This document shows positions 1-58,243 of a DNA stretch of 58,243 bases, piece after piece. Made by a program: the position numbers and the translations under genes. The notes below the pieces were generated by a model. The model saw nothing but the letters and a program-made list of their open reading frames with translations. It was not told the DNA's origin and ran no database searches. Numbering within the stretch: the first letter of the stretch is position 1; each line of letters begins with the position of its first letter. This DNA comes from Eubacterium sp. An11 (GTDB lineage: Bacteria > Bacillota > Clostridia > Lachnospirales > Lachnospiraceae), in the NCBI RefSeq assembly GCF_002161065.1, contig NZ_NFLV01000020.1, forward strand, positions 1 to 58,243. The letters are read 5' to 3'.

Positions 1-165
1 GGTTTGACGACGACTGTGAGCGCAGGCGTCTGATTTATATTGACGAAATACAGCCAGGTACCAGTCTGCCGAAGTGGAGGAGGAGAACTTTTATCAATGC
101 CTTGTCTTCGGTAAAGCAGTCTTCTGTGGGCTGCACAGAGATTTACAAATCCCATTTTTTAGACA
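1..165 (+). repeat. Dispersed palindromic element, copy A (cut by window start)
   Basis: The conserved core GACTGTGAGYGCAGGCGTC (positions 12-30) and the purine-rich block CGAAGTGGAGGAGGAG (about 70-85) are followed by a right arm, ATCAATGCCTTGTCTTC. Both blocks and the right arm recur on the opposite strand at 26334-26504, and the two blocks recur again at 26641-26721. The left arm lies outside the window. Similarity to copy B continues past the arm to about 165, including GCAGTCTTCTGT and AGATTTAC.AATCC. The core itself can fold as GACG-A-CTG/CAG-G-CGTC around a 6-base loop. Confidence 0.75.
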
Positions 166-184
166 ACGAAAGGAGTTGACATCA

Positions 185-880
185 TTGAAAACGATTGGAT
201 TATTAGGTGGCATGAGCTGGGAGAGTACAGTTACGTACTATCAGATCATCAATGAGACCATCAAGGAGAAGCTTGGCGGACTGCATTCGGCCAGGATTTT
301 GCTATACAGTGTGGATTTTGCAGAGATTGAAAAATGCCAGTCCGAGGGAGATTGGGAGAAGAGCGCGGATATTTTATCGGAAGCTGCCCGGAATCTGGAA
401 AAGGCGGGGGCTGATTTCATTGTGATCTGCACTAATACTATGCATAAGGTGGCGCCGGAGATTCAGGACAGGATACATGTACCTGTCATGCATATCGCGG
501 AGGCTACCGCCGAGGTTCTGAAGGAAAATCAGATCACAAAAGTTGCTCTGCTGGGTACAAAGTACACTATGACTCAGGATTTTTATAAGAAGAAACTGGA
601 GGAAAACGGTATTACAGTGTTGATTCCTGATGAGAAATCCATTGAGATTGTGAACCGTGTGATTTATGATGAACTGTGTCTGGGTATGATATCGTCCGGT
701 TCCAGAGAACAATATTTAAAAATTATTGATGCGCTGGCTCTAAAGGGCGCACAGGGGGTAATTCTGGGATGTACGGAAATCGGACTTTTGGTGCATCAGG
801 AGGACACTTCACTGCCGGTTTTTGATACGACACAGATCCACGCCAGAAAAGCGGCCCTGGCTTCGATTGATCAGGAATGA
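185..880 (+). CDS. Aspartate/glutamate racemase family protein
   Basis: Cytoplasmic cofactor-independent amino-acid racemase of the Asp/Glu/hydantoin racemase superfamily, which interconverts L- and D-amino acids by a two-cysteine mechanism. It begins KTIGLLGGMSWEST, the usual opening of the YgeA/RacX group. The two catalytic cysteines are visible as C82 in ICTNTMH and C196 in GCTE. At 231 residues it is normal in length. The start is a TTG at 185, nine bases after AGGAG; the reading frame is open further upstream, but that part lies in the repeat element and resembles nothing. The exact substrate cannot be read from sequence. Its codons are AT-richer than those of spoIVA next door, and it stands alone. 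Confidence 0.85.
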   Translation: MKTIGLLGGMSWESTVTYYQIINETIKEKLGGLHSARILLYSVDFAEIEKCQSEGDWEKSADILSEAARNLEKAGADFIVICTNTMHKVAPEIQDRIHVPVMHIAEATAEVLKENQITKVALLGTKYTMTQDFYKKKLEENGITVLIPDEKSIEIVNRVIYDELCLGMISSGSREQYLKIIDALALKGAQGVILGCTEIGLLVHQEDTSLPVFDTTQIHARKAALASIDQE

Positions 881-930
881 CTTGGACGGTCTGCTGCTTG
901 AATTTATAGAAAAACTTTCCGGATCTTCCG

Positions 931-959
931 GTCTATTTCCCTCCCCGGCCGCATATACT
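931..959 (+). promoter_or_regulatory. Candidate sigma-E-type promoter for spoIVA
   Basis: GTCTATTT (931-938) and CATATACT (952-959) are separated by 13 bases. This resembles the sigma-E pattern (about ATATT, 13-14 bases, CATACAnT). It lies 27 bases before the spoIVA start, and spoIVA is a mother-cell sigma-E gene in Bacillus. Confidence 0.45.
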
Positions 960-985
960 GCATTAGTATTGGGGAGGGATTTTTC

Positions 986-2455
986 ATGGAAAAAAATAAT
1001 ATATATCAGGATATCTCAGCAAGAACCGGCGGTGAAATCTATCTGGGTGTGGTGGGTCCGGTGCGAAGCGGCAAGTCCACCTTTATCAAACGGTTCATGG
1101 AATTGATGGTTCTCCCGGAGATTGCCGACGAGCATGAGCGCCAGAGGGCCATGGATGAAATGCCCCAGAGCGGTACCGGGAAGACCATCATGACCACGGA
1201 GCCGAAGTTCATTCCGAAGGAAGCGGTGGAGCTTCCCATGGAAGATATGAAGGTAAAGGTGCGCCTCATTGACTGTGTGGGATTTATGGTCATGGGCGCC
1301 GGCGGACATCTGGAAAACGGGCAGGAGCGTCTGGTGAAGACGCCGTGGTTTGATTATGAGGTGCCGTTTACCAAAGCGGCGGAATATGGCACGAGGAAGG
1401 TGATCCGGGATCATTCCACCATCGGGATTCTGGTGACTACCGACGGCTCGTTCGGGGAGATTCCGAGGGATTCTTATGTGGAAGCGGAAAAGCGGACGGT
1501 GGAGGAGCTGAATGCCATCGGAAAGCCGTTTCTGGTACTCTTAAACAGCGACCGGCCGTATTCCAAAGCGACGCAGAATCTGGCGGAAAATCTCACGAAG
1601 GAGTACCGCACCACGGTGATGCCGGTCAACTGTGATCAGCTCAGGAAGGAAGACATTCTGGAAATCATGAAAAATGTACTGCTGGAATTTCCGCTGTCTT
1701 CTGTGGGCTTTTATCTGCCGAAATGGGTGGAGACTCTGCGGGATGACCACTGGATGAAGAAATCCATTCTGGATCTCATGAGAGAATATCTGACGGATAA
1801 GGAGAAGATGAAGGATATCTATCAGAAACCTGTTCCTCAGAACGAATATATGGAATCTGCCAAAGTGGAGAACATCCATATGGATACCGGGGAAGTGGAA
1901 GTGAGAATTCAGATCCGGGATTCCTACTATTATGAGATCCTCTCAGATCTAACGGGAATTTCCATCAAAAGTGAATACCATCTCATTCGGATCATGAAGG
2001 AACTTTCCGAGAAAAAGAAGGAATTCGAGGAAGTTTCTCAGGCGCTCACTGATGCCAGAGAAAGGGGATACGGCGTCATGAAACCGGTGCTTTCTGAGAT
2101 TACGCTGTCGGAGCCGGAAATTGTCAAACATGGCAGCAAATTCGGCGTGAAAATCCGGGCTGAGGCGCCGTCCATTCATCTCATCCGCGCCAATCTTTCC
2201 ACGGAAATCGCCCCGATCGTCGGAACGCAGCTGCAGGCGGAGGATTTGATTACATACATCCGGGAGCAGGCGGGCGGAGACCCGAAGGAAATCTGGAATG
2301 TCAATATCTTTGGAAAGACGCTGGAACAGCTGGTGGATGACGGTATTTCCGGCAAAGTGACAAAGATCAATGAAGACAGCCAGGAAAAGCTGCAGAGCGC
2401 CATGGAGAAAATCGTCAACGAGAGCAGCGGCGGTCTGATCTGTATTATTATCTGA
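986..2455 (+). CDS. spoIVA: Stage IV sporulation protein A (spore coat ATPase)
   Basis: SpoIVA is a mother-cell ATPase that polymerises on the outer forespore membrane and forms the platform on which the spore coat assembles. The 489-residue product is almost exactly the family length (492 in B. subtilis). The P-loop GPVRSGKST is at residues 24-32, followed by a TRAFAC GTPase-like core with RLIDCVGF near 93-100. The C-terminus SSGGLICIII is the hydrophobic tail used for membrane anchoring through SpoVM. The ATG at 986 is preceded by GGGGAGGG. The gene is monocistronic, between a sigma-E-like promoter and a strong terminator. Confidence 0.97.
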   Translation: MEKNNIYQDISARTGGEIYLGVVGPVRSGKSTFIKRFMELMVLPEIADEHERQRAMDEMPQSGTGKTIMTTEPKFIPKEAVELPMEDMKVKVRLIDCVGFMVMGAGGHLENGQERLVKTPWFDYEVPFTKAAEYGTRKVIRDHSTIGILVTTDGSFGEIPRDSYVEAEKRTVEELNAIGKPFLVLLNSDRPYSKATQNLAENLTKEYRTTVMPVNCDQLRKEDILEIMKNVLLEFPLSSVGFYLPKWVETLRDDHWMKKSILDLMREYLTDKEKMKDIYQKPVPQNEYMESAKVENIHMDTGEVEVRIQIRDSYYYEILSDLTGISIKSEYHLIRIMKELSEKKKEFEEVSQALTDARERGYGVMKPVLSEITLSEPEIVKHGSKFGVKIRAEAPSIHLIRANLSTEIAPIVGTQLQAEDLITYIREQAGGDPKEIWNVNIFGKTLEQLVDDGISGKVTKINEDSQEKLQSAMEKIVNESSGGLICIII

Positions 2456-2468
2456 GCAGGGAGAGAAA

Positions 2469-2559
2469 ATTCTTCGAGGGTGTAAAAGATGGCATTGGCC
2501 GGTCTTAGATCTGGTATTGACCGGCTGTGATACATCCATGCCGCTTCGAAGGATTTTTT
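2469..2559 (+). terminator. Branched terminator after spoIVA
   Basis: Three nested stems: ATTCTTCGA/TTCGAAGGAT (2469-2477 with 2545-2554, one G.U pair), GGCAT/ATGCC, and GCCGGTC/GACCGGC at the tip. A T6 run at 2554-2559 follows directly. It is unusually long for an intrinsic terminator. Confidence 0.6.
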
Positions 2560-2561
2560 CT

Positions 2562-2589
2562 TTGCTTTTTCCAATGAAGATGCTATAAT
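2562..2589 (+). promoter_or_regulatory. Sigma-A promoter for rnhA
   Basis: TTGCTT (2562-2567), 16-base spacer, TATAAT (2584-2589), 35 bases before the rnhA start. Confidence 0.6.
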
Positions 2590-2624
2590 GATGAAAAAAC
2601 GTTCGAAGAAAAGGAGAGGGACTT

Positions 2625-3104
2625 TTGAGAGTAACGATTTATACCGACGGCTCAGCCAGAGGCAATCCGGGACCGGGCGGCTATGGAACGGTGCTTCTTT
2701 ACACAGATGCAAAAGGGAACTGTCACCGCAGAGAGCTGTCCGGAGGATTTAAGCAGACGACCAACAACCGTATGGAGATACTGGCCGCCATTGTGGGGCT
2801 GGAGGCGTTGATCAGACCTTGCCAGGTTGATCTTTACTCGGACTCTCAGTACCTGGTGAAGGCCTTTAATGAACACTGGATAGACGGATGGAAGAAAAAG
2901 AACTGGATGAGAAACCGGACAGAACCGGTGAAGAATACCGATTTGTGGAAGCGCCTGCTGACGGCCATGGAGCCCCATACGGTCAGCTTTCACTGGGTAA
3001 AAGGACATGCGGGACATCCGGAAAATGAACGGTGTGACGCCCTGGCGGTGGCGGCGGCGCTGCAGGATGATCTGCCGGAAGACGGAGGAATGTACCTGGA
3101 ATGA
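2625..3104 (+). CDS. rnhA: Ribonuclease HI
   Basis: Cytoplasmic endonuclease that cuts the RNA strand of RNA-DNA hybrids, used in primer and R-loop removal. The full DEDD metal-binding set is visible: D8 (YTDGS), E51 (NNRMEI), D73 (YSDSQ) and D138 (NERCD), with the mobile H128 in KGHAG. At 159 residues it is the usual bacterial RNase HI length, with no N-terminal hybrid-binding domain. Translation starts at TTG 2625 after AAGGAGAGGG. It has its own promoter and is followed by about 230 gene-free bases. Confidence 0.95.
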
Positions 3105-3264
3105 TACGGAGATACATTTTTATCCCGGACTGCGGGATATCACAGCCATGGGGTGCCAATCTCCTGTCTGCGTGAAAGACGGACAAAAAAGTTTCCGAAA
3201 AGAGACAAAGAAGACGAATTGTGAAAAGTTTTTGGATGAATTTCACAAAAAATTACGAAAGAAG

Positions 3265-3292
3265 TGCTTTTTTTTCTATTATATGTTATACT
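3265..3292 (+). promoter_or_regulatory. Probable promoter of the alarmone synthetase gene
   Basis: A clear -10 TATACT lies at 3287-3292, 45 bases before the start codon, inside an AT-rich stretch. The -35 (TGCTTT, from 3265) is poor. Confidence 0.4.
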
Positions 3293-3336
3293 GATATGAG
3301 ATATGACACAGGACTATTTCAGTGGGAGGTGATGAT

Positions 3337-4140
3337 ATGGAGATACAGCTATGGCGGGAACTGCTTGACCCTTACCAGCTTGCCGTAGACGAGATGGTGG
3401 TGAAGTTCAATCATGTTATTACAGAGCACAGAACCCGGGGATTGTATTCTCCAATTGAATCTGTCGAAGGAAGATTAAAAAGTATTGTCAGCATTCTGGA
3501 TAAGATGAAACGGAAAGAGATATCCATGAATGATATTGAAGAGAAGATAGAAGATATTGCCGGCATCCGGTTGAATTGCCAGTTTGTGGAAGACATCGAC
3601 CGGGTGGTGCATATGATCAAGGAACGCACGGATATGGTGGTGAAGTGTGAGAAAGATTATATTAATCACATGAAGGCCAGCGGATACCGCAGTTATCACA
3701 TCATCGTGGATTACACGGTCAATACCATCAAGGGGCCCAAGACCTTGAGGGCGGAGATACAGATCCGGACCATGGCCATGAATTTCTGGGCGACCATCGA
3801 GCATTCCCTGCAGTACAAATACAAAGAACATATTCCGGATTACGTACAGCAGAAGCTGATTGACGCTTCCCGGGCCATCATAGAGATTGACAAAGCCATG
3901 TCGGATGTCCGGGATGAGATTATGGATGCGCAGAATTCTCACCAGAAGAAGGAGAATCTGGTGAAAGATATTCTCAATAATATTCAGAATCTCTATAAGG
4001 TGGCCAACAAGAGAGAGGTCACGAAGATTCAGGATGAATTTTATAAAGTCTATGTGACAGATGATATGATGCAGCTGCAGCATTTTGCCAGCCAGCTGGA
4101 TATTATTTCAGAAGGATACCAGACCCAGAGCCTGACATGA
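3337..4140 (+). CDS. Small alarmone synthetase, RelQ/YjbM-type GTP pyrophosphokinase
   Basis: Single-domain RelA/SpoT-fold enzyme that makes (p)ppGpp from ATP and GTP/GDP. At 267 residues it has the synthetase domain only; there is no HD hydrolase, TGS or ACT domain. Visible family signatures are DIAGIRLNCQF, GYRSYHIIVDY and AEIQIRTMAMNFWATIEHSLQYK, which hold the substrate-binding residues of the small synthetases. The ATG at 3337 is preferred over the upstream GTG at 3322 because GTGGGAGGTGAT is itself the ribosome binding site. The gene is followed 13 bases later by the methyltransferase gene, so the two probably share a transcript. Confidence 0.93.
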   Translation: MEIQLWRELLDPYQLAVDEMVVKFNHVITEHRTRGLYSPIESVEGRLKSIVSILDKMKRKEISMNDIEEKIEDIAGIRLNCQFVEDIDRVVHMIKERTDMVVKCEKDYINHMKASGYRSYHIIVDYTVNTIKGPKTLRAEIQIRTMAMNFWATIEHSLQYKYKEHIPDYVQQKLIDASRAIIEIDKAMSDVRDEIMDAQNSHQKKENLVKDILNNIQNLYKVANKREVTKIQDEFYKVYVTDDMMQLQHFASQLDIISEGYQTQSLT

Positions 4141-4153
4141 TGGAGGACAAAAG

Positions 4154-5782
4154 ATGCATTTGCCAGAAGAATTTGAACAGAAAATGCGAAAGCTTCTCGG
4201 AGAGGACTATGACAATTATGCAGGCAGTTTTGCCAAAAAGTACGGGCAGACATTCAGGGTGAATCAGTTAAAGACACAACCGGCGGATCTTTTCCGCCGG
4301 TTTGCTGTGAAACCGGTTCCGTGGTGCGAAAATGGATTTTATTATGACGGGGAAGAACGCCTTTCCCTGCATCCATTTTATTACGGGGGAGCCTATTATA
4401 TACAGGAACCATGCGCCATGGCTCCTGCTTCTTTTTTGCCGGTAAAACCGGGGGATAAAGTACTTGATCTGTGTGCAGCGCCCGGCGGAAAGACCACGGC
4501 GCTGGCGGCGAAGCTGCAGGGACAGGGAGTTCTCATCGCCAATGATATCAGCATTTCAAGATGCAAGGCGCTTCTTAAAAATATGGAGATGGCGGGAGTA
4601 AAAAACGCCCTGATCACCTGTGAGACGCCGGAGCGTCTGGCGGAGCGGTTTGCGGGATATTTTGACTGCGTGCTGGTGGATGCGCCGTGCTCCGGAGAGG
4701 GAATGTTCCGGAAGGAGCCTTCCATGGCAGCGGAATGGTCGCCGGAGGAAGTGAGGCGTTACAGCGATCTGCAAAAGGAGATTCTCGGACAGGCGGCGTC
4801 CATGGTCCGTCCCGGCGGATATTTGCTATATTCCACCTGTACCTATTCTCCGGAGGAGGATGAACAGGTGGTGGAGACTTTGCTGAGAGGGGATAATGCG
4901 GAGAATTTCCGGCTGGAATCTCTGCCTCTTTATCCCGGTGTGGATGAAGGACACCCCCGGTGGAGTAAAAGCGGAGAGGAAAGTCTCAGATACTGCCGGC
5001 GGTTCTGGAATCACCGGGTGGACGGCGAAGGACAGTTTGCGGCGTTGTTCAAAAAAGAAGAACGGCCGGGAGAAGAGACCGGCGGCAGTCGGTTCTCCGG
5101 AGAGAGCAGCCGTCCTGGAAAACAGCCGGGCCAAGGTGCAGCGGCCGCTTCAGCCGGAACCGGAGATATGACAATGACAGCTGTTCCGTCCGCAGCGGAT
5201 GAAAGAACGACGACGGCTTTGAATGTAGCCGGGGCGACGACAGACCCGGCGGCAGGTGGACGGCGGGAGAAAAAACGCAGGAAAAATGCCAGAAGGAATC
5301 CTCTGTCAGACGGCAGAAAAACAAATACAGGGGGCGGCAAAAAGAAAAATGCCCCGGAGGCCCCGGGGGCTGCCGGTATGTCCGGAGAAATGCGGCAGTT
5401 TTTTGAAAAGTGCCGTCTGGAGATTCCGGAAGAACGACTGCAGTTTATAGAGGAGAGGGTTTTCCTGCTCCCGGAAAACTGTCCGGACATGCAGGGACTT
5501 CGGGTTGTCCGTTCCGGTCTCTATCTGGGCGACTGCAAGAAGAAACGTTTTGAGCCGGGGCAGGCGCTGGCCATGGCCCTTCGTCCGGAAGACTATGAAA
5601 ATATTGTGACATTTTCTCCGGAGGATATCCGGGTGGAAAAATATCTGCGCGGAGAGACCGTGGAGGCCGGCTGCCGGGATGGCTGGGTCCTCATCTGCGT
5701 GGACGGTCTTCCTCTGGGCTGGGGGAAAAGTAACCGCGGAAATATCAAAAATAAAATTGCGCCGGGCTGGCGGAAAATGTGA
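4154..5782 (+). CDS. RsmF-like rRNA m5C methyltransferase (NOL1/NOP2/Sun family)
   Basis: SAM-dependent RNA cytosine-C5 methyltransferase of the RsmF/YebU group, expected to act on 16S rRNA. The SAM site DLCAAPGGKT is at 105-114. The two family cysteines are C179 in PCSG and C229 in STCTYSPEED. Residues about 411-542 form the C-terminal RsmF-type RNA-binding region (FRPEDY-like and GLPLGWGK motifs). Between them, residues 301-410 are a hydrophilic low-complexity linker rich in Gly, Ala, Thr, Lys and Arg that is not part of the catalytic fold. The start at 4154 follows GGAGG. It lies upstream of a second rRNA-modification gene. Confidence 0.9.
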   Translation: MHLPEEFEQKMRKLLGEDYDNYAGSFAKKYGQTFRVNQLKTQPADLFRRFAVKPVPWCENGFYYDGEERLSLHPFYYGGAYYIQEPCAMAPASFLPVKPGDKVLDLCAAPGGKTTALAAKLQGQGVLIANDISISRCKALLKNMEMAGVKNALITCETPERLAERFAGYFDCVLVDAPCSGEGMFRKEPSMAAEWSPEEVRRYSDLQKEILGQAASMVRPGGYLLYSTCTYSPEEDEQVVETLLRGDNAENFRLESLPLYPGVDEGHPRWSKSGEESLRYCRRFWNHRVDGEGQFAALFKKEERPGEETGGSRFSGESSRPGKQPGQGAAAASAGTGDMTMTAVPSAADERTTTALNVAGATTDPAAGGRREKKRRKNARRNPLSDGRKTNTGGGKKKNAPEAPGAAGMSGEMRQFFEKCRLEIPEERLQFIEERVFLLPENCPDMQGLRVVRSGLYLGDCKKKRFEPGQALAMALRPEDYENIVTFSPEDIRVEKYLRGETVEAGCRDGWVLICVDGLPLGWGKSNRGNIKNKIAPGWRKM

Positions 5783-5806
5783 CAGATAAAGTGAAGGAGA
5801 ACAACC

Positions 5807-6604
5807 ATGGAACGTATGCGGCTGGATAAATATCTGACCCAGGCGGCGGGGCTTACCCGCAGCGAAGCGAAACAGTATCTGAAAAAAGGCAGAGTCTGTG
5901 TGGACGGTGAAGTGATAAAGAGGCCGGAGACAAAGGTGGATGCCGGGCTTGTTCGGGTGACAGTGGATGGGAAGCTCTGCAGTTATGAAAAATACACCTA
6001 TCTCATGCTCAACAAACCTCAGGGGGTCATCTCCGCCACCGAGGACGGAAGGGAACGCACGGTGCTCGACCTGGTCCGGGAACCGGTCCGGGGATTGTTC
6101 CCTGTGGGACGACTGGATAAAGATACGGAAGGACTTTTGCTTTTGACCAATGACGGCTCTCTGGCCCATGCGCTTCTCTCGCCGAGAAAGCATGTGGACA
6201 AATGTTATTACGCCGTTTTGGACGGGCCGGTGGGGCGGAAAGAGCAGGATGCCTTTGCGTCAGGGCTTGATATCGGAGATGAGAAGCCGGCTCTGCCGGC
6301 AAGACTCGTGCCCGCGCCGGAAGGACAGACGGGGACTGGAGCTTTGGAAGCGGAGCAGGAAAATGTTTTCCGGCCGGAAGGACAGGCCGGGACGGAAAAA
6401 AACGGCGTGTTGATTACCGTTCAGGAAGGGCGGTTCCATCAGGTCAAACGCATGGCAAAGGCAGTGGGAAGAGAGGTACTTTATCTGAAACGCATTTCCA
6501 TGGGTAGCCTGCAGCTGGATGAGAATCTGAAACCGGGGCAGTACCGCCCTCTGACCGGGGAGGAAGTACAGGCTTTAAAAAGAGAGATAACGGACAGAAA
6601 GTGA
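5807..6604 (+). CDS. RsuA-family pseudouridine synthase
   Basis: Converts a uridine in rRNA to pseudouridine; the family includes RsuA (16S U516) and RluB/E/F. An N-terminal S4 RNA-binding domain (4-50) is followed by the catalytic domain with GRLDKDTEGLLLLTNDG; D104 is the catalytic aspartate. The C-terminal EGRFHQVKRMAKAVG is typical. Residues 168-198 are an insertion with an imperfect internal repeat, PEGQTGT (171-177) and PEGQAGT (190-196). The ATG at 5807 follows AAGGAG by seven bases. Which uridine is modified cannot be decided. Confidence 0.92.
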   Translation: MERMRLDKYLTQAAGLTRSEAKQYLKKGRVCVDGEVIKRPETKVDAGLVRVTVDGKLCSYEKYTYLMLNKPQGVISATEDGRERTVLDLVREPVRGLFPVGRLDKDTEGLLLLTNDGSLAHALLSPRKHVDKCYYAVLDGPVGRKEQDAFASGLDIGDEKPALPARLVPAPEGQTGTGALEAEQENVFRPEGQAGTEKNGVLITVQEGRFHQVKRMAKAVGREVLYLKRISMGSLQLDENLKPGQYRPLTGEEVQALKREITDRK

Positions 6605-6611
6605 GAGCAGG

Positions 6612-8549
6612 ATGGACAGACAAAGAGGCTTTTTGCCGACCAATAAAAATGAAATGAAGGAGCGTGGCTGGGAACAGGCAGATTTTGTCTATATTTCCGG
6701 AGACGCTTATGTGGATCACCCTTCTTTTGGGATGGCGATCATCACAAGACTGCTGGAAAACGCAGGCTATAAGGTGGCGGTGATCGCCCAGCCGGACTGG
6801 AAGGACGACGCCAGCATCACCGTCTGTGGCGAACCGAGACTGGCTTTTCTCGTGTCGGCGGGCAACATGGATTCCATGGTCAATCATTATACTTCCGCCA
6901 AAAAAAGACGGCATCAGGATGCCTACACGCCGGGCGGCGGATTTTCCAGAAGGCCGGACCGGGCGGTGATCGTTTACAGCAATCTGATCCGGAAAACTTA
7001 TAAAAAGACGCCGATTCTGCTGGGAGGCATCGAGGCCTCTCTGCGCCGGCTGGCTCATTATGATTACTGGAGTGACTCCGTAAAACGTTCTGTGCTGCTG
7101 GATGCCGGCGCTGACCTTTTGATGTACGGCATGGGGGAACATTCGGTGCTGGAGATTGCCGAGGCGCTGCAGGCGGGGATCCCGGTGAAGGAAATCACCT
7201 ATGTGCGGGGAACGGTATTTCGCTGTCACAGTCTGTCGGAGCTTTCCGGTGAGTATGAATTGCTTCCGTCTTATCCGGCAATACTGGAATCAAAGGAAGA
7301 ATATGCCAGAAGCTACTACCGGCAGTACCAGAATACGGACGCTCTGACGGCAAAACGTCTGGTGGAGCCATATAAGGAGAAGGAATATGTGGTACAAAAT
7401 CCTCCGGCGCTGCCTCTGACCACGGAGGAGATGGACGAGGTCTATGCCCTCCCTTATCAGAGAACCTGGCATCCTTCTTACGATGCACAGGGCGGCGTAC
7501 CTGCCATTCAGGAAGTGAAGTTTTCGCTGGTCAGCAACCGGGGATGTTTTGGCGGCTGCAGTTTTTGTGCCCTTACCTTTCATCAGGGAAGGCGTGTGCA
7601 GGTGCGCAGCCATGCATCCATTCTCCGGGAAGCCAGGGAGATGACAAAGGACCCGGATTTTAAGGGATACATTCATGACGTGGGAGGGCCGACGGCGGAT
7701 TTCCGTCATCCAGCCTGCAAAAAACAGCTGGAAAAGGGCGTCTGCAGTCACCGGCAGTGTCTGTTTCCGGAACCTTGTCCGAATCTGGACAGCAGCCACC
7801 GGGATTACATTTCTTTATTAAAGAAGCTGCGCCAGGTGGACGGAGTGAAAAAGGTATTTATCCGTTCCGGCATCCGCTTTGATTATGTGCTGGCGGAAAA
7901 CAATCAGGATTTTCTCCGGGAACTCTGCGAGTATCATGTGAGCGGACAGCTGAAAGTGGCGCCGGAGCATATCAGTGATCCGGTGCTCGCCATGATGGGA
8001 AAACCGGCCAACGATGTATATGAGCGCTTTGTCCGGCAGTATCATGCCATGAACCGGCGTCTTAATAAGAAACAGTTCCTGGTGCCGTATCTCATGTCCT
8101 CCCATCCCGGTTCCGGACTCAAAGAGGCCGTGGAGCTGGCGGAATATGTCAGAGATCTGGGGTATATGCCGGAACAGGTGCAGGATTATTACCCGACGCC
8201 GGGAACGATTTCCACCTGTATGTACTATACGGGCCTTGATCCACGGACCATGAAGCCGGTCTATGTGCCAAGAAGCGCCAGGGAGAAGAAAATGCAGCGG
8301 GCGCTCATACAGTACCGGAATCCGGATAATTACGCGATTGTTAAAGAGGCATTGCTGGCGGCAGGACGGGAAGATTTGATCGGTTACGGAGAGAAATGTC
8401 TGATCCCGCCTCGTCCGGGACACGGGAAGAAAACATCCGGAAAGGAAGGAAACGCAGAAAGGCGATGGTCCGGAAAGAGGGGGACAAAAACGCAGACAAA
8501 GAAGAAAAAGACCATCCGTCATGTGCATAAGAAGAAAAAACACGGATAA
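6612..8549 (+). CDS. YgiQ-family radical SAM protein
   Basis: Large radical-SAM enzyme of the YgiQ (UPF0313) family, whose biochemical role is not established. The [4Fe-4S] motif CFGGCSFC gives cluster cysteines C312, C316 and C319. Before it lies a B12-binding-like N-terminal domain (opening GDAYVDHPSFG) and after it the family signature PGSGLKEAVELAEY. The last 60 residues are a very basic tail (KKTSGK, KTQTKKKKTIRHVHKKKKHG), which suggests RNA or nucleotide contact; that is inference. At 645 residues it is normal for the family. It starts eight bases after the RsuA-like gene. Confidence 0.93.
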   Translation: MDRQRGFLPTNKNEMKERGWEQADFVYISGDAYVDHPSFGMAIITRLLENAGYKVAVIAQPDWKDDASITVCGEPRLAFLVSAGNMDSMVNHYTSAKKRRHQDAYTPGGGFSRRPDRAVIVYSNLIRKTYKKTPILLGGIEASLRRLAHYDYWSDSVKRSVLLDAGADLLMYGMGEHSVLEIAEALQAGIPVKEITYVRGTVFRCHSLSELSGEYELLPSYPAILESKEEYARSYYRQYQNTDALTAKRLVEPYKEKEYVVQNPPALPLTTEEMDEVYALPYQRTWHPSYDAQGGVPAIQEVKFSLVSNRGCFGGCSFCALTFHQGRRVQVRSHASILREAREMTKDPDFKGYIHDVGGPTADFRHPACKKQLEKGVCSHRQCLFPEPCPNLDSSHRDYISLLKKLRQVDGVKKVFIRSGIRFDYVLAENNQDFLRELCEYHVSGQLKVAPEHISDPVLAMMGKPANDVYERFVRQYHAMNRRLNKKQFLVPYLMSSHPGSGLKEAVELAEYVRDLGYMPEQVQDYYPTPGTISTCMYYTGLDPRTMKPVYVPRSAREKKMQRALIQYRNPDNYAIVKEALLAAGREDLIGYGEKCLIPPRPGHGKKTSGKEGNAERRWSGKRGTKTQTKKKKTIRHVHKKKKHG

Positions 8550-8560
8550 GGAGGAGTATT

Positions 8561-9328
8561 ATGAAAATTGGGATTATCACCGGGGCCTCCTCCGGTATGG
8601 GGAAAGAATTTGTGAAGCTGACCATGAGTGAACAGTTGAATCTGGATGAAATCTGGGTGATTGCCAGAAGAAAGGACCGGCTGGAGGCATGGCAGAAACA
8701 TTATACAGAACAGACATTCCGGGTGCTGCCGCTGGATATGCAGAAGCGGGAGGATCTGGCGGTCTTAAGAGAAGAACTGCAGAAGGTGCAGCCGGAAATA
8801 TCACTGATGATCCACTGTGCCGGTTTCGGCATTATGGGAAGAATCGATGAGATTGATGTGGAGGAACAGCTGGAGATGGTGGATGTCAACTGCCGCAGCG
8901 TGGTGGAGCTGACGACCATGGTCCTGCCTTATATGGAAAGAGGCGGCAGGATGATCTATGTGGCGTCTTCGGCGGCGTTTCTTCCTCAGCCGGGCTTTGC
9001 CGTGTACTCGGCGACCAAGGCTTTTGTGTTAAGTTTTGTCAGAAGTCTCCGGGTGGAGTGCAGGGAGCAGAATCTCGGCATCACGGTGGTCTGTCCGGGA
9101 GCAGTGAAGACGGAGTTTTTCAAGCGGGCGGCAGAACAGAAACATCTGCCTGCTTACAAGAAGATGGTAATGGCAGATCCGAAAAAGGTAGTAAGAAAGG
9201 CGTGGAGGGATAACATGGCCGGCAGGGAGATTTCTGTGTACGGAAAGCCAATGAAGCTTTTTCACACGGCGTCCAAGGTGCTGCCCCACAAGGTATTCCT
9301 GCATTTTATGGGAAGACAGAAAAAATGA
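8561..9328 (+). CDS. Short-chain dehydrogenase/reductase
   Basis: Classical SDR oxidoreductase, NAD(P)H-dependent, substrate unknown. The Rossmann dinucleotide motif TGASSGMG is at 7-14, HCAGFG at 85-90, N110, the active-site SS at 136-137, and Y149-x3-K153 in YSATK. Its 255 residues are normal. R36-R37 and K38 after the second strand would favour NADPH (inference). The start at 8561 follows AAGGAGG. Its stop codon overlaps the next start (ATGA), so translation is probably coupled to the pseudouridine synthase. Confidence 0.9.
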   Translation: MKIGIITGASSGMGKEFVKLTMSEQLNLDEIWVIARRKDRLEAWQKHYTEQTFRVLPLDMQKREDLAVLREELQKVQPEISLMIHCAGFGIMGRIDEIDVEEQLEMVDVNCRSVVELTTMVLPYMERGGRMIYVASSAAFLPQPGFAVYSATKAFVLSFVRSLRVECREQNLGITVVCPGAVKTEFFKRAAEQKHLPAYKKMVMADPKKVVRKAWRDNMAGREISVYGKPMKLFHTASKVLPHKVFLHFMGRQKK

Positions 9329-10446
9329 GAGAAATTATCGTGACAAAAGCGGAAGCAGGACAGCGCTTCGACCGCTATCTGCAGAAATATATGCCGGGAG
9401 CCGCCAACGGATTCCTTCATAAGATGCTGCGCAAAAAAAATATCAAGCTCAACGGCAGGAAAGCCGAGGGAAAAGAAAAAATCAAAGAGGGCGATGCCAT
9501 CCAGATTTTCTTTTCCGAGGAAACGCTGGCGAAATTCACCGGCATGTCCGCCGGAAGCAGAGCAGTCCCGGGAAAGGAAGGAACCGGGGCGGGCACAAAC
9601 GGGGAGACGGCCCCGGAACAAAAGAAAACCGGACAGAGCCAAAACGGGCAGAAAAGACCCGGGCGAGTGGTGTCCGGCAGCGGCAGAACAGAGGAAGAAA
9701 AGGCGCTGCGCCGCCAGGTCCGCCTGCTCTATGCGTCGGAAGATATTCTGATTTTTCATAAGCCTGCGGGGATGCTTACCCAGAAGGCAAAGCCGGGGGA
9801 TGATTCCCTCAATGACTATCTTTTGGATTACTGCCGGGAAACCGGTATTATAAAAGAAGAAACAACGTCGGTATTCCGGCCTTCTGTGGCCAACCGGCTG
9901 GACCGAAATACCAGCGGAATTGTCCTGTGCGGCATTACGACGAAAGGATTGCAGGTTTTGAGCCGGCTGCTTCGGGAGCGGGGACTGGAGAAGTATTATC
10001 TCTGCCTGGTCCGGGGCGTCATAAAAGAGGACAGAAAGATCAAAGGATGGCTGTACAAAGATGAGAAAAAGAATACGGTCACCCTGTCCCGTCATCCGGA
10101 AAAAGGAGCTGCGCCGGTGGAAACCTGGTATCAGGTGCTGGCGTCGTCGCCGTCGGCGACACTTTTAAAGGTGCGCCTGATCACAGGCAAAAGCCATCAG
10201 ATCCGCGCCCATCTCGCGTCAGAGGGACATCCGGTTCTCGGTGATTATAAGTATGGAGACCGCAGAGAAAATGATCGTCTGAAGCGAAAGACCGGCGTCA
10301 ACTACCAGATGCTTCACAGCTATGAGCTGAGAGCGCCGGGAAGCCCTGCATCGGAAGACGGAAAAGAACTTCACGTGATCGACCCGCCGCCGAAGCCGTT
10401 TTTAAGGGCCATGGAGGTTTTCGGTCTGTCTTCCTATATAGAATAA
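9325..10446 (+). CDS. RluA-family 23S rRNA pseudouridine synthase
   Basis: RluC/RluD-type enzyme: an N-terminal S4 domain (1-65) and a catalytic domain containing ANRLDRNTSG, with D193 as the nucleophile, then GKSHQIRAHLASEGHPVLGDYKYG. Residues 72-128 are a Gly/Lys/Gln-rich linker longer than usual in the family. Its start overlaps the SDR stop by four bases. The uridine target cannot be assigned by reading alone. Confidence 0.92.
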   Translation: MREIIVTKAEAGQRFDRYLQKYMPGAANGFLHKMLRKKNIKLNGRKAEGKEKIKEGDAIQIFFSEETLAKFTGMSAGSRAVPGKEGTGAGTNGETAPEQKKTGQSQNGQKRPGRVVSGSGRTEEEKALRRQVRLLYASEDILIFHKPAGMLTQKAKPGDDSLNDYLLDYCRETGIIKEETTSVFRPSVANRLDRNTSGIVLCGITTKGLQVLSRLLRERGLEKYYLCLVRGVIKEDRKIKGWLYKDEKKNTVTLSRHPEKGAAPVETWYQVLASSPSATLLKVRLITGKSHQIRAHLASEGHPVLGDYKYGDRRENDRLKRKTGVNYQMLHSYELRAPGSPASEDGKELHVIDPPPKPFLRAMEVFGLSSYIE

Positions 10447-10459
10447 GAGGTAGAGTTAT

Positions 10460-10996
10460 ATGGCGACATGGACATCCAGAGGACTGAGAGGTTCCGTTCT
10501 CGAGGAAATGATCAACTACACGAATCAGAAATACAGAGACAAAAAACTGGCGCTTATTCAGAAGGTGCCGACGCCAATCACGCCGGTGCGGTTTGACAAG
10601 AACAGCCGCCATATTACCCTGGCGTATTTTGAGAAAAAAAGTACGGTGGATTACATCGGAGCGGTGCAGGGAGTTCCGGTCTGTTTTGACGCCAAGGAGT
10701 GTCACACGGATACCTTCCCCCTGCAGAACGTCCATCAGCATCAGATGGAGTTCATGGAAGAATATGAAGAACAGGACGGAATCAGTTTTCTGCTCATCTA
10801 TTTTTCCCACCGGCAGGAATGTTATTACCTGCGGTTTGCTGAGCTGAAAAAATACTGGGACCGCATGAAAGCGGGAGGGCCGAAACATTTCAAATATGCG
10901 GAGCTGGAAAAAGAATTCTTTGTGCCCTGCGGAAACGGCGCGGCCATCCACTATCTGGTGACCCTGCAGAAAGATTTAAAAGAGCGGAAACAGTGA
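10460..10996 (+). CDS. recU: Holliday junction resolvase RecU
   Basis: Resolves four-way DNA junctions in recombination and chromosome segregation in Firmicutes, in place of RuvC. The 178-residue protein shows the RecU N-terminal GLRGSVLEEMINYTNQKY block (E15), the catalytic STVDYIGAVQG with D64, and FDAKEC (D77, K79), an arrangement matching the restriction-endonuclease-like nuclease core. The start at 10460 follows AAGAGGT. In Bacillus recU is paired with a class A PBP gene; none is seen here. Confidence 0.93.
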   Translation: MATWTSRGLRGSVLEEMINYTNQKYRDKKLALIQKVPTPITPVRFDKNSRHITLAYFEKKSTVDYIGAVQGVPVCFDAKECHTDTFPLQNVHQHQMEFMEEYEEQDGISFLLIYFSHRQECYYLRFAELKKYWDRMKAGGPKHFKYAELEKEFFVPCGNGAAIHYLVTLQKDLKERKQ

Positions 10997-10997
10997 A

Positions 10998-11026
10998 TTG
11001 ACGAACGGTTTGTTTTCATATATAAT
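10998..11026 (+). promoter_or_regulatory. Strong sigma-A promoter for the yicC-remA-gmk-rpoZ operon
   Basis: TTGACG (10998-11003), 17-base spacer, TATAAT (11021-11026). It lies directly after the recU stop and 44 bases before the yicC start. Confidence 0.75.
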
Positions 11027-11069
11027 ACCTTTGAAATTGCGTGCAATACCAGGAGATGAGGTGAAGAGA

Positions 11070-11948
11070 GTGATAAAAAGCATGACCGGATTTGGCCGCA
11101 GTGAAATTGTGACCGAACAATGCAAAATTACTGTGGAGATAAAAGCGGTCAACCACAGATACTGCGATTTGAATATTAAGATACCAAAGAAGTTAAACAG
11201 TCTGGAGAACACGGTGCGGGGCGCCATCAAGAAGGCAGTGCACCGGGGCAAGCTGGATGTCTTTATCGGATACGAAGATTTGTCGGAGCATGCGGCATGT
11301 GTGCAGTTGAATAAAGGACTGGGCATGGAGTACTGCCGGGCGGTCAGAGAACTGTCGGAGACTCTGGGCATTGAAGACGATGTCACAGCCTTTCGTATTG
11401 CAAGGATGCCGGAGGTTCTGATGATCAATGACGCGCAGCTGAATCCGGAAGAAGTGGAAGAGACATTGCTTCAGGCCGTGGAGCAGGCCCTTTTGCAGTT
11501 TATGGAGAGCCGGGAGAGAGAAGGAGAGCAGCTGAAGGCAGACATTCTTCAGAAGCTTTCAGGGATGACCGGCAACATCGCCGGTATCGAGGAACGCTAT
11601 CCGCAAATGGTGAGAGATTACCGGAAGAAGCTCACGGACAAAGTGAAAGAACTCCTGGCCGATTCCAATGTGGATGAGAGCCGGATCGCCACGGAAGTGG
11701 TCATTTACGCGGATAAGATCTGTGTGGATGAGGAGACGGTTCGTCTCAGAAGCCATATCAGCAACATGGAAGAGGAACTGATTCGTGGAGGCAACGTGGG
11801 AAGGAAGCTTGATTTTATCGCCCAGGAGATGAACCGGGAGGCCAATACTATTTTGTCAAAGGCCAACGATATCACAGTTTCCAACATGGCCATCGATCTG
11901 AAGACAGAGATTGAAAAAATCCGGGAACAGGTGCAGAATATAGAATAA
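11070..11948 (+). CDS. yicC: YicC-family endoribonuclease
   Basis: YicC/YloC proteins are metal-dependent endoribonucleases. The product starts with the family-diagnostic IKSMTGFGR and ends in the conserved DUF1732 region (LDFIAQEMNREANTILSKA, AIDLKTEIEKIREQVQNIE). It has 292 residues. A GTG start at 11070 is chosen because it gives the family N-terminus and is preceded by GAGGTG; the promoter just upstream rules out a much earlier start. It is the first gene of an operon whose order (yicC-remA-gmk-rpoZ) matches B. subtilis yloC-remA-gmk-rpoZ. Confidence 0.95.
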   Translation: MIKSMTGFGRSEIVTEQCKITVEIKAVNHRYCDLNIKIPKKLNSLENTVRGAIKKAVHRGKLDVFIGYEDLSEHAACVQLNKGLGMEYCRAVRELSETLGIEDDVTAFRIARMPEVLMINDAQLNPEEVEETLLQAVEQALLQFMESREREGEQLKADILQKLSGMTGNIAGIEERYPQMVRDYRKKLTDKVKELLADSNVDESRIATEVVIYADKICVDEETVRLRSHISNMEEELIRGGNVGRKLDFIAQEMNREANTILSKANDITVSNMAIDLKTEIEKIREQVQNIE

Positions 11949-11959
11949 TCGGAGAACAT

Positions 11960-12235
11960 ATGGCACAGCTGATCAATATTGGATTTGGAAATATGGTAAA
12001 TGCAGATAAGATCGTCTCGCTGGTGAGTACCGACGCGGCTCCGGTCAAGAGGATGATCCAGAATGCCAGGGACGAAGGAATGGCGGTGGATGCCACCTGC
12101 GGACGTCGGACCAGGACAGCCATGGTCATGGAGAGCGGACATCTGGTTTTGTCAGCGCTCACCACGGAGACCATAGCCATCCGGTGCAGAGGCGGTCTTA
12201 AAAATGAAGAGAAAGAGGAAGAAAATGATGGATAA
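11960..12235 (+). CDS. remA: RemA-family DNA-binding regulator (DUF370)
   Basis: In B. subtilis RemA is a DNA-binding activator of biofilm matrix operons and osmoprotection genes. The 91-residue product carries the whole conserved block: LINIGFGNMVNADKIVSLVS, PVKRMIQNARDEGMAVDATCGRRTR and ALTTETIAIR. The start at 11960 is eight bases after GGAG. It overlaps the start of gmk by 11 bases. In this genus the regulated genes are unknown. Confidence 0.94.
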   Translation: MAQLINIGFGNMVNADKIVSLVSTDAAPVKRMIQNARDEGMAVDATCGRRTRTAMVMESGHLVLSALTTETIAIRCRGGLKNEEKEEENDG

Positions 12236-12854
12236 CAGAGGAACGCTGGTTGTGATTTCCGGCTTTTCCGGAGCAGGCAAGGGAACCGTTTCCCGCGCGC
12301 TGGTGGATAAATACGGGTACCGATTATCCATTTCGGCCACCACGAGGAAGCCGAGGGAAGGAGAGCAGGACGGGAAGGATTATTTTTTTAAGACAGAAAA
12401 TGAATTCCTGAGTCTTATAGACTACAACGGATACATTGAGTATGCCCAGTATGTGGGACATTATTACGGAACGCCGAGAAAGTTTGTGGAAGACAGTCTT
12501 GCGGAAGGCCAGGTGGTCATCCTTGAGATTGAAGTGCAGGGAGCCATGAAGATCAAGGAACAGTATCCGGATGCGATTCTGCTGTTCATCACGGCGCCGT
12601 CCATCGAGATCCTGAAAAACAGACTGGTGGGCCGGGGTACCGAGGCGCCGGAAGTAATCGAAAAGAGAATGCGCCGGGCGGTGGAAGAAGCCGAGAGTAT
12701 CGCTGTCTATGATTATATCGTCAATAACGAGGAAGGAAAACTGGAAGAATGCATGGCGCAGATTCATTCCATTATTGAAAGCGAGTCCTGCCGTGTGAGC
12801 CGTAGAAAAGATTTTATCGAAAGTCTGAAGAGTGGTTTAAAGAAGTATCAGTAA
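12225..12854 (+). CDS. gmk: Guanylate kinase
   Basis: ATP-dependent phosphorylation of GMP to GDP in nucleotide synthesis and (p)ppGpp metabolism. The P-loop GFSGAGKGT is at residues 13-21; TTRKPREGEQDGKDYFF and EVQGAMKIKEQYPDAILLFI are the GMP-binding and core motifs. With the ATG at 12225 it has 209 residues, the usual size; an upstream ATG at 12204 would add MKRKRKK, but AGAGGAAGA reads better as a ribosome binding site. Translation overlaps remA. Confidence 0.96.
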   Translation: MMDNRGTLVVISGFSGAGKGTVSRALVDKYGYRLSISATTRKPREGEQDGKDYFFKTENEFLSLIDYNGYIEYAQYVGHYYGTPRKFVEDSLAEGQVVILEIEVQGAMKIKEQYPDAILLFITAPSIEILKNRLVGRGTEAPEVIEKRMRRAVEEAESIAVYDYIVNNEEGKLEECMAQIHSIIESESCRVSRRKDFIESLKSGLKKYQ

Positions 12855-12878
12855 TGATTGCAGAAAGGAGATTAGCAT

Positions 12879-13253
12879 ATGTTACATCCGTCTTATACAG
12901 AACTTATGGAAAAGATCAACAGTGAGGAATACCGTGGAGAAGAACCGGCCATCAACAGCCGTTATTCCATTGTCATCGCCACTTCCAAGAGAGCAAGGGA
13001 GCTGATCGGAGGGGCCAAACCGCTGGTGGACGGCGTGGAAGGAGAAAAGCCGCTTTCCATCGCGGTGAAAGAACTTTATGACGGCAAGATCAAGATCCTT
13101 CAGGATGATGAGGAAGTTGATTTTGATGATTCCCTGGATCTGGATGGCGAGATGGATGATATCGCGGAAGCCGGAGATGAGGAATCCGATGAGATTGATT
13201 TTGAAGGGGAAGCCGGCGAAGCGGGCGAATCCACCAATGAGACAGAAGAATAA
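12879..13253 (+). CDS. rpoZ: RNA polymerase omega subunit with acidic tail
   Basis: Small subunit that helps assemble the beta-prime subunit. The omega fold is recognised by MLHPSYTELMEKI, NSRYSIVIATSKRARELI and KPLSIAVKELYDGKI. After about residue 72 there is a tail of some 50 residues made almost entirely of Asp, Glu, Gly, Ala and Ser, much longer than the Bacillus protein (67 residues). The role of the tail is unknown. It follows gmk by 24 bases after AAAGGAG. Its last 17 bases overlap the proposed start of the VanZ reading frame. Confidence 0.92.
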   Translation: MLHPSYTELMEKINSEEYRGEEPAINSRYSIVIATSKRARELIGGAKPLVDGVEGEKPLSIAVKELYDGKIKILQDDEEVDFDDSLDLDGEMDDIAEAGDEESDEIDFEGEAGEAGESTNETEE

Positions 13254-13923
13254 AAGATGGGGCAGACACCGGAAAATGGGTGTCTGCCTTTTGCTTACCG
13301 GAGTACTTGTCATCCTGATGATGATTCTCATTTTTTCCTTTTCCGCCCAGGATGCCACAGAATCCTCGGGATTAAGCGGCGGAATCTGCGGGAGGATTGT
13401 CCGCGCGGCGCAGGAGATCTTTGGCCTGGCCATGAGCCCGGAACAGGCGAAACGGTGGAGTCAGCTGCTGGAGACGCCGGTACGGAAGCTGGCGCATTTT
13501 ACAGAATACGCGGTCTTTTCTTTTGTGACCTGCGTGCACGGACTTATGCTGCGCCTGGCCTTCGGCCATCAGGGAGTGCTTCGTCAGGCCTCCGGCCGCA
13601 GCGGGAAACTGTGCCGGAAAACTGAGCGCCGGGACAGGGAAAAAGCTATTTTAAAAAAAGGCAGAAAAGCTCTGGCAGAATTTTTCCCCATGTTTGCCAA
13701 AACGGTGCCCTTCTGTATCCTGTATGCGGTCACCGACGAGATCCACCAGTATTTTGTGCCGGGCAGAAGCTGCCGGCTTTTTGATGTGGGCGTGGATTCT
13801 CTGGGAATCCTGTTCGGGGCGCTGCTGTTTTTATTGACGGTACAGACACAAAAGGTTAAAATATGGATAAAATGGATAAAAACGCCGGAATATCAGGACG
13901 GCGTCGCAGAAAGGATGAACACC
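13237..13923 (+). CDS. VanZ-family membrane domain, open into murE with no stop codon
   Basis: This reading frame encodes a VanZ-like membrane protein: a first transmembrane helix (GVCLLLTGVLVILMMILIF), the family phrase FSAQDATESSG, KLAHFTEYAVFSF, and the signature DEIHQYFVPGRS...DVGVDSLGILFGALLFLL. VanZ relatives are linked to low-level teicoplanin resistance, but most have no known role. The frame has no stop codon: it runs straight into murE, so translation would give a VanZ-MurE fusion unless ribosomes restart at 13924. A basic insert of about 45 residues lies between the second and third helices. The start could be ATG 13237 (overlapping rpoZ) or ATG 13276; neither has a strong ribosome binding site. 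The end given is the base before the murE start. Confidence 0.7.
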
Positions 13924-15384
13924 ATGAAATGTATAGAGTTATTAGAAGGACTTTCTTATAAATGCCTGCAGGGCGATGTTCAGACGGAGGTATCCGCCGT
14001 GGTCAATGATTCCAGAAAACTGGCGGAAGGATGCATGTTTATCTGTGTCAGAGGAGCATCTTTTGACGGTCATACCTTTGCAAAAGAAGCAGCCGAAAAG
14101 GGCGCCGCTGTGCTGCTGGTGGAGGAACCGGTGGAAGTGCCGGAAACGGTGACGGTGATCCAGGTGGAGGATACCCGATATGCCATGGCGCTGGTTTCCG
14201 CCGCCTGGTTCGGACATCCGGACAGAGAGCTGACCACCATCGCTGTGACCGGAACCAAGGGCAAAACCACCACCACCTATATGATTCAGGCACTTCTGGA
14301 GAAAGCCGGACACAAGACCGGCGTCATCGGAACCATTGAGGTGGTGATCGGAGATAAACACATTGCTGTCAATAATACTACGCCGGAATCTTATGATATC
14401 CACAAGTATTTCCGGGAGATGGTGGACGCCGGCTGCGAGGCTGTGGTGATGGAAGCGTCCTCTCAGGGATTTAAGCTTCATCGTACGGCGGGCATTGAGT
14501 TTGATTACGGCCTGTTTACCAACCTGTCGCCGGACCACATCGGGCCAAATGAGCACAAAGACTTTGCGGAGTACCTTTCCTGTAAAGCAAAGCTTTTTAC
14601 CCAGTGTAAAAAAGGCTTTGCCAATCTGGATGATGAACATTTTGCAGAGATTACCGCCCACGCCACCTGTCCGGTTCATACTTTCGGGCTGGCGGAACAC
14701 GCGGACCTGCGGGCGCAGAATATCGAGCTTACCAGAGACACGGACTTCCTGGGAGTGGACTTTGACGTGAGCGGCCTTTTAAACGGCAGAGTGTCCTGCG
14801 GTGTGCCGGGAACCTTTAACGTCCATAATGCTCTGGGCGCTATCTGCGTGGCCCTGGAGATGGGAGCGGATCTTCCGATGATCAATGAAGTCCTCAGAAA
14901 GTTTACCGTTAAGGGAAGGGTACAGATCATTCCGACCGGCTATGAGTACACGCTGATCGTGGATTACGCCCACAATGCGGTGGCTCTGGAGAGCATTTTA
15001 AAGACTCTCCGGGAGTACCATCCGGCAAGACTCATCAGCCTGTTTGGCTGCGGCGGCAACCGCTCAAAACTGCGGCGTTTTGAGATGGGGGAGGTGTCCG
15101 GACGTCTGGCAGATCTCACCATCATCACTTCTGATAATCCGCGGTTTGAGGAACCGCAGGCGATCATGGATGATATTTTAACTGGCATGAAAAAGACCGA
15201 CGGCAAATACATTTCCATCATTGACCGCCGGGAAGCGATTTCTTACGTGATGCATCACGCACAGCCGGGAGATATCGTGGTGCTTGCCGGAAAAGGTCAT
15301 GAGACCTATCAGGAGATCAAAGGGAAAAAATATCACATGAGCGAAGAAGAGATCGTTCAGGATGTTTTGGATGGAAAATATTAA
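13924..15384 (+). CDS. murE: UDP-MurNAc-tripeptide synthetase MurE
   Basis: Cytoplasmic ligase adding the third residue to UDP-MurNAc-L-Ala-D-Glu in peptidoglycan synthesis. The ATP site GTKGKTTT is at 110-117, then NTTPES, KAKLF (carbamylated-lysine region, 221-225), and DNPR at 404-407, the signature of meso-diaminopimelate-adding MurE. The ATG at 13924 gives 486 residues and the normal MurE N-terminus (MKCIELLEGL). It is preceded by AGAAAGGATG, supporting independent initiation even though the frame is open upstream through the VanZ domain. MurE normally lies in the division cluster; here it sits between rpoZ and priA, where B. subtilis has coaBC. Confidence 0.95.
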   Translation: MKCIELLEGLSYKCLQGDVQTEVSAVVNDSRKLAEGCMFICVRGASFDGHTFAKEAAEKGAAVLLVEEPVEVPETVTVIQVEDTRYAMALVSAAWFGHPDRELTTIAVTGTKGKTTTTYMIQALLEKAGHKTGVIGTIEVVIGDKHIAVNNTTPESYDIHKYFREMVDAGCEAVVMEASSQGFKLHRTAGIEFDYGLFTNLSPDHIGPNEHKDFAEYLSCKAKLFTQCKKGFANLDDEHFAEITAHATCPVHTFGLAEHADLRAQNIELTRDTDFLGVDFDVSGLLNGRVSCGVPGTFNVHNALGAICVALEMGADLPMINEVLRKFTVKGRVQIIPTGYEYTLIVDYAHNAVALESILKTLREYHPARLISLFGCGGNRSKLRRFEMGEVSGRLADLTIITSDNPRFEEPQAIMDDILTGMKKTDGKYISIIDRREAISYVMHHAQPGDIVVLAGKGHETYQEIKGKKYHMSEEEIVQDVLDGKY

Positions 15385-15472
15385 AACTGGTGAGGAAAAC
15401 GGGCGAAAACCGGATCCGAAACCAGATAACATCTATGACAGAAATTGTATGGTAACAGATAAAGGAAATGAA

Positions 15473-17719
15473 ATGGGAGAAGAAATCTTTGCAGATATTA
15501 TCATAGATATTTCTCATGAGGCACTCGACAAGGTATTTCAGTACAGGGTGCCTTTTTCCCTGCGCGGCCAGGTGGTGCCGGGAGTCCGGGTCTGTGTGCC
15601 TTTTGGCGCCGGAAACCGGGAGAAAGAGGGGTATGTCATCGCTCTTACGGATCAGCCGGATTATGATGTGAACAAAATCAAGGAAATCCTTCGGATAGCG
15701 GAGGGAAGTCTCACGGTGGAGTCCCAGCTGATCCAGGTGGCGGCCTTTCTAAAAAAGCGGTATGGTTCTTCCATGCTCCAGGCGCTGAAGACGGTGATGC
15801 CGGTCAAAAATAAAGTAAGGCACCGGCAGGAGACAAACATTTTTTTGAATATAGAAAAGAATGATGCGGAAGAGCTGTTGGCAGAATGGGAGCGTAAGCA
15901 CCGCACGGCCCGGGCGCGTTTTTTTAAGAGTCTCCTTGCGAAAGGCAGATTGTCCAAAGAGGAAGCTGTGAACGGGTGCAGATTTCCTCTTAAGGAGATA
16001 AAGAAACTGGAGGCTGACGGAGTGATCCGCATGGAAACAAAAGTTGCGTACCGGGATCCGTTTTCACAGTTTCAAAAGAAAGACACGCACATACAGCTCA
16101 ACGGGGAACAGCAGGCAGCGGCAGACAGGTTCCGGCGGGATATGGAAGCAGGCATCTGTCACACGTATCTGCTATTCGGAGTGACCGGAAGCGGCAAAAC
16201 GGAGGTATACCTCGACATGATCGAAGCGGTGCTGGCCCGGAAAAAGCAGGCCATTGTACTGATACCGGAGATTTCCCTGACTTATCAGACGGTACGGAGA
16301 TTTTATGAGCGGTTTGGCGGCCGGATTGCAGTTCTCCACTCCCGCATGTCGGCCGGGGAGCGCTCTGACGCCTGTGAGAGAATCGCTGCGGGAGACGCCG
16401 ATGTGGTCATCGGAGCGCGATCTGCGCTCTTTGCTCCGGTGAAACAGCTGGGCCTTATTATCATTGACGAAGAGCACGACGGTGCGTACAAAAGCGACAG
16501 CACCCCGAAATACCACGCCCGGGAGACGGCCATTTACCGGGCTGGTCTGGCCGGAGCCAGCGTGGTGCTGGGATCTGCCACTCCGTCGGTGGAAAGTTTT
16601 TACCGGGCGGGAAAAGGAGAGTATGTTTTACTGACACTGAAAAACCGGGCGGGTAACGCTGCCCTGCCGGCGGTGCGGACGGTGGATCTTCGGGAAGAGT
16701 TCCGGAAAGGAAACCGTTCGGTGTTCAGCGAAGACTTAAAAGAGAAAATGCGCAGCCGTCTGGCCCGGGGAGAGCAGATGATGCTGTTTTTGAACCGGCG
16801 GGGGTTTGCGGGTTTTGTCTCCTGCCGAAGCTGCGGCACGGTGATCAAATGTCCCCACTGCGATGTGTCCCTCACCTATCACAGAAACGGAAGACTCCGC
16901 TGCCATTATTGCGGGTATGAAACCGCGTTTTCCAGACAGTGTCCCGTGTGCGGACAGCCTCATGTGGCGGCTTTCGGACTGGGAACCGAGAAAGTGGAGG
17001 CGGCCCTGTATGAAGAATTCCCCGGTATCCGGGTGCTGCGGATGGATATGGATACCACCCGCAGGAAAAATGCCCATCAGGAGATATTAAAAGCCTTTGC
17101 CCGGGGAGAGGCCGATGTGCTTCTTGGTACCCAGATGATCGTCAAAGGTCATGATTACGCCAATGTGACGCTGGTTGGGATTCTGGCGGCGGACCTTTCC
17201 CTCTTCGGACAGGATTTCCGCAGCGGTGAGAGAACCTTTCAGCTTCTGTGCCAGGCGGCCGGACGGGCCGGCCGCGGGGAAAAACCGGGAGAGGTGATCA
17301 TTCAGACTTACTCGCCGGAACATTACGCGATCACCGCGGCTGTGGAACATTCCTATGAGGCGTTTTACGAGCAGGAGATTGCCTACCGGAGCCTCATGGC
17401 TTATCCGCCCTGCTCGCATCTTTTGGTGATCTTAGTGCAGAGCGGCGACGAATCTGCGGCCCTTCTGGCGGCCATGCGGATTCAGAAAATGATCGAGAAA
17501 AGTCAGGAGGGGGAGGAAAGGCCGGTGCAGCTGCTGAATCCCGGGAAGGCGGCCATCTCGAAGCTGCGGGACCTGTACCGTCAGGTACTTTACATGAAAC
17601 ATCCGGAGGCCTCCCGGCTGGAAGAGCTGAAGGGACGGCTGGAGCCGGTGCTGGAGACGCATCCCCTGTTTGCGGGAATTCAGATACAGTTTGATTTTGA
17701 TCCCATGGGAATGTACTGA
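15473..17719 (+). CDS. priA: Primosomal protein N' (replication restart helicase PriA)
   Basis: 3'-5' DNA helicase that reloads the replisome at stalled forks. The Walker A motif GVTGSGKT is at residues 236-243, and the DEEH box at 332-335. Four zinc-binding Cys pairs follow (CRSC, CPHC, CHYC, CPVC), then helicase motifs V and VI (TQMIVKGHDYANVTLVGIL, QLLCQAAGRAGR). The start at 15473 gives MGEEIFADIIIDI and is preceded by AAAGGA; upstream in-frame codons add no family sequence. At 748 residues it is close to the usual 730-800. It is followed by def, as in Bacillus. Confidence 0.96.
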   Translation: MGEEIFADIIIDISHEALDKVFQYRVPFSLRGQVVPGVRVCVPFGAGNREKEGYVIALTDQPDYDVNKIKEILRIAEGSLTVESQLIQVAAFLKKRYGSSMLQALKTVMPVKNKVRHRQETNIFLNIEKNDAEELLAEWERKHRTARARFFKSLLAKGRLSKEEAVNGCRFPLKEIKKLEADGVIRMETKVAYRDPFSQFQKKDTHIQLNGEQQAAADRFRRDMEAGICHTYLLFGVTGSGKTEVYLDMIEAVLARKKQAIVLIPEISLTYQTVRRFYERFGGRIAVLHSRMSAGERSDACERIAAGDADVVIGARSALFAPVKQLGLIIIDEEHDGAYKSDSTPKYHARETAIYRAGLAGASVVLGSATPSVESFYRAGKGEYVLLTLKNRAGNAALPAVRTVDLREEFRKGNRSVFSEDLKEKMRSRLARGEQMMLFLNRRGFAGFVSCRSCGTVIKCPHCDVSLTYHRNGRLRCHYCGYETAFSRQCPVCGQPHVAAFGLGTEKVEAALYEEFPGIRVLRMDMDTTRRKNAHQEILKAFARGEADVLLGTQMIVKGHDYANVTLVGILAADLSLFGQDFRSGERTFQLLCQAAGRAGRGEKPGEVIIQTYSPEHYAITAAVEHSYEAFYEQEIAYRSLMAYPPCSHLLVILVQSGDESAALLAAMRIQKMIEKSQEGEERPVQLLNPGKAAISKLRDLYRQVLYMKHPEASRLEELKGRLEPVLETHPLFAGIQIQFDFDPMGMY

Positions 17720-17739
17720 CCCCAGGGGCATGAGAAACG

Positions 17740-17762
17740 CGCCGGGAAAAAGGCCGGCGTTT
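17740..17762 (+). terminator. Weak hairpin after priA
   Basis: CGCCGG (17740-17745) pairs with CCGGCG (17754-17759) across an 8-base A-rich loop, followed by only three T. It may be a partial terminator. Confidence 0.3.
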
Positions 17763-17818
17763 ATGGGCCGGCATCTTCGCAGGATGAAATTGCCCTTTGG
17801 CCGGAGACTACGCCGGAC

Positions 17819-17847
17819 TTTACGGAAGTGCCCGGGTATGGTATGAT
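17819..17847 (+). promoter_or_regulatory. Possible promoter for the def-fmt operon
   Basis: TTTACG (17819-17824), 17 bases, TATGAT (17842-17847). The leader to def is about 115 bases and contains a small hairpin, ATATGGA-GAAA-TCCATAT (17924-17941), just before the ribosome binding site. Confidence 0.4.
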
Positions 17848-17964
17848 GAAGGCCGATGATAAATATGGGAGGTTCTGATCCAGGCAGCTTTCCCATAAAT
17901 AAAAACAAGAGAAAAGACAGGAGATATGGAGAAATCCATATTTGACATATAAAGGAGGAAGAAA

Positions 17965-18447
17965 ATGGCTATTCGGAGAATTCGCTTTATCGGCGATGAT
18001 ATTTTAAAAAAGAAATGTAAACCGGTGACAAAGATGACACCGGCCACAAAGGAACTCATTGAGGATCTGTTCGACACCATGTATGAAGCGAAAGGTGTGG
18101 GACTGGCAGCGCCGCAGGTGGGAATCCTGCGCCGGATCTGCGTTGTTGATGTGATGGATGACGATCCGATCGTTCTGATCAATCCGGAAGTGCTGGAGAC
18201 TTCCGGCGAGCAGACCGACGACGAGGGCTGTCTGAGCGTGCCGGGCAAGGTGGCGGAAGTGACCAGACCGAATTACGTGAAGGTATCCTCCCTTGATATG
18301 GATATGAATCCGGTCATTTATGAGGGAGAGGGCCTCAGGGCCAGAGCCATGCTCCACGAGATGGATCACCTGGACGGTATCCTTTACGGCGAGCGGGCCA
18401 GTGAGCCTTACAGAGATTTGGAAGAAGAGGAAGAATGGGAAGAATGA
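17965..18447 (+). CDS. def: Peptide deformylase
   Basis: Metalloenzyme removing the formyl group from the N-terminal methionine of new proteins. All three family motifs are present: GVGLAAPQ (44-51), EGCLS with metal ligand C89, and HEMDH (131-135) with two His ligands and the catalytic Glu. The 160-residue length is that of the shorter type. It starts after AAAGGAGG. Its stop overlaps the ATGA start of fmt, the partner enzyme that adds the formyl group to Met-tRNA, so the two are coupled. Confidence 0.97.
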   Translation: MAIRRIRFIGDDILKKKCKPVTKMTPATKELIEDLFDTMYEAKGVGLAAPQVGILRRICVVDVMDDDPIVLINPEVLETSGEQTDDEGCLSVPGKVAEVTRPNYVKVSSLDMDMNPVIYEGEGLRARAMLHEMDHLDGILYGERASEPYRDLEEEEEWEE

Positions 18448-19430
18448 GAATAGTATTTATGGGAACACCGGAGTTTTCCGTCCCGACGCTGGAGGCGCTC
18501 ATTGCTCACCATGAGGTGATCGGCGTCGTGACGCAGCCGGACAAACGAAAAGGACGGGGGAAGGCCATGGCATTTCCTCCGGTAAAAGAGACGGCTCTTG
18601 CCCATGGCATTCCGGTTTATCAGCCGGTAAAAGTGCGGGAGGAAGCTTTTGTGGAGACGCTGCGGGAGCTGGCGCCGGATGTGATCGTCGTGGTGGCTTT
18701 CGGACAGATCCTGCCGGAGAGCATCCTGAACCTGCCCAAATATGGCTGTATCAATGTTCACGCTTCTCTGCTCCCGAAATACCGGGGAGCGGCGCCGATG
18801 CAGTGGGCGATCATTAACGGGGAAAAGGAGACGGGCATCACGACCATGTACATGGCAAAGGGACTGGATACCGGAGATATGATTGAAAAGGTTGTGATTC
18901 CCATTGCGCCGAAAGAAACCGGAGAGACACTTCATGACAAGCTGTCAGCAGCGGGCGGAACGTTGATACTTTCAACCCTTGATAAACTGGAAGCCGGTAC
19001 GGCGGTGCGGATTCCGCAGAATGACGAGGAGAGCAGCTATGCAGGTATGCTAACCAAAGAGCTGGGAGAGATTGACTGGACGAAGAGCGCCGTCTCCATC
19101 GAGAGACTGATCCGGGGCTTAAATTCCTGGCCGAGTGCCTACACGCACATGAACGGCAAGACATTAAAGATCTGGGACGCTGATGCGGTGCCAGAACAGA
19201 CCGGCAGCGAAGAAGACGACGGCCAGGCAGCACAGCAGCCGGTAAAGGCCGAAGATGCGGCGCCGGGCACAGTCACCGATGTGAAGAAGGACTGCTTCTA
19301 TGTGCAGACCGGTGACGGATTGCTGAAAGTCAACGAAGTACAGCTCCAGGGCAAGAAACGGATGCCGGTGCAGGCATTTTTGCTGGGATATCCGGTAAAA
19401 AAGGGAATGGTATATGGCAGACAGGATTAA
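18444..19430 (+). CDS. fmt: Methionyl-tRNA formyltransferase
   Basis: Transfers formyl from 10-formyl-THF to initiator Met-tRNA. The N-terminus MRIVFMGTPEFSVP is diagnostic, followed by catalytic N104 and H106 in GCINVHASLLPKYRG (SLLP loop) and D142 in GLDTGDM. The C-terminal domain is interrupted at residues 250-275 by an acidic Gln/Ala-rich insertion. The ATG at 18444 is preferred over 18435 because it gives the exact family start and the four-base overlap with def. It overlaps rsmB by 17 bases. Confidence 0.96.
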   Translation: MRIVFMGTPEFSVPTLEALIAHHEVIGVVTQPDKRKGRGKAMAFPPVKETALAHGIPVYQPVKVREEAFVETLRELAPDVIVVVAFGQILPESILNLPKYGCINVHASLLPKYRGAAPMQWAIINGEKETGITTMYMAKGLDTGDMIEKVVIPIAPKETGETLHDKLSAAGGTLILSTLDKLEAGTAVRIPQNDEESSYAGMLTKELGEIDWTKSAVSIERLIRGLNSWPSAYTHMNGKTLKIWDADAVPEQTGSEEDDGQAAQQPVKAEDAAPGTVTDVKKDCFYVQTGDGLLKVNEVQLQGKKRMPVQAFLLGYPVKKGMVYGRQD

Positions 19431-20763
19431 TATGAGAGAGGAAGCGCTGAACGTTCTCATGAATATGGAGAAGACAGGAAGGCTCTCCCATCTGGTCATG
19501 GGAGAGGCGCTCATGCGGCTGCAGTTTGCTCCCAAAAATGAGCGGGCCTTCTTTACCATGCTCTGCGAGGGCGTGACAGAACAGCGGATTTATCTTGATT
19601 ATGTTCTGGACGCTTTTTCTAAAACCAAAATGAAAAAATGCAAGCCACTGATCCGGAATCTCCTGCGTCTGTCGGCCTATCAGATTCTCTTTATGAATGT
19701 GCGGGATGCGGCTGCCTGCAGTGAGGCGGTCAACCTGGCGAAAAAGCGGGGATTTCGCAGCCTGTCCGGGTTTGTCAACGGAGTGCTGCGGACTCTCACA
19801 CGGGAAAAAGAACATCTTCCGCTGCCGGACCGCAAAAAGGATCCCGGAAAGTATCTTTCAGTCCGGTATTCCATGCCTCTGTGGCTGGTGGAACTGCTGA
19901 CAGAGCAGTATGGGGAAGAAGATACGGAGACGATGCTCGCTTCTTTCCTCACGGCCAGACCGACCACCATCCGCGCCTACCTTTCAAAGACAGAGCCCCG
20001 GAATCTCCGGAAGTCTCTGGAAGAAAGCGGTGTGACCGTGGAAGAAGGCCGGTATTTCCCGTATGCCTTCCGGATTTCCGGGTATAATTATCTGAATAAA
20101 ATCCCGGCGTTCCGGCAGGGACTTTTTGTGATTCAGGATGAAAGTTCCATGTTTCCGGTGGAAGTGTCCGGTATCCGGGCCGGTGACAGAGTCCTTGATC
20201 TCTGTGCGGCCCCGGGAGGAAAGACCTTCCATGCGGCGGACCGGACCGGGGAGAACGGACTGGTAATTGCAAGAGATTTGACAGAATATAAGACAGAATT
20301 ACTGCAGGAAAATAATGATAGAATGAAATATCCGCAGGTAAAAATCGAACAGTGGGACGCCACAGAATTTGATACTTCTCTGGAAGCGTCCATGGATGTG
20401 GTGCTGGCGGATCTTCCATGCAGCGGGCTGGGAATCATGGGACGAAAAAATGATATCAAATATCATCTGACCAGGGAACAGCTTGACGAGCTGGTGGATT
20501 TGCAGCGAAAGATTCTTTCGCTGGCATGGAAATATGTGAAGCCGGGCGGCACTCTGATTTTTTCGACCTGTACCCTGAACCGGCGGGAAAATGTGGAGAA
20601 TGTCCGGTGGATCGAGGAGAATACGCCCCTTCGCCGGGTGTCTGTGGAAGCCTGCCTGCCGGAGGAGCTTCGCGGCCGTACCGGAGAAGAGGGATATCTG
20701 CAGCTGCTGCCGGGCATCGACGGCTGTGACGGCTTTTTTGTGGCGAAGTTTACAAGAGTATGA
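19414..20763 (+). CDS. rsmB: 16S rRNA m5C967 methyltransferase
   Basis: SAM-dependent methyltransferase for C967 of 16S rRNA. An N-terminal NusB-like RNA-binding domain (about 5-130: REEALNVLMNMEK, LIRNLLRLSAYQILFM, VNGVLRTL) precedes the catalytic domain with DLCAAPGGKT (262-271), C336 in LPCSGLG and C386 in STCTLN. At 449 residues it is normal. The second m5C methyltransferase of the window, at 4154, has a different architecture. Gene order fmt-rsmB-rlmN is conserved in Firmicutes. Confidence 0.95.
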   Translation: MADRINMREEALNVLMNMEKTGRLSHLVMGEALMRLQFAPKNERAFFTMLCEGVTEQRIYLDYVLDAFSKTKMKKCKPLIRNLLRLSAYQILFMNVRDAAACSEAVNLAKKRGFRSLSGFVNGVLRTLTREKEHLPLPDRKKDPGKYLSVRYSMPLWLVELLTEQYGEEDTETMLASFLTARPTTIRAYLSKTEPRNLRKSLEESGVTVEEGRYFPYAFRISGYNYLNKIPAFRQGLFVIQDESSMFPVEVSGIRAGDRVLDLCAAPGGKTFHAADRTGENGLVIARDLTEYKTELLQENNDRMKYPQVKIEQWDATEFDTSLEASMDVVLADLPCSGLGIMGRKNDIKYHLTREQLDELVDLQRKILSLAWKYVKPGGTLIFSTCTLNRRENVENVRWIEENTPLRRVSVEACLPEELRGRTGEEGYLQLLPGIDGCDGFFVAKFTRV

Positions 20764-20872
20764 TAAAAGCTTCTGGCCGGGCTGCGGCGGGAAATACGGG
20801 AGTATTTTGCTGCAGCAGATGCAGAGAAGGAGTTATCAGCGCAGAACAGCAGACAGAAATTGGAGGAAAATG

Positions 20873-21922
20873 ATGGAGAGCTTTACAGATATCCGTTCTA
20901 TGAATATGGAGGAACTCACAGCGGCCGTGACAGCGGCCGGAGAGAAAAAGTTCCGGGCGAAACAGATATACGGCTGGCTGCATCAGAAGCTCATACGTAC
21001 CGGAGATGAAATGAAAAATGTGCCGGCATCCTGCCGCCAGACCATCCTGAAAGACCATCCTCTTTATGGGGTGACAGAAGTGGAGCGGTATGTATCGAAG
21101 ATCGACGGCACCACAAAGTTTCTTTTTGAGCTGCATGACGGAAACATCATAGAGAGCGTGCTGATGAAGTACAGACATGGGAACTCTGTGTGCATTTCCT
21201 CCCAGGCCGGATGCCGGATGGGATGCCGGTTCTGTGCCTCCACCCTTCTGGGACTGGAGAGAAATCTGTATCCGTCGGAAATGCTTGACCAGATTTACGC
21301 CATTCAGAGAGCCACGGGGGAGAGAGTTTCTCATATCGTGGTGATGGGAACCGGGGAGCCCTTTGATAATTTTGACGCGCTGTGCCGGATGATCGAGCTG
21401 GTAAGTGATGAAAATGGTCTGAATATCAGCCGGAGGAACATTACGGTGTCCACCTGCGGTCTGGTGCCGAAGATTTATGCATTTGCCGATACGTATCCTC
21501 AGGTGACGCTGGCGATTTCTCTTCACGCGCCCAATGACGCCATGAGAAAAGAGCTGATGCCAGTGGCAAACCGGTATTCCATGAAAGAACTCATGGAAGC
21601 CGCCGCTTACTATGTGGAAAAAACCGGCCGGCGGATCACGTTTGAGTACAGTCTGGTGAAGGATGTCAACGACAGAAAAGAACACGCCGAGATGCTGGCG
21701 GCCCTGGTGAAGGGCCTGAACTGCCATATCAATCTGATCCCGGTGAATCCGGTAAAAGAGAGAGACTTCCGGCAGTCGGAGCAGAATCATATTCAGGCGT
21801 TTTTGCATATATTGGAAAAACATCATATTCAGGTGACCGTCCGCAGAGAGATGGGCAGAGATATCTCCGCCGCCTGCGGACAGCTTAGAAAAGGATATAA
21901 AGAAAGGAGTGGGAATGGATGA
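20873..21922 (+). CDS. rlmN: Dual-specificity 23S rRNA/tRNA m2A methyltransferase RlmN
   Basis: Radical SAM enzyme methylating C2 of A2503 in 23S rRNA and A37 in some tRNAs. The cluster cysteines C114, C118 and C121 lie in CRMGCRFC. The methyl-carrying cysteine near the C-terminus is C335 in SAACGQL. GTGEPFDN and SLHAPND are typical. The ATG at 20873 (rather than 20870) gives a six-base gap to GGAGG. The frame is open well upstream, but that overlaps rsmB and is not RlmN sequence. The stop overlaps the next start (ATGA). Confidence 0.96.
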   Translation: MESFTDIRSMNMEELTAAVTAAGEKKFRAKQIYGWLHQKLIRTGDEMKNVPASCRQTILKDHPLYGVTEVERYVSKIDGTTKFLFELHDGNIIESVLMKYRHGNSVCISSQAGCRMGCRFCASTLLGLERNLYPSEMLDQIYAIQRATGERVSHIVVMGTGEPFDNFDALCRMIELVSDENGLNISRRNITVSTCGLVPKIYAFADTYPQVTLAISLHAPNDAMRKELMPVANRYSMKELMEAAAYYVEKTGRRITFEYSLVKDVNDRKEHAEMLAALVKGLNCHINLIPVNPVKERDFRQSEQNHIQAFLHILEKHHIQVTVRREMGRDISAACGQLRKGYKERSGNG

Positions 21923-22650
21923 AGTCCTTTGGAATCACGGATATCGGAAAGAAAAGAAAAGTCAATCAGGACTATCTTTTCTACTCTGATGAGCCGGTGG
22001 GCTGTTTTCCAAATCTTTATATCGTTGCGGATGGAATGGGAGGCCATAAGGCCGGAGATAAGGCGTCCTCCTATTCTGTGACAAGATTTGTGGAACTGGC
22101 GAAAAAGGCGGAAAAGGAACTCCCGTTCCTGTCCATGGAAAAATTGCTGCAGCAGGTGAACGCTGAGGTGTACCAGATGTCCCGCAGAGAGGAAGAATAT
22201 GCGGGCATGGGAACTACCTTCGTGGCTGCCACGGTGGTGGATCATGTGGTCTATGTCATGAATGTGGGAGACAGCCGTCTGTACTATTACGACGGAACAC
22301 TCCGGCAGGTGACCATGGATCATTCTCTGGTGGAGGAACTGGTCCGGGCCGGAGAGCTTGACCGGGCGGAGAGCCGGAATCACCCGCAGAAAAATATCAT
22401 AACTAAGGCAGTGGGCGTGGCGGAAACGGTTCAGCCGGATTTCTTCATGCTGGATATTGCCGAGGGACAAAAGATCCTGCTTTGTTCGGACGGACTGTCC
22501 AACATGGTAGATGATGACAAGCTGGAAGAGATCGTGGCGCAGCAGGGCGATATCAGCGAGCAGGCGCAGGAGTGCGTCAATGAAGCTCTGTTTTACGGCG
22601 GCCTTGATAATATCGCCGTAGTCATCGCCCAGTGCGGAAGCGGGAGGTGA
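21919..22650 (+). CDS. prpC: PP2C-type Ser/Thr protein phosphatase (PrpC/Stp)
   Basis: Metal-dependent phosphatase that reverses the action of the neighbouring PrkC kinase. Its 243 residues carry the PP2C motifs: TDIGKKRKVNQD, VADGMGGHKAGDKAS, MGTTFVAA, NVGDSRLYYY, LLCSDGLSNMVDD and DNIAVVI, giving the Asp ligands of the two-metal site. Overlaps at both ends (with rlmN by four bases, and closely spaced with prkC) point to one operon and coupled expression of kinase and phosphatase. Confidence 0.94.
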   Translation: MKSFGITDIGKKRKVNQDYLFYSDEPVGCFPNLYIVADGMGGHKAGDKASSYSVTRFVELAKKAEKELPFLSMEKLLQQVNAEVYQMSRREEEYAGMGTTFVAATVVDHVVYVMNVGDSRLYYYDGTLRQVTMDHSLVEELVRAGELDRAESRNHPQKNIITKAVGVAETVQPDFFMLDIAEGQKILLCSDGLSNMVDDDKLEEIVAQQGDISEQAQECVNEALFYGGLDNIAVVIAQCGSGR

Positions 22651-22655
22651 CTGGT

Positions 22656-24755
22656 TTGATTCAGACAGGAATGATTTTAGGAGGAAGATATGAGATCCTT
22701 GAACATATCGGCTCCGGAGGGATGGCCGATGTGTACAAGGCAAAATGCCGTAAATCCAACAGTTATGTGGCTGTCAAAGTGCTTCGGAAAGAATACAGCG
22801 ACGACGAGACGCTGGTCCGGAGGTTTAACTCGGAAGCCCGTTCCACCGCGGATCTGAATCATCCGAATATAGTGAGTATCCTGGATGAGGGAAATGACCA
22901 GGGCATCCACTATATTGTCATGGAACTGGCAGAGGGGATGACGCTAAAACGCTATATCCGCCGGTACGGGAGACTTTCCGTCCGGGAGACCGTGGATTTT
23001 TCCATCCAGATTGCCAGCGGTATACAGGCGGCTCATGAGCACAATATTGTGCACAGAGATATCAAGCCACAAAATATCATCGTCTCAGACAGCGGCAAGA
23101 TCAAGGTGACGGACTTTGGCATTGCCAAAGCTGCCACGGGAGATACCATTGCCTCCAGCACCATGGGTTCCGTGCGTTACCTGTCGCCGGAACAGGCAAG
23201 AGGCGGATATTCCGACGCCAGAAGCGACATCTATTCCCTGGGTATCACCATGTATGAGATGGCCACGGGGAAGGTGCCTTTTGACGGGGAAAATACGGTG
23301 GCCATCGCGTTGATGCATCTTCGGGATGAGATTGTGCCGCCGAGAAATTATTTCCCGGATATACCAGTGAGCCTGGAAAAGATTATTTTAAAATGTACGA
23401 AGAAACGTCCGGAGGAGCGGTACCAGACGGCAGCGGAACTGATCGCGGATCTGCGCCAGGTTTTTACCTCTCCCGACGGTAATTATGTTTATATGAATCC
23501 GCAGGTGGATGACAGTCCCACAAGAACCCGGTCAGAGGAAGAAATCGCCCAGATTAAGAAAACCCTCACAGGAGAGAGTGAGCGGGACGGGGAGGAGACT
23601 CCGGATGAGATGCAGGGACAGTCCACGGAAAAAGACGGAGAGGATTACGAAGACGACGATTCCGTTCACCCGAAGATGGAGAAAATGATCATGGTCATTA
23701 CCATCGTGTTTGGAGTTCTTCTTGCCTGTCTGGTCTTTTATTTCGTCGGCACATCCACCAATCTTTTGAAATTTACCGGCAGCGGTACGGTGGAAAGCAC
23801 CACAGAAGCGCCGGAGAGCACCACGGATACCCCGGCCGAGGAGGAGACGGAGGCCACAGAGGCCAAAAAATATGTGACGCTGCCAAGTTTCATCGGAATG
23901 ACACGGACAAAGGCCAAAAACCAGGCAGAAGAGCTGTCTCTGAGCGCGAAGTTTGAGTATGCGGACGGTGTGGATAAAGACAGCGATTCCCTTGTAGTCG
24001 TGGATCAGGATACCGAAGAGGGACGGGATGTCCTGGAAGGCTCGACGATCACGCTGACTCTGGGTCTGGATGAGGACGACGAGGAGAACGCGCGGATTGA
24101 AGTCCCTCCTCTGATCAATTACGAGGAAGATGATGCCATTGAGGAACTCAATTCTCTGGGGCTGGAGGCAGAAGTTGTCTACGCCAACAGTGACACGGTA
24201 GATAAGGGGTATGTGATCCGCCAGACGCCGAAGGGAGGCAGTATGGTAGAAAAAGGCTTTACGGTGACCATCACAGTGAGCCGCGGCGTCTCCCAGGTGG
24301 AAGTGCCGGATTTATATGGTGTCAGCCAGGAGGCGGCAGAGAAAGAACTGAACCGTCTGGGACTGGTTCTGGGAAATGTATCCAGCGATTACAGCGGTTC
24401 CGTCGGCGTGGGCGATGTATTTCAGCAGAGCATCAAGTCGGGTACCATGGTGGACAAGGGTACGAAAGTTTCCATCACCGTGAGTCTTGGCGAGCAGGAA
24501 TCCTACCACTATGCGGGAACAGTCCAGGTGTATGACTCCCCGTTTGAGGAAGGGGAAACCGGAGATATTGAGCTGGTACTGAAACAGGGGAATTCCACTA
24601 AGACCATCTACTCAGAAGAGGATGCCGATTCGGATTCCTTCCCGGTGGACGTTGCTTTTGAGAGCGACAGCGGCAGAGACGCCACAGTTTTATTCTATGT
24701 CAACGGACAGGAGTACAACAGTTACCCGGTGGTCTGGGAACGGGTGGCAGATTAA
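22656..24755 (+). CDS. prkC: PASTA-domain Ser/Thr protein kinase PrkC
   Basis: Membrane kinase that senses peptidoglycan fragments and phosphorylates division, translation and metabolic targets. The cytoplasmic kinase domain (about 10-270) has GSGGMADVY (P-loop), the VK lysine, HRDIKPQN and DFG. A charged juxtamembrane region is followed by one transmembrane helix (MVITIVFGVLLACLVFYFV). Outside are a Thr/Glu-rich spacer and three PASTA repeats (starting YVTLPSFIGM, IEVPPLINYE, VEVPDLYGVS), then a C-terminal beta-rich domain. The TTG at 22656, six bases after GGGAGGTGA, gives the usual family N-terminus; ATG 22671 is the alternative. Confidence 0.94.
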   Translation: MIQTGMILGGRYEILEHIGSGGMADVYKAKCRKSNSYVAVKVLRKEYSDDETLVRRFNSEARSTADLNHPNIVSILDEGNDQGIHYIVMELAEGMTLKRYIRRYGRLSVRETVDFSIQIASGIQAAHEHNIVHRDIKPQNIIVSDSGKIKVTDFGIAKAATGDTIASSTMGSVRYLSPEQARGGYSDARSDIYSLGITMYEMATGKVPFDGENTVAIALMHLRDEIVPPRNYFPDIPVSLEKIILKCTKKRPEERYQTAAELIADLRQVFTSPDGNYVYMNPQVDDSPTRTRSEEEIAQIKKTLTGESERDGEETPDEMQGQSTEKDGEDYEDDDSVHPKMEKMIMVITIVFGVLLACLVFYFVGTSTNLLKFTGSGTVESTTEAPESTTDTPAEEETEATEAKKYVTLPSFIGMTRTKAKNQAEELSLSAKFEYADGVDKDSDSLVVVDQDTEEGRDVLEGSTITLTLGLDEDDEENARIEVPPLINYEEDDAIEELNSLGLEAEVVYANSDTVDKGYVIRQTPKGGSMVEKGFTVTITVSRGVSQVEVPDLYGVSQEAAEKELNRLGLVLGNVSSDYSGSVGVGDVFQQSIKSGTMVDKGTKVSITVSLGEQESYHYAGTVQVYDSPFEEGETGDIELVLKQGNSTKTIYSEEDADSDSFPVDVAFESDSGRDATVLFYVNGQEYNSYPVVWERVAD

Positions 24756-24813
24756 AACAGATAACCTGGAAACAGGCGGAAGATCAGAAGAAAAGGAAGA
24801 AAGGAAAAACAGT

Positions 24814-25692
24814 ATGACAGGAAAAATCATGAAGGGCATCGGCGGTTTTTATTACGTGTATGTGGAAGGCGCCGGACTTTATGAATGCAGGGCAAAGGGA
24901 ATTTTTCGCAACAAAAAAATGAAACCCAACGTGGGTGATATCGTGGATATCGATGTGATTTCCGAGGAAGAAAAAACAGGCAATCTCACAGTCATCCACA
25001 AGCGGAAGAATCAGCTGATCCGGCCCATGGTCGCCAACGTGGATCAGGCGCTGGTCATTTTTGCGGTCCATGAGCCGGAGCCGAATTTCCAGCTGCTGAA
25101 CCGGTTTCTCATCATGATGGAGAAACAGCAGGTTCCTGTCATCATCTGTTTCAATAAAATGGATCTGGCCTCGGAGGAGGAGCGCGTGCGGCTGAAGCGG
25201 GATTATGAGAAAAGCGGCTGCCGGGTGCTCTTCTCCTCGGCCCATGAGGGGGAGGGCATTCCGGAATTAAAAGAGCTTCTCCGGGGCAGAACCACCGTCA
25301 TGGCGGGGCCGTCCGGCGTGGGAAAATCTTCCACCTTAAACAGTATCAGTACCGAAAAGCAGATGGAGACCGGAGCTGTCAGCGAGAAGATCAAGCGGGG
25401 CAGACATACCACCCGCCACTCGGAACTGATCTATCTGGGGGAAGATACTTTTCTCATGGATACGCCGGGATTCAGCTCGCTGTATCTGACGGGCATCGAA
25501 AAAGAAGAGCTGCGTTTTTATTTCCCGGAATTTTCAGAATATGAAAACCAATGCCGTTTTAACGGCTGCAGTCATATTCATGAGCCGGGCTGCGCGGTAA
25601 AGCAGGCCCTGGAGGAAGGAAAAATCAGCCGGATGCGCTACGAAGACTATTGTTATCTGTATGAGGAGCTGGCAAATGCAAAGAAATGGTAA
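24814..25692 (+). CDS. rsgA: Ribosome small-subunit GTPase RsgA
   Basis: Circularly permuted GTPase that checks late 30S maturation. An N-terminal OB fold (1-70) is followed by the GTPase motifs in permuted order: G4 NKMD (114-117), then G1 GPSGVGKS (165-172) and G3 DTPGF. A zinc knuckle CRFNGCSHIHEPGC follows. Its 292 residues are standard. The ATG at 24814 follows AAAGGA; the open frame upstream overlaps prkC and is not conserved-looking. Confidence 0.96.
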   Translation: MTGKIMKGIGGFYYVYVEGAGLYECRAKGIFRNKKMKPNVGDIVDIDVISEEEKTGNLTVIHKRKNQLIRPMVANVDQALVIFAVHEPEPNFQLLNRFLIMMEKQQVPVIICFNKMDLASEEERVRLKRDYEKSGCRVLFSSAHEGEGIPELKELLRGRTTVMAGPSGVGKSSTLNSISTEKQMETGAVSEKIKRGRHTTRHSELIYLGEDTFLMDTPGFSSLYLTGIEKEELRFYFPEFSEYENQCRFNGCSHIHEPGCAVKQALEEGKISRMRYEDYCYLYEELANAKKW

Positions 25693-26338
25693 AATATTGA
25701 TCGTGACCGGCGGCAGAGTGGAAGAAGAATTTACCGCCGCTTATCTCAGGGACCGGAACTTTGACCGTATCATCGCGGCGGATTCCGGTCTCGCTTCCTG
25801 TCGGGCGCTCCATCTGACGCCCACAGATATTCTGGGAGATTTTGACAGCCTGAAAGAGGAGAATCTGCTCACATTTTATAAAGAGCAGGGGGTTCCGGTG
25901 CGGGAATTTCCCACAAGAAAAGATTACACAGACACCGAGCTGGCGGTGGAGTACGCCCGGGAGCTGTCTCCGGAAGAAGTAATTCTTCTGGGGGCCACCG
26001 GCACCCGGCTGGACCATGCTCTCGCCAACATCGGAATGCTTGAAAAGCTGGCCGCGGGGCATATTTCAGGAAAAATAGTGGATAAACACAACGAAATAGA
26101 AATGCTTTGTGGACAAAACGAGAAAAAATATAAAAAACAGCCGGACCGGCCATTTTTTTCGCTGATGGCCTGGGGCGGCTCAGTGACCGGCATCGACCTG
26201 ATCGGTTTTTCTTATCCCCTTGCCAACGCAAGCCTGCAGCCTTCCCAGAGCTTAGGCATCAGCAACGAGCTGGCAGAAGAATGGGGAACCCTGCGGATGA
26301 AAACAGGGAAACTGCTGGTGATAAGGTCGGCGGATTAG
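25676..26338 (+). CDS. thiN: Thiamine diphosphokinase
   Basis: Makes thiamine pyrophosphate from thiamine and ATP. Visible motifs are IIAADSGL, TDILGDFDS, FPTRKDYTDTELAVEYA and GATGTRLDHALAN, the substrate and metal-binding segments of the family; the C-terminal beta-domain ends in GKLLVIRS. It has 220 residues. The ATG at 25676 overlaps the end of rsgA by 17 bases and follows GAGGAG. In B. subtilis rpe lies between these two genes; here it is absent. The last bases of the gene coincide with the start of homology to the palindromic element. Confidence 0.92.
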   Translation: MQRNGKILIVTGGRVEEEFTAAYLRDRNFDRIIAADSGLASCRALHLTPTDILGDFDSLKEENLLTFYKEQGVPVREFPTRKDYTDTELAVEYARELSPEEVILLGATGTRLDHALANIGMLEKLAAGHISGKIVDKHNEIEMLCGQNEKKYKKQPDRPFFSLMAWGGSVTGIDLIGFSYPLANASLQPSQSLGISNELAEEWGTLRMKTGKLLVIRSAD

Positions 26339-26504
26339 TAAATCTCCATGCAGCATACAGAAGACTGCTTTCACAGAAGACAAGCCATTGATAAAAGTTC
26401 TCCTCCTCCACTTCGGCAGGCTGGGTATACTGCTGTGATCGAATTGATCAGGCAGACGCCTGCGCTCACAGTCGTCGTCGAACCATATCAATGGCTTGTC
26501 TTCT
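26334..26504 (-). repeat. Dispersed palindromic element, copy B
   Basis: Reverse-strand copy of the element at 1-165, with the same two core blocks. Its arms form a perfect 18-base inverted repeat, AGAAGACAAGCCATTGAT (26375-26392) with its complement at 26487-26504. Between the core blocks is a small hairpin, TGATC-aattc-GATCA. The flank 26334-26374, including GCAG...CTGC, also matches copy A. It begins at the thiN stop codon. Confidence 0.8.
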
Positions 26505-26543
26505 CCAAATGTAGTTGTGAGTAAGCCACCAGGTAGCTCTTTC

Positions 26544-26820
26544 GTCGGTTTGAATCAGATGACTTGCTATAATCCGGGTAATGCAGACGGCAGGAATTTG
26601 CGGTATAGTTTGATGATGATAGAAAAACGTATCGGGGAAGATCGACGACGACTGTGAGTGCAGGCGTCACGTACTTTTTATAAAAGGTGATAGTTACCAG
26701 CCTGTCGAAGTGGAGGAGGAGACTTCCCTGATTGCGTTTTTCTATGATAAATACAAAGTTGCAAATTCCGTCTGTTCATCGCCATCCGGATAATCTCAAA
26801 ACCGATAGATTCAAACTGAC
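26544..26820 (+). repeat. Dispersed palindromic element, copy C, with very long arms
   Basis: The core (26641-26721) has the same GACTGTGAGTGCAGGCGTC and CGAAGTGGAGGAGGAG blocks as copies A and B, but the arms have a different sequence and still pair with each other: ATAGAAAAACGTATCGGGGAAG-type left arm (about 26619-26640) with its near-complement at 26722-26744; GAATTTGC with GCAAATTC; CAGACGG with CCGTCTG; and GTCGGTTTGAATC (26544-26556) with GATTCAAACTGAC (26808-26820). The whole stretch between thiN and ychF not covered by copy B is therefore one large imperfect palindrome. Confidence 0.75.
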
Positions 26821-26826
26821 AAATCC

Positions 26827-27924
26827 CTATACATTGAATTTAAAGAGCACCACATCTCCGTCCTGCATCACGTATTCTTTTCCTTCGGAACGGACGAGGC
26901 CTTTGTCTCTGGCTGCGGACATGCTTCCGCAGGCGATCAGATCATCGTAGCTGATGACATCGGCTTTGATGAAGCCCCGCTCGAAGTCAGAGTGGATTTT
27001 TCCGGCAGCCTGCGGCGCTTTGGTACCTTTGGTGATGGTCCAGGCTTTGGATTCCATCGGCCCTGCAGTCAGGTAGGAGATCAGGCCCAGGATACGGTAG
27101 CTGGCTTTGATCAGCTTTTCAAGGCCGGATTCGGAAAGTCCCAGATCATCCAGGAACATAGCTTTCTCGTCATCATCCAGTTCTGCAATCTCCTGTTCAA
27201 TCTGTGCGCAGACCACGAATACTTCGGAGTCACAGCCGGCGGCGTATTCTTTTACAGCCTGTACATATTCATTGGAGGCGCCGTCGTCGGCCAGGTCATC
27301 CTCCGATACATTTGCCGCGAAGATGACCGGTTTGGCTGTCAGCAGATTGCATTCATCCAGCAATTTCTGTTCGTCTTCATCTTCGGTGACAAAGGTTTTG
27401 GCCAGGTTGCCGTCTTCCAGATGTGCTTTCATTTTCTTTAACAGTTCCACTTCTGCGGCAATCTTTTTATCATTGTGAGCGGCGCGGGCTGATTTCGCGA
27501 TGCGGCGCTCCAGCACTTCAATGTCAGCAAAAATCAGCTCAAAGTTGATCGTTTCGATATCTCTGAGAGGATTCACGCTTCCATCCACATGGACAACGTT
27601 GCTGTCTTCAAAGCAGCGGACCACGTGTACGATGGCGTCCACCTCACGGATGTTGGCCAGGAACTGGTTTCCCAGACCTTCTCCCTTGGATGCGCCTTTT
27701 ACAAGACCGGCGATGTCCACGAATTCGATGACGGCCGGAACAATCTTGGCAGAGTCATACATGTCAGAAAGCACCTGCAGCCGGGCGTCCGGAACAGGAA
27801 CAATGCCCACGTTCGGATCGATGGTACAGAAAGGATAGTTGGCAGATTCGGCGCCGGCTTTGGTCAGAGAGTTAAATAATGTACTCTTTCCTACATTTGG
27901 AAGTCCGACAATACCTAATTTCAT
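26827..27924 (-). CDS. ychF: Redox-regulated ATPase YchF (Obg-like)
   Basis: TRAFAC-class P-loop protein binding ribosomes and preferring ATP over [11 protein letters not shown] is at residues 7-14, [17 protein letters not shown] is the switch II region, and the C-terminal TGS-like domain contains [13 protein letters not shown]. Its 365 residues match the family. The ATG at 27924 follows GGAGG by about eight bases; an upstream in-frame ATG would add MINGGIT, which is the ribosome binding site read as protein. It is one of only two genes on the reverse strand and is monocistronic. Its transcript runs toward repeat copy C. Confidence 0.97.
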
Positions 27925-27982
27925 AGTAATTCCTCCATTTATCATTTATTTCATTGAGATGTCGTTTGCATTACAACTGTCC

Positions 27983-28012
27983 ATTCTACCATAGAAAGAA
28001 AGAAGCTGACAA
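27983..28012 (-). promoter_or_regulatory. Sigma-A promoter for ychF
   Basis: On the reverse strand, TTGTCA (28012-28007), 18-base spacer, TAGAAT (27988-27983). Confidence 0.5.
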
Positions 28013-28048
28013 GGGGGCGGAAAGAAAAATGCCGGATTCACATAATGA

Positions 28049-28077
28049 TTGAAATTTTTTACGGAGCGGGCTATAAT
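28049..28077 (+). promoter_or_regulatory. Sigma-A promoter for lgt
   Basis: TTGAAA (28049-28054), 17-base spacer, TATAAT (28072-28077). Confidence 0.75.
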
Positions 28078-28141
28078 ATTCCCAATGTCACAGCAGGGCA
28101 GGGACTGTCCTGCGTTTCAACGAGAGATACAGGAGGTTATT

Positions 28142-29032
28142 ATGGAATATATGGATATCCGGTTCCCGAATCTGGGAATTGTGTTTTCTCATGTGGGAAG
28201 ATACATTTCCGTCGGGGGTTTTCATATTATGTTTTACGGGATTATCATTGCCGCAGGTTTTCTGGTGGGGCTTCTGATCGCCCAGAAGGAAGCGAAGCGG
28301 ACTGGACAGAATCCGGAAATGTATCTGGATTATCTGATCTGTATGATGATTCCGGCCATCGTTGGGGCAAGAGCCTATTATGTTATTTTTTCCTGGGATT
28401 ATTATAAAGAACATCCCCTGGACATCATCAATATCCGGCATGGCGGTCTGGGTATCGTCGGCGGTGTGGCGGCGGCCATCGTGGTGCTTCTCATATTTGC
28501 CAAAGTGAGAAAACAGAAGGCGGCCCTGATGCTTGATACCATGTCCATGGCGCTGCTGGTGGGGCAGATCATGGGACGCTGGGGGAATTTCTTCAACCGG
28601 GAGGCTTTCGGGGGATACACAGACGGACCGCTGGCCATGCAGATCCCTCTGGGGTATTTTGAACAGACCGGAAGACTGGGAGAGATTGAACAGGCAGGAC
28701 TTCTGGATCATCTGGTAAATGTGGATGTGGGAGGACAGATGCTTTCCTATATTCAGGTGCATCCGACGTTCCTTTATGAAGGCCTCTGGAACTGTCTGGT
28801 TCTGCTGGTGATTTTTCTTTACAGGAAGCATAAGAAGTTTGACGGCGAACTTTTGTGCATCTACCTTATGGGCTATGGTCTGGGACGTTTCTTTATTGAG
28901 GGACTCCGGGTCGATCAGCTCCAGATCGGTCATACGGGAATTGCGGTGACACAGGTGGTATGCGCTGTGGTTTTTGCGGGCAGCCTCATTACGATGATCA
29001 TAAAAAGGCGAATGCGGCAAAAACAGCTTTGA
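28142..29032 (+). CDS. lgt: Prolipoprotein diacylglyceryl transferase
   Basis: Membrane enzyme attaching diacylglycerol to the lipobox cysteine of prelipoproteins, the first step of lipoprotein maturation. The 296-residue protein has about seven hydrophobic helices and the Lgt signature GRWGNFFNREAFGG. The HPTFLYEGLWN and GYGLGRFFIEGLR segments carry other conserved active-site residues. The ATG at 28142 follows AGGAGG; the promoter at 28049 excludes the earlier start in the same frame. One client in this window is PotD. Confidence 0.95.
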   Translation: MEYMDIRFPNLGIVFSHVGRYISVGGFHIMFYGIIIAAGFLVGLLIAQKEAKRTGQNPEMYLDYLICMMIPAIVGARAYYVIFSWDYYKEHPLDIINIRHGGLGIVGGVAAAIVVLLIFAKVRKQKAALMLDTMSMALLVGQIMGRWGNFFNREAFGGYTDGPLAMQIPLGYFEQTGRLGEIEQAGLLDHLVNVDVGGQMLSYIQVHPTFLYEGLWNCLVLLVIFLYRKHKKFDGELLCIYLMGYGLGRFFIEGLRVDQLQIGHTGIAVTQVVCAVVFAGSLITMIIKRRMRQKQL

Positions 29033-29047
29033 TTTTATACCCTGTGC

Positions 29048-29076
29048 TTGATAATTGCATTTTTGTATGCTATAAT
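29048..29076 (+). promoter_or_regulatory. Sigma-A promoter for the ABC exporter pair
   Basis: TTGATA (29048-29053), 17 bases, TATAAT (29071-29076), 54 bases before the permease start. Confidence 0.75.
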
Positions 29077-29130
29077 GCCAGAAGTTTTGCAGACAAAAGC
29101 TGAAATAGGGGAAGAGGCCTGGAGGAAGTT

Positions 29131-29913
29131 ATGAAGCGTTTTTGGAAAGATTTAAAGGAGCATTACAGATATGCTCTTTACTCCGCCAAATCGGAGCTGA
29201 AGTCGGAGGTTGCCAACTCCTATCTGAACTGGGTATGGTGGGTGCTGGAACCTTTCTGTTTTATGTTGATCTATACATTTATTTTTGGCTATATTTTTAA
29301 TTCGAAGGAGCCGTTTTTCAGCGCCTTCGTATTTATTGGCCTGACAGCATGGGAGTTTTTTAACCGGTGTCTGACGCAGAGTGTCAAGCTGATGCGTAAC
29401 AATAAGTCCATTGTGACCAAGGTTTATATTCCGAAGTTCATCCTTCTCATATCCCGGATGTTTTTTAACGGATATAAGATGCTCATATCCTTTGGAATCA
29501 TTGTGGCGATGATCATTTTCTTTCGGATTCCGCTGACGCTGAATATATTTTATGTGATACCGATTATGCTCACACTGTTTGTGCTGACCTTTGCCTGTAT
29601 GACACATCTCCTTCATTACGGAGTTTTTGTACAGGATTTGACCAATGTGGTCACCATTGTACTTCGTATGATTTTCTATATGACCGGTATCTTCTATAAT
29701 ATTGAGACCAGGGTGCCGGAACGGTTCGTGGGCCTTCTGATGCATGCCAATCCCATGGCGCTCATTTTGAGCAGCCTCCGGAAATGCATTCTCTACGGAG
29801 AGACGCCGGAACTTAAATGGCTTGGCATCTGGTTCGTCATCGGTGTTATTGTTGCCATCCTGGGAGTCCGTAAGATATACAAGAATGAAAACAGTTATGT
29901 AAAGGTGATTTAA
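29131..29913 (+). CDS. ABC-2 type polysaccharide/teichoic-acid exporter permease
   Basis: Membrane component of an ABC exporter for cell-surface glycans, of the TagG/RfbA/Wzm kind. At 260 residues it has six predicted helices with the ABC-2 pattern: a basic N-terminus, SYLNWVWWVLEPFCFMLIYTFIFGYIF as the first helix, and a final helix GIWFVIGVIVAILGVRKIY. The next gene begins at the last base of the stop codon, so the ATPase is its partner. No glycosyltransferase or glycan cluster lies alongside, so the cargo is unknown. Confidence 0.85.
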   Translation: MKRFWKDLKEHYRYALYSAKSELKSEVANSYLNWVWWVLEPFCFMLIYTFIFGYIFNSKEPFFSAFVFIGLTAWEFFNRCLTQSVKLMRNNKSIVTKVYIPKFILLISRMFFNGYKMLISFGIIVAMIIFFRIPLTLNIFYVIPIMLTLFVLTFACMTHLLHYGVFVQDLTNVVTIVLRMIFYMTGIFYNIETRVPERFVGLLMHANPMALILSSLRKCILYGETPELKWLGIWFVIGVIVAILGVRKIYKNENSYVKVI

Positions 29914-30656
29914 TGGAAGTAATGGAAGAACGCAAGAGTGCCATCAGTGTACGAAATGTTTGTATCAATTATAAAAGTTTAAAAGCAGCCTCTATCAAGC
30001 AGAGCCTGTTTAGCTTCAGAAAGGTGAAGCAGGAAGTTTTCCAGGCAGTTCGGAACGTTTCCTTTGAGGTGCCGGAAGGACAGATCCTTGGAATTACCGG
30101 GAAGAACGGCAGCGGTAAGTCCACTATGCTTCGGGCCATCGCCGGTATCTTCTCCGCCGACAGCGGAGAGATCGATCTTCACGGACATTCTATTTCTCTG
30201 CTGGCCATTGGTGTCGGCTTTAAAAATGAGCTGTCCGGCAGAGAAAATATCATTTTGTCCGGTATGCTTCTGGGATTCAGCAAGGAAGAGATCATGGAAA
30301 AAATGCCGGAAATCATCGAGTTTGCCGGCATCGGCAACTTTATCGACATGCCGGTCCGGACGTACTCAAGCGGTATGCATTCCAAGCTGGCGTTTTCCAT
30401 CTCGGCGATCCTCGAGACGGAGATCATGCTCGTTGACGAGGTTCTGAGTGTCGGAGATCAGAAGTTCAGAAAAAAGAGTTACCGGAAGATGAAAGAGCTT
30501 ATCTCCAGCCGGGACCGGACGGTGGTCATCGTGTCCCACAATATGAGCACGCTGGAAGATCTGTGCGACCAGCTGATCTGGATGCACGACGGAGAGATCG
30601 TCATGTATGACAAACCTGAGATCGTACTTCCGATTTATAAAGATTTTATGCGATAA
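29913..30656 (+). CDS. ABC exporter ATPase for polysaccharide/teichoic acid
   Basis: ATP-binding partner of the preceding permease, of the TagH/RfbB/Wzt type. Walker A GKNGSGKST at 63-71, the family GVGFKNELSGRENI loop, an atypical signature YSSGMHSKLAFS, and Walker B IMLVDEVLSVGD. At 247 residues it consists of the nucleotide-binding domain only; the C-terminal carbohydrate-recognition domain of Wzt and the extension of TagH are missing. It ends just before a strong terminator, closing a two-gene operon. Confidence 0.88.
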   Translation: MEVMEERKSAISVRNVCINYKSLKAASIKQSLFSFRKVKQEVFQAVRNVSFEVPEGQILGITGKNGSGKSTMLRAIAGIFSADSGEIDLHGHSISLLAIGVGFKNELSGRENIILSGMLLGFSKEEIMEKMPEIIEFAGIGNFIDMPVRTYSSGMHSKLAFSISAILETEIMLVDEVLSVGDQKFRKKSYRKMKELISSRDRTVVIVSHNMSTLEDLCDQLIWMHDGEIVMYDKPEIVLPIYKDFMR

Positions 30657-30671
30657 ATAAGATTGACTATG

Positions 30672-30697
30672 AAGAAGCCTTCGGGCTTCTTTTTTTG
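30672..30697 (+). terminator. UUCG-loop terminator of the exporter operon
   Basis: GAAGCC-TTCG-GGCTTC (30674-30689), extended by two A-T pairs, followed by a run of eight T. Its T run is the start of the outer helix of the structured element that follows. Confidence 0.9.
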
Positions 30698-30866
30698 TTG
30701 GGAAAATCTGGACAGCGGCGGCGGAACCGGGGAAGCAAGCTTACCCGGCCCCGCAGACATTGGACGGATAAGGGAACATGAGCATGAAGCGGGGGATCGC
30801 GGAATGCGAATGATCCCGGAGGACAGCGGGAGTGCGAGAGCACGGAGCTGTCCAATTTCCCAACAA
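30695..30866 (+). ncRNA. Structured element of unknown class (possible RNA or repeat)
   Basis: The ends pair: TTGTTGGGAAA (30695-30705) with TTTCCCAACAA (30856-30866), and TGGACAGC (30709-30716) with GCTGTCCA (30847-30854), a 19-pair helix with a small internal loop. Inside are a hairpin GCGG-CCGGG-AAG/CTT-CCCGG-CCGC (30721-30754), GGGATC/GATCCC (30793-30817), and GTGC-GAGA-GCAC (30832-30843). GGACAGC also occurs at 30821-30827, so GCTGTCC has two possible partners. No T run follows. No known RNA class was recognised and the transcribed strand is uncertain. The rest of the 508-base gap holds the mraZ promoter and operator. Confidence 0.4.
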
Positions 30867-31017
30867 AAGCCGGAAATCCGGGCAGGATACGCCCTGACAC
30901 CTCAATGATTAGAAAAAATTGCAATTTTTCTTAAAAAATTATCTTTTTTTAGGCAATCATACGTTCTCCCTGTAAAAAAAAGGAAAGAAAACCTTAGAAA
31001 ATATCCCCAAAATAATG

Positions 31018-31046
31018 TTGCAATACCTTTCTGTATGAGATAAAAT
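31018..31046 (+). promoter_or_regulatory. Sigma-A promoter of the mraZ division and wall cluster
   Basis: TTGCAA (31018-31023), 17-base spacer, TAAAAT (31041-31046). The long leader to mraZ (about 110 bases) carries the operator repeats. Confidence 0.65.
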
Positions 31047-31052
31047 AAATGA

Positions 31053-31079
31053 CAAGTGGAGCAAAGTGGTAAAAAGTGA
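31053..31079 (+). promoter_or_regulatory. MraZ operator: three 10-base-spaced AAAGTGG repeats
   Basis: CAAGTGG (31053-31059), AAAGTGG (31063-31069) and AAAGTGA (31073-31079) repeat with exact 10-base spacing over the likely transcription start. This is the arrangement of MraZ boxes described upstream of mraZ in other bacteria, so MraZ probably represses or tunes its own operon. Confidence 0.7.
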
Positions 31080-31164
31080 CGTTTTCTGGGGAGGGTATCC
31101 CCGAAAGAGATACAAAAAGAAGAATGGAGGAGACGTCTGTTTTCCGTAAAAGAAGGTGAGCAAT

Positions 31165-31587
31165 GTGTTTCAGGGAGAATTTCAACATGGGCTGGACGCC
31201 AAGGGACGCCTGATTTTACCGGCGAAGATTCGGGAAGAACTCGGAACACAATTTGTACTTACCAAAGGGATGGACGGATGTCTTTTTATTTTTCCGCCGG
31301 ATTCCTGGGAGACCTTTGCCGGGAAGCTGAATGCTCTTCCGACTTCTTCCAGACAGGCGCGGAAGCTGAAACGTTACTTTATCGGAAGCTCTGTAGAATG
31401 CGAAACAGATAAACAGGGAAGATTTCTCATACCACCGGTGTTAAGAAGCTTTGCGGAGATAGACAAAGATGTCACGGTTCTTGGCGTATCGGACCGCATT
31501 GAGCTGTGGAGTACAGAAAAATATGACGCGTATCAGAACGAGGAAGATGAGTCTATCGAGGACATTGCGGGAGAACTGGATTTTTAG
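31165..31587 (+). CDS. mraZ: Transcriptional regulator MraZ
   Basis: AbrB-fold, ring-forming DNA-binding protein controlling the division and wall cluster. Two copies of the MraZ motif are visible: [17 protein letters not shown] and [18 protein letters not shown]. The GTG at 31165 gives [14 protein letters not shown], the family start, with AAGGTG six bases upstream; a GTG at 31156 lies inside that ribosome binding site. It has 140 residues. It is the first gene of a cluster that runs to ftsZ. Confidence 0.95.
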
Positions 31588-31661
31588 ACAGAGATATCAG
31601 GACAGAGTTTCCGGGCTTGGATACCCGGAGAAAAAATATGCTGCCTGATAAGGAGGATGCC

Positions 31662-32603
31662 ATGGAGTTTAAACATAAGTCCATTATGCTGGCGGAGACA
31701 ATTGAATCATTACACATTAAGCCGGACGGGATTTATGTGGACGGCACTCTGGGAGGAGGAGGACATTCCCTGGAGATTGCAAAAAGGCTGACAGACGGGG
31801 GGCGTCTCATCGGCATAGACCAGGACGGAGATGCCATTGAGGCTGCCGGGCAGCGTCTGGCGCCTTATTCAGACCGGGTGACCATCGTCCGGAGCAATTA
31901 CGCTCAGATGAAGCAGGTACTTCAGGAGTTATCCATTGACAAAGTGGACGGTATTTTGCTGGATCTGGGAGTTTCTTCCTACCAGCTGGATAATGGTGAA
32001 CGGGGATTTACCTACAGAGAAGACGTGCCTCTTGACATGCGTATGGACAAGCGTCAGGAGCGGACGGCGAGAGATATCGTGAACACGTACAGTGAGACGG
32101 AGCTTTATCATATCATCAGGGATTATGGTGAGGATAAATTTGCAAAAAACATTGCAAAGCACATTGTGCTGGCGAGAAAAGAAGCGCCGGTGGAGACCAC
32201 CGGACAGCTGACAGAGATCATCAAGGCAGCCATTCCGAGAAAGGTGAGAGCGGTGGGAGGACACCCGGCCAAAAAGACGTTCCAGGCTATTCGCATTGAG
32301 CTGAATCATGAGCTTGATGTGCTGAAGGGGCATCTGGAAGAAATGGTCGATCTTCTCGGAGATGAGGGAAGACTTTGCGTGATCACCTTCCATTCTCTGG
32401 AAGACAGAATTGTGAAAAATATTTTCAGAACCTGCGAGAATCCGTGCATCTGCCCGCCGGGCTTTCCTGTCTGCACCTGCGGACGGGTATCCAAGGGCAG
32501 AGTGATCACGAGAAAACCGATCGTACCGGGAGAGGAAGAACTCAGAGAGAACAGCCGGGCCAAAAGTGCAAAGTTACGTGTATTTGAAAGAATCGTTTCA
32601 TAA
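31662..32603 (+). CDS. rsmH: 16S rRNA m4C1402 N4-methyltransferase RsmH
   Basis: SAM-dependent methyltransferase on 16S rRNA C1402. Family motifs: [23 protein letters not shown] (SAM loop), [44 protein letters not shown] and [17 protein letters not shown] Cys-rich segment [17 protein letters not shown] near the C-terminus is common in Clostridia. The ATG at 31662 follows AAGGAGGA and gives 313 residues. It is always next to mraZ in this cluster. Confidence 0.96.
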
Positions 32604-32639
32604 GAGATGAGACAATACAGTGTGTTGGAGGAATTGGAT

Positions 32640-33185
32640 ATGGCGTTGCATAGTACATCAGAGCGTTACAATTACATTTACGGGAGCAATGTGACAAAGC
32701 TTGACGGGGAGGGCCGTTACGGAGACGGAACCTACGGAGCACAGCCGAAGAAAAAGAAAAATAACCGCGCCAGAAGAGCGGCGGAGACGAGAGTTCAGAA
32801 GGAACGGCCGGTGAATCCGGAAAAGGAGGCGGCGATCCAGCGGAACAAAGAAAGACTTCAGGTTTTTGACTGGAAGTACACGGTGATCACAGCGGTGGCA
32901 GTGATAATCTGCGCGGCAGCTGCCCTTGTATATCTGGGAGGAAGGGTGCATCTGAATAATCTTTCCTCGGAGATTTCCAGTCTGAAATCCGAGAAAGAGG
33001 AATTGCTCAGTGAACAGAACGCTTTGCAGACGGAAATTGATAAAAATATCAATCTGGATGAAATACGTATTTTTGCAGAAGAAGAATTACATATGGTATA
33101 TCCGGGTCCCGAGCAGGTAATTTATTATAACAGCAGTACAAGCGATTATTTCAGACAGTATGAAAGTGTTGATACATCGAATTAA
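32640..33185 (+). CDS. ftsL: FtsL-like septum protein
   Basis: Bitopic division protein with FtsL layout: a long basic cytoplasmic region (residues 1-75, with KKKKNNRARRAA), one transmembrane helix (YTVITAVAVIICAAAALVYLG), then an extracytoplasmic coiled coil with heptad pattern (LSSEISSLKSEKEELLSEQNALQTEIDKN shortened here). The cytoplasmic part is longer than in Bacillus FtsL. Identification rests on topology and on its position between rsmH and the PBP genes. The ATG at 32640 follows TTGGAGGAATT; 181 residues. Confidence 0.8.
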   Translation: MALHSTSERYNYIYGSNVTKLDGEGRYGDGTYGAQPKKKKNNRARRAAETRVQKERPVNPEKEAAIQRNKERLQVFDWKYTVITAVAVIICAAAALVYLGGRVHLNNLSSEISSLKSEKEELLSEQNALQTEIDKNINLDEIRIFAEEELHMVYPGPEQVIYYNSSTSDYFRQYESVDTSN

Positions 33186-33200
33186 AAAGTGGGTGGTAAT

Positions 33201-35513
33201 GTGACGAAAAAGAAAAAAAAGGTAAGTCGTCTGACCACAGCAATGAGGGGCAAACTGAGTGTAGTATTTTTAGTAATTGTTTGCCTCTTTTTATTGCTGG
33301 CAATACGTCTTGCCTATTGGACAATACGAAATGGAGATGAGTTTGAGACCATTGTGCTGGGACAGCAGAACCATACCAGCTCTACCATCGCCTATGAGAG
33401 AGGAAGAATCTACGACCGCAACGGAAATATTCTCGCTTCCAATGAGAAGATTTATACTCTGGTGCTGGAACCGAAAAATATCATTGATGTGGGAACCGCC
33501 GGTCAGGATGAAGAAGAGGACGGGCAGAAGAAGGAGAATAAAGTTCTGGAGACGACCATCCAGGTGCTGAATGAATATTTTGGTTTTTCCGAAGATGATC
33601 TCCGGCAGACCATTGAGGAAAATGCAAATTCTTACTATGTGGTATATAAAAGAAATTTAAACTATGACGAAGTATCTGCCTTCCGGGAATTCCTGGCCAA
33701 GGCGGACGAGTCCTGGGATGCGAATACCCCGGCCGATGAGAAGGCGGAGATTGAGAGGGCCAGGCTGGTGGAAGGCGTTATGTTTGAGGAGAATTACAAG
33801 CGGGTCTATCCATATAAAGATCTGGCCTGCCGGATTCTCGGATTCACTTCTTCCGGCAACAGCGGCAACTGGGGCATCGAACAATATTATAATGATACCT
33901 TAAATGGAACCAACGGACGTTCCTACTATTATTTTAATCAGGAACTGACACAGGAACAGACGGTAAAGCCGGCTGAAAACGGGAATTCCGTGGTCAGTAC
34001 CATTGACATGCAGATCCAGCAGGTCATCGAGGAGAAACTGGCGGAATTTGATAAAGATGTGGGCAGTAAAATGACCAGTATTCTGGTCATGGATCCAAGA
34101 AACGGGGAAGTGCTCGGCATGGCTTCTTCCAATCCCTATGACTTAAATGATCCTATGAATGAGGAGGAGCTTTTACAGCTGTATTCTCAGGAAGAAATCG
34201 ACAAGATGAAAGAGTACACAGAAGAAAAGGAGTCGGAGGAGAGCAGCGAGGACGAAGCGGACGAGGCTTCCACGGAAGAAAATGAAGAAGACACCACAGC
34301 GGAAGACGGCAGTGAGGCATCCACAGAGGAGGAAGAAGAAGATAAAATGACCATTTATGATGGCTTTTATCAGCTCTGGCGTAATCCGATCATCAGCGAT
34401 GCCAATGAACCGGGATCCACGTACAAGCCGTTTACAGTGGCAGCTGGTCTGGAGACCGGCGTGCTGACGGGCAATGAGTCTTACTATTGTACCGGTTCTC
34501 TGAATGTGGGCAGCTGGAATATCGGATGTTCTCATGTTCACGGCAATATCAGTCTGGAAGACGCTGTGGCGGAATCCTGTAATGTGGCAATGATGAATAT
34601 CGCCTTTAATGAAGGCAATGATATTTTTTATCAATATCAGAATCTGTTTGGCTTCGGACGAAGCACAGGTATAGACCTGCCGGGAGAGGCACAGACCGCA
34701 TCTCTGATACCGGCGGAGAAAAACAGGGATACAGTGACCCTCGCCACCAATGCCTTTGGTCAGAACTTCAACTGTTCCATGATGCAGATGGCGGCAGGAT
34801 TTTCTTCCCTGATCAACGGTGGTAATTATTACAGACCGAGAGTGGTGAAGGAGATTCAGAACGATCAGGGAGATGTGGTAGAAGAGAAGGAACCGGAAGT
34901 TTTAAGGGAGACTGTTTCCGAGGAAACCTCAGAAACCATGCGCGGTTATCTGAAAAAGACGGTGGAATCCGGAACGGGAACCAAGGCGCAGATACCGGGA
35001 TACTCCATTGGAGGTAAAACCGGTACCGCAGAGAAGATTCCGAGAAATAAAGAAGATTATTACATTTCTTTTGTGGGATTTGTGCCGGCAGAAGATCCGG
35101 AACTGCTCATCTATGTCACCATCGATGAACCGAATGTGGACCATCAGGCCAATGCGGCTCTGGCAGTGAATCTGGAGCGGGAGTGCATGGAAGAAATCGT
35201 AAAGATTCTGGGGATCGAGCCAACAGAAGAGCTGACTGAGGAAGAAAAACAGCAGATGGAAGAGAAAAAGGCGCAGGAAGAGGCTGAAAAAGAGGCGGCG
35301 AAAGAAGAGCAGGAGGCGGAAAAAGACACCGCGGATGCTAGCACTGACAGCACGGAGACGGACACTGCAGACGATGACTCTGAGGGTACCGGAGCAGATG
35401 ACGCATCCACCCAGGCAGGGCAGGATGATGAGACGAATGATGAAGAAGATGCCTCCACGGAGGATGACGGAAGCAGTGAGACAGACAGTGCTTCCTCACA
35501 AGATGAGGAATAG
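33201..35513 (+). CDS. Class B penicillin-binding protein, FtsI/PBP2B-type, with acidic insertion and tail
   Basis: Peptidoglycan D,D-transpeptidase for septal wall synthesis. Topology: basic N-terminus, one transmembrane helix (about 19-40), dimerisation domain (YERGRIYDRNGNILASN), transpeptidase domain. Catalytic motifs are intact: S406-TYK, S459-CN, and K606-TG. Two features stand out: residues 340-382, just before the active-site serine motif, are a run of Glu, Asp, Ser and Thr; and the last 90 residues are an Asp/Glu/Ser/Thr tail replacing any PASTA domain. Both should lie outside the membrane. The GTG at 33201 follows GGTGG; GTG 33189 is the alternative. 770 residues. Confidence 0.9.
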   Translation: MTKKKKKVSRLTTAMRGKLSVVFLVIVCLFLLLAIRLAYWTIRNGDEFETIVLGQQNHTSSTIAYERGRIYDRNGNILASNEKIYTLVLEPKNIIDVGTAGQDEEEDGQKKENKVLETTIQVLNEYFGFSEDDLRQTIEENANSYYVVYKRNLNYDEVSAFREFLAKADESWDANTPADEKAEIERARLVEGVMFEENYKRVYPYKDLACRILGFTSSGNSGNWGIEQYYNDTLNGTNGRSYYYFNQELTQEQTVKPAENGNSVVSTIDMQIQQVIEEKLAEFDKDVGSKMTSILVMDPRNGEVLGMASSNPYDLNDPMNEEELLQLYSQEEIDKMKEYTEEKESEESSEDEADEASTEENEEDTTAEDGSEASTEEEEEDKMTIYDGFYQLWRNPIISDANEPGSTYKPFTVAAGLETGVLTGNESYYCTGSLNVGSWNIGCSHVHGNISLEDAVAESCNVAMMNIAFNEGNDIFYQYQNLFGFGRSTGIDLPGEAQTASLIPAEKNRDTVTLATNAFGQNFNCSMMQMAAGFSSLINGGNYYRPRVVKEIQNDQGDVVEEKEPEVLRETVSEETSETMRGYLKKTVESGTGTKAQIPGYSIGGKTGTAEKIPRNKEDYYISFVGFVPAEDPELLIYVTIDEPNVDHQANAALAVNLERECMEEIVKILGIEPTEELTEEEKQQMEEKKAQEEAEKEAAKEEQEAEKDTADASTDSTETDTADDDSEGTGADDASTQAGQDDETNDEEDASTEDDGSSETDSASSQDEE

Positions 35514-35579
35514 ATAGAAGAATATATGCACAAATACTGCGTAAACTGAATATAAAAGAACAGTTGAAATTGTGATGGC

Positions 35580-37292
35580 ATGATTGAGATTTATGTATTT
35601 CAGAAGCGGAAATACCGTTTCCTTTTCGGATGCCTGACCTTGCTTTTCTGTGTGCTGGCCTGCAGACTGTTTTACCTGATGGTGATTTCTTCGGAAGAAC
35701 TCAGTGAGAGGGCCAGAGATGTGGAGCAGAGAGAGCGTTCCATCAAGGCGGCCCGGGGCATCATTTATGACAGAAACGGGGTGGTGCTGGCAGATAATCA
35801 GCCGGTATGCACCATCTCGGTCATTTACAGTCAGGTGACAGAACCGGAGAAAGTGATAAAGCTTCTCTCGGAGAAGCTGTCCATGGATGAAGAAGAGATC
35901 CGCCGGAAGGTGGAGAAGGTTTCCTCCAGAGAAAAGATCAAGAGCAATGTGCCAAAGGAGACGGCCGATGAGATCCGGGAAGCGAATTTAAGCGGCGTCA
36001 AGGTGGATGAAGATTACAGGAGATATTATCCTTACGGCAATCTGGCTTCCAAGGTGCTGGGATTTACCGGTTCCGATAATCAGGGAATCCTTGGTCTGGA
36101 ATCCCGGTATGACAGCGTCTTAAAGGGAACTGACGGAACGATCCTTACCCTGACAGATTTCCAGGGGATTGAGATTGAGTCGGCGGCGGAGGAGCGGGTG
36201 GAACCCGTTCAGGGCGACAGCCTTTATCTGTCTCTGGACTATACCATGCAGTCGTTTGCCCAGCAGGCGGCCGAAAAGGTGCTCAAAGAGAAGCAGGCAA
36301 AAAGTGTTTCGGTGATTCTGATGAATCCCCAGAACGGGGAGATTTATGCCATGGTAAATGTGCCGGAATATGATCTAAATGAACCTTACGAGCTTCTCTC
36401 CGTATATGAAAGCGGGGAGGGCAGTGAAAATGATAAACTGAACAACATGTGGAGAAATCCGCTGATCAGCGATTCTTATGAGCCGGGATCCACTTTTAAG
36501 ATTGTGACGGCCACCGCCGCTCTGGAAGAAGGAAAGGTATCTTTAAATGACACCTTTCACTGTCCCGGATATAAGATCGTGGAAGACAGGAAGATCCGCT
36601 GCCACAAAACCCAGGGACATGGAACCGAGACCTTTAAGAAAGGAGTCATGAATTCCTGTAATCCGGTATTTATGGAGATCGGGGCCAGAGTGGGAGCCAG
36701 AACTATGCTGGAATATTATAAGAAACTGGGACTGTATGAGAAAACCGGTGTGGATCTGCCGGGAGAGGCGGGTTCCATCATGCACAAGCTGGAAAATATC
36801 GGGGCAGTGGAACTTGCCACCATGTCTTTTGGGCAATCCATTCAGATTACGCCGCTGCAGCTTCTGCGGGCGGTCAGTGCCGTGGTGAACGGAGGCACTC
36901 TGGTGACTCCCCATTTTGCCATCCGCACGGAAGATTCTGTTACCGGGGAGATCACAGAATTGACTTACGAGACAAAGACGGGGCGGGTGACGGAGCAGAC
37001 GTCTGAGACCATGCGTTCCCTGCTGGAAGCGGTGGTCTCAGAAGGAACAGGAAAGAACGCCCAGGTGGAAGGCTATCAGGTGGGAGGAAAGACAGCCACC
37101 AGTGAAAAGCTTCCCCGGGGAACCGGAAAGTACATTTCTTCTTTCCTCGGTTTCGCTCCGGCGGACCATCCGGAGATTATGGGGCTGGTTCTGATCGATG
37201 AACCGGTGGGCGTCTATTACGGCGGAACTATCGCTGCTCCGGTGATGGCGGAAATCTTCCAAAATATCCTGCCCTATCTTGATAATATCTGA
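35580..37292 (+). CDS. Class B penicillin-binding protein, SpoVD/FtsI-like, with KTA motif
   Basis: Second transpeptidase of the cluster: a transmembrane helix (13-35), dimerisation domain (ARGIIYDRNGVVLADN), transpeptidase domain with S304-TFK and S359-CN, but the third motif reads GGKTATSEK at 502-510, with Ala in place of the usual Gly of KTG. Similar KTA variants are, as far as I recall, known in clostridial SpoVD-like proteins, so this need not mean loss of activity. There are no PASTA repeats. Position after the first PBP and before mraY suggests SpoVD (spore cortex) or a second septal PBP. The ATG at 35580 has only a weak ribosome binding site. Confidence 0.86.
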   Translation: MIEIYVFQKRKYRFLFGCLTLLFCVLACRLFYLMVISSEELSERARDVEQRERSIKAARGIIYDRNGVVLADNQPVCTISVIYSQVTEPEKVIKLLSEKLSMDEEEIRRKVEKVSSREKIKSNVPKETADEIREANLSGVKVDEDYRRYYPYGNLASKVLGFTGSDNQGILGLESRYDSVLKGTDGTILTLTDFQGIEIESAAEERVEPVQGDSLYLSLDYTMQSFAQQAAEKVLKEKQAKSVSVILMNPQNGEIYAMVNVPEYDLNEPYELLSVYESGEGSENDKLNNMWRNPLISDSYEPGSTFKIVTATAALEEGKVSLNDTFHCPGYKIVEDRKIRCHKTQGHGTETFKKGVMNSCNPVFMEIGARVGARTMLEYYKKLGLYEKTGVDLPGEAGSIMHKLENIGAVELATMSFGQSIQITPLQLLRAVSAVVNGGTLVTPHFAIRTEDSVTGEITELTYETKTGRVTEQTSETMRSLLEAVVSEGTGKNAQVEGYQVGGKTATSEKLPRGTGKYISSFLGFAPADHPEIMGLVLIDEPVGVYYGGTIAAPVMAEIFQNILPYLDNI

Positions 37293-37399
37293 AAAGAGGA
37301 TTATACTGTGGTAGAATGTCTTAAATTTACTACGTGTGCTGTCACGTTCTGTTTTGCGGCGGATGTGCCGGCGCACAGAGATAAAATGGAGGTTAAACT

Positions 37400-38353
37400 A
37401 TGAATCAATCAATTGCAATACCAGCCCTGGCGGCATTTTTTGTCACTTTAATACTGGGACCGGGAATGATCAAGTTTTTACATAGATTGAAATTTGGTCA
37501 GTTCATCCGGGAAGAGGGACCGGAGTCCCATCTGAAGAAGTCAGGCACGCCTACCATGGGAGGAATCCTCTTTCTCATTGGAATCCTGGTGGGCTCGGTG
37601 TTTTATATTGCCGACTATCCGAAGATCGTTCCGGTTCTCTTTGTGACTCTGGGATTTGGTCTCATCGGTTTCTTAGACGACTACATTAAGGTAGTCATGA
37701 AGCGGAATCTGGGACTGACGCCGGCGCAGAAAATGCTGGGACAGATTTTTATCACGGCGGTATTTGCATTTTATATGGTAAATTATTCCGGCCTTGGAAC
37801 AGAAGTTATGATTCCTTTCACCGGAGGGAAAATGGTGGACCTGGGAATTCTTTATGTGCCGATTCTGTTTTTTGTGGTACTGGGAACCGTCAACGGAGCA
37901 AACTTCACCGATGGTCTCGACGGGCTTGCCTCCAGTGTGACCACATTGATCGCCGTGTTTTTCACTGTCATCGCGGTGGCGGCCAAAACAGATGTGCATC
38001 CGGTGGCCTGCGCTGTCATCGGTGCCCTGCTGGCATTCCTTTGTTTTAATACCTATCCGGCAAAAGTGTTTATGGGAGATACGGGTTCCCTGGCACTGGG
38101 AGGATTTGTGGTGTCAATGGCTTACATGCTGCAGGTACCGTTCTTCCTTCCGATCGTGGCCTTCATCTATTTTGTGGAGGTGCTGTCGGTGATCATACAG
38201 GTTACCTATTATAAAAAGACCAAAAAACGTATTTTCAAAATGGCGCCGATCCATCATCATTTTGAGCTGTCCGGCTGGCCGGAGACAAAGGTGGTATCTA
38301 TCTTTTCCATCGTGACGGCGGTGCTCTGCCTGATTGGAATGCTTGCTTATTAG
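37400..38353 (+). CDS. mraY: Phospho-MurNAc-pentapeptide transferase
   Basis: Ten-helix membrane enzyme that makes lipid I from UDP-MurNAc-pentapeptide and undecaprenyl phosphate. Motifs: KKSGTPTMGG, the Asp-rich FLDDYIK (catalytic Asp pair), NGANFTDGLDGLA, and MAPIHHHFELSGWPETKV near the C-terminus. At 317 residues it is normal. The start at 37400 follows GGAGG. In most Firmicutes murE or murF precedes it; neither is here. Confidence 0.97.
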   Translation: MNQSIAIPALAAFFVTLILGPGMIKFLHRLKFGQFIREEGPESHLKKSGTPTMGGILFLIGILVGSVFYIADYPKIVPVLFVTLGFGLIGFLDDYIKVVMKRNLGLTPAQKMLGQIFITAVFAFYMVNYSGLGTEVMIPFTGGKMVDLGILYVPILFFVVLGTVNGANFTDGLDGLASSVTTLIAVFFTVIAVAAKTDVHPVACAVIGALLAFLCFNTYPAKVFMGDTGSLALGGFVVSMAYMLQVPFFLPIVAFIYFVEVLSVIIQVTYYKKTKKRIFKMAPIHHHFELSGWPETKVVSIFSIVTAVLCLIGMLAY

Positions 38354-38371
38354 CAGATTGGAGAATGAGTT

Positions 38372-39730
38372 ATGTTAGAAGGAAAGAATATACTGATTGC
38401 CGGGGCCGGAGTCAGCGGCGTGGGAGCGGCGAAGCTTCTGGGCCGGGCCGGTTTTGACGCGGCAATCTATGACGGAAATGAACAACTGGATACGGAGGCA
38501 GTGGTATCACAGATGCCGGAAAACATGCATCTGACATTTGAGCTGGGAGAATACAAAGATAGCCTGGCAGATCAGTACGATATGCTGATCCTGAGCCCGG
38601 GAATCTCTGTGAACAGTTCCATTGCCCGCTCCTTTTATGATAGAGGAAAGATTGTCTGGGGAGAGATTGAGCTGGCCAGCCATTTCGCCAAAGGCAAAAT
38701 CGCGGCTATCACAGGAACCAACGGGAAGACTACCACGACAGCGCTGGTGGGAAGCATCTTAAAATCCTGGTATGATTCGGTATTCGTTGTGGGAAATATC
38801 GGTATTCCGTTTACTTCGGTGGCGCTGGATACCCGCCCGGATTCGGTGATCGCCGCGGAGATCAGCAGCTTTCAGCTGGAGACCACGGTGGACTTCCATC
38901 CGGCGGTCAGCGCGGTGCTCAATCTGACGCCGGATCACCTGGACCGTCACGGAACTATGGAAGTTTACGGGGAGACGAAGCTCTCCATCTCAAAAAAACA
39001 GACCAAAGACGATGTGATCGTGTTAAATTATGACGATCCGGCCACCAGAGCCATGGCGGAGAGAACACCGGCCACTCCGGTGATGTTCAGCCGGAAAGAA
39101 GATTTAAAAGAGGGTATTGTGTTAAAAGGAGATACTTTTGTGATCCGGACCGGCAGGGAAGAGATCCCGGTCTGTTCCACAAAGGAGATTCGTCTTCTCG
39201 GCAGCCATAATCATGAGAATATTCTGGCGGCCATCGGCATTAGTTATTATATGGGCGTTCCGGTGGAGAATATCCGGGAGGCAGTCATGGAGTTCCGCGC
39301 GGTGGAACACCGTATCGAGTATGTGGATACCGTGGACGGCGTCGACTATTATAATGATTCCAAGGGTACCAACCCGGATGCGGCCATCAAAGGCATTCAG
39401 GCCATGGTGAAACCGACCATCCTTCTGGGAGGCGGCTATGATAAAAAGGCGGAGTACGATGAGTGGATTGAATCTTTCGATGGAAAGGTAAAATATCTGA
39501 TCCTCATGGGCGCCACCGCCCGGGCAATCGGAAAGACCGCTGTGGCTCACGGATTTCAGAATGTCATCTATGCCGATACATTTGAGGAAGCCATGGAGAT
39601 TGCGAGAGAGAAGGCAGTTCCGGGAGATGCGGTGCTGTTGTCTCCGGCCTGCGCCAGCTGGGGAATGTTTAAGAATTATGAGGTCAGGGGACAGGTATTT
39701 AAAGAGATTGTCCGCAGATTCAAGGGGTGA
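38372..39730 (+). CDS. murD: UDP-MurNAc-L-Ala--D-Glu ligase
   Basis: Adds D-glutamate to UDP-MurNAc-L-Ala in the cytoplasm. The Rossmann-like N-terminal domain has GAGVSGVGAAK, the ATP loop is GTNGKTTT (115-122), followed by LNLTPDHLDRH, KTTTs-type Lys in FRAVEHRIEYV, DSKGTNPDA and LLSPACASWGMF. Its 452 residues are standard. The start at 38372 is 18 bases after the mraY stop. Its stop overlaps the ftsW leader. Confidence 0.96.
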   Translation: MLEGKNILIAGAGVSGVGAAKLLGRAGFDAAIYDGNEQLDTEAVVSQMPENMHLTFELGEYKDSLADQYDMLILSPGISVNSSIARSFYDRGKIVWGEIELASHFAKGKIAAITGTNGKTTTTALVGSILKSWYDSVFVVGNIGIPFTSVALDTRPDSVIAAEISSFQLETTVDFHPAVSAVLNLTPDHLDRHGTMEVYGETKLSISKKQTKDDVIVLNYDDPATRAMAERTPATPVMFSRKEDLKEGIVLKGDTFVIRTGREEIPVCSTKEIRLLGSHNHENILAAIGISYYMGVPVENIREAVMEFRAVEHRIEYVDTVDGVDYYNDSKGTNPDAAIKGIQAMVKPTILLGGGYDKKAEYDEWIESFDGKVKYLILMGATARAIGKTAVAHGFQNVIYADTFEEAMEIAREKAVPGDAVLLSPACASWGMFKNYEVRGQVFKEIVRRFKG

Positions 39731-39735
39731 GTAAA

Positions 39736-40944
39736 ATGGCTGGTAAAATGTCCGGAAAAGCAAATATGCAGAGACGTACGACAGCCAGGCCGGGCGGCAC
39801 GGGAAAACGGACCACAGCCGGGAAAACCGGCGTCAGAAGCCGGACGGCGGTGCGCCGTCCCCACACCATGGATTATTCCATTGTATTTCTGGTGATTTTT
39901 CTGGTGGGCTTCGGCCTTGTGATGGTATACAGCACAAGTTCTTACCGGGGAAGCCTGTACATGAATGACGCTGCATACTGGCTGAAACGTCAGGCAGTCT
40001 TTGCGGTGATCGGAGTTGTTGCCATGTTTTTGGTCGCCCGGATTGACTATCATTTCTGGAGAAGCCGGAAATGGATGCTCCCGGTCTATTACTGGGGAAC
40101 CATCCTGCTGCTTATTTTCACTCTGGTATTTGCGGCGGTATCCCACGGGTCCAAACGTTGGCTCAATATCGGCCCCCTGAGCTTTCAGCCATCAGAGGCG
40201 GCAAAGGTTTCACTGATTGTGATTTTTGCCATATACATAAGCCGCCACGCCAAACAGCTGAGGACCTGGAAAGGGATTCTCAAAAGCTTTGTCCTGGCGG
40301 TGCCGATCATCGTCGTGGTCGGTATTGAGAATCTGAGTACCTGTATTATCCTGCTGGCCATCACAGTCATCATGATTTTTGTGGCCAGTGACAAATGGAA
40401 ACCGTTCATTGCCATTGGATTGGCCGGGGTGGCGGGAATCGCCATTTTGCTGCTCACCCAGGGATACCGGGTGGAGCGGATCAAAATATGGCTGAATCCG
40501 GAGCAGTATGAGACCGGTCTTCAGACCATGCAGGGCCTGTACGCCATCGGTTCCGGCGGCTTGTTTGGAAAGGGGCTCGGGCAGAGCATGCAGAAGATGG
40601 GGTTTCTGCCGGAGACGCACAACGATATGATTTTTTCCATTATCTGCGAGGAACTGGGACTTTTCGGCGCGGTGGGCATCCTGATCATTTATTTTGTCCT
40701 TTTATGGAGATTTATGGTAGTGGCTCTCAACGCCGCTGATCTGTACGGCTCCATGATCGTGGTGGGTACCATCGCTCATCTGGGAATCCAGGTATTCATT
40801 AATATCGGCGTGGTGACCAACACCATACCGAACACGGGAATTCCGCTGCCCTTTATCAGTTACGGAGGCACATCGCTGTGTTTCCTGCTGATCGAGATGG
40901 GGCTGGTGTTGTCGGTTTCCAGGTACATGCGGATAAAGGAATAG
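39736..40944 (+). CDS. ftsW: Septal peptidoglycan glycosyltransferase FtsW
   Basis: SEDS-family polymerase working with a class B PBP at the septum. About ten transmembrane helices follow a basic Arg/Lys/Gly-rich cytoplasmic N-terminus of some 45 residues. SEDS signatures: FQPSEAAKVSLI (with the conserved Glu), GSGGLFGKGLGQSMQKMGFLPETHNDMIFSIICEELG (split here in reading) and GIPLPFISYGGTSL. The ATG at 39736 is preferred over GTG 39727 because AAGGGGTGA forms the ribosome binding site. 402 residues. Confidence 0.94.
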   Translation: MAGKMSGKANMQRRTTARPGGTGKRTTAGKTGVRSRTAVRRPHTMDYSIVFLVIFLVGFGLVMVYSTSSYRGSLYMNDAAYWLKRQAVFAVIGVVAMFLVARIDYHFWRSRKWMLPVYYWGTILLLIFTLVFAAVSHGSKRWLNIGPLSFQPSEAAKVSLIVIFAIYISRHAKQLRTWKGILKSFVLAVPIIVVVGIENLSTCIILLAITVIMIFVASDKWKPFIAIGLAGVAGIAILLLTQGYRVERIKIWLNPEQYETGLQTMQGLYAIGSGGLFGKGLGQSMQKMGFLPETHNDMIFSIICEELGLFGAVGILIIYFVLLWRFMVVALNAADLYGSMIVVGTIAHLGIQVFINIGVVTNTIPNTGIPLPFISYGGTSLCFLLIEMGLVLSVSRYMRIKE

Positions 40945-40968
40945 CGGTTTTGTTTCAATGGGGGAGAA

Positions 40969-41721
40969 ATGAAGAGCAGACAGTTGACGCTTATCAAAAA
41001 TACGAAGAACAATAAACTGCATAAAATAATTTTCTGGCTGTGCTTTCTGTGTATTCTGGGTCTGGGCGCCGCCTGTGTGATCGTGGGATTCTCTGTTAAA
41101 AACATTGAGGTGAGCGGCAATCAGACTTACACGTCCGGGGAGATCATCCGTGAAGTAAAGAAAAAAGATTATGTGGGAAATACCCTGGTCATGATGGCAC
41201 AGAACCGGATTTTCGGACAGAAATACCTGCCTTTCATCGAAGATATCTCCATGAGTTTCGGCGATACGCATACGCTGAAGATTCATGTGAAAGAGAAGCT
41301 TCGGTCAGGCGTTTTCGAGTATATGAATGAAAATGTATATTTTGATTCCGAGGGCATCGCGCAGGAAAGCCGGGATTATCTGTTTGCCGGCGTTCCGGTG
41401 GTGACGGGCGTGAAATTTAATAAAATGGTTCTCGGCGAAAAGATTCCGGTGGACGGAGATTATTTCCACACCATTCTTTCTATCACGGAAAAAATCAGTA
41501 CCTATGGACTGAACATTTCCGAGATACATTTTGAGAGTGAGGATGATATCACGCTTTTGTCCGGTAAATTTGAAATTTATCTGGGAACTCCTGCCTATCT
41601 GGACGGAAAGATGTCCAGAATTTCGGAGATTCTCAGCGCGGTGTCCAAAGAGCATGAAAAAGGAACCATCGATATGCATCTGTTTACAGACGAAAAAAAC
41701 ATCATTACTTTTCGTGAATAA
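40969..41721 (+). CDS. ftsQ: FtsQ/DivIB-type division protein
   Basis: Bitopic divisome protein: short basic cytoplasmic N-terminus, one transmembrane helix (IIFWLCFLCILGLGAACVIVGF), then a POTRA domain starting VKNIEVSGNQTYTSGEIIREV and a beta-domain. It binds FtsL and FtsB-like partners outside the membrane. At 250 residues it is typical. Identified by topology, the POTRA start and its place between ftsW and ftsZ. It starts after GGGGGAGAA. Confidence 0.88.
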   Translation: MKSRQLTLIKNTKNNKLHKIIFWLCFLCILGLGAACVIVGFSVKNIEVSGNQTYTSGEIIREVKKKDYVGNTLVMMAQNRIFGQKYLPFIEDISMSFGDTHTLKIHVKEKLRSGVFEYMNENVYFDSEGIAQESRDYLFAGVPVVTGVKFNKMVLGEKIPVDGDYFHTILSITEKISTYGLNISEIHFESEDDITLLSGKFEIYLGTPAYLDGKMSRISEILSAVSKEHEKGTIDMHLFTDEKNIITFRE

Positions 41722-41856
41722 ACAAAAATAGTTTTGAAAAAGAGTTTTTCGTTAAAAAATAATGCAAAAATGATTCATACTTCAGAAAAAACAGGAATAT
41801 ACATATAATTTGGAAAAACAGTGAAAATAGGAACGTGACAAAAATAAAAATTTTTG

Positions 41857-41885
41857 TTGATTATTTCTATGAAAAAACGTATTAT
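41857..41885 (+). promoter_or_regulatory. Promoter for ftsZ
   Basis: TTGATT (41857-41862), 17 bases, TATTAT (41880-41885) in a very AT-rich 226-base gap. A second possible -10 TATAAT at 41804-41809 has a weak -35 (TTCAGA, 41781-41786). ftsZ can thus be expressed apart from the mraZ operon. Confidence 0.5.
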
Positions 41886-41947
41886 ATAACCATAAACTAA
41901 AATCAGGTGGATTATATTCATTTATATAGAATAAGGAGGAGTAGACC

Positions 41948-43096
41948 TTGCTGGAAATTATGTCAAACGAAGAATTAGCTCACGCTAAAATCCTGGTAAT
42001 CGGAGTCGGCGGAGCCGGAAACAATGCCGTGAACCGTATGGTTGACGAATCAATTGAGGGAGTGGAATTAATCGGTATCAATACAGATAAACAGGCTCTG
42101 GATTTATGTAAGGCGGCTACACGCGTACAGATTGGAGAGAGACTGACCAAGGGACTGGGCGCCGGAGCAAAACCGGAAATCGGTGCGGCTGCGGTGGAAG
42201 AGAACCGGGACGAGATTACCGAGCTGGTCAAAGATGCCGATATGGTTTTTGTAACCTGCGGTATGGGAGGCGGAACCGGTACAGGTGCAGCTCCGATTGT
42301 GGCAGAGATCGCTAAAGATCTGGGAATACTGACAGTGGGTGTTGTCACCAAACCATTTATCTTTGAGGGCAAGCCAAGGATGAACAATGCGCTCATGGGT
42401 ATTGAGCGTCTCAAAGAGAACGTAGATACACTGATCATTATCCCAAACGATAAGCTGCTGCAGATTTGTGATAAGAGAACATCCATCAAGGATGCCTTCT
42501 GCAAGGCAGACGAAGTACTCCAGCAGGGTGTACAGGGAATCACCGACCTGATTTTTAAACCGGGTCTCATTAACCTGGATTTCGCGGATATCCAGACTGT
42601 CATGAGAGACAAGGGCATTGCTCATATCGGTATTGGCGTGGGCAGTGGTGAAGATAAAGCTGTGGAGGCCATCAAAAAGGCCATGGAGAGCCCGCTGCTG
42701 GAGACAACAGTGAGCGGCGCCACCGACATTATCATCAACTTCTCCGGAGATGTGGGCATTCAGGAAGTATACGAGGCTGTTTCTTATCTGACAGAAGTGG
42801 CCGGCGACGAAGCCAACATTATCTTCGGTAATGTGGAGAGCGAAGACATTCCGGAAGACGAGGTGAGCATCACGATCATCGCCACCGGTCTTCACGACGT
42901 ATCCGGCACAGGCACTTCCAAGAAGAGTACCCGCCCGGCTGGCAGCAAGAAGCCGGAGAACGGACCTACATATAATGGTCAGGCTATCAAGACCGCTCCT
43001 TCCAAGAGAGCGGAGCAGCCAAATAACTCCTCCCGTTCTTACGATGCAGGGGATATGGAGATTAAGATCCCGGAATTTCTTCAGAAGAGACGGTAA
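41948..43096 (+). CDS. ftsZ: Cell division protein FtsZ
   Basis: Tubulin-like GTPase forming the division ring. Nucleotide-binding [13 protein letters not shown] at the N-terminus, the tubulin signature [10 protein letters not shown] (107-116), and the C-terminal peptide [14 protein letters not shown] that binds partner proteins. TTG start at 41948, following AAGGAGGAG. Its 382 residues include a short, mostly polar linker. ftsA does not precede it, which is usual for these Clostridia. Confidence 0.97.
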
Positions 43097-43165
43097 AAGA
43101 CAGACAATGTCTGGAGAATCTGTTGTTATATGATGAAATAACCAGATGAATCAATACTATATGCA

Positions 43166-43189
43166 AGGGCCGGCGGGAGCCGGCCTTTT
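43166..43189 (+). terminator. ftsZ terminator
   Basis: GGCCGGC-GGGA-GCCGGCC (43168-43185) followed by TTTT. Confidence 0.8.
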
Positions 43190-43202
43190 CTGTGTATAAA
43201 AA

Positions 43203-43247
43203 AGTCGAAACATTTAGGATTTTTCCTATCGGTTTCGACTTTTTTTT
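43203..43247. promoter_or_regulatory. Hairpin upstream of spoIIGA: second terminator or paired Spo0A boxes
   Basis: AGTCGAAA (43203-43210) and TTTCGACT (43233-43240) form an inverted repeat with an inner TAGGA/CCTA stem and a T8 tract after it, so it reads as a terminator. The same half-sites contain GTCGAA, six of the seven bases of the Spo0A box TGTCGAA, and a -10-like TACAAT lies at 43262-43267. spoIIG promoters are Spo0A-activated in Bacillus, so both readings are possible. Confidence 0.45.
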
Positions 43248-43323
43248 GTATTCTTTTATAGTACAATAAATTCGCAGAATAAAAAACCATCGGTTTCTGA
43301 AAAACACTGAGATTTTATGAAAC

Positions 43324-44229
43324 ATGATTTATCTGGACGTTCTGTTTTTGTTGAACTGGATGATTGACTACCTGATTTTGGCGCTGGTGAAAAAAGATTT
43401 TTTTCCCGGCATGAAAGAAAGAAGAATTGCAGCAGGAGCCTTTCTGGCGGCGGGAAGCTACCTGTTCTGGCTTTGCCAGGCGGGAATTGTTTCCGGCACA
43501 GTGAGAATGCTGGAAGGATTCTTTTTGATCAGTCTGGTTCTTCTGTGGACGTTTTCCATCCGCAGTCTGCCGCTTTTTTTGAAAACTGCGGCGGCGGTCT
43601 TTGGGTATACCTTCCTTCTGGGCGGCTTTTGTCATGTTCTGCTTCATATTTTGACAGAGAGAGGAAAAGCGCCGCCGGTACAATGGTGGGTGCCTGTCGG
43701 CTGTATGGCTGCGGCCGCTTTTATAAGAAGCGCGGGGAAGAGGATGCAGCGGGAGACAGAGAAGATCAAAGAATGTACCTATGAAGTGGAGATCCGGAGA
43801 AAAGGACGTACTGTGAGTCTGCAGGGATGGTACGATTCCGGGAATCTTCTGGTCAGTCAGTGGACAGGAAGAGGAATCTGTGTCCTGCCTCTGGAAAAAG
43901 CGGAGGGACTTCTGGATGAAGAGGAAAAGAAAATCCTTTCTTTTCTTGTGACACAAAAGGATTTTCCCTGGAAAATCATGACAGAAAATCTGTGGTCGGG
44001 GATCCACCGGATTACGTATTCGTCCGTCGGCAGGAAAGACGGCTGGATGCCGGGAATTGCTGCGGACCACATCATTGTAAAAAAACATGGGGAGGTGCTC
44101 GCAGACACAGAGGGACTGATGGGAATCACCGCACAGGAAATCTTTCAGGACGGAAGATTTGCGGTATTGCTGCCGGCAGATATTTTTACAAAACAGACGC
44201 CGGGTGTCGATACGGGCAGAGAAAGCTGA
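43324..44229 (+). CDS. spoIIGA: Sigma-E processing peptidase SpoIIGA
   Basis: Membrane aspartic protease that activates pro-sigma-E in the mother cell after a signal from the forespore. Five hydrophobic helices in the first 140 residues (starting MIYLDVLFLLNWMIDYLILA) are followed by a soluble protease domain with the active-site YDSGN, D171. Its 301 residues are normal. The ribosome binding site is weak. It lies 51 bases before its substrate gene sigE, the standard spoIIG pair. Confidence 0.93.
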   Translation: MIYLDVLFLLNWMIDYLILALVKKDFFPGMKERRIAAGAFLAAGSYLFWLCQAGIVSGTVRMLEGFFLISLVLLWTFSIRSLPLFLKTAAAVFGYTFLLGGFCHVLLHILTERGKAPPVQWWVPVGCMAAAAFIRSAGKRMQRETEKIKECTYEVEIRRKGRTVSLQGWYDSGNLLVSQWTGRGICVLPLEKAEGLLDEEEKKILSFLVTQKDFPWKIMTENLWSGIHRITYSSVGRKDGWMPGIAADHIIVKKHGEVLADTEGLMGITAQEIFQDGRFAVLLPADIFTKQTPGVDTGRES

Positions 44230-44280
44230 ACCGATCGGCGGCTACAAGAGTCTGTACTGATTTAGGAGGGGATAGGACAG

Positions 44281-45021
44281 ATGCCAGTTGTGTTAAATGT
44301 ATCGGGAATGGAGCGGGTGAAATTCACCATGGTAAACAACGTAAAGCAGTTGTTTCATCCGCGGGGAGAAGTCCATTACATAGGAGGAACCGACGTGCTT
44401 CCGCCGCCGCTGGAGCCGGAAGAAGAGGCTTATGTATTAAGCCAGTTGGATACGAGAAGAAGCGAGGAAGCCAAGGCGATCCTGATTGAGAGAAATTTAA
44501 GACTGGTGGTATACATAGCAAAAAAATTCGAGAACACGGGCATCGGAGTGGAGGATTTGATTTCCATTGGGACCATAGGTCTCATCAAGGCCATTCAGAC
44601 CTTCAACCTGGAACGGAAAATCAAGCTGGCCACCTACGCGTCCCGCTGCATAGAAAACGAGATTCTCATGTATCTGAGAAGGACCAGCAAGACAAGAATG
44701 GAGGTTTCCATTGACGAGCCCCTCAATGTGGACTGGGATGGAAACGAACTGCTCCTGTCAGATATCCTGGGGACCGACGACGATATCATTTCCAGAGACA
44801 TTGAGGATGAGATTGATAAAAAACTGCTGAAAAAAGCCATGGAGACCCTTACGGACAGAGAAAAGCTGATCATTTCCCTGCGTTTCGGGCTCAACGGAAA
44901 CGAGGAGGAGAAGACCCAGAAAGAGGTGGCGGATATGCTCGGCATCTCCCAGTCTTACATTTCCCGTCTGGAGAAAAAGATCATACATAGGCTGAAAAAA
45001 GAGATGATAAAAATGGAATGA
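44281..45021 (+). CDS. sigE: Sporulation sigma factor SigE (pro-sigma-E)
   Basis: Mother-cell sigma factor of early sporulation, made as an inactive precursor. Residues 1 to about 30 are the pro-sequence removed by SpoIIGA. Region 2: [34 protein letters not shown] and [16 protein letters not shown]; region 4: [27 protein letters not shown]. 246 residues. The start follows TAGGAGGGG. It should drive spoIVA at 986. It ends facing sigG. Confidence 0.96.
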
Positions 45022-45028
45022 AACCTGT

Positions 45029-45127
45029 AAAAAATCTGCGGCACGCTTCAGAGGAAAACGAATCATCTGTCCGGGATGAAAAAGTTTTCCCCTTTTGAGC
45101 GATCATCGGCGTTGCGGCAGATTTTTT
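45029..45127. terminator. Bidirectional terminator between sigE and sigG
   Basis: AAAAAATCTGC (45029-45039) pairs with GCAGATTTTTT (45117-45127); inside, GGAAAAC pairs with GTTTTCC. The A and T tracts at the two ends allow termination in both directions between convergent genes. Confidence 0.75.
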
Positions 45128-45134
45128 AGTGGTG

Positions 45135-45914
45135 TTATTCATTTAAGTAGCTTCGGATGGATTTCAGCGCGTTTTTTTCCAGGCGGCTGACCTGGGCCTG
45201 GGAGATGCTGATCTCATCGGCGACCTCCGTCTGAGTCTTTCCTTCATAGAATCGTTTCCGGATAATATTATATTCCCGGCTGGTAAGCTGATTCATAGCG
45301 TCCTGCAGAGCCAGATGTTCCACCCAGGTCTCTTCCCTGCTTTTTTTATCACAAACCTGATCCATGAGAAAAAGAGCGTCATTTCCGTCCTGATACACCG
45401 GTTCAAAGAGAGAGACGGGAGTGGCGATGGCGTCCAGGGCATAGATGATGTCCTCTTCCGGAAGATTGATTTCTTTAGAGATTTCCTCAATGGTCGGATC
45501 CCGGTCCATGGTCTTGAGCAGCTGCTCCCTGGCGTAGATGGCTTTGTAGGCCGTGTCCCGGAGGGAACGGCTGACCCGGATACTGTTGTTGTCTCTGAGA
45601 TAGCGGCGGACTTCTCCGAGGATCATAGGGACGGCATAGGTGGAAAATTTGACGTCCAGGGTCCGGTCAAAATTGTCGATGGCTTTCATCAGGCCGATGC
45701 ATCCCACCTGAAACAGATCATCGGCATTTTCATGGTTGCCGGAGAAACGCTGAATGACGCTTAAAACCAGCCGGAGATTGCCTTTGATATACTGCTCTCT
45801 GGCGTCGGCATCTCCCTGTTCGATTTTCTCAAACAGGCTGTTTTTTTCCTCTTCTGAGAGAAGGGGAAGCTCCGAGGTGTTTACACCGCATATTTCTACC
45901 TTGTTTAGAAACAT
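45135..45914 (-). CDS. sigG: Sporulation sigma factor SigG
   Basis: Late forespore sigma factor. The N-terminus NKVEICGVNTSELPLLSEEE is the sigma-G signature (anti-sigma contact region). Region 2: NLRLVLSVIQRFSGNHENADDLFQVGCIGLMKAIDNF; region 3: SLRDTAYKAIYAREQL; region 4: TQTEVADEISISQAQVSRLEKNALKSIR. 259 residues, start ATG at 45914 after GGAGGG. In Bacillus and many Clostridia sigG follows sigE in tandem; here it is on the opposite strand. Confidence 0.96.
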   Translation of the reverse strand: MFLNKVEICGVNTSELPLLSEEEKNSLFEKIEQGDADAREQYIKGNLRLVLSVIQRFSGNHENADDLFQVGCIGLMKAIDNFDRTLDVKFSTYAVPMILGEVRRYLRDNNSIRVSRSLRDTAYKAIYAREQLLKTMDRDPTIEEISKEINLPEEDIIYALDAIATPVSLFEPVYQDGNDALFLMDQVCDKKSREETWVEHLALQDAMNQLTSREYNIIRKRFYEGKTQTEVADEISISQAQVSRLEKNALKSIRSYLNE

Positions 45915-46014
45915 TTGTACCCTCCTGCTGTTATATCCTGCTTTTTACATTCTGTTTTCTGAACCCTGCCTGCGGCAGGAAATCAATCCTGTGATGTCTG
46001 CAGAAAATTTCTCC

Positions 46015-46040
46015 TGCGTTCATATAAAAGGATGAACGCA
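46015..46040. other. Perfect 9-base inverted repeat between sigG and cinA
   Basis: TGCGTTCAT (46015-46023) and ATGAACGCA (46032-46040) with an 8-base spacer and no T run. It sits about 100 bases upstream of sigG and 70 bases upstream of the cinA -10, so an operator is possible; no regulator can be named. Confidence 0.35.
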
Positions 46041-46089
46041 AAGCGCCGAATTTATTCAGAATGTCAGGATAAAAACCAGGCTGCCGCTC

Positions 46090-46118
46090 TGGAAAAAAAT
46101 GAGAGCCTCTGTTATAAT
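46090..46118 (+). promoter_or_regulatory. Promoter for the cinA-like gene
   Basis: TATAAT at 46113-46118 with a weak -35 TGGAAA (46090-46095) 17 bases upstream. Confidence 0.45.
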
Positions 46119-46149
46119 GAAATAAAAACAGAGAAGAAAGGCGAGAGTT

Positions 46150-46944
46150 ATGGTAGCGGAAATTATCAGTGTTGGAACGGAACTGTTATTGGGAAATATC
46201 GTAAATACTAACGCCCAGTACATTGCCAAAGAGATGGCAAAACTGGGCATTGACCTGTATTATCAGTCCGTAGTCGGAGACAACGAGGAGAGACTCAGCA
46301 ATGTATTAAGAACGGCTCTGGAGCGTTCGGACCTGATTATCACCACCGGAGGCCTCGGGCCGACGAAGGATGATCTGACCAAGGAAGTGGCGGCTTCTTA
46401 TTTTGGCAAACAGCTGATTTTTGACAAAAAGACGTATCAGCATGTGAAAAAGAGGCTGGAATCCTATGGCATCACTCAGATGACAGAAAGTCAGAAAAAA
46501 CAGGCTATGATGCCGGAGGGCGCGCTGGTCATCACCAATCCGGCTGGTCTGGCGCCGGGGATCATCATGGCCCAGGGCAATAAAGCGGTGATCATGCTTC
46601 CGGGACCGCCGAAGGAGATGAAGGCATTATTTGAGGAGTGCAGCCGACTGTACATCCGGCGCCTTTCCGACCATGTTTTTGTATCCATCAATATCAAGGT
46701 CAAGGGACCGGATGAACTGCCGCTGAGCGTCATCGGGGAGGCGCCGATCGCGGACCAGCTGGGCGATATCCTTGATAATGAGAACCCGACAGTGGCCACC
46801 TATGCCAAAGAGGACGGCGTTTTGATCCGGGTGACAGCCTCCGGAAAGACCAGAGAGGAAGCTCTGGTGCTCATGAAGCCAGTGGTGACAAAGATTGCGG
46901 AGATCCTCGCAGATAAGATTGCCTGGGTAAAAGAAGACGCGTAG
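46150..46944 (+). CDS. CinA-like protein, molybdopterin-binding-fold domain only
   Basis: CinA N-terminal domain (MoCF_biosynth fold, with ADP-ribose pyrophosphatase activity in related proteins): EIISVGTELLLGNIVNTNAQYIA, TTGGLGPTKDDLTKE, NPAGLAPGI and LPGPPKEM are all present, with the KOW-like middle region after it. The usual protein is about 410 residues, with a C-terminal nicotinamide-nucleotide amidase (PncC) domain; this one stops at 264, right where that domain would begin, and no PncC-like sequence follows in any frame that I could see. It may be a naturally short form or a truncation. Monocistronic. Confidence 0.88.
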   Translation: MVAEIISVGTELLLGNIVNTNAQYIAKEMAKLGIDLYYQSVVGDNEERLSNVLRTALERSDLIITTGGLGPTKDDLTKEVAASYFGKQLIFDKKTYQHVKKRLESYGITQMTESQKKQAMMPEGALVITNPAGLAPGIIMAQGNKAVIMLPGPPKEMKALFEECSRLYIRRLSDHVFVSINIKVKGPDELPLSVIGEAPIADQLGDILDNENPTVATYAKEDGVLIRVTASGKTREEALVLMKPVVTKIAEILADKIAWVKEDA

Positions 46945-47041
46945 ATCAAAAGAAAACACGCAGATCACTCCGGAATAAAACAATACAAAATACCTGTACG
47001 AACACTATGAGATCATCCTGTCAGATGTATGGCGGCGAATG

Positions 47042-47064
47042 CCTGCATCGGGCAGGATTTTTTT
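47042..47064 (+). terminator. Terminator upstream of the polyamine regulator
   Basis: CCTGC-ATCGG-GCAGG (47042-47056) then a T7 run (47058-47064). It directly abuts the next promoter. Confidence 0.7.
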
Positions 47065-47065
47065 C

Positions 47066-47094
47066 TTGACAAATATACCAGTGTCTGCCATAAT
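47066..47094 (+). promoter_or_regulatory. Sigma-A promoter for the regulator-potABCD operon
   Basis: Perfect TTGACA (47066-47071), 17 bases, CATAAT (47089-47094). Confidence 0.8.
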
Positions 47095-47110
47095 ACAGCT
47101 TGTTTAATTA

Positions 47111-47131
47111 TACTAAACTTTCTGTTTAGTA
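47111..47131 (+). promoter_or_regulatory. Probable operator of the XRE-cupin regulator
   Basis: TACTAAAC (47111-47118) and GTTTAGTA (47124-47131) form a perfect inverted repeat with a 5-base centre, placed just after the transcription start. The position suits autorepression by the helix-turn-helix protein encoded next. Confidence 0.65.
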
Positions 47132-47286
47132 ATTACTGACCTTCCCGCGTGACGAAAAAGTCCGCAGAGGGAAAAGAGAAAAAAGAGAGAAAAAGGAGGT
47201 GCCGCCGGGCATTTTCTGCCAGAAACAGCAGAAGGGCAGACGCGGTTTTTCATGTCAAAGGAAGACAGCGCTGTGGGCCGGAAAGT

Positions 47287-47823
47287 ATGGATATTGGACA
47301 TAGAATCAGAGATTTGAGAAAAAAGCAGGGGTTGACACAGGAAGAGCTGGCGGACCGGGCCGAGCTGAGCAAGGGGTTTATCTCCCAGCTGGAACGGGAT
47401 ATGACGTCTCCTTCCATATCAACTCTGGAGGATATCCTGCAATGCCTGGGAACTTCCATCGGAGAATTTTTTCGCAGCGAGAAGGAACAGGAACAGATTG
47501 TCTTTACAGAAGAAGATTATTTTGTAAAAGAAGATAAAGAGTACGGTAACCGAATCCAGTGGATCATTCCCAATGCTCAGAAAAATACCATGGAGCCGAT
47601 TTATCTGCATCTGGATGCGAAAGGTTCCACCTATCCGGATAATCCCCACGAGGGGGAAGAATTCGGATATGTACTGCGGGGAGAGATCGTGATTCATCTG
47701 GGAAAGGAGATACACACAGCCGGAAAGGGAGATTCTTTTTACTATACGGCCGACCGGACTCATTACATTTCTTCCGAAAAAGGTGCGGATATTTTATGGG
47801 TGACATCCCCTCCAAGTTTTTAG
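47287..47823 (+). CDS. XRE-family regulator with C-terminal cupin (PuuR-like)
   Basis: Transcription factor with an N-terminal helix-turn-helix (residues 2-58: MDIGHRIRDLRKKQGLTQEELA, LSKGFISQLERD, SPSISTLEDIL) and a C-terminal cupin (about 100-175: HEGEEFGYVLRGEIVIHLG, GDSFYYTADRTHYI) likely to bind a small ligand, probably a polyamine given the potABCD genes behind it. 178 residues from ATG 47287. That start has only a weak ribosome binding site, whereas a strong one (AAAGGAGGTG, 47191-47200) lies 87 bases upstream with no in-frame ATG after it; a GTG at 47149 keeps the frame open but adds a basic stretch unlike the family. Confidence 0.88.
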   Translation: MDIGHRIRDLRKKQGLTQEELADRAELSKGFISQLERDMTSPSISTLEDILQCLGTSIGEFFRSEKEQEQIVFTEEDYFVKEDKEYGNRIQWIIPNAQKNTMEPIYLHLDAKGSTYPDNPHEGEEFGYVLRGEIVIHLGKEIHTAGKGDSFYYTADRTHYISSEKGADILWVTSPPSF

Positions 47824-47869
47824 AAAATGTAAATTCAGAGAGAAAGGTTAGAATACAGGGAAAACATAA

Positions 47870-48943
47870 ATGAAAAATAACTTAGTGGAATTAAATCACA
47901 TTTCCAAGTCCTTTGGAGAAACCATGGTACTGGATGACCTGTGTCTGGAGGTCAAAGAAAATGAATTTATCACCCTCCTGGGACCATCCGGATGCGGAAA
48001 GACGACCACGCTGCGGATTATCGGCGGTTTTGAGAAACCGGACCGGGGCAGAGTGATTTTTGACGGAAAAGATATCACCGATGTTCCGGCCAACAAGAGA
48101 AATCTGAACACGGTATTCCAGAAATATGCGCTTTTTCAGCATATGACCATTGAGGAGAACATCGCATTTGGTCTAAAGATCAAGAAAAAGTCGGACAGCT
48201 ATATCCGGGATAAGATCAAATATGCCTTAAAACTGGTGAATCTGGACGGCTATGAGAAACGTAAGCCTTCTTCTTTGAGCGGCGGCCAGCAGCAGCGGAT
48301 TGCCATCGCCAGAGCCATTGTCAATGAGCCGAAAGTGCTGCTCCTTGACGAGCCCCTGGGGGCCCTCGATTTAAAGCTCCGCCAGGACATGCAGTACGAG
48401 CTGATGCGCCTGAAGGAGGAGCTTGGCATCACATTTATTTATATTACTCATGACCAGGAAGAGGCGCTGACCATGTCTGATAAAGTGGTGGTCATGAACC
48501 AGGGGTATATTCAGCAGATGGGTACGCCGGAAGATATCTATAACGAGCCGGAGAACGCTTTTGTGGCAGACTTTATCGGCGACAGCAATATCATCGACGG
48601 TATTATGCTGGAAGACAGGCTGGTGGAGATTTTGGGACATAAGTTTGAATGCGTGGATGTGGGATTTGGCACCAACCGTCCGGTGGACGTGGTGGTTCGT
48701 CCGGAGGATGTGATTCTCGGGGAAGAAGGAAAAGGCATTCTGGACGGTGTGGTCACCTCCCTCATTTTTAAGGGCGTTCATTATGAGATGGACGTCATGG
48801 CCGGCGGTTATGAATGGCTGGTGCACAGCACAGTCTGTCATCCGGTGGGCACGAAGGTGAGCATTTCAGTCATTCCATTTAATATTCAGATCATGAATAA
48901 ACCGGAATCTGATGACGAGAAAGCGGTGAATGTAAATGAATAG
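47870..48943 (+). CDS. potA: Spermidine/putrescine ABC importer ATPase
   Basis: Energises uptake of polyamines. Walker [11 protein letters not shown]-loop [12 protein letters not shown], signature [15 protein letters not shown], Walker [14 protein letters not shown]-loop [12 protein letters not shown]; residues about 240-340 form the TOBE-like regulatory domain (VVRPEDVIL). 357 residues. It follows the regulator by 46 bases, and its end overlaps potB by eight bases. Confidence 0.95.
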
Positions 48944-49751
48944 AAAGATATTGGCAAGCCCATACATCGTGTGGGCACTGGGATTTATTATTTTACCGCT
49001 GTTTATGATTCTTTACTACGGTCTGACCGACGGCAGCGGCGCGTTTACACTGGAAAATGTATTGGCCATCGCTGACCCGGTACATTATAAGGCTTTTGGT
49101 AATTCTCTGGTGATGGCGCTTGGCAGCACGGTGATCTGTCTTGTGATCGCCTATCCTCTGGCCTATATTTTGAGTCAGCATGAGGGCAAGGTATCCAACA
49201 CCATCATCATGCTGTTTATCCTGCCCATGTGGATCAACTTTCTTTTGAGAGTACTGGCCATGCAGATGCTTCTTTCCAACACCGGGATCATCAACGCCCT
49301 TCTGGGCTTTTTTGGCCTGCCGGCGCAGCGGATCATGTATACAAAAGGGGCGATTCTCATCGGTATGGTGTACGATTATCTGCCGTTTATGATTCTGCCG
49401 ATTTATAATGTGATGAGTAAGATCGACAAGGATGTCATTGAGGCGGCCCAGGATCTGGGAGCGACAGTTTTTGTGACTTTCAGAAAAATTATCGTCCCGC
49501 TTTCTCTGCCGGGCGTTATCAGCGGAGTGACCATGGTCTTTATTCCAAGTATGTCGGAGTTCGTTGTGGCGGATATTCTCGGCGGATCCAAGATCCTTCT
49601 TCTCGGAAACGTCATTGAACAGGAGTTTAATCTGTCCAACAACTGGAATCTCGGTTCCGGTCTCTCGATCGTTCTGATGGTATTTATTCTGATCAGCATG
49701 GCTGTTATGAACAGAAGCAAAGCGGAGGAAGGAGATACAATGTTATGGTAA
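48936..49751 (+). CDS. potB: Spermidine/putrescine ABC importer permease PotB
   Basis: Integral membrane subunit with six helices and the EAA loop [29 protein letters not shown] that docks to PotA. 271 residues. The start overlaps the potA stop and its own stop overlaps potC, so subunits are made together. Confidence 0.94.
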
Positions 49752-50536
49752 AAGCAAAAAAATATGCAGGCAGGATTTATGTGGGCCTGATCGGATTCTT
49801 ACTGTATTCGCCTCTGCTGATTCTCATTGTCTGTTCTTTTAATGACTCGAAAATCAGGACTGTATGGGGCGGTTTTACCCTCCACTGGTACACAGATCTG
49901 TTTCAGAATGAGGAGGTCCTGCTGGCGGTGCGTACTTCTTTGATTCTTACTACCTCAGCGGCTCTTATTGCCACTGTCATTGGTACGCTGGCATGCATCG
50001 CCATGTCTGCGATGGGTAAGAAAATGAAAGGCGTGATGCAGTCGGTGGCGAACATTCCTCTGCTGAACTCAGAGATGGTTACCGGTATCGCCATCATGCT
50101 TTTATTTGTGCATTTCATGACCCTGGGATTCAGTTCCATGCTCATTGCCCATGTGACCATCGGACTTCCCTATGTCATACTCAATGTGATGCCGAAACTG
50201 CAGCAGGTGGACAAGAATCTCTACGAGGCGGCCCTGGATCTGGGAGCGTCCCACGTGTACGCCTTTGTGAAGGTGATCCTCCCGGAGATCATGTCGGGAA
50301 TCCTCGCCGGATTTTTCTTCGCCTTCACCATATCCATGGATGATTTCGTGGTGACATACTTTACCAAAGGCGCCGGCATCAACACCATATCCACCATGAT
50401 CTATCAGCAGCTCCGACGGGGGATCAACCCGCAGATGTACGCCTTGTCCACACTGCTGCTGTTTATCATTTTGATCCTTCTTGCCATCATCAACCGTCTG
50501 TCGGCCACGAAGGAAAAGAAGGAGGTGCAGTATTGA
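49745..50536 (+). CDS. potC: Spermidine/putrescine ABC importer permease PotC
   Basis: Second membrane subunit, with six helices and the EAA loop YEAALDLGASHVYAFVKVILPEIMSGI. 263 residues. The ATG at 49745 follows AAGGAG and overlaps the potB stop by seven bases. FTISMDDFVVTYF near the end is typical of PotC. Confidence 0.94.
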   Translation: MVKAKKYAGRIYVGLIGFLLYSPLLILIVCSFNDSKIRTVWGGFTLHWYTDLFQNEEVLLAVRTSLILTTSAALIATVIGTLACIAMSAMGKKMKGVMQSVANIPLLNSEMVTGIAIMLLFVHFMTLGFSSMLIAHVTIGLPYVILNVMPKLQQVDKNLYEAALDLGASHVYAFVKVILPEIMSGILAGFFFAFTISMDDFVVTYFTKGAGINTISTMIYQQLRRGINPQMYALSTLLLFIILILLAIINRLSATKEKKEVQY

Positions 50537-51681
50537 AACATTTGAAAAATATTTTCCATAATGCCGGTACAAGAGAAATCGGCAGGACTCCGGGAAAAAC
50601 CGCTGCAGGAAAGAAAGGCAGGTTCCGGAAGAGATGCATTTTGTCGCTGGCAGTGCTGGGTACGGCATTGGCTGCAGCCGGCTGTGCCGGAGGCCATGCA
50701 GCGGAAGATGAGAATACGCTGGTCATTTTCAATTATGGCGATTACATTGACAGAGACACCATCCAGATGTTTGAGGATGAGACAGGCATTGAAGTAAAGT
50801 ATGAAGAATATATCACGCCGGAGGACATGTACACCAAGTATCAGTCCGGCGGCATAAACTATGATCTGATCTGTACCTCCGATTATATGATCGAGAGAAT
50901 GATCATGGACGGAGAGGCGCAGCCCATTGATACTTCCGGTATGGAGTATTTTGAAAATGTGGATCAGAAATACATGGATTTCTGCAAGGCGTTTGATCCG
51001 GAAAATCAGTATGCCATTCCGTATTTCTTCGGCACGGTGGGAATCCTTTACAATGAAAAAATGGTCGACGAGGATGTGGACAGCTGGTCTGTTCTCTGGA
51101 ATGAGAAGTATAAAGATCAGATCATCATGGAAAACAGCGTCCGGGATGCTTTCATTGCGCCTTTGAAGCTGAAAGGATATTCCATCAATACCACGGATAA
51201 AAATGCTCTTCTGGAGGCGCAGTCTATGCTTATGGAGCAGAAACATCTGCTGGCAGCTTATCTGGTGGACGAGACCAAAGACGCCATGATCTCCGGAGAT
51301 GCAGCCCTCAGCGTCATTTATTCCGGTGATGCCACGGTGGCCATCGAGGAGAATGAAGATCTCACATATGTGGTTCCGAAAGAAGGGACGAATATCTGGT
51401 TTGACTGCTGGATGATCCCGAAGACCGCAAAACATAAGGAGGCGGCGGAAAAATTCATTGATTTTATGAACCGCCCGGATATTGCCATGCTGAATTTTGA
51501 TTATATCTGGTATGGAACTCCGAATAAAGCTGTTTACGAGGAACTGGATGAGGAAACCAGGGAAGATCCGACCATTTTCCCGGATGAGGATATCATGAAT
51601 AAATGCGAAGTCTATCAGTATCTGGGAGAGGAAATGGACAGTTATTACAGCCGTCTGTGGAAAGAATTGAAGGCTTATTAA
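50533..51681 (+). CDS. potD: Polyamine-binding lipoprotein PotD
   Basis: Surface substrate-binding protein of the importer. Signal peptide with hydrophobic core LSLAVLGTALAAA and lipobox AAGC, giving lipid-anchored C51. The mature protein begins with the PotD-like block LVIFNYGDYIDRDTIQMFEDETGIEVKYEEY and contains YDLICTSDYMIERM and IPYFFGTVGILYN. The TTG start overlaps the potC stop (TTGA) and follows GGAGGTG. The region before the hydrophobic core, about 33 residues with many basic ones, is longer than usual for a lipoprotein signal. 382 residues. Confidence 0.93.
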   Translation: MKHLKNIFHNAGTREIGRTPGKTAAGKKGRFRKRCILSLAVLGTALAAAGCAGGHAAEDENTLVIFNYGDYIDRDTIQMFEDETGIEVKYEEYITPEDMYTKYQSGGINYDLICTSDYMIERMIMDGEAQPIDTSGMEYFENVDQKYMDFCKAFDPENQYAIPYFFGTVGILYNEKMVDEDVDSWSVLWNEKYKDQIIMENSVRDAFIAPLKLKGYSINTTDKNALLEAQSMLMEQKHLLAAYLVDETKDAMISGDAALSVIYSGDATVAIEENEDLTYVVPKEGTNIWFDCWMIPKTAKHKEAAEKFIDFMNRPDIAMLNFDYIWYGTPNKAVYEELDEETREDPTIFPDEDIMNKCEVYQYLGEEMDSYYSRLWKELKAY

Positions 51682-51714
51682 AAAAATGGCAGACCAACGA
51701 AAGCAGGTGAAAAA

Positions 51715-52212
51715 ATGGGACACAAATTAACCCGGCATGACATTGACAAAATGAAAGAAGAAATCGAACACCGCAAGGTTGTCGTGCGCAAAGAGCTTCT
51801 GGAACATGTGAAAGAAGCCAGGGCCCATGGCGACCTGAGCGAGAATTTTGAATATCATGCAGCCAAAAAAGAAAAGAACCGTAACGAAAGCCGTATCCGC
51901 TATCTGGAGCGTATGATCCGGACCGCAGAGGTGGTGGATGACCACACCGCTTCCGATCAGGTGGGCGTCAACACAACGGTCACTCTTTACTTTGAAGAAG
52001 ACGACGAAGAAGATATTTTCTCCTTTGTCACGACGGTGCTGGTAGACTCCATGAAGAATCGTGTGAGCATCGAATCCCCATTGGGAAAAGCCCTCATGGG
52101 CCATCATATCGGTGACCGCGTTTACATCGAAGTCAACCCGCAGTACGGCTACTACGTAGAGATTAAAGACATCCGGCCTTTCGAGGATGATGTACCGTTA
52201 AATGCATACTGA
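51715..52212 (+). CDS. GreA/GreB-family transcription elongation factor
   Basis: Binds RNA polymerase in the secondary channel and rescues backtracked complexes by promoting transcript cleavage. N-terminal coiled coil: HGDLSENFEYHAAKKEKNRNESRIRYLERMI, whose acidic tip (DLSENFEY) holds the catalytic Asp/Glu. The C-terminal FKBP-like domain ends IGDRVYIEVNPQYGYYVEIKDIRP. 165 residues. It follows potD by 33 bases after GCAGGTGA and may be transcribed with it in part. The GreA-type acidic tip is intact, so it is probably active. Confidence 0.92.
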   Translation: MGHKLTRHDIDKMKEEIEHRKVVVRKELLEHVKEARAHGDLSENFEYHAAKKEKNRNESRIRYLERMIRTAEVVDDHTASDQVGVNTTVTLYFEEDDEEDIFSFVTTVLVDSMKNRVSIESPLGKALMGHHIGDRVYIEVNPQYGYYVEIKDIRPFEDDVPLNAY

Positions 52213-52319
52213 TCCTTTGGGATCCTTGTACTATATTTTATAAGCAAAACAACAGGGGATCCCTGTATTGCATTTTGTGACCAAAACAACAGAATACTCT
52301 GATAAAAAATATTCTTATG

Positions 52320-52367
52320 CGCGCAGGGCATGGTAAAAATATACCAGAATTGTCCTGCGCGTTTTTT
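52320..52367 (+). terminator. Terminator after greA-like gene
   Basis: CGCGCAGG (52320-52327) pairs with CCTGCGCG (52354-52361), with GGTA/TACC inside, followed by T6. Upstream, 52213-52319 holds further small palindromes, including ACAGGG-gat-CCCTGT. Confidence 0.8.
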
Positions 52368-52377
52368 GATCTTATAG

Positions 52378-52404
52378 AGAGTTCCGTCTGTCGGAACTCT
52401 TTTT
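52378..52404 (+). terminator. Second terminator
   Basis: AGAGTTCCG-tctgt-CGGAACTCT, nine perfect pairs (52378-52400), then T4. Together with the first it isolates the following gene cluster. Confidence 0.8.
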
Positions 52405-52435
52405 ATATTTATTTCTAAAAAAGAAATGGATTTAA

Positions 52436-52464
52436 TTGAAAGAACCATGGGGAAAAGATATAAT
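52436..52464 (+). promoter_or_regulatory. Sigma-A promoter of the pseudokinase cluster
   Basis: TTGAAA (52436-52441), 17-base spacer, TATAAT (52459-52464), 48 bases before the first start codon. Confidence 0.75.
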
Positions 52465-52511
52465 AATGCAGACGGCTTTTGCCGGATATCGACATAAAAT
52501 GGGGGAGAGTT

Positions 52512-53957
52512 ATGGAATTATTGTGGGAAAACCGAAGTCTGCTCAGCTCCGGCGTTACGACACAGGCTATGATGTTTGTGATCATCAACATGATTTACGG
52601 AAAGAGGGAGCGTCCCTGGGTGTTTGCCCTCACCAATGCGCTGCATTTTATCCTGACCAATGTCGTTCTGGATCTTTTTCTGAAAGAAAAATACGGTGAC
52701 GAATTCTGGTTTATGATTTTTCTGCCGCTGGCGGGCAACCTTCTGGCCTATGTGGTGGTCGTCATTCAGGCCATTAACTGGAGAGAAAACTTTGTAAAAC
52801 TTCTCCTGGCCTTCATGCTGGCGGACGCCCTCTGCGGTATGACCGGATATATGATGTATACCATTTTTGGAACCCCGGAATTGATTTTCGTATTTGGGAT
52901 GCTTGTTCTCGCGGTTTTCTGTCTGCTGTTTTCCGGACTGATGAAGAAATACAGAAATATCCGTCTCTATCACCCGTGGCTGGTGGGAGGTTTTATCCTA
53001 TACACCACCGTTCAGGGTGCATTTTCCCGTGTCCTGTATATCCTGCAGGACGCAAATGTGATATCCGCCGCCATGTTTTTCATAGGCATCTGCAATATTA
53101 TTTTTGCCATCGCCTTTGTGCTGGTGGAATATATCATTTACACCCTGATTCTTCAGAGAAAATATCACATGCTCCTGCGCAACAAAGACCAGATGGAAAG
53201 CTATTACCGTCAGGTGGCCAGACACATCCGGGAAATTGACGAGACCCGCATCCTGCTGGAACAGGGCACAAAACTCCTGTCGGGCGCTGACGCTGCATCC
53301 GGAGCACCCAAACCATTCGGAGTGTCCAAAGCATCCGGAGCCGGAGTACCCGGAAGGCAAATGGAACGAGAGGAGCAGGAAGCTGTCGCGGCGGCCCCGG
53401 ATGGCAGAGCTGCCATGAATCCCAGACAGCTGCAGGCCTACCTGGCAAAACTAAAGAGCCAGTACGAAGCGCTGGGAGAGGTCTTCTTCTGCAACGATTT
53501 CGCGGTGGATAGTGTCCTTCGCGATTATGTGGTCCGCTGCCGAAAGGAAGGAATCAAAACAGATATCCTGTTTCACGAATACCAAAGGGGAAAAGTCGCC
53601 GCGGAAGATGCGGCAGCTATCCTCTCCCGGATGCTGGACTACGGGATCAAAGCGGCGAAACTGCCTGAAGACTGGAAAATCCAGACGGCGGAGCGTCATA
53701 CAGTTTTGCAGGATAAAATGGCCCAAACGGTCATCAGCCTTCATGGGGCTTCTGTCAAAAATCAGCTAATCTTCTCCATGACAGTGACCCGGGAAGGAGA
53801 CAGAGATGCGAATAAAAATCTGCTGAAAATACGGATTCGAAAACGTTCCTTTAACCCGTGGATGAGAAAATATAACGGGATCGTGCATGTGCAGCGGGAA
53901 GAGACAAGGCTGCAGATGGTGGTGGGACTGGAGAATGGTGGACGGCCTGATAAATAA
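52512..53957 (+). CDS. AgrC-like membrane sensor with degenerate histidine-kinase domain (paralogue 1)
   Basis: Not a named family to my knowledge. Residues about 10-215 form six or seven hydrophobic helices in the AgrC-type pattern. The cytoplasmic part begins ESYYRQVARHIRE, which lines up with the KKYRHDMKKHI box of the true kinase at 56806, but the phospho-acceptor His is Gln. A Pro/Ala/Gly/Ser linker (about 258-305) is followed by FFCNDFAVDSVLRDYV, matching LYCDNIFIDTICTL of the kinase. The N-box position reads SRMLDYGIKAA instead of LLDNAIEAS, and no Gly-rich ATP lid is present before NPWMRKYNGIVHVQ. So it should sense but not phosphorylate (inference). ATG 52512 follows GGGGGAG; 481 residues. 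Confidence 0.75.
   Translation: MELLWENRSLLSSGVTTQAMMFVIINMIYGKRERPWVFALTNALHFILTNVVLDLFLKEKYGDEFWFMIFLPLAGNLLAYVVVVIQAINWRENFVKLLLAFMLADALCGMTGYMMYTIFGTPELIFVFGMLVLAVFCLLFSGLMKKYRNIRLYHPWLVGGFILYTTVQGAFSRVLYILQDANVISAAMFFIGICNIIFAIAFVLVEYIIYTLILQRKYHMLLRNKDQMESYYRQVARHIREIDETRILLEQGTKLLSGADAASGAPKPFGVSKASGAGVPGRQMEREEQEAVAAAPDGRAAMNPRQLQAYLAKLKSQYEALGEVFFCNDFAVDSVLRDYVVRCRKEGIKTDILFHEYQRGKVAAEDAAAILSRMLDYGIKAAKLPEDWKIQTAERHTVLQDKMAQTVISLHGASVKNQLIFSMTVTREGDRDANKNLLKIRIRKRSFNPWMRKYNGIVHVQREETRLQMVVGLENGGRPDK
53169..53938 (+). repeat. C-terminal module repeat, copy 1
   Basis: 770 bases of paralogue 1 recur with few differences in paralogue 2 (54668-55386). In the first 60 bases only one base differs. 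Copy 2 lacks 51 bases, net, around the codons for KLPEDWKIQTAERH. Sequence before and after these borders is not similar at DNA level. Confidence 0.9.
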
Positions 53958-54010
53958 AGAATGGAGCTATAGGAATAAATAGACTGGAAGATAAAAGAGG
54001 TTATAAAGAC

Positions 54011-55432
54011 ATGCTGGAAAAATTTATAGATTCTCAAATTGTTTTAAGCATGGGAGTTTCGTCAAAAGTTATTACTTATGTTTTGGTTAATATTATGATT
54101 GGGAAAAAGAAAGGACGGAGAATTTTCCTGCTGTGTTGTATAATACATTATCTTACATATAACGTGGGTTTATTAGTTATTTTCGATTTCTTTTTTGGGA
54201 GCGAATTGTGGTTTCGTCTGTTGATGCCAACGGTAAGTCTGGTGTTGGGCATTGGAGTTCCTGTGATTATGTCGATTGTCTGGAAAATAAATTTTTCCAA
54301 AATGATGTTGGGTTTTTTGATACCGGATTCATTGTCATTGCTTGTATATATTCCAGCACAGTTAACAGGAAATCCAGTAATGGTGATATTATTTAGTATA
54401 ACAGCATTGATATTCATATGTATTTTCTTTTCTCGGTTTTTTGAAAAATATCAGACCTTGCAAATCAGACACACATGGCTGATTTCCGGGCTGACATTAA
54501 TAACACTGGCAAACGGATGGATTACGAATATTTTATATGCGTTGGAAGAAGAAGGAATCGTTCCGGCATCAATCTATTCTATGGGATTATTTCAAGTATT
54601 TCTTATTTTATTTTTTATTTTTGCCGAAAGTATCCTTTATGTATTAGTCGCAAAACAAAAACAAAAAATGCTCCTGCGCAACAAAGACCAGATGGAAAGC
54701 TACTACCGTCAGGTGGCCAGACACATCCGGGAAATCGGCGAGACCCGCATCCTGCTGGAACAGGGCACGAAACTCCTGTCGGGCGCTGAAGCCGCATCCG
54801 GAGCACCTAAACCATTCGGAGTGTCCAAAGAATCCGGAGCCGAAGTACCTGGAAGGCAAATGAAACGAGAGGAGCAGGAAGCTGTCGCGGCAGCCCCGGA
54901 TGACAGAGCAGCCATGAATCCCAGACAGCTGCAGGCCTACCTGGCAAAACTAAAAAGCCAGTATGAAGCGCTGGGCGAGGTCTTTTTCTGCAACGATTTC
55001 GCGGTGGACAGTGTCCTTCGCGATTACGTGGTCCGCTGCCGAAAGGAAGGAATCAAAACAGATATCCTGTTTCACGAATACCAAAGGGGAAAAGTCGCTG
55101 CGGAAGATGCGGCGGCTATCCTCTCCCGGATGCTGGACTATGGGATCAAAGCGGTTGCGTTTGGGAAAGCCCAAACGGTCATCAGTCTTCAAGGGGCTTC
55201 TGTCAAAAACCAGCTGATCTTCTCCATGACAGTGACCCGGGAAGGAGACAGAGATGCGGACAAAAATCTGTTGAAAATACGGATTCGGAAACATTCTTTT
55301 AACCCGTGGATGAGAAAATATAACGGGATCGTGCATGTGCAGCGGGAGGAGACAAGGCTGCAGATGGTGGTGGGACTGGAGAATGGAAAAAAAACAATAG
55401 CAGAATTTTCTGGAATTATGGATGAAATGTGA
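54011..55432 (+). CDS. AgrC-like membrane sensor with degenerate histidine-kinase domain (paralogue 2, mosaic)
   Basis: Same architecture as paralogue 1. The membrane half (about 1-215, with VSSKVITYVLVNIMIGKKKG at its start) is AT-rich and distinct in sequence, closer in style to paralogue 3. From codon ATG 54668 on, the cytoplasmic half is almost identical to paralogue 1 in DNA and is much GC-richer. It has the same YRQ in place of YRH, the same MLDYGIKA in place of the N-box, and no ATP lid. 17 codons present in paralogue 1 are missing before KAQTVISL. Starts after AAGAGG, 53 bases behind paralogue 1; 473 residues. It looks like a hybrid produced by gene conversion. Confidence 0.75.
   Translation: MLEKFIDSQIVLSMGVSSKVITYVLVNIMIGKKKGRRIFLLCCIIHYLTYNVGLLVIFDFFFGSELWFRLLMPTVSLVLGIGVPVIMSIVWKINFSKMMLGFLIPDSLSLLVYIPAQLTGNPVMVILFSITALIFICIFFSRFFEKYQTLQIRHTWLISGLTLITLANGWITNILYALEEEGIVPASIYSMGLFQVFLILFFIFAESILYVLVAKQKQKMLLRNKDQMESYYRQVARHIREIGETRILLEQGTKLLSGAEAASGAPKPFGVSKESGAEVPGRQMKREEQEAVAAAPDDRAAMNPRQLQAYLAKLKSQYEALGEVFFCNDFAVDSVLRDYVVRCRKEGIKTDILFHEYQRGKVAAEDAAAILSRMLDYGIKAVAFGKAQTVISLQGASVKNQLIFSMTVTREGDRDADKNLLKIRIRKHSFNPWMRKYNGIVHVQREETRLQMVVGLENGKKTIAEFSGIMDEM
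54668..55386 (+). repeat. C-terminal module repeat, copy 2
   Basis: 719-base counterpart of 53169-53938. The sharp GC step at 54660-54668 (AAACAAAAACAAAAA then CTCCTGCGC) marks the junction. Confidence 0.9.
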
Positions 55433-55442
55433 TGGAAAAAAT

Positions 55443-55479
55443 TTGAAGATGTGTCATAATAATGTATTATATGTCATAA
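55443..55479 (+). promoter_or_regulatory. Promoter with paired TGTCATAA repeats before paralogue 3
   Basis: TTGAAG (55443-55448), 16 bases, TATTAT (55465-55470). TGTCATAA occurs at 55452-55459 and again at 55472-55479, exactly 20 bases apart, bracketing the -10. This is a plausible site for a dimeric regulator. Confidence 0.45.
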
Positions 55480-55494
55480 AGTAGGAGAAATGAT

Positions 55495-56784
55495 ATGAAA
55501 ATAATTTTAGACGGGCAAATCATGTTCAGCATTGGAATCATTTCAAAGATGATGATGTATTTTCTGATGGATGTCATGATCGGTAAAAAAGAAAAGAGGG
55601 TGGGTATTGTCTTACTGTGTGTAGCGCATTTTTTGATATATAATGTGGGAATCCTGATTGTTATGGACAGACTTTTTGGGAAAGAACAGTGGTTTCAGTT
55701 ATTGATGCCAACCTGCAGTCTGTTTCTTGCCACCGGCAGCGTGGCGGCCTTCAGTTTGCTGACCAAAAACAGTTTTTTTAAAATGCTGTTGGAATGTGTG
55801 GTGGCGGATGCCATCTGCGGCGTTATCATTTATATAGACCGGGAATTATTTTCTGATCCGCTGTCTTTATTTATATTTGCCGCTGTGGTATTTGCGGTTT
55901 TCTATGTGGTGAGCAGACCGCTGTTGAAAAAATGCCGGACCCTTCAGATGGGACATTCCTGGATTGTAGGCGGATTTCTATTGATAGCTCTTATAAATAG
56001 CTGGTTTTCCAATATTTTATATGTCCTTGAAAAAGAGAAAATGTTGGCAAATTCTATGCAGTTGGTCAGTTTTCTTCAGATTGTGATTGTTTTGTTTGCG
56101 GTGTTGATGGAATGTATTATATATTATCTCGTTTTAAAAAGAAAATATAAAATGTTGCTTCGGCGTAATGAGCAAATGGAAAGTTATTACCGTCAGGCGG
56201 CAAAGCATATTCGGGATATGGAGACAGGATGGGATTTTTTAGGGGGGGGTAGCGCGGACAGAGTTTTTTTCATTGAGCACAATGATATATCAGAAAAAAG
56301 AGGATTTACGTCAGGGGATGTATCTGAACAGACGAAAAGATATCTGCAGAAATTAAAAAGACAATACAAAGCTGCGAATGAAATTTTTTTCTGTAATGAT
56401 TTTGCTGTGGACAGCGTTTTGCGGGAATTTGTTTTGGAATGTCACAGCAGAAACATTCATACGGATATATCATTTTATGAGTATGACAGAAAAAAAGCGG
56501 ATCCGGAAGACGTGGCGGCTATTCTTTCCCGGATGCTTGATTTTGTTTTGAAGATTCAGAAAGATTTGAATACGGAGGACGGCGGCAGAGCCAGAGTGCA
56601 GGGAGCAGTAGTTAAAAATCAGCTTATATTTTCAGTGACATTTACTATAATGGGAAACACAGAATTGCCTGTCATTAAAATTCGGAAAAAGGATTTTAAT
56701 CCATGGATAAAAAAATATGATGGATTGATTCAGCTTGTGCAAAAAGAGAATTCTCTGCAGATTATTGTCGGGCTTAATGAGTGA
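55495..56784 (+). CDS. AgrC-like membrane sensor with degenerate histidine-kinase domain (paralogue 3)
   Basis: 429-residue relative of paralogues 1 and 2, not copied at DNA level. Six or seven helices are followed by ESYYRQAAKHIRDM (Gln in place of the acceptor His), a short linker, IFFCNDFAVDSVLREFV, and SRMLDFVLKIQ where the N-box would be; the end NPWIKKYDGLIQLVQKENSLQIIVGL aligns with the last strands of a GHKL domain but lacks the G-box. The linker codons contain T6-A-G8 (56235-56249), coding FLGGGS. ATG 55495 follows GTAGGAG. It has its own candidate promoter. The next gene follows at 22 bases. Confidence 0.75.
   Translation: MKIILDGQIMFSIGIISKMMMYFLMDVMIGKKEKRVGIVLLCVAHFLIYNVGILIVMDRLFGKEQWFQLLMPTCSLFLATGSVAAFSLLTKNSFFKMLLECVVADAICGVIIYIDRELFSDPLSLFIFAAVVFAVFYVVSRPLLKKCRTLQMGHSWIVGGFLLIALINSWFSNILYVLEKEKMLANSMQLVSFLQIVIVLFAVLMECIIYYLVLKRKYKMLLRRNEQMESYYRQAAKHIRDMETGWDFLGGGSADRVFFIEHNDISEKRGFTSGDVSEQTKRYLQKLKRQYKAANEIFFCNDFAVDSVLREFVLECHSRNIHTDISFYEYDRKKADPEDVAAILSRMLDFVLKIQKDLNTEDGGRARVQGAVVKNQLIFSVTFTIMGNTELPVIKIRKKDFNPWIKKYDGLIQLVQKENSLQIIVGLNE
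56242..56249 (+). repeat. G8 homopolymer inside paralogue 3
   Basis: Eight G in a row, preceded by T6-A. Gain of one G would put TAG directly after the tract; loss of one G leads to a TAA about 35 codons later. Either truncates the protein after the membrane half and the helix that replaces the H-box. Confidence 0.85.
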
Positions 56785-56805
56785 TGGAAGAAATAGGAGG
56801 ATGGC

Positions 56806-57534
56806 ATGAAATTTTTACTGGAAATTCTTCTGGTGCTTGTTATGCTTGAATTGGTAAGAAGATGGATAATAAAAGCATTGGAACTGGAGGAAAAAAACAG
56901 GAGGCTTCAGGATAAACTCAGCGCAATGGAAAAGTTGTATGAGGAAATGCAGGGGGAAATCGAGATAACAAAGAAGTATCGTCATGATATGAAAAAACAT
57001 ATTCATCTTCTGGAAGGACTCCTGTCAAAATACAATGACACGGAAATGAAATCTGATGTCATCTGGCAGGGGACTTCCTGTGGAATTCCACAGAAAAATT
57101 TATACTGTGATAACATTTTTATAGACACCATATGCACATTAAAAAAGAAACAGTGTACAGAAAAAGGGATTGCTCTGTCTGTTGATATACAAATGAAAGA
57201 CTTTGTGCCAATGAAAGAAATTGATATCAGCGGGCTTTTGCAGAATCTTCTCGATAACGCCATTGAAGCCAGTGAACAGGTGGCGGATTCGGCAAAGAGG
57301 GAGATTTCTCTGTTTGTTCATGAAAAACAGCTGGGATGGTATCTTACGGTAAAGAATTCCTGTGTGGCTCCGGGAGAGATTGATTTTCGTACAAAAAAAC
57401 GAGATCAGGAGAATCACGGATATGGTATCGGGATTATCCGTGAGATTGTGACCAGATATGATGGAACGATAGATTACATAAAAGATGAGTCAGAAAATCG
57501 GGTGATTGTAAAAGTATTTTTCCCAAGAAAGTAG
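56806..57534 (+). CDS. GHKL (AgrC-type) histidine kinase with minimal membrane anchor
   Basis: Apparently active sensor-type kinase. Residues 1-23 are one hydrophobic helix, followed by a coiled coil (25-55). The acceptor is H60 in KYRHDMKKH, the N-box is NLLDNAIEAS (147-156) and the G-box HGYGIGI (204-210). It is closest in type to AgrC/ComD-like HPK10 kinases, but these have six or seven helices while this one has only one and no visible sensor region. The three upstream paralogues have the membrane sensors and lack these catalytic motifs, so partnership is likely (inference). No response regulator gene lies beside it. 242 residues; start after AGGAGG. Confidence 0.82.
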   Translation: MKFLLEILLVLVMLELVRRWIIKALELEEKNRRLQDKLSAMEKLYEEMQGEIEITKKYRHDMKKHIHLLEGLLSKYNDTEMKSDVIWQGTSCGIPQKNLYCDNIFIDTICTLKKKQCTEKGIALSVDIQMKDFVPMKEIDISGLLQNLLDNAIEASEQVADSAKREISLFVHEKQLGWYLTVKNSCVAPGEIDFRTKKRDQENHGYGIGIIREIVTRYDGTIDYIKDESENRVIVKVFFPRK

Positions 57535-57637
57535 ATATAGTCCGATGGAAAAGTAGGGGGATTATCAGTATGACAGGTCGTGAAAAGGCGGCTTTTTGGG
57601 AAAAATAAAAAAGTCGTAAAAAAAGTGAAAAAAAGTG

Positions 57638-57666
57638 TTGACATTTGGAAAAACTGATGGTAATAT
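57638..57666 (+). promoter_or_regulatory. Promoter of the tRNA-Ser pair
   Basis: TTGACA (57638-57643), 17 bases, TAATAT (57661-57666); an overlapping TATAAT (57664-57669) would need a 20-base spacer. Confidence 0.65.
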
Positions 57667-57707
57667 AATCAAGTCGCGGTTAGCTGTGACACAAAAGAAT
57701 AGCTTCT

Positions 57708-57793
57708 GGAGAGGTGTCCGAGTGGTTTAAGGAGCTGGTCTTGAAAACCAGTGATACTGAAAGGTACCGTGGGTTCGAATCCCACCTTCTCCG
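57708..57793 (+). tRNA. tRNA-Ser (anticodon UGA)
   Basis: Acceptor GGAGAGG pairs with CTTCTCC; anticodon stem CTGGT/ACCAG with loop CTTGAAA gives anticodon TGA, reading UCA. A long variable arm (class II) and T stem GTGGG-TTCGAAT-CCCAC are present. The discriminator G is followed by TAC, so CCA is not encoded. Confidence 0.96.
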
Positions 57794-57829
57794 TACTTTT
57801 ACGTGAGATGCAGAGAGAGCTATTGATTT

Positions 57830-57918
57830 GGAGAAGTACCCAAGAGGCCGAAGGGGCTCGCCTGGAAAGTGAGTAGGTCGTTAATAGCGGCGCAAGGGTT
57901 CAAATCCCTTCTTCTCCG
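57830..57918 (+). tRNA. tRNA-Ser (anticodon GGA)
   Basis: Acceptor GGAGAAG/CTTCTCC, anticodon stem CTCGC/GTGAG with loop CTGGAAA, anticodon GGA reading UCC and UCU. Long variable arm (TAGGTCGTTAATAGCGGCGC), T stem AAGGG-TTCAAAT-CCCTT, discriminator G, CCA not encoded. It lies 36 bases behind the first tRNA and is probably cut from the same transcript. Confidence 0.96.
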
Positions 57919-57920
57919 TT

Positions 57921-57956
57921 GATTTGCAATTATCAATTTGATGATTGCAAATTTTT
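57921..57956 (+). terminator. Terminator of the tRNA operon
   Basis: ATTTGCAAT (57922-57930) pairs with ATTGCAAAT (57944-57952), followed by T5. Confidence 0.85.
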
Positions 57957-57957
57957 C

Positions 57958-57985
57958 TTGACATTTGTCGAGAATATGATATAAT
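57958..57985 (+). promoter_or_regulatory. rRNA operon promoter P1
   Basis: TTGACA (57958-57963), 16 bases, TATAAT (57980-57985): both hexamers perfect. It starts immediately after the tRNA terminator. Confidence 0.85.
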
Positions 57986-58078
57986 GTAAAAGTTGCTGAC
58001 GCAAAGCTTTAACAGTTTCGATTGAAAGAAAGAATTTTTTGCTTGAAAGTCTTGATTGAACAAAAAAGAAAAAAGTTC

Positions 58079-58107
58079 TTGACAAACAAAAGAAGCTATG
58101 ATATAAT
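58079..58107 (+). promoter_or_regulatory. rRNA operon promoter P2
   Basis: TTGACA (58079-58084), 17 bases, TATAAT (58102-58107), with the same GATATAAT context as P1 and 122 bases downstream of it. Tandem perfect promoters are typical of rrn operons. Confidence 0.85.
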
Positions 58108-58243
58108 ACAAAAGCTTTTGCGGTTCAAAAGCAAAAGGCTGAACGGAGTTCGGCAAAGTAAGTTGATAACTGAATAACAAAACAACCTCGAACGTTCAAT
58201 TCAATTGAGATTTCGGGTCCGGAAGCGAGTGATGTCGGCGAGA
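58108..58243 (+). other. Probable 16S rRNA leader (rrn operon start)
   Basis: No reading frame. TTTTGC/GCAAAA forms a hairpin near 58114-58136, followed by AACTGAATAACAAAACAACC-like spacer sequence typical of clostridial rRNA leaders. Mature 16S rRNA is not reached. Assignment rests on the tandem promoters and leader style. Confidence 0.65.

Follow-up and report, generated by a model that had tools for sequence, protein, structure and literature searches.

Three tandem pseudokinase sensors beside a lone GHKL histidine kinase in Eubacterium sp. An11: a probable modular AgrC-like receptor

How could three receptors without the catalytic residues of a histidine kinase, followed by one kinase with no sensor of its own, work as a signalling system? 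The question is raised by four genes of Eubacterium sp. An11, whose genus we take to be a butyrate-producing gut lineage, as for Anaerobutyricum. The window analysed here is the whole 58,243-nt stretch of contig NZ_NFLV01000020.1. A sequence-only reading had described three tandem proteins with an AgrC-like membrane half and the outline of a GHKL kinase, and their open reading frames, multi-helix halves and predicted GHKL fold agree with that description. The features of the locus are as follows.

52436..52464, + strand: promoter-like site of the four-gene cluster (TTGAAA-17-TATAAT, 11/12 matches)
52512-53957, + strand: S1 open reading frame (listed from TTG 52479; ATG 52512 is the likelier start)
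52512..53168, + strand: variable membrane half of S1, with seven hydrophobic stretches
53169..53957, + strand: constant cytoplasmic half of S1, with a DHp-like helix without His and a GHKL-like domain without N-box and G-box
54011-55432, + strand: S2 open reading frame, from the list of open reading frames
54011..54667, + strand: variable membrane half of S2, GC 33%
54668..55432, + strand: constant cytoplasmic half of S2, GC 52%, 93% nucleotide identity to its S1 counterpart
55495..56784, + strand: S3, a 7TM pseudokinase sensor judged by hydrophobicity, AlphaFold model and predicted GHKL fold
56806..57534, + strand: 1TM GHKL histidine kinase, with motifs YRHD, NLLDN and HGYGIG

The genes are separated by gaps of 53, 62 and 21 nt. 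A hexamer scan gave the cluster one promoter-like site, of a kind that was not commoner than chance in the scan overall (12 sites found, mean of 13.2 in shuffles). Visual inspection showed like hexamers with like spacing ahead of the array in genomes G321 and G299. No AgrB protease or AgrD precursor was noticed among the open reading frames of >=80 amino acids in 47000-58243.

Catalytic columns were compared after aligning 19 pseudosensors together with 17 kinases, the proteins of the window among them; the rows for the sensor of G318 and the kinase of G026 are incomplete. The H-box His was absent from every pseudosensor, S1–S3 among them (0/19), and present in every kinase (17/17); the same was true of the N-box Asn (0/18 versus 17/17) and the G-box (0/18 versus 16/16). 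The N-box Asn and the Gly-rich lid had been reported missing from S1–S3, and both were found to be so, the lid together with the G-box. The proposal that YRQ replaces YRH(D) stood in part: the His is missing, but YRQ is not the H-box. It sits about 12 residues ahead of that column, opposite LYEEM, and the H-box column of S1 and S2 reads TRILLEQG.

Seven hydrophobic stretches were found in S3 as in S1, several were merged in S2, and the AlphaFold model of S3 has seven long helices in its membrane half. The multi-TM N-terminal sensor of AgrC thus has counterparts in the membrane halves of S1–S3, and a GHKL fold is predicted for S3; the phosphoacceptor His, N-box and G-box of AgrC are lacking in all three. 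Single chains were modelled, S3 from a 7-row alignment (pLDDT 68.5) and the kinase from a 4-row alignment (pLDDT 70.4). AgrC headed the fold matches to the dead domain of S3, with RetS (7n0e) and DivL also among them; these VIA-align matches span mainly residues 298-429 and barely cover the membrane half and the DHp-like region. In sequence searches, HATPase_c_5 matched 3 of 17 pseudosensors weakly (best E 0.0049), and the PDB yielded 0 matches to the S3 sequence alone and only 7 weak ones to the sensor profile (best E 0.012). Two outcomes that would have spoken against dead GHKL sensors did not emerge. For S1–S3 no Pfam or NCBIfam family scored above cut-off, so these libraries assign them to no known family that has an alternative active site, and GHKL is the predicted fold of the S3 C-terminal domain. 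From alignment and model, we conclude that the cytoplasmic halves of S1–S3 are homologous to the AgrC kinase module, with a predicted GHKL fold and the catalytic residues absent, as in a pseudo-histidine kinase.

The fourth protein has an RHD H-box, an NLLDN N-box and a G-box, matches PF14501 (E 7.4e-20), and carries a single hydrophobic segment (residues 1-27) with no multi-TM sensor of its own, in agreement with its earlier description as having every catalytic motif and one membrane helix. The closest solved relative of the kinase profile by sequence is AgrC (6e52, E 1.3e-4). Homology between the sensor half-module and the kinase extends across the TM and DHp-like region; on sequence grounds, the kinase is the same last-TM, DHp and ATPase module as the sensor half, with its catalytic motifs intact. 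His and ATPase are both on the 1TM kinase, and not on separate polypeptides as in a split kinase. The likeliest reading is that this lone kinase is the partner of the pseudokinase half and receives the ligand signal from it.

The membrane halves of S1 and S2 are unrelated (46% nucleotide identity). Their cytoplasmic halves are 93% identical (684/735 aligned), a shared 3' part of ~780 bp has 94-95% identity in two blocks, and the identity switch falls at the membrane junction. This shared part was absent from the earlier account of the array. Near-identical cytoplasmic halves under unrelated membrane halves are as expected for several sensors sharing one kinase. The S1 membrane half has 81% amino acid identity to the G321 sensor and 28-31% to S2 and S3. 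S2 (33 to 52%), G321 and G299 show a strong GC step between the halves; in S1 the step is weak (46 to 54%) and S3 has none (38 to 39%), which weighs against a modular receptor. The S1/S2 pattern is, as read from the alignment, that of a variable sensor on a constant adaptor, and the best explanation appears to be that gene conversion is part of what keeps the constant half alike; nearness of the copies alone may be the cause of that conversion. The cytoplasmic half of S3 has 49-50% amino acid identity to its S1 and S2 counterparts and was not homogenised with them, which counts against a modular receptor.

Recurrence of array and kinase, and co-occurrence with LytTR regulators, had been put forward as checks. 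What recurs is a single dead sensor with one 1TM kinase and one LytTR regulator, a trio found in the host genus and four other genera of Lachnospiraceae. Sensor and kinase were present in the same 12/24 congeneric genomes, with E-value limits set after gaps in the lists were seen and with counts of relatives, not of independent events. Every genome with a strong sensor match also has a 1TM kinase gene, though the gene is interrupted in G026 and in G307 a contig end leaves just a fragment of it. The array of three sensors was found only in this genome among the genomes searched; the large searches scored no more than the top 4-6 candidates of each genome and may have passed over further copies. 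The idea of several dead sensors with one shared kinase fits the kept fold, the accompanying kinase and the near-identical S1/S2 halves, but the unit that recurs has one sensor.

A single-sequence genome search with S3 gave no match, an alignment query returned four loci, all in genomes already within our G set, and plasmids held no match to S1. A class-wide search (391 genomes, E<=1e-20) gave two matches besides this genome, L225 and L226 (~1e-21). Both retain RHD, N-box (NLLNNALEA, NLLENAING) and GxG and so are ordinary kinases; they were rejected as pseudosensors, as were the matches in G305 and G320, which are long kinases with such catalytic motifs. A 422-amino-acid protein beside a 1TM kinase and regulator in G204 falls outside both the sensor clade and the kinase clade; the motif counts and tree include it, whereas no co-occurrence count does.

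The sensors might instead be decaying ex-kinases, or stand-alone transport or binding proteins, that lie beside an orphan kinase by chance. Some loss is visible, as G321 has an intact sensor and a broken one, and G299 an intact sensor and a relic. Yet full-length sensors without catalytic residues are kept in five genera, the 1TM kinase gene accompanies each strong match, and dN/dS between S1 and its G321 counterpart is well below 1 in both halves (dS being saturated). By this measure the sensors are under purifying selection, and we consider decay or chance very improbable.

The locus has no adjacent response regulator, as had been stated, but the likely cognate is a LytTR regulator on contig C41, which by sequence and position best matches a regulator that a relative encodes next to its kinase and pseudosensor. 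It is unlinked to the array in the genome of the window, which argues against a modular receptor. The sensor lies on another contig than kinase and regulator in G306, and the kinase on another contig than sensor and regulator in G121. Sensor and kinase flank the regulator gene in G036 and G026, and in G121 and G307 it adjoins the sensor, as might be expected if the pseudokinase half bound or dephosphorylated the regulator and did not act on the kinase, much like DivL, which reads a regulator's state. A mirror-tree comparison over 13 modules points the same way: the cytoplasmic half tracked the regulator (Pearson 0.952) slightly above the kinase (0.935), and with the membrane half at 0.905 to the kinase the comparison does not single out the cytoplasmic half as kinase-tracking. 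The tree, without the incomplete rows PS_G318 and K_G026, has weak deep nodes, down to 0.03. Against a regulator target stands the homology of sensor to kinase over the TM and DHp-like region, the part that makes the dimer in AgrC-type kinases, and we think such a target unlikely.

The locus probably encodes a modular heteromeric AgrC-like receptor in which S1–S3 sense ligands, pair with the single 1TM kinase and signal through the C41 regulator. Each 7TM pseudokinase would use its membrane half to detect an extracellular ligand of its own and would bind the kinase via the last TM helix, DHp-like helix and dead GHKL-like domain; the ligand state of any sensor would set kinase autophosphorylation, and phosphate would pass to the C41 regulator. 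As the membrane half would vary and the kinase-contacting half be kept alike, new specificities could be added to one output. One option is that the sensor activates the kinase inside the complex; since a single chain carries both His and ATPase, this would call for a 2:2 complex or for phosphorylation in cis.

The same parts may act with opposite sign, and for that reason our confidences overlap: the sensors could be dominant-negative partners that lock the kinase in dead heterodimers until ligand allows signalling kinase homodimers to form. In a 1:1 sensor:kinase dimer only the kinase chain would bring His and ATPase, which would leave no route to trans-phosphorylation, and AgrC reportedly phosphorylates in trans; RetS, which is among the fold matches, is an inhibitor of GacS. 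Cis phosphorylation is reported for MtrB (PMC5956149), however, and would make an active heterodimer possible, and complementary splits in relatives would require productive heterodimers. We hold such sequestration as a tentative alternative, somewhat on the doubtful side.

One such split lies in a separate system on contig C22 of the same genome, where by sequence His and ATPase are on different polypeptides, a multi-TM sensor with His and without ATPase and a His-less ATPase protein. In G414, and possibly G026, a His-less multi-TM sensor with ATPase accompanies a His-bearing 1TM partner with a dead ATPase. These arrangements appear to support heteromeric kinases in this group. We see an even balance for the broader view that AgrC-like receptors here repeatedly became obligate hetero-complexes with sensing and catalysis on separate proteins (in three forms: window, C22 and G414), and that the dead-sensor form grew in this genus into an array with interchangeable membrane halves, a gene-converted constant half, one kinase and one regulator. 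If true, the array would be a bacterial analogue of variable/constant receptor design.

To our knowledge, most pseudo-histidine kinases on record are isolated cases; pseudoenzymes in two-component signalling have reportedly been reviewed. That no tandem set of this kind was known had been stated before, and likewise the literature covered, mostly outside subscription papers, contained no description of a dead sensor with a lone kinase. AgrC/HPK10 systems (GHKL, HATPase_c_5) share the multi-TM sensor, DHp helix, GHKL domain and LytTR regulator, but here the multi-TM sensor lacks His, N-box and G-box, the kinase is a separate 1TM protein and no AgrB-like gene was noticed among the open reading frames listed around the array. 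DivL and RetS, thought to act on partner kinases, also have a GHKL fold with catalysis lost or diverted. They are single proteins, each acting on a separate full-length kinase, whereas here a 7TM receptor family, in tandem and with converted halves, accompanies a sensor-stripped kinase. Plant ethylene receptors include degenerate histidine kinases in mixed complexes with canonical ones, a similar teaming, but they belong to eukaryotes, and their canonical partners have kept sensors of their own. CheA3/CheA4 of Rhodobacter sphaeroides likewise spread one receptor-kinase function over two proteins, with His and ATPase on different proteins (PMC3591291); here the kinase has both and the sensor has neither, and the C22 system is the closer match.

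The recurring pairing suggests that sensing and catalysis of one receptor are divided between separate proteins, so that sensors can be exchanged. As a comparative system the pair is clean: one module is present twice, once catalytic and once at most conformational, and the passing of signals between subunits can be told apart from chemistry. The S1/S2 cassette boundary marks a natural sensor swap point that is useful for chimeric receptors, and the complementary splits, if confirmed, would be natural experiments on whether kinases of the AgrC family phosphorylate in cis or in trans.

The three tandem pseudokinase sensor genes (S1, S2 and S3) and the gene for the GHKL kinase with one transmembrane helix (1TM) form a cluster at the end of the window, with intergenic gaps of 53, 62 and 21 nt in the ORF list. 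In the following, G numbers denote genomes (G000 is that of the window), L numbers individual loci and C numbers other contigs of G000.

52436-52464, strong promoter-like site (promoter scan)
52512-53957, + strand, S1 (ATG start; an upstream TTG at 52479 is listed by the ORF tool)
54011-55432, + strand, S2
55495-56784, + strand, S3
56806-57534, + strand, kinase

S1-S3 gave no match above cut-off in Pfam or NCBIfam, and the kinase matched HATPase_c_5 (PF14501, E 7.4e-20). By hydropathy, 17 of 17 kinases had one N-terminal hydrophobic stretch, the G309 kinase having an additional internal second, and 19 sensors had four to eight each, some merged; the 7TM and 1TM labels for relatives are based on homology and hydropathy. 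Directly 3' of the kinase lies a pair of tRNA-Ser genes with the anticodons tga and gga (57707-57919). By eye, the stretch separating the greA-like gene from the array contains the 11-mer CAAAACAACAG twice (52245-52292, starts 37 bp apart); no copy was seen in the 159 nt preceding the G321 array. The neighbour names pot, greA, LDH, DUF975 and groEL were read from translations rather than from family searches.

The sensors have a variable half and a constant half. The membrane halves of S1 and S2 share 46% DNA identity (302/654) and their cytoplasmic halves 93% (684/735); in 20-codon steps, identity is 45% before the block starting MLLRNK, just past the last TM helix, and 98% in that block. GC content rises from the membrane to the cytoplasmic half in S2 (33% to 52%) and in the sensors of G299 (32% to 52%) and G321 (37% to 53%), less so in S1 (46% to 54%) and not at all in S3. 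S1 and the G321 sensor share 81% identity in the membrane half and 65% in the cytoplasmic half, with approximate NG86 dN/dS values (dS >1) of about 0.08 and 0.19, compared with 0.14 for the kinase. No close match to the S2 membrane half was present in G321 or G299 (28-34% identity). G321 has one S1-like sensor and a broken S3-like copy (L048 10903 to about 11850), and G299 retains an S1 relic, its own start beside its own tail (L049 about 7980-8130), upstream of a different intact sensor. As the sensor sets differ among these three genomes, the comparison indicates that the sensor repertoire turns over around one constant kinase.

Profile searches across Lachnospiraceae showed that sensor and kinase genes recur together in modules within the genus and beyond. 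Sensor, kinase and LytTR-type regulator are adjacent in G309, G303, G304, G315 and G316 within the genus and in G028, G369 and G036 outside it. Other modules are interrupted by contig ends (G307, G312, G318), spread over two contigs (G121, G306) or have an interrupted kinase ORF (G026). Pseudosensors were found in 12 of 24 congeneric genomes, and the 1TM kinase in exactly those 12 (11 at E<=1e-23 in frames <300 aa, G307 by a 116-aa piece). Sensor-profile matches in G305 and G320 were ruled out as pseudosensors, these being long ordinary kinases. Module-type regulators (E<=1e-45) occurred in the 12 pseudosensor genomes and in G305 (L126 2221-2985) and G311 (L127 4152-4694, at a contig end), where searches found neither a pseudosensor nor a module-type 1TM kinase. 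G303, already with a complete module, has a second such regulator (L131 4784-5503), with no sensor or kinase profile match in the surrounding 10 kb. Among 397 family genomes, kinases were found in 5 (E<=1e-50) and pseudosensors in 6 (E<=1e-100), namely the five kinase genomes plus G026, covering five genera. Across 391 genomes of the class, a pseudosensor was found at E<=1e-20 only in G000.

Sensors formed one clade (support 0.999) and kinases another (0.986), both values being stated without G204. The well-supported subclades {G028,G369}, {G000,G321,G299} and {G306,G309} are common to both, as is {G303,G304,G315,G316}, with further members on the kinase side; several deep nodes were weak. Of the relatives examined, G208 has the nearest full-length protein to carry kinase motifs, namely RHD, NLFINAIEA (N-box Asp replaced) and a G-box; it plausibly resembles the ancestor.

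The kinase corresponds to the last-TM, DHp and ATPase portion of an AgrC-like receptor, and S1-S3 to the entire receptor with dead chemistry. The best explanation, and in our judgement a probable one, is close to the sequence-only reading of three dead sensors feeding one shared kinase: the sensors would pair with the single kinase, most simply via the shared helical region, and ligand on the sensor would set its activity. With His and ATPase carried by the same chain, a 1:1 complex could act in cis only; any other mode would require either a 2:2 assembly or kinase homodimers being set free. Sequestration, in which pairing is also included and kinase homodimers are released, is a possible variant that we consider somewhat unlikely. 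Pseudo- and split histidine kinases are established kinds (PMC12632262, PMC3591291); an AgrC-like dead-sensor/1TM-kinase module or array was not described in the literature searched, which included only a minority of subscription papers.

The earlier observation that no response regulator adjoins the array holds, but a likely counterpart lies on contig C41. The best match to the G309 module regulator in G000 (54% identity, E 5e-88; the next match 29%) is a LytTR response regulator on this contig, which had no HATPase_c_5 match. LDH- and DUF975-like genes lie beside it and beside the regulators of G321 and G299; in G309 and G306 they follow the regulator after one transporter-like gene, and in G309 the sensor and kinase are present at that locus. 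In the three array-locus species, these neighbourhoods place the sensor and kinase genes at the pot-greA locus and the regulator gene elsewhere.

Complementary splits occur elsewhere. A second LytTR system of G000 (contig C22, L072 2506-8140) has three membrane proteins of ~300 aa that lack an ATPase domain and stop shortly beyond an HD-containing DHp helix; its two ATPase proteins carry no phosphoacceptor His. Together with relatives in G270, G105, G243 and G183, HD was present in 9/9 sensor ORFs (one a fragment), and in the ATPase proteins His was found at that column in 0/6 and the N-box in 6/6; the system appears to be a natural split kinase. G414 (L232 5866-7994) shows the opposite split, a third type: its 1TM protein carries RHD but a dead N-box, and the gene directly after it encodes a multi-TM protein that lacks the His but has NLFDNAARA and a G-box. 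G026 encodes the same two kinds on separate contigs (L055 4586-5353; L233 254-1600), and that these two pair is a guess. The C22-type and G414/G026 arrangements suggest that heteromeric kinases may be common in this group.
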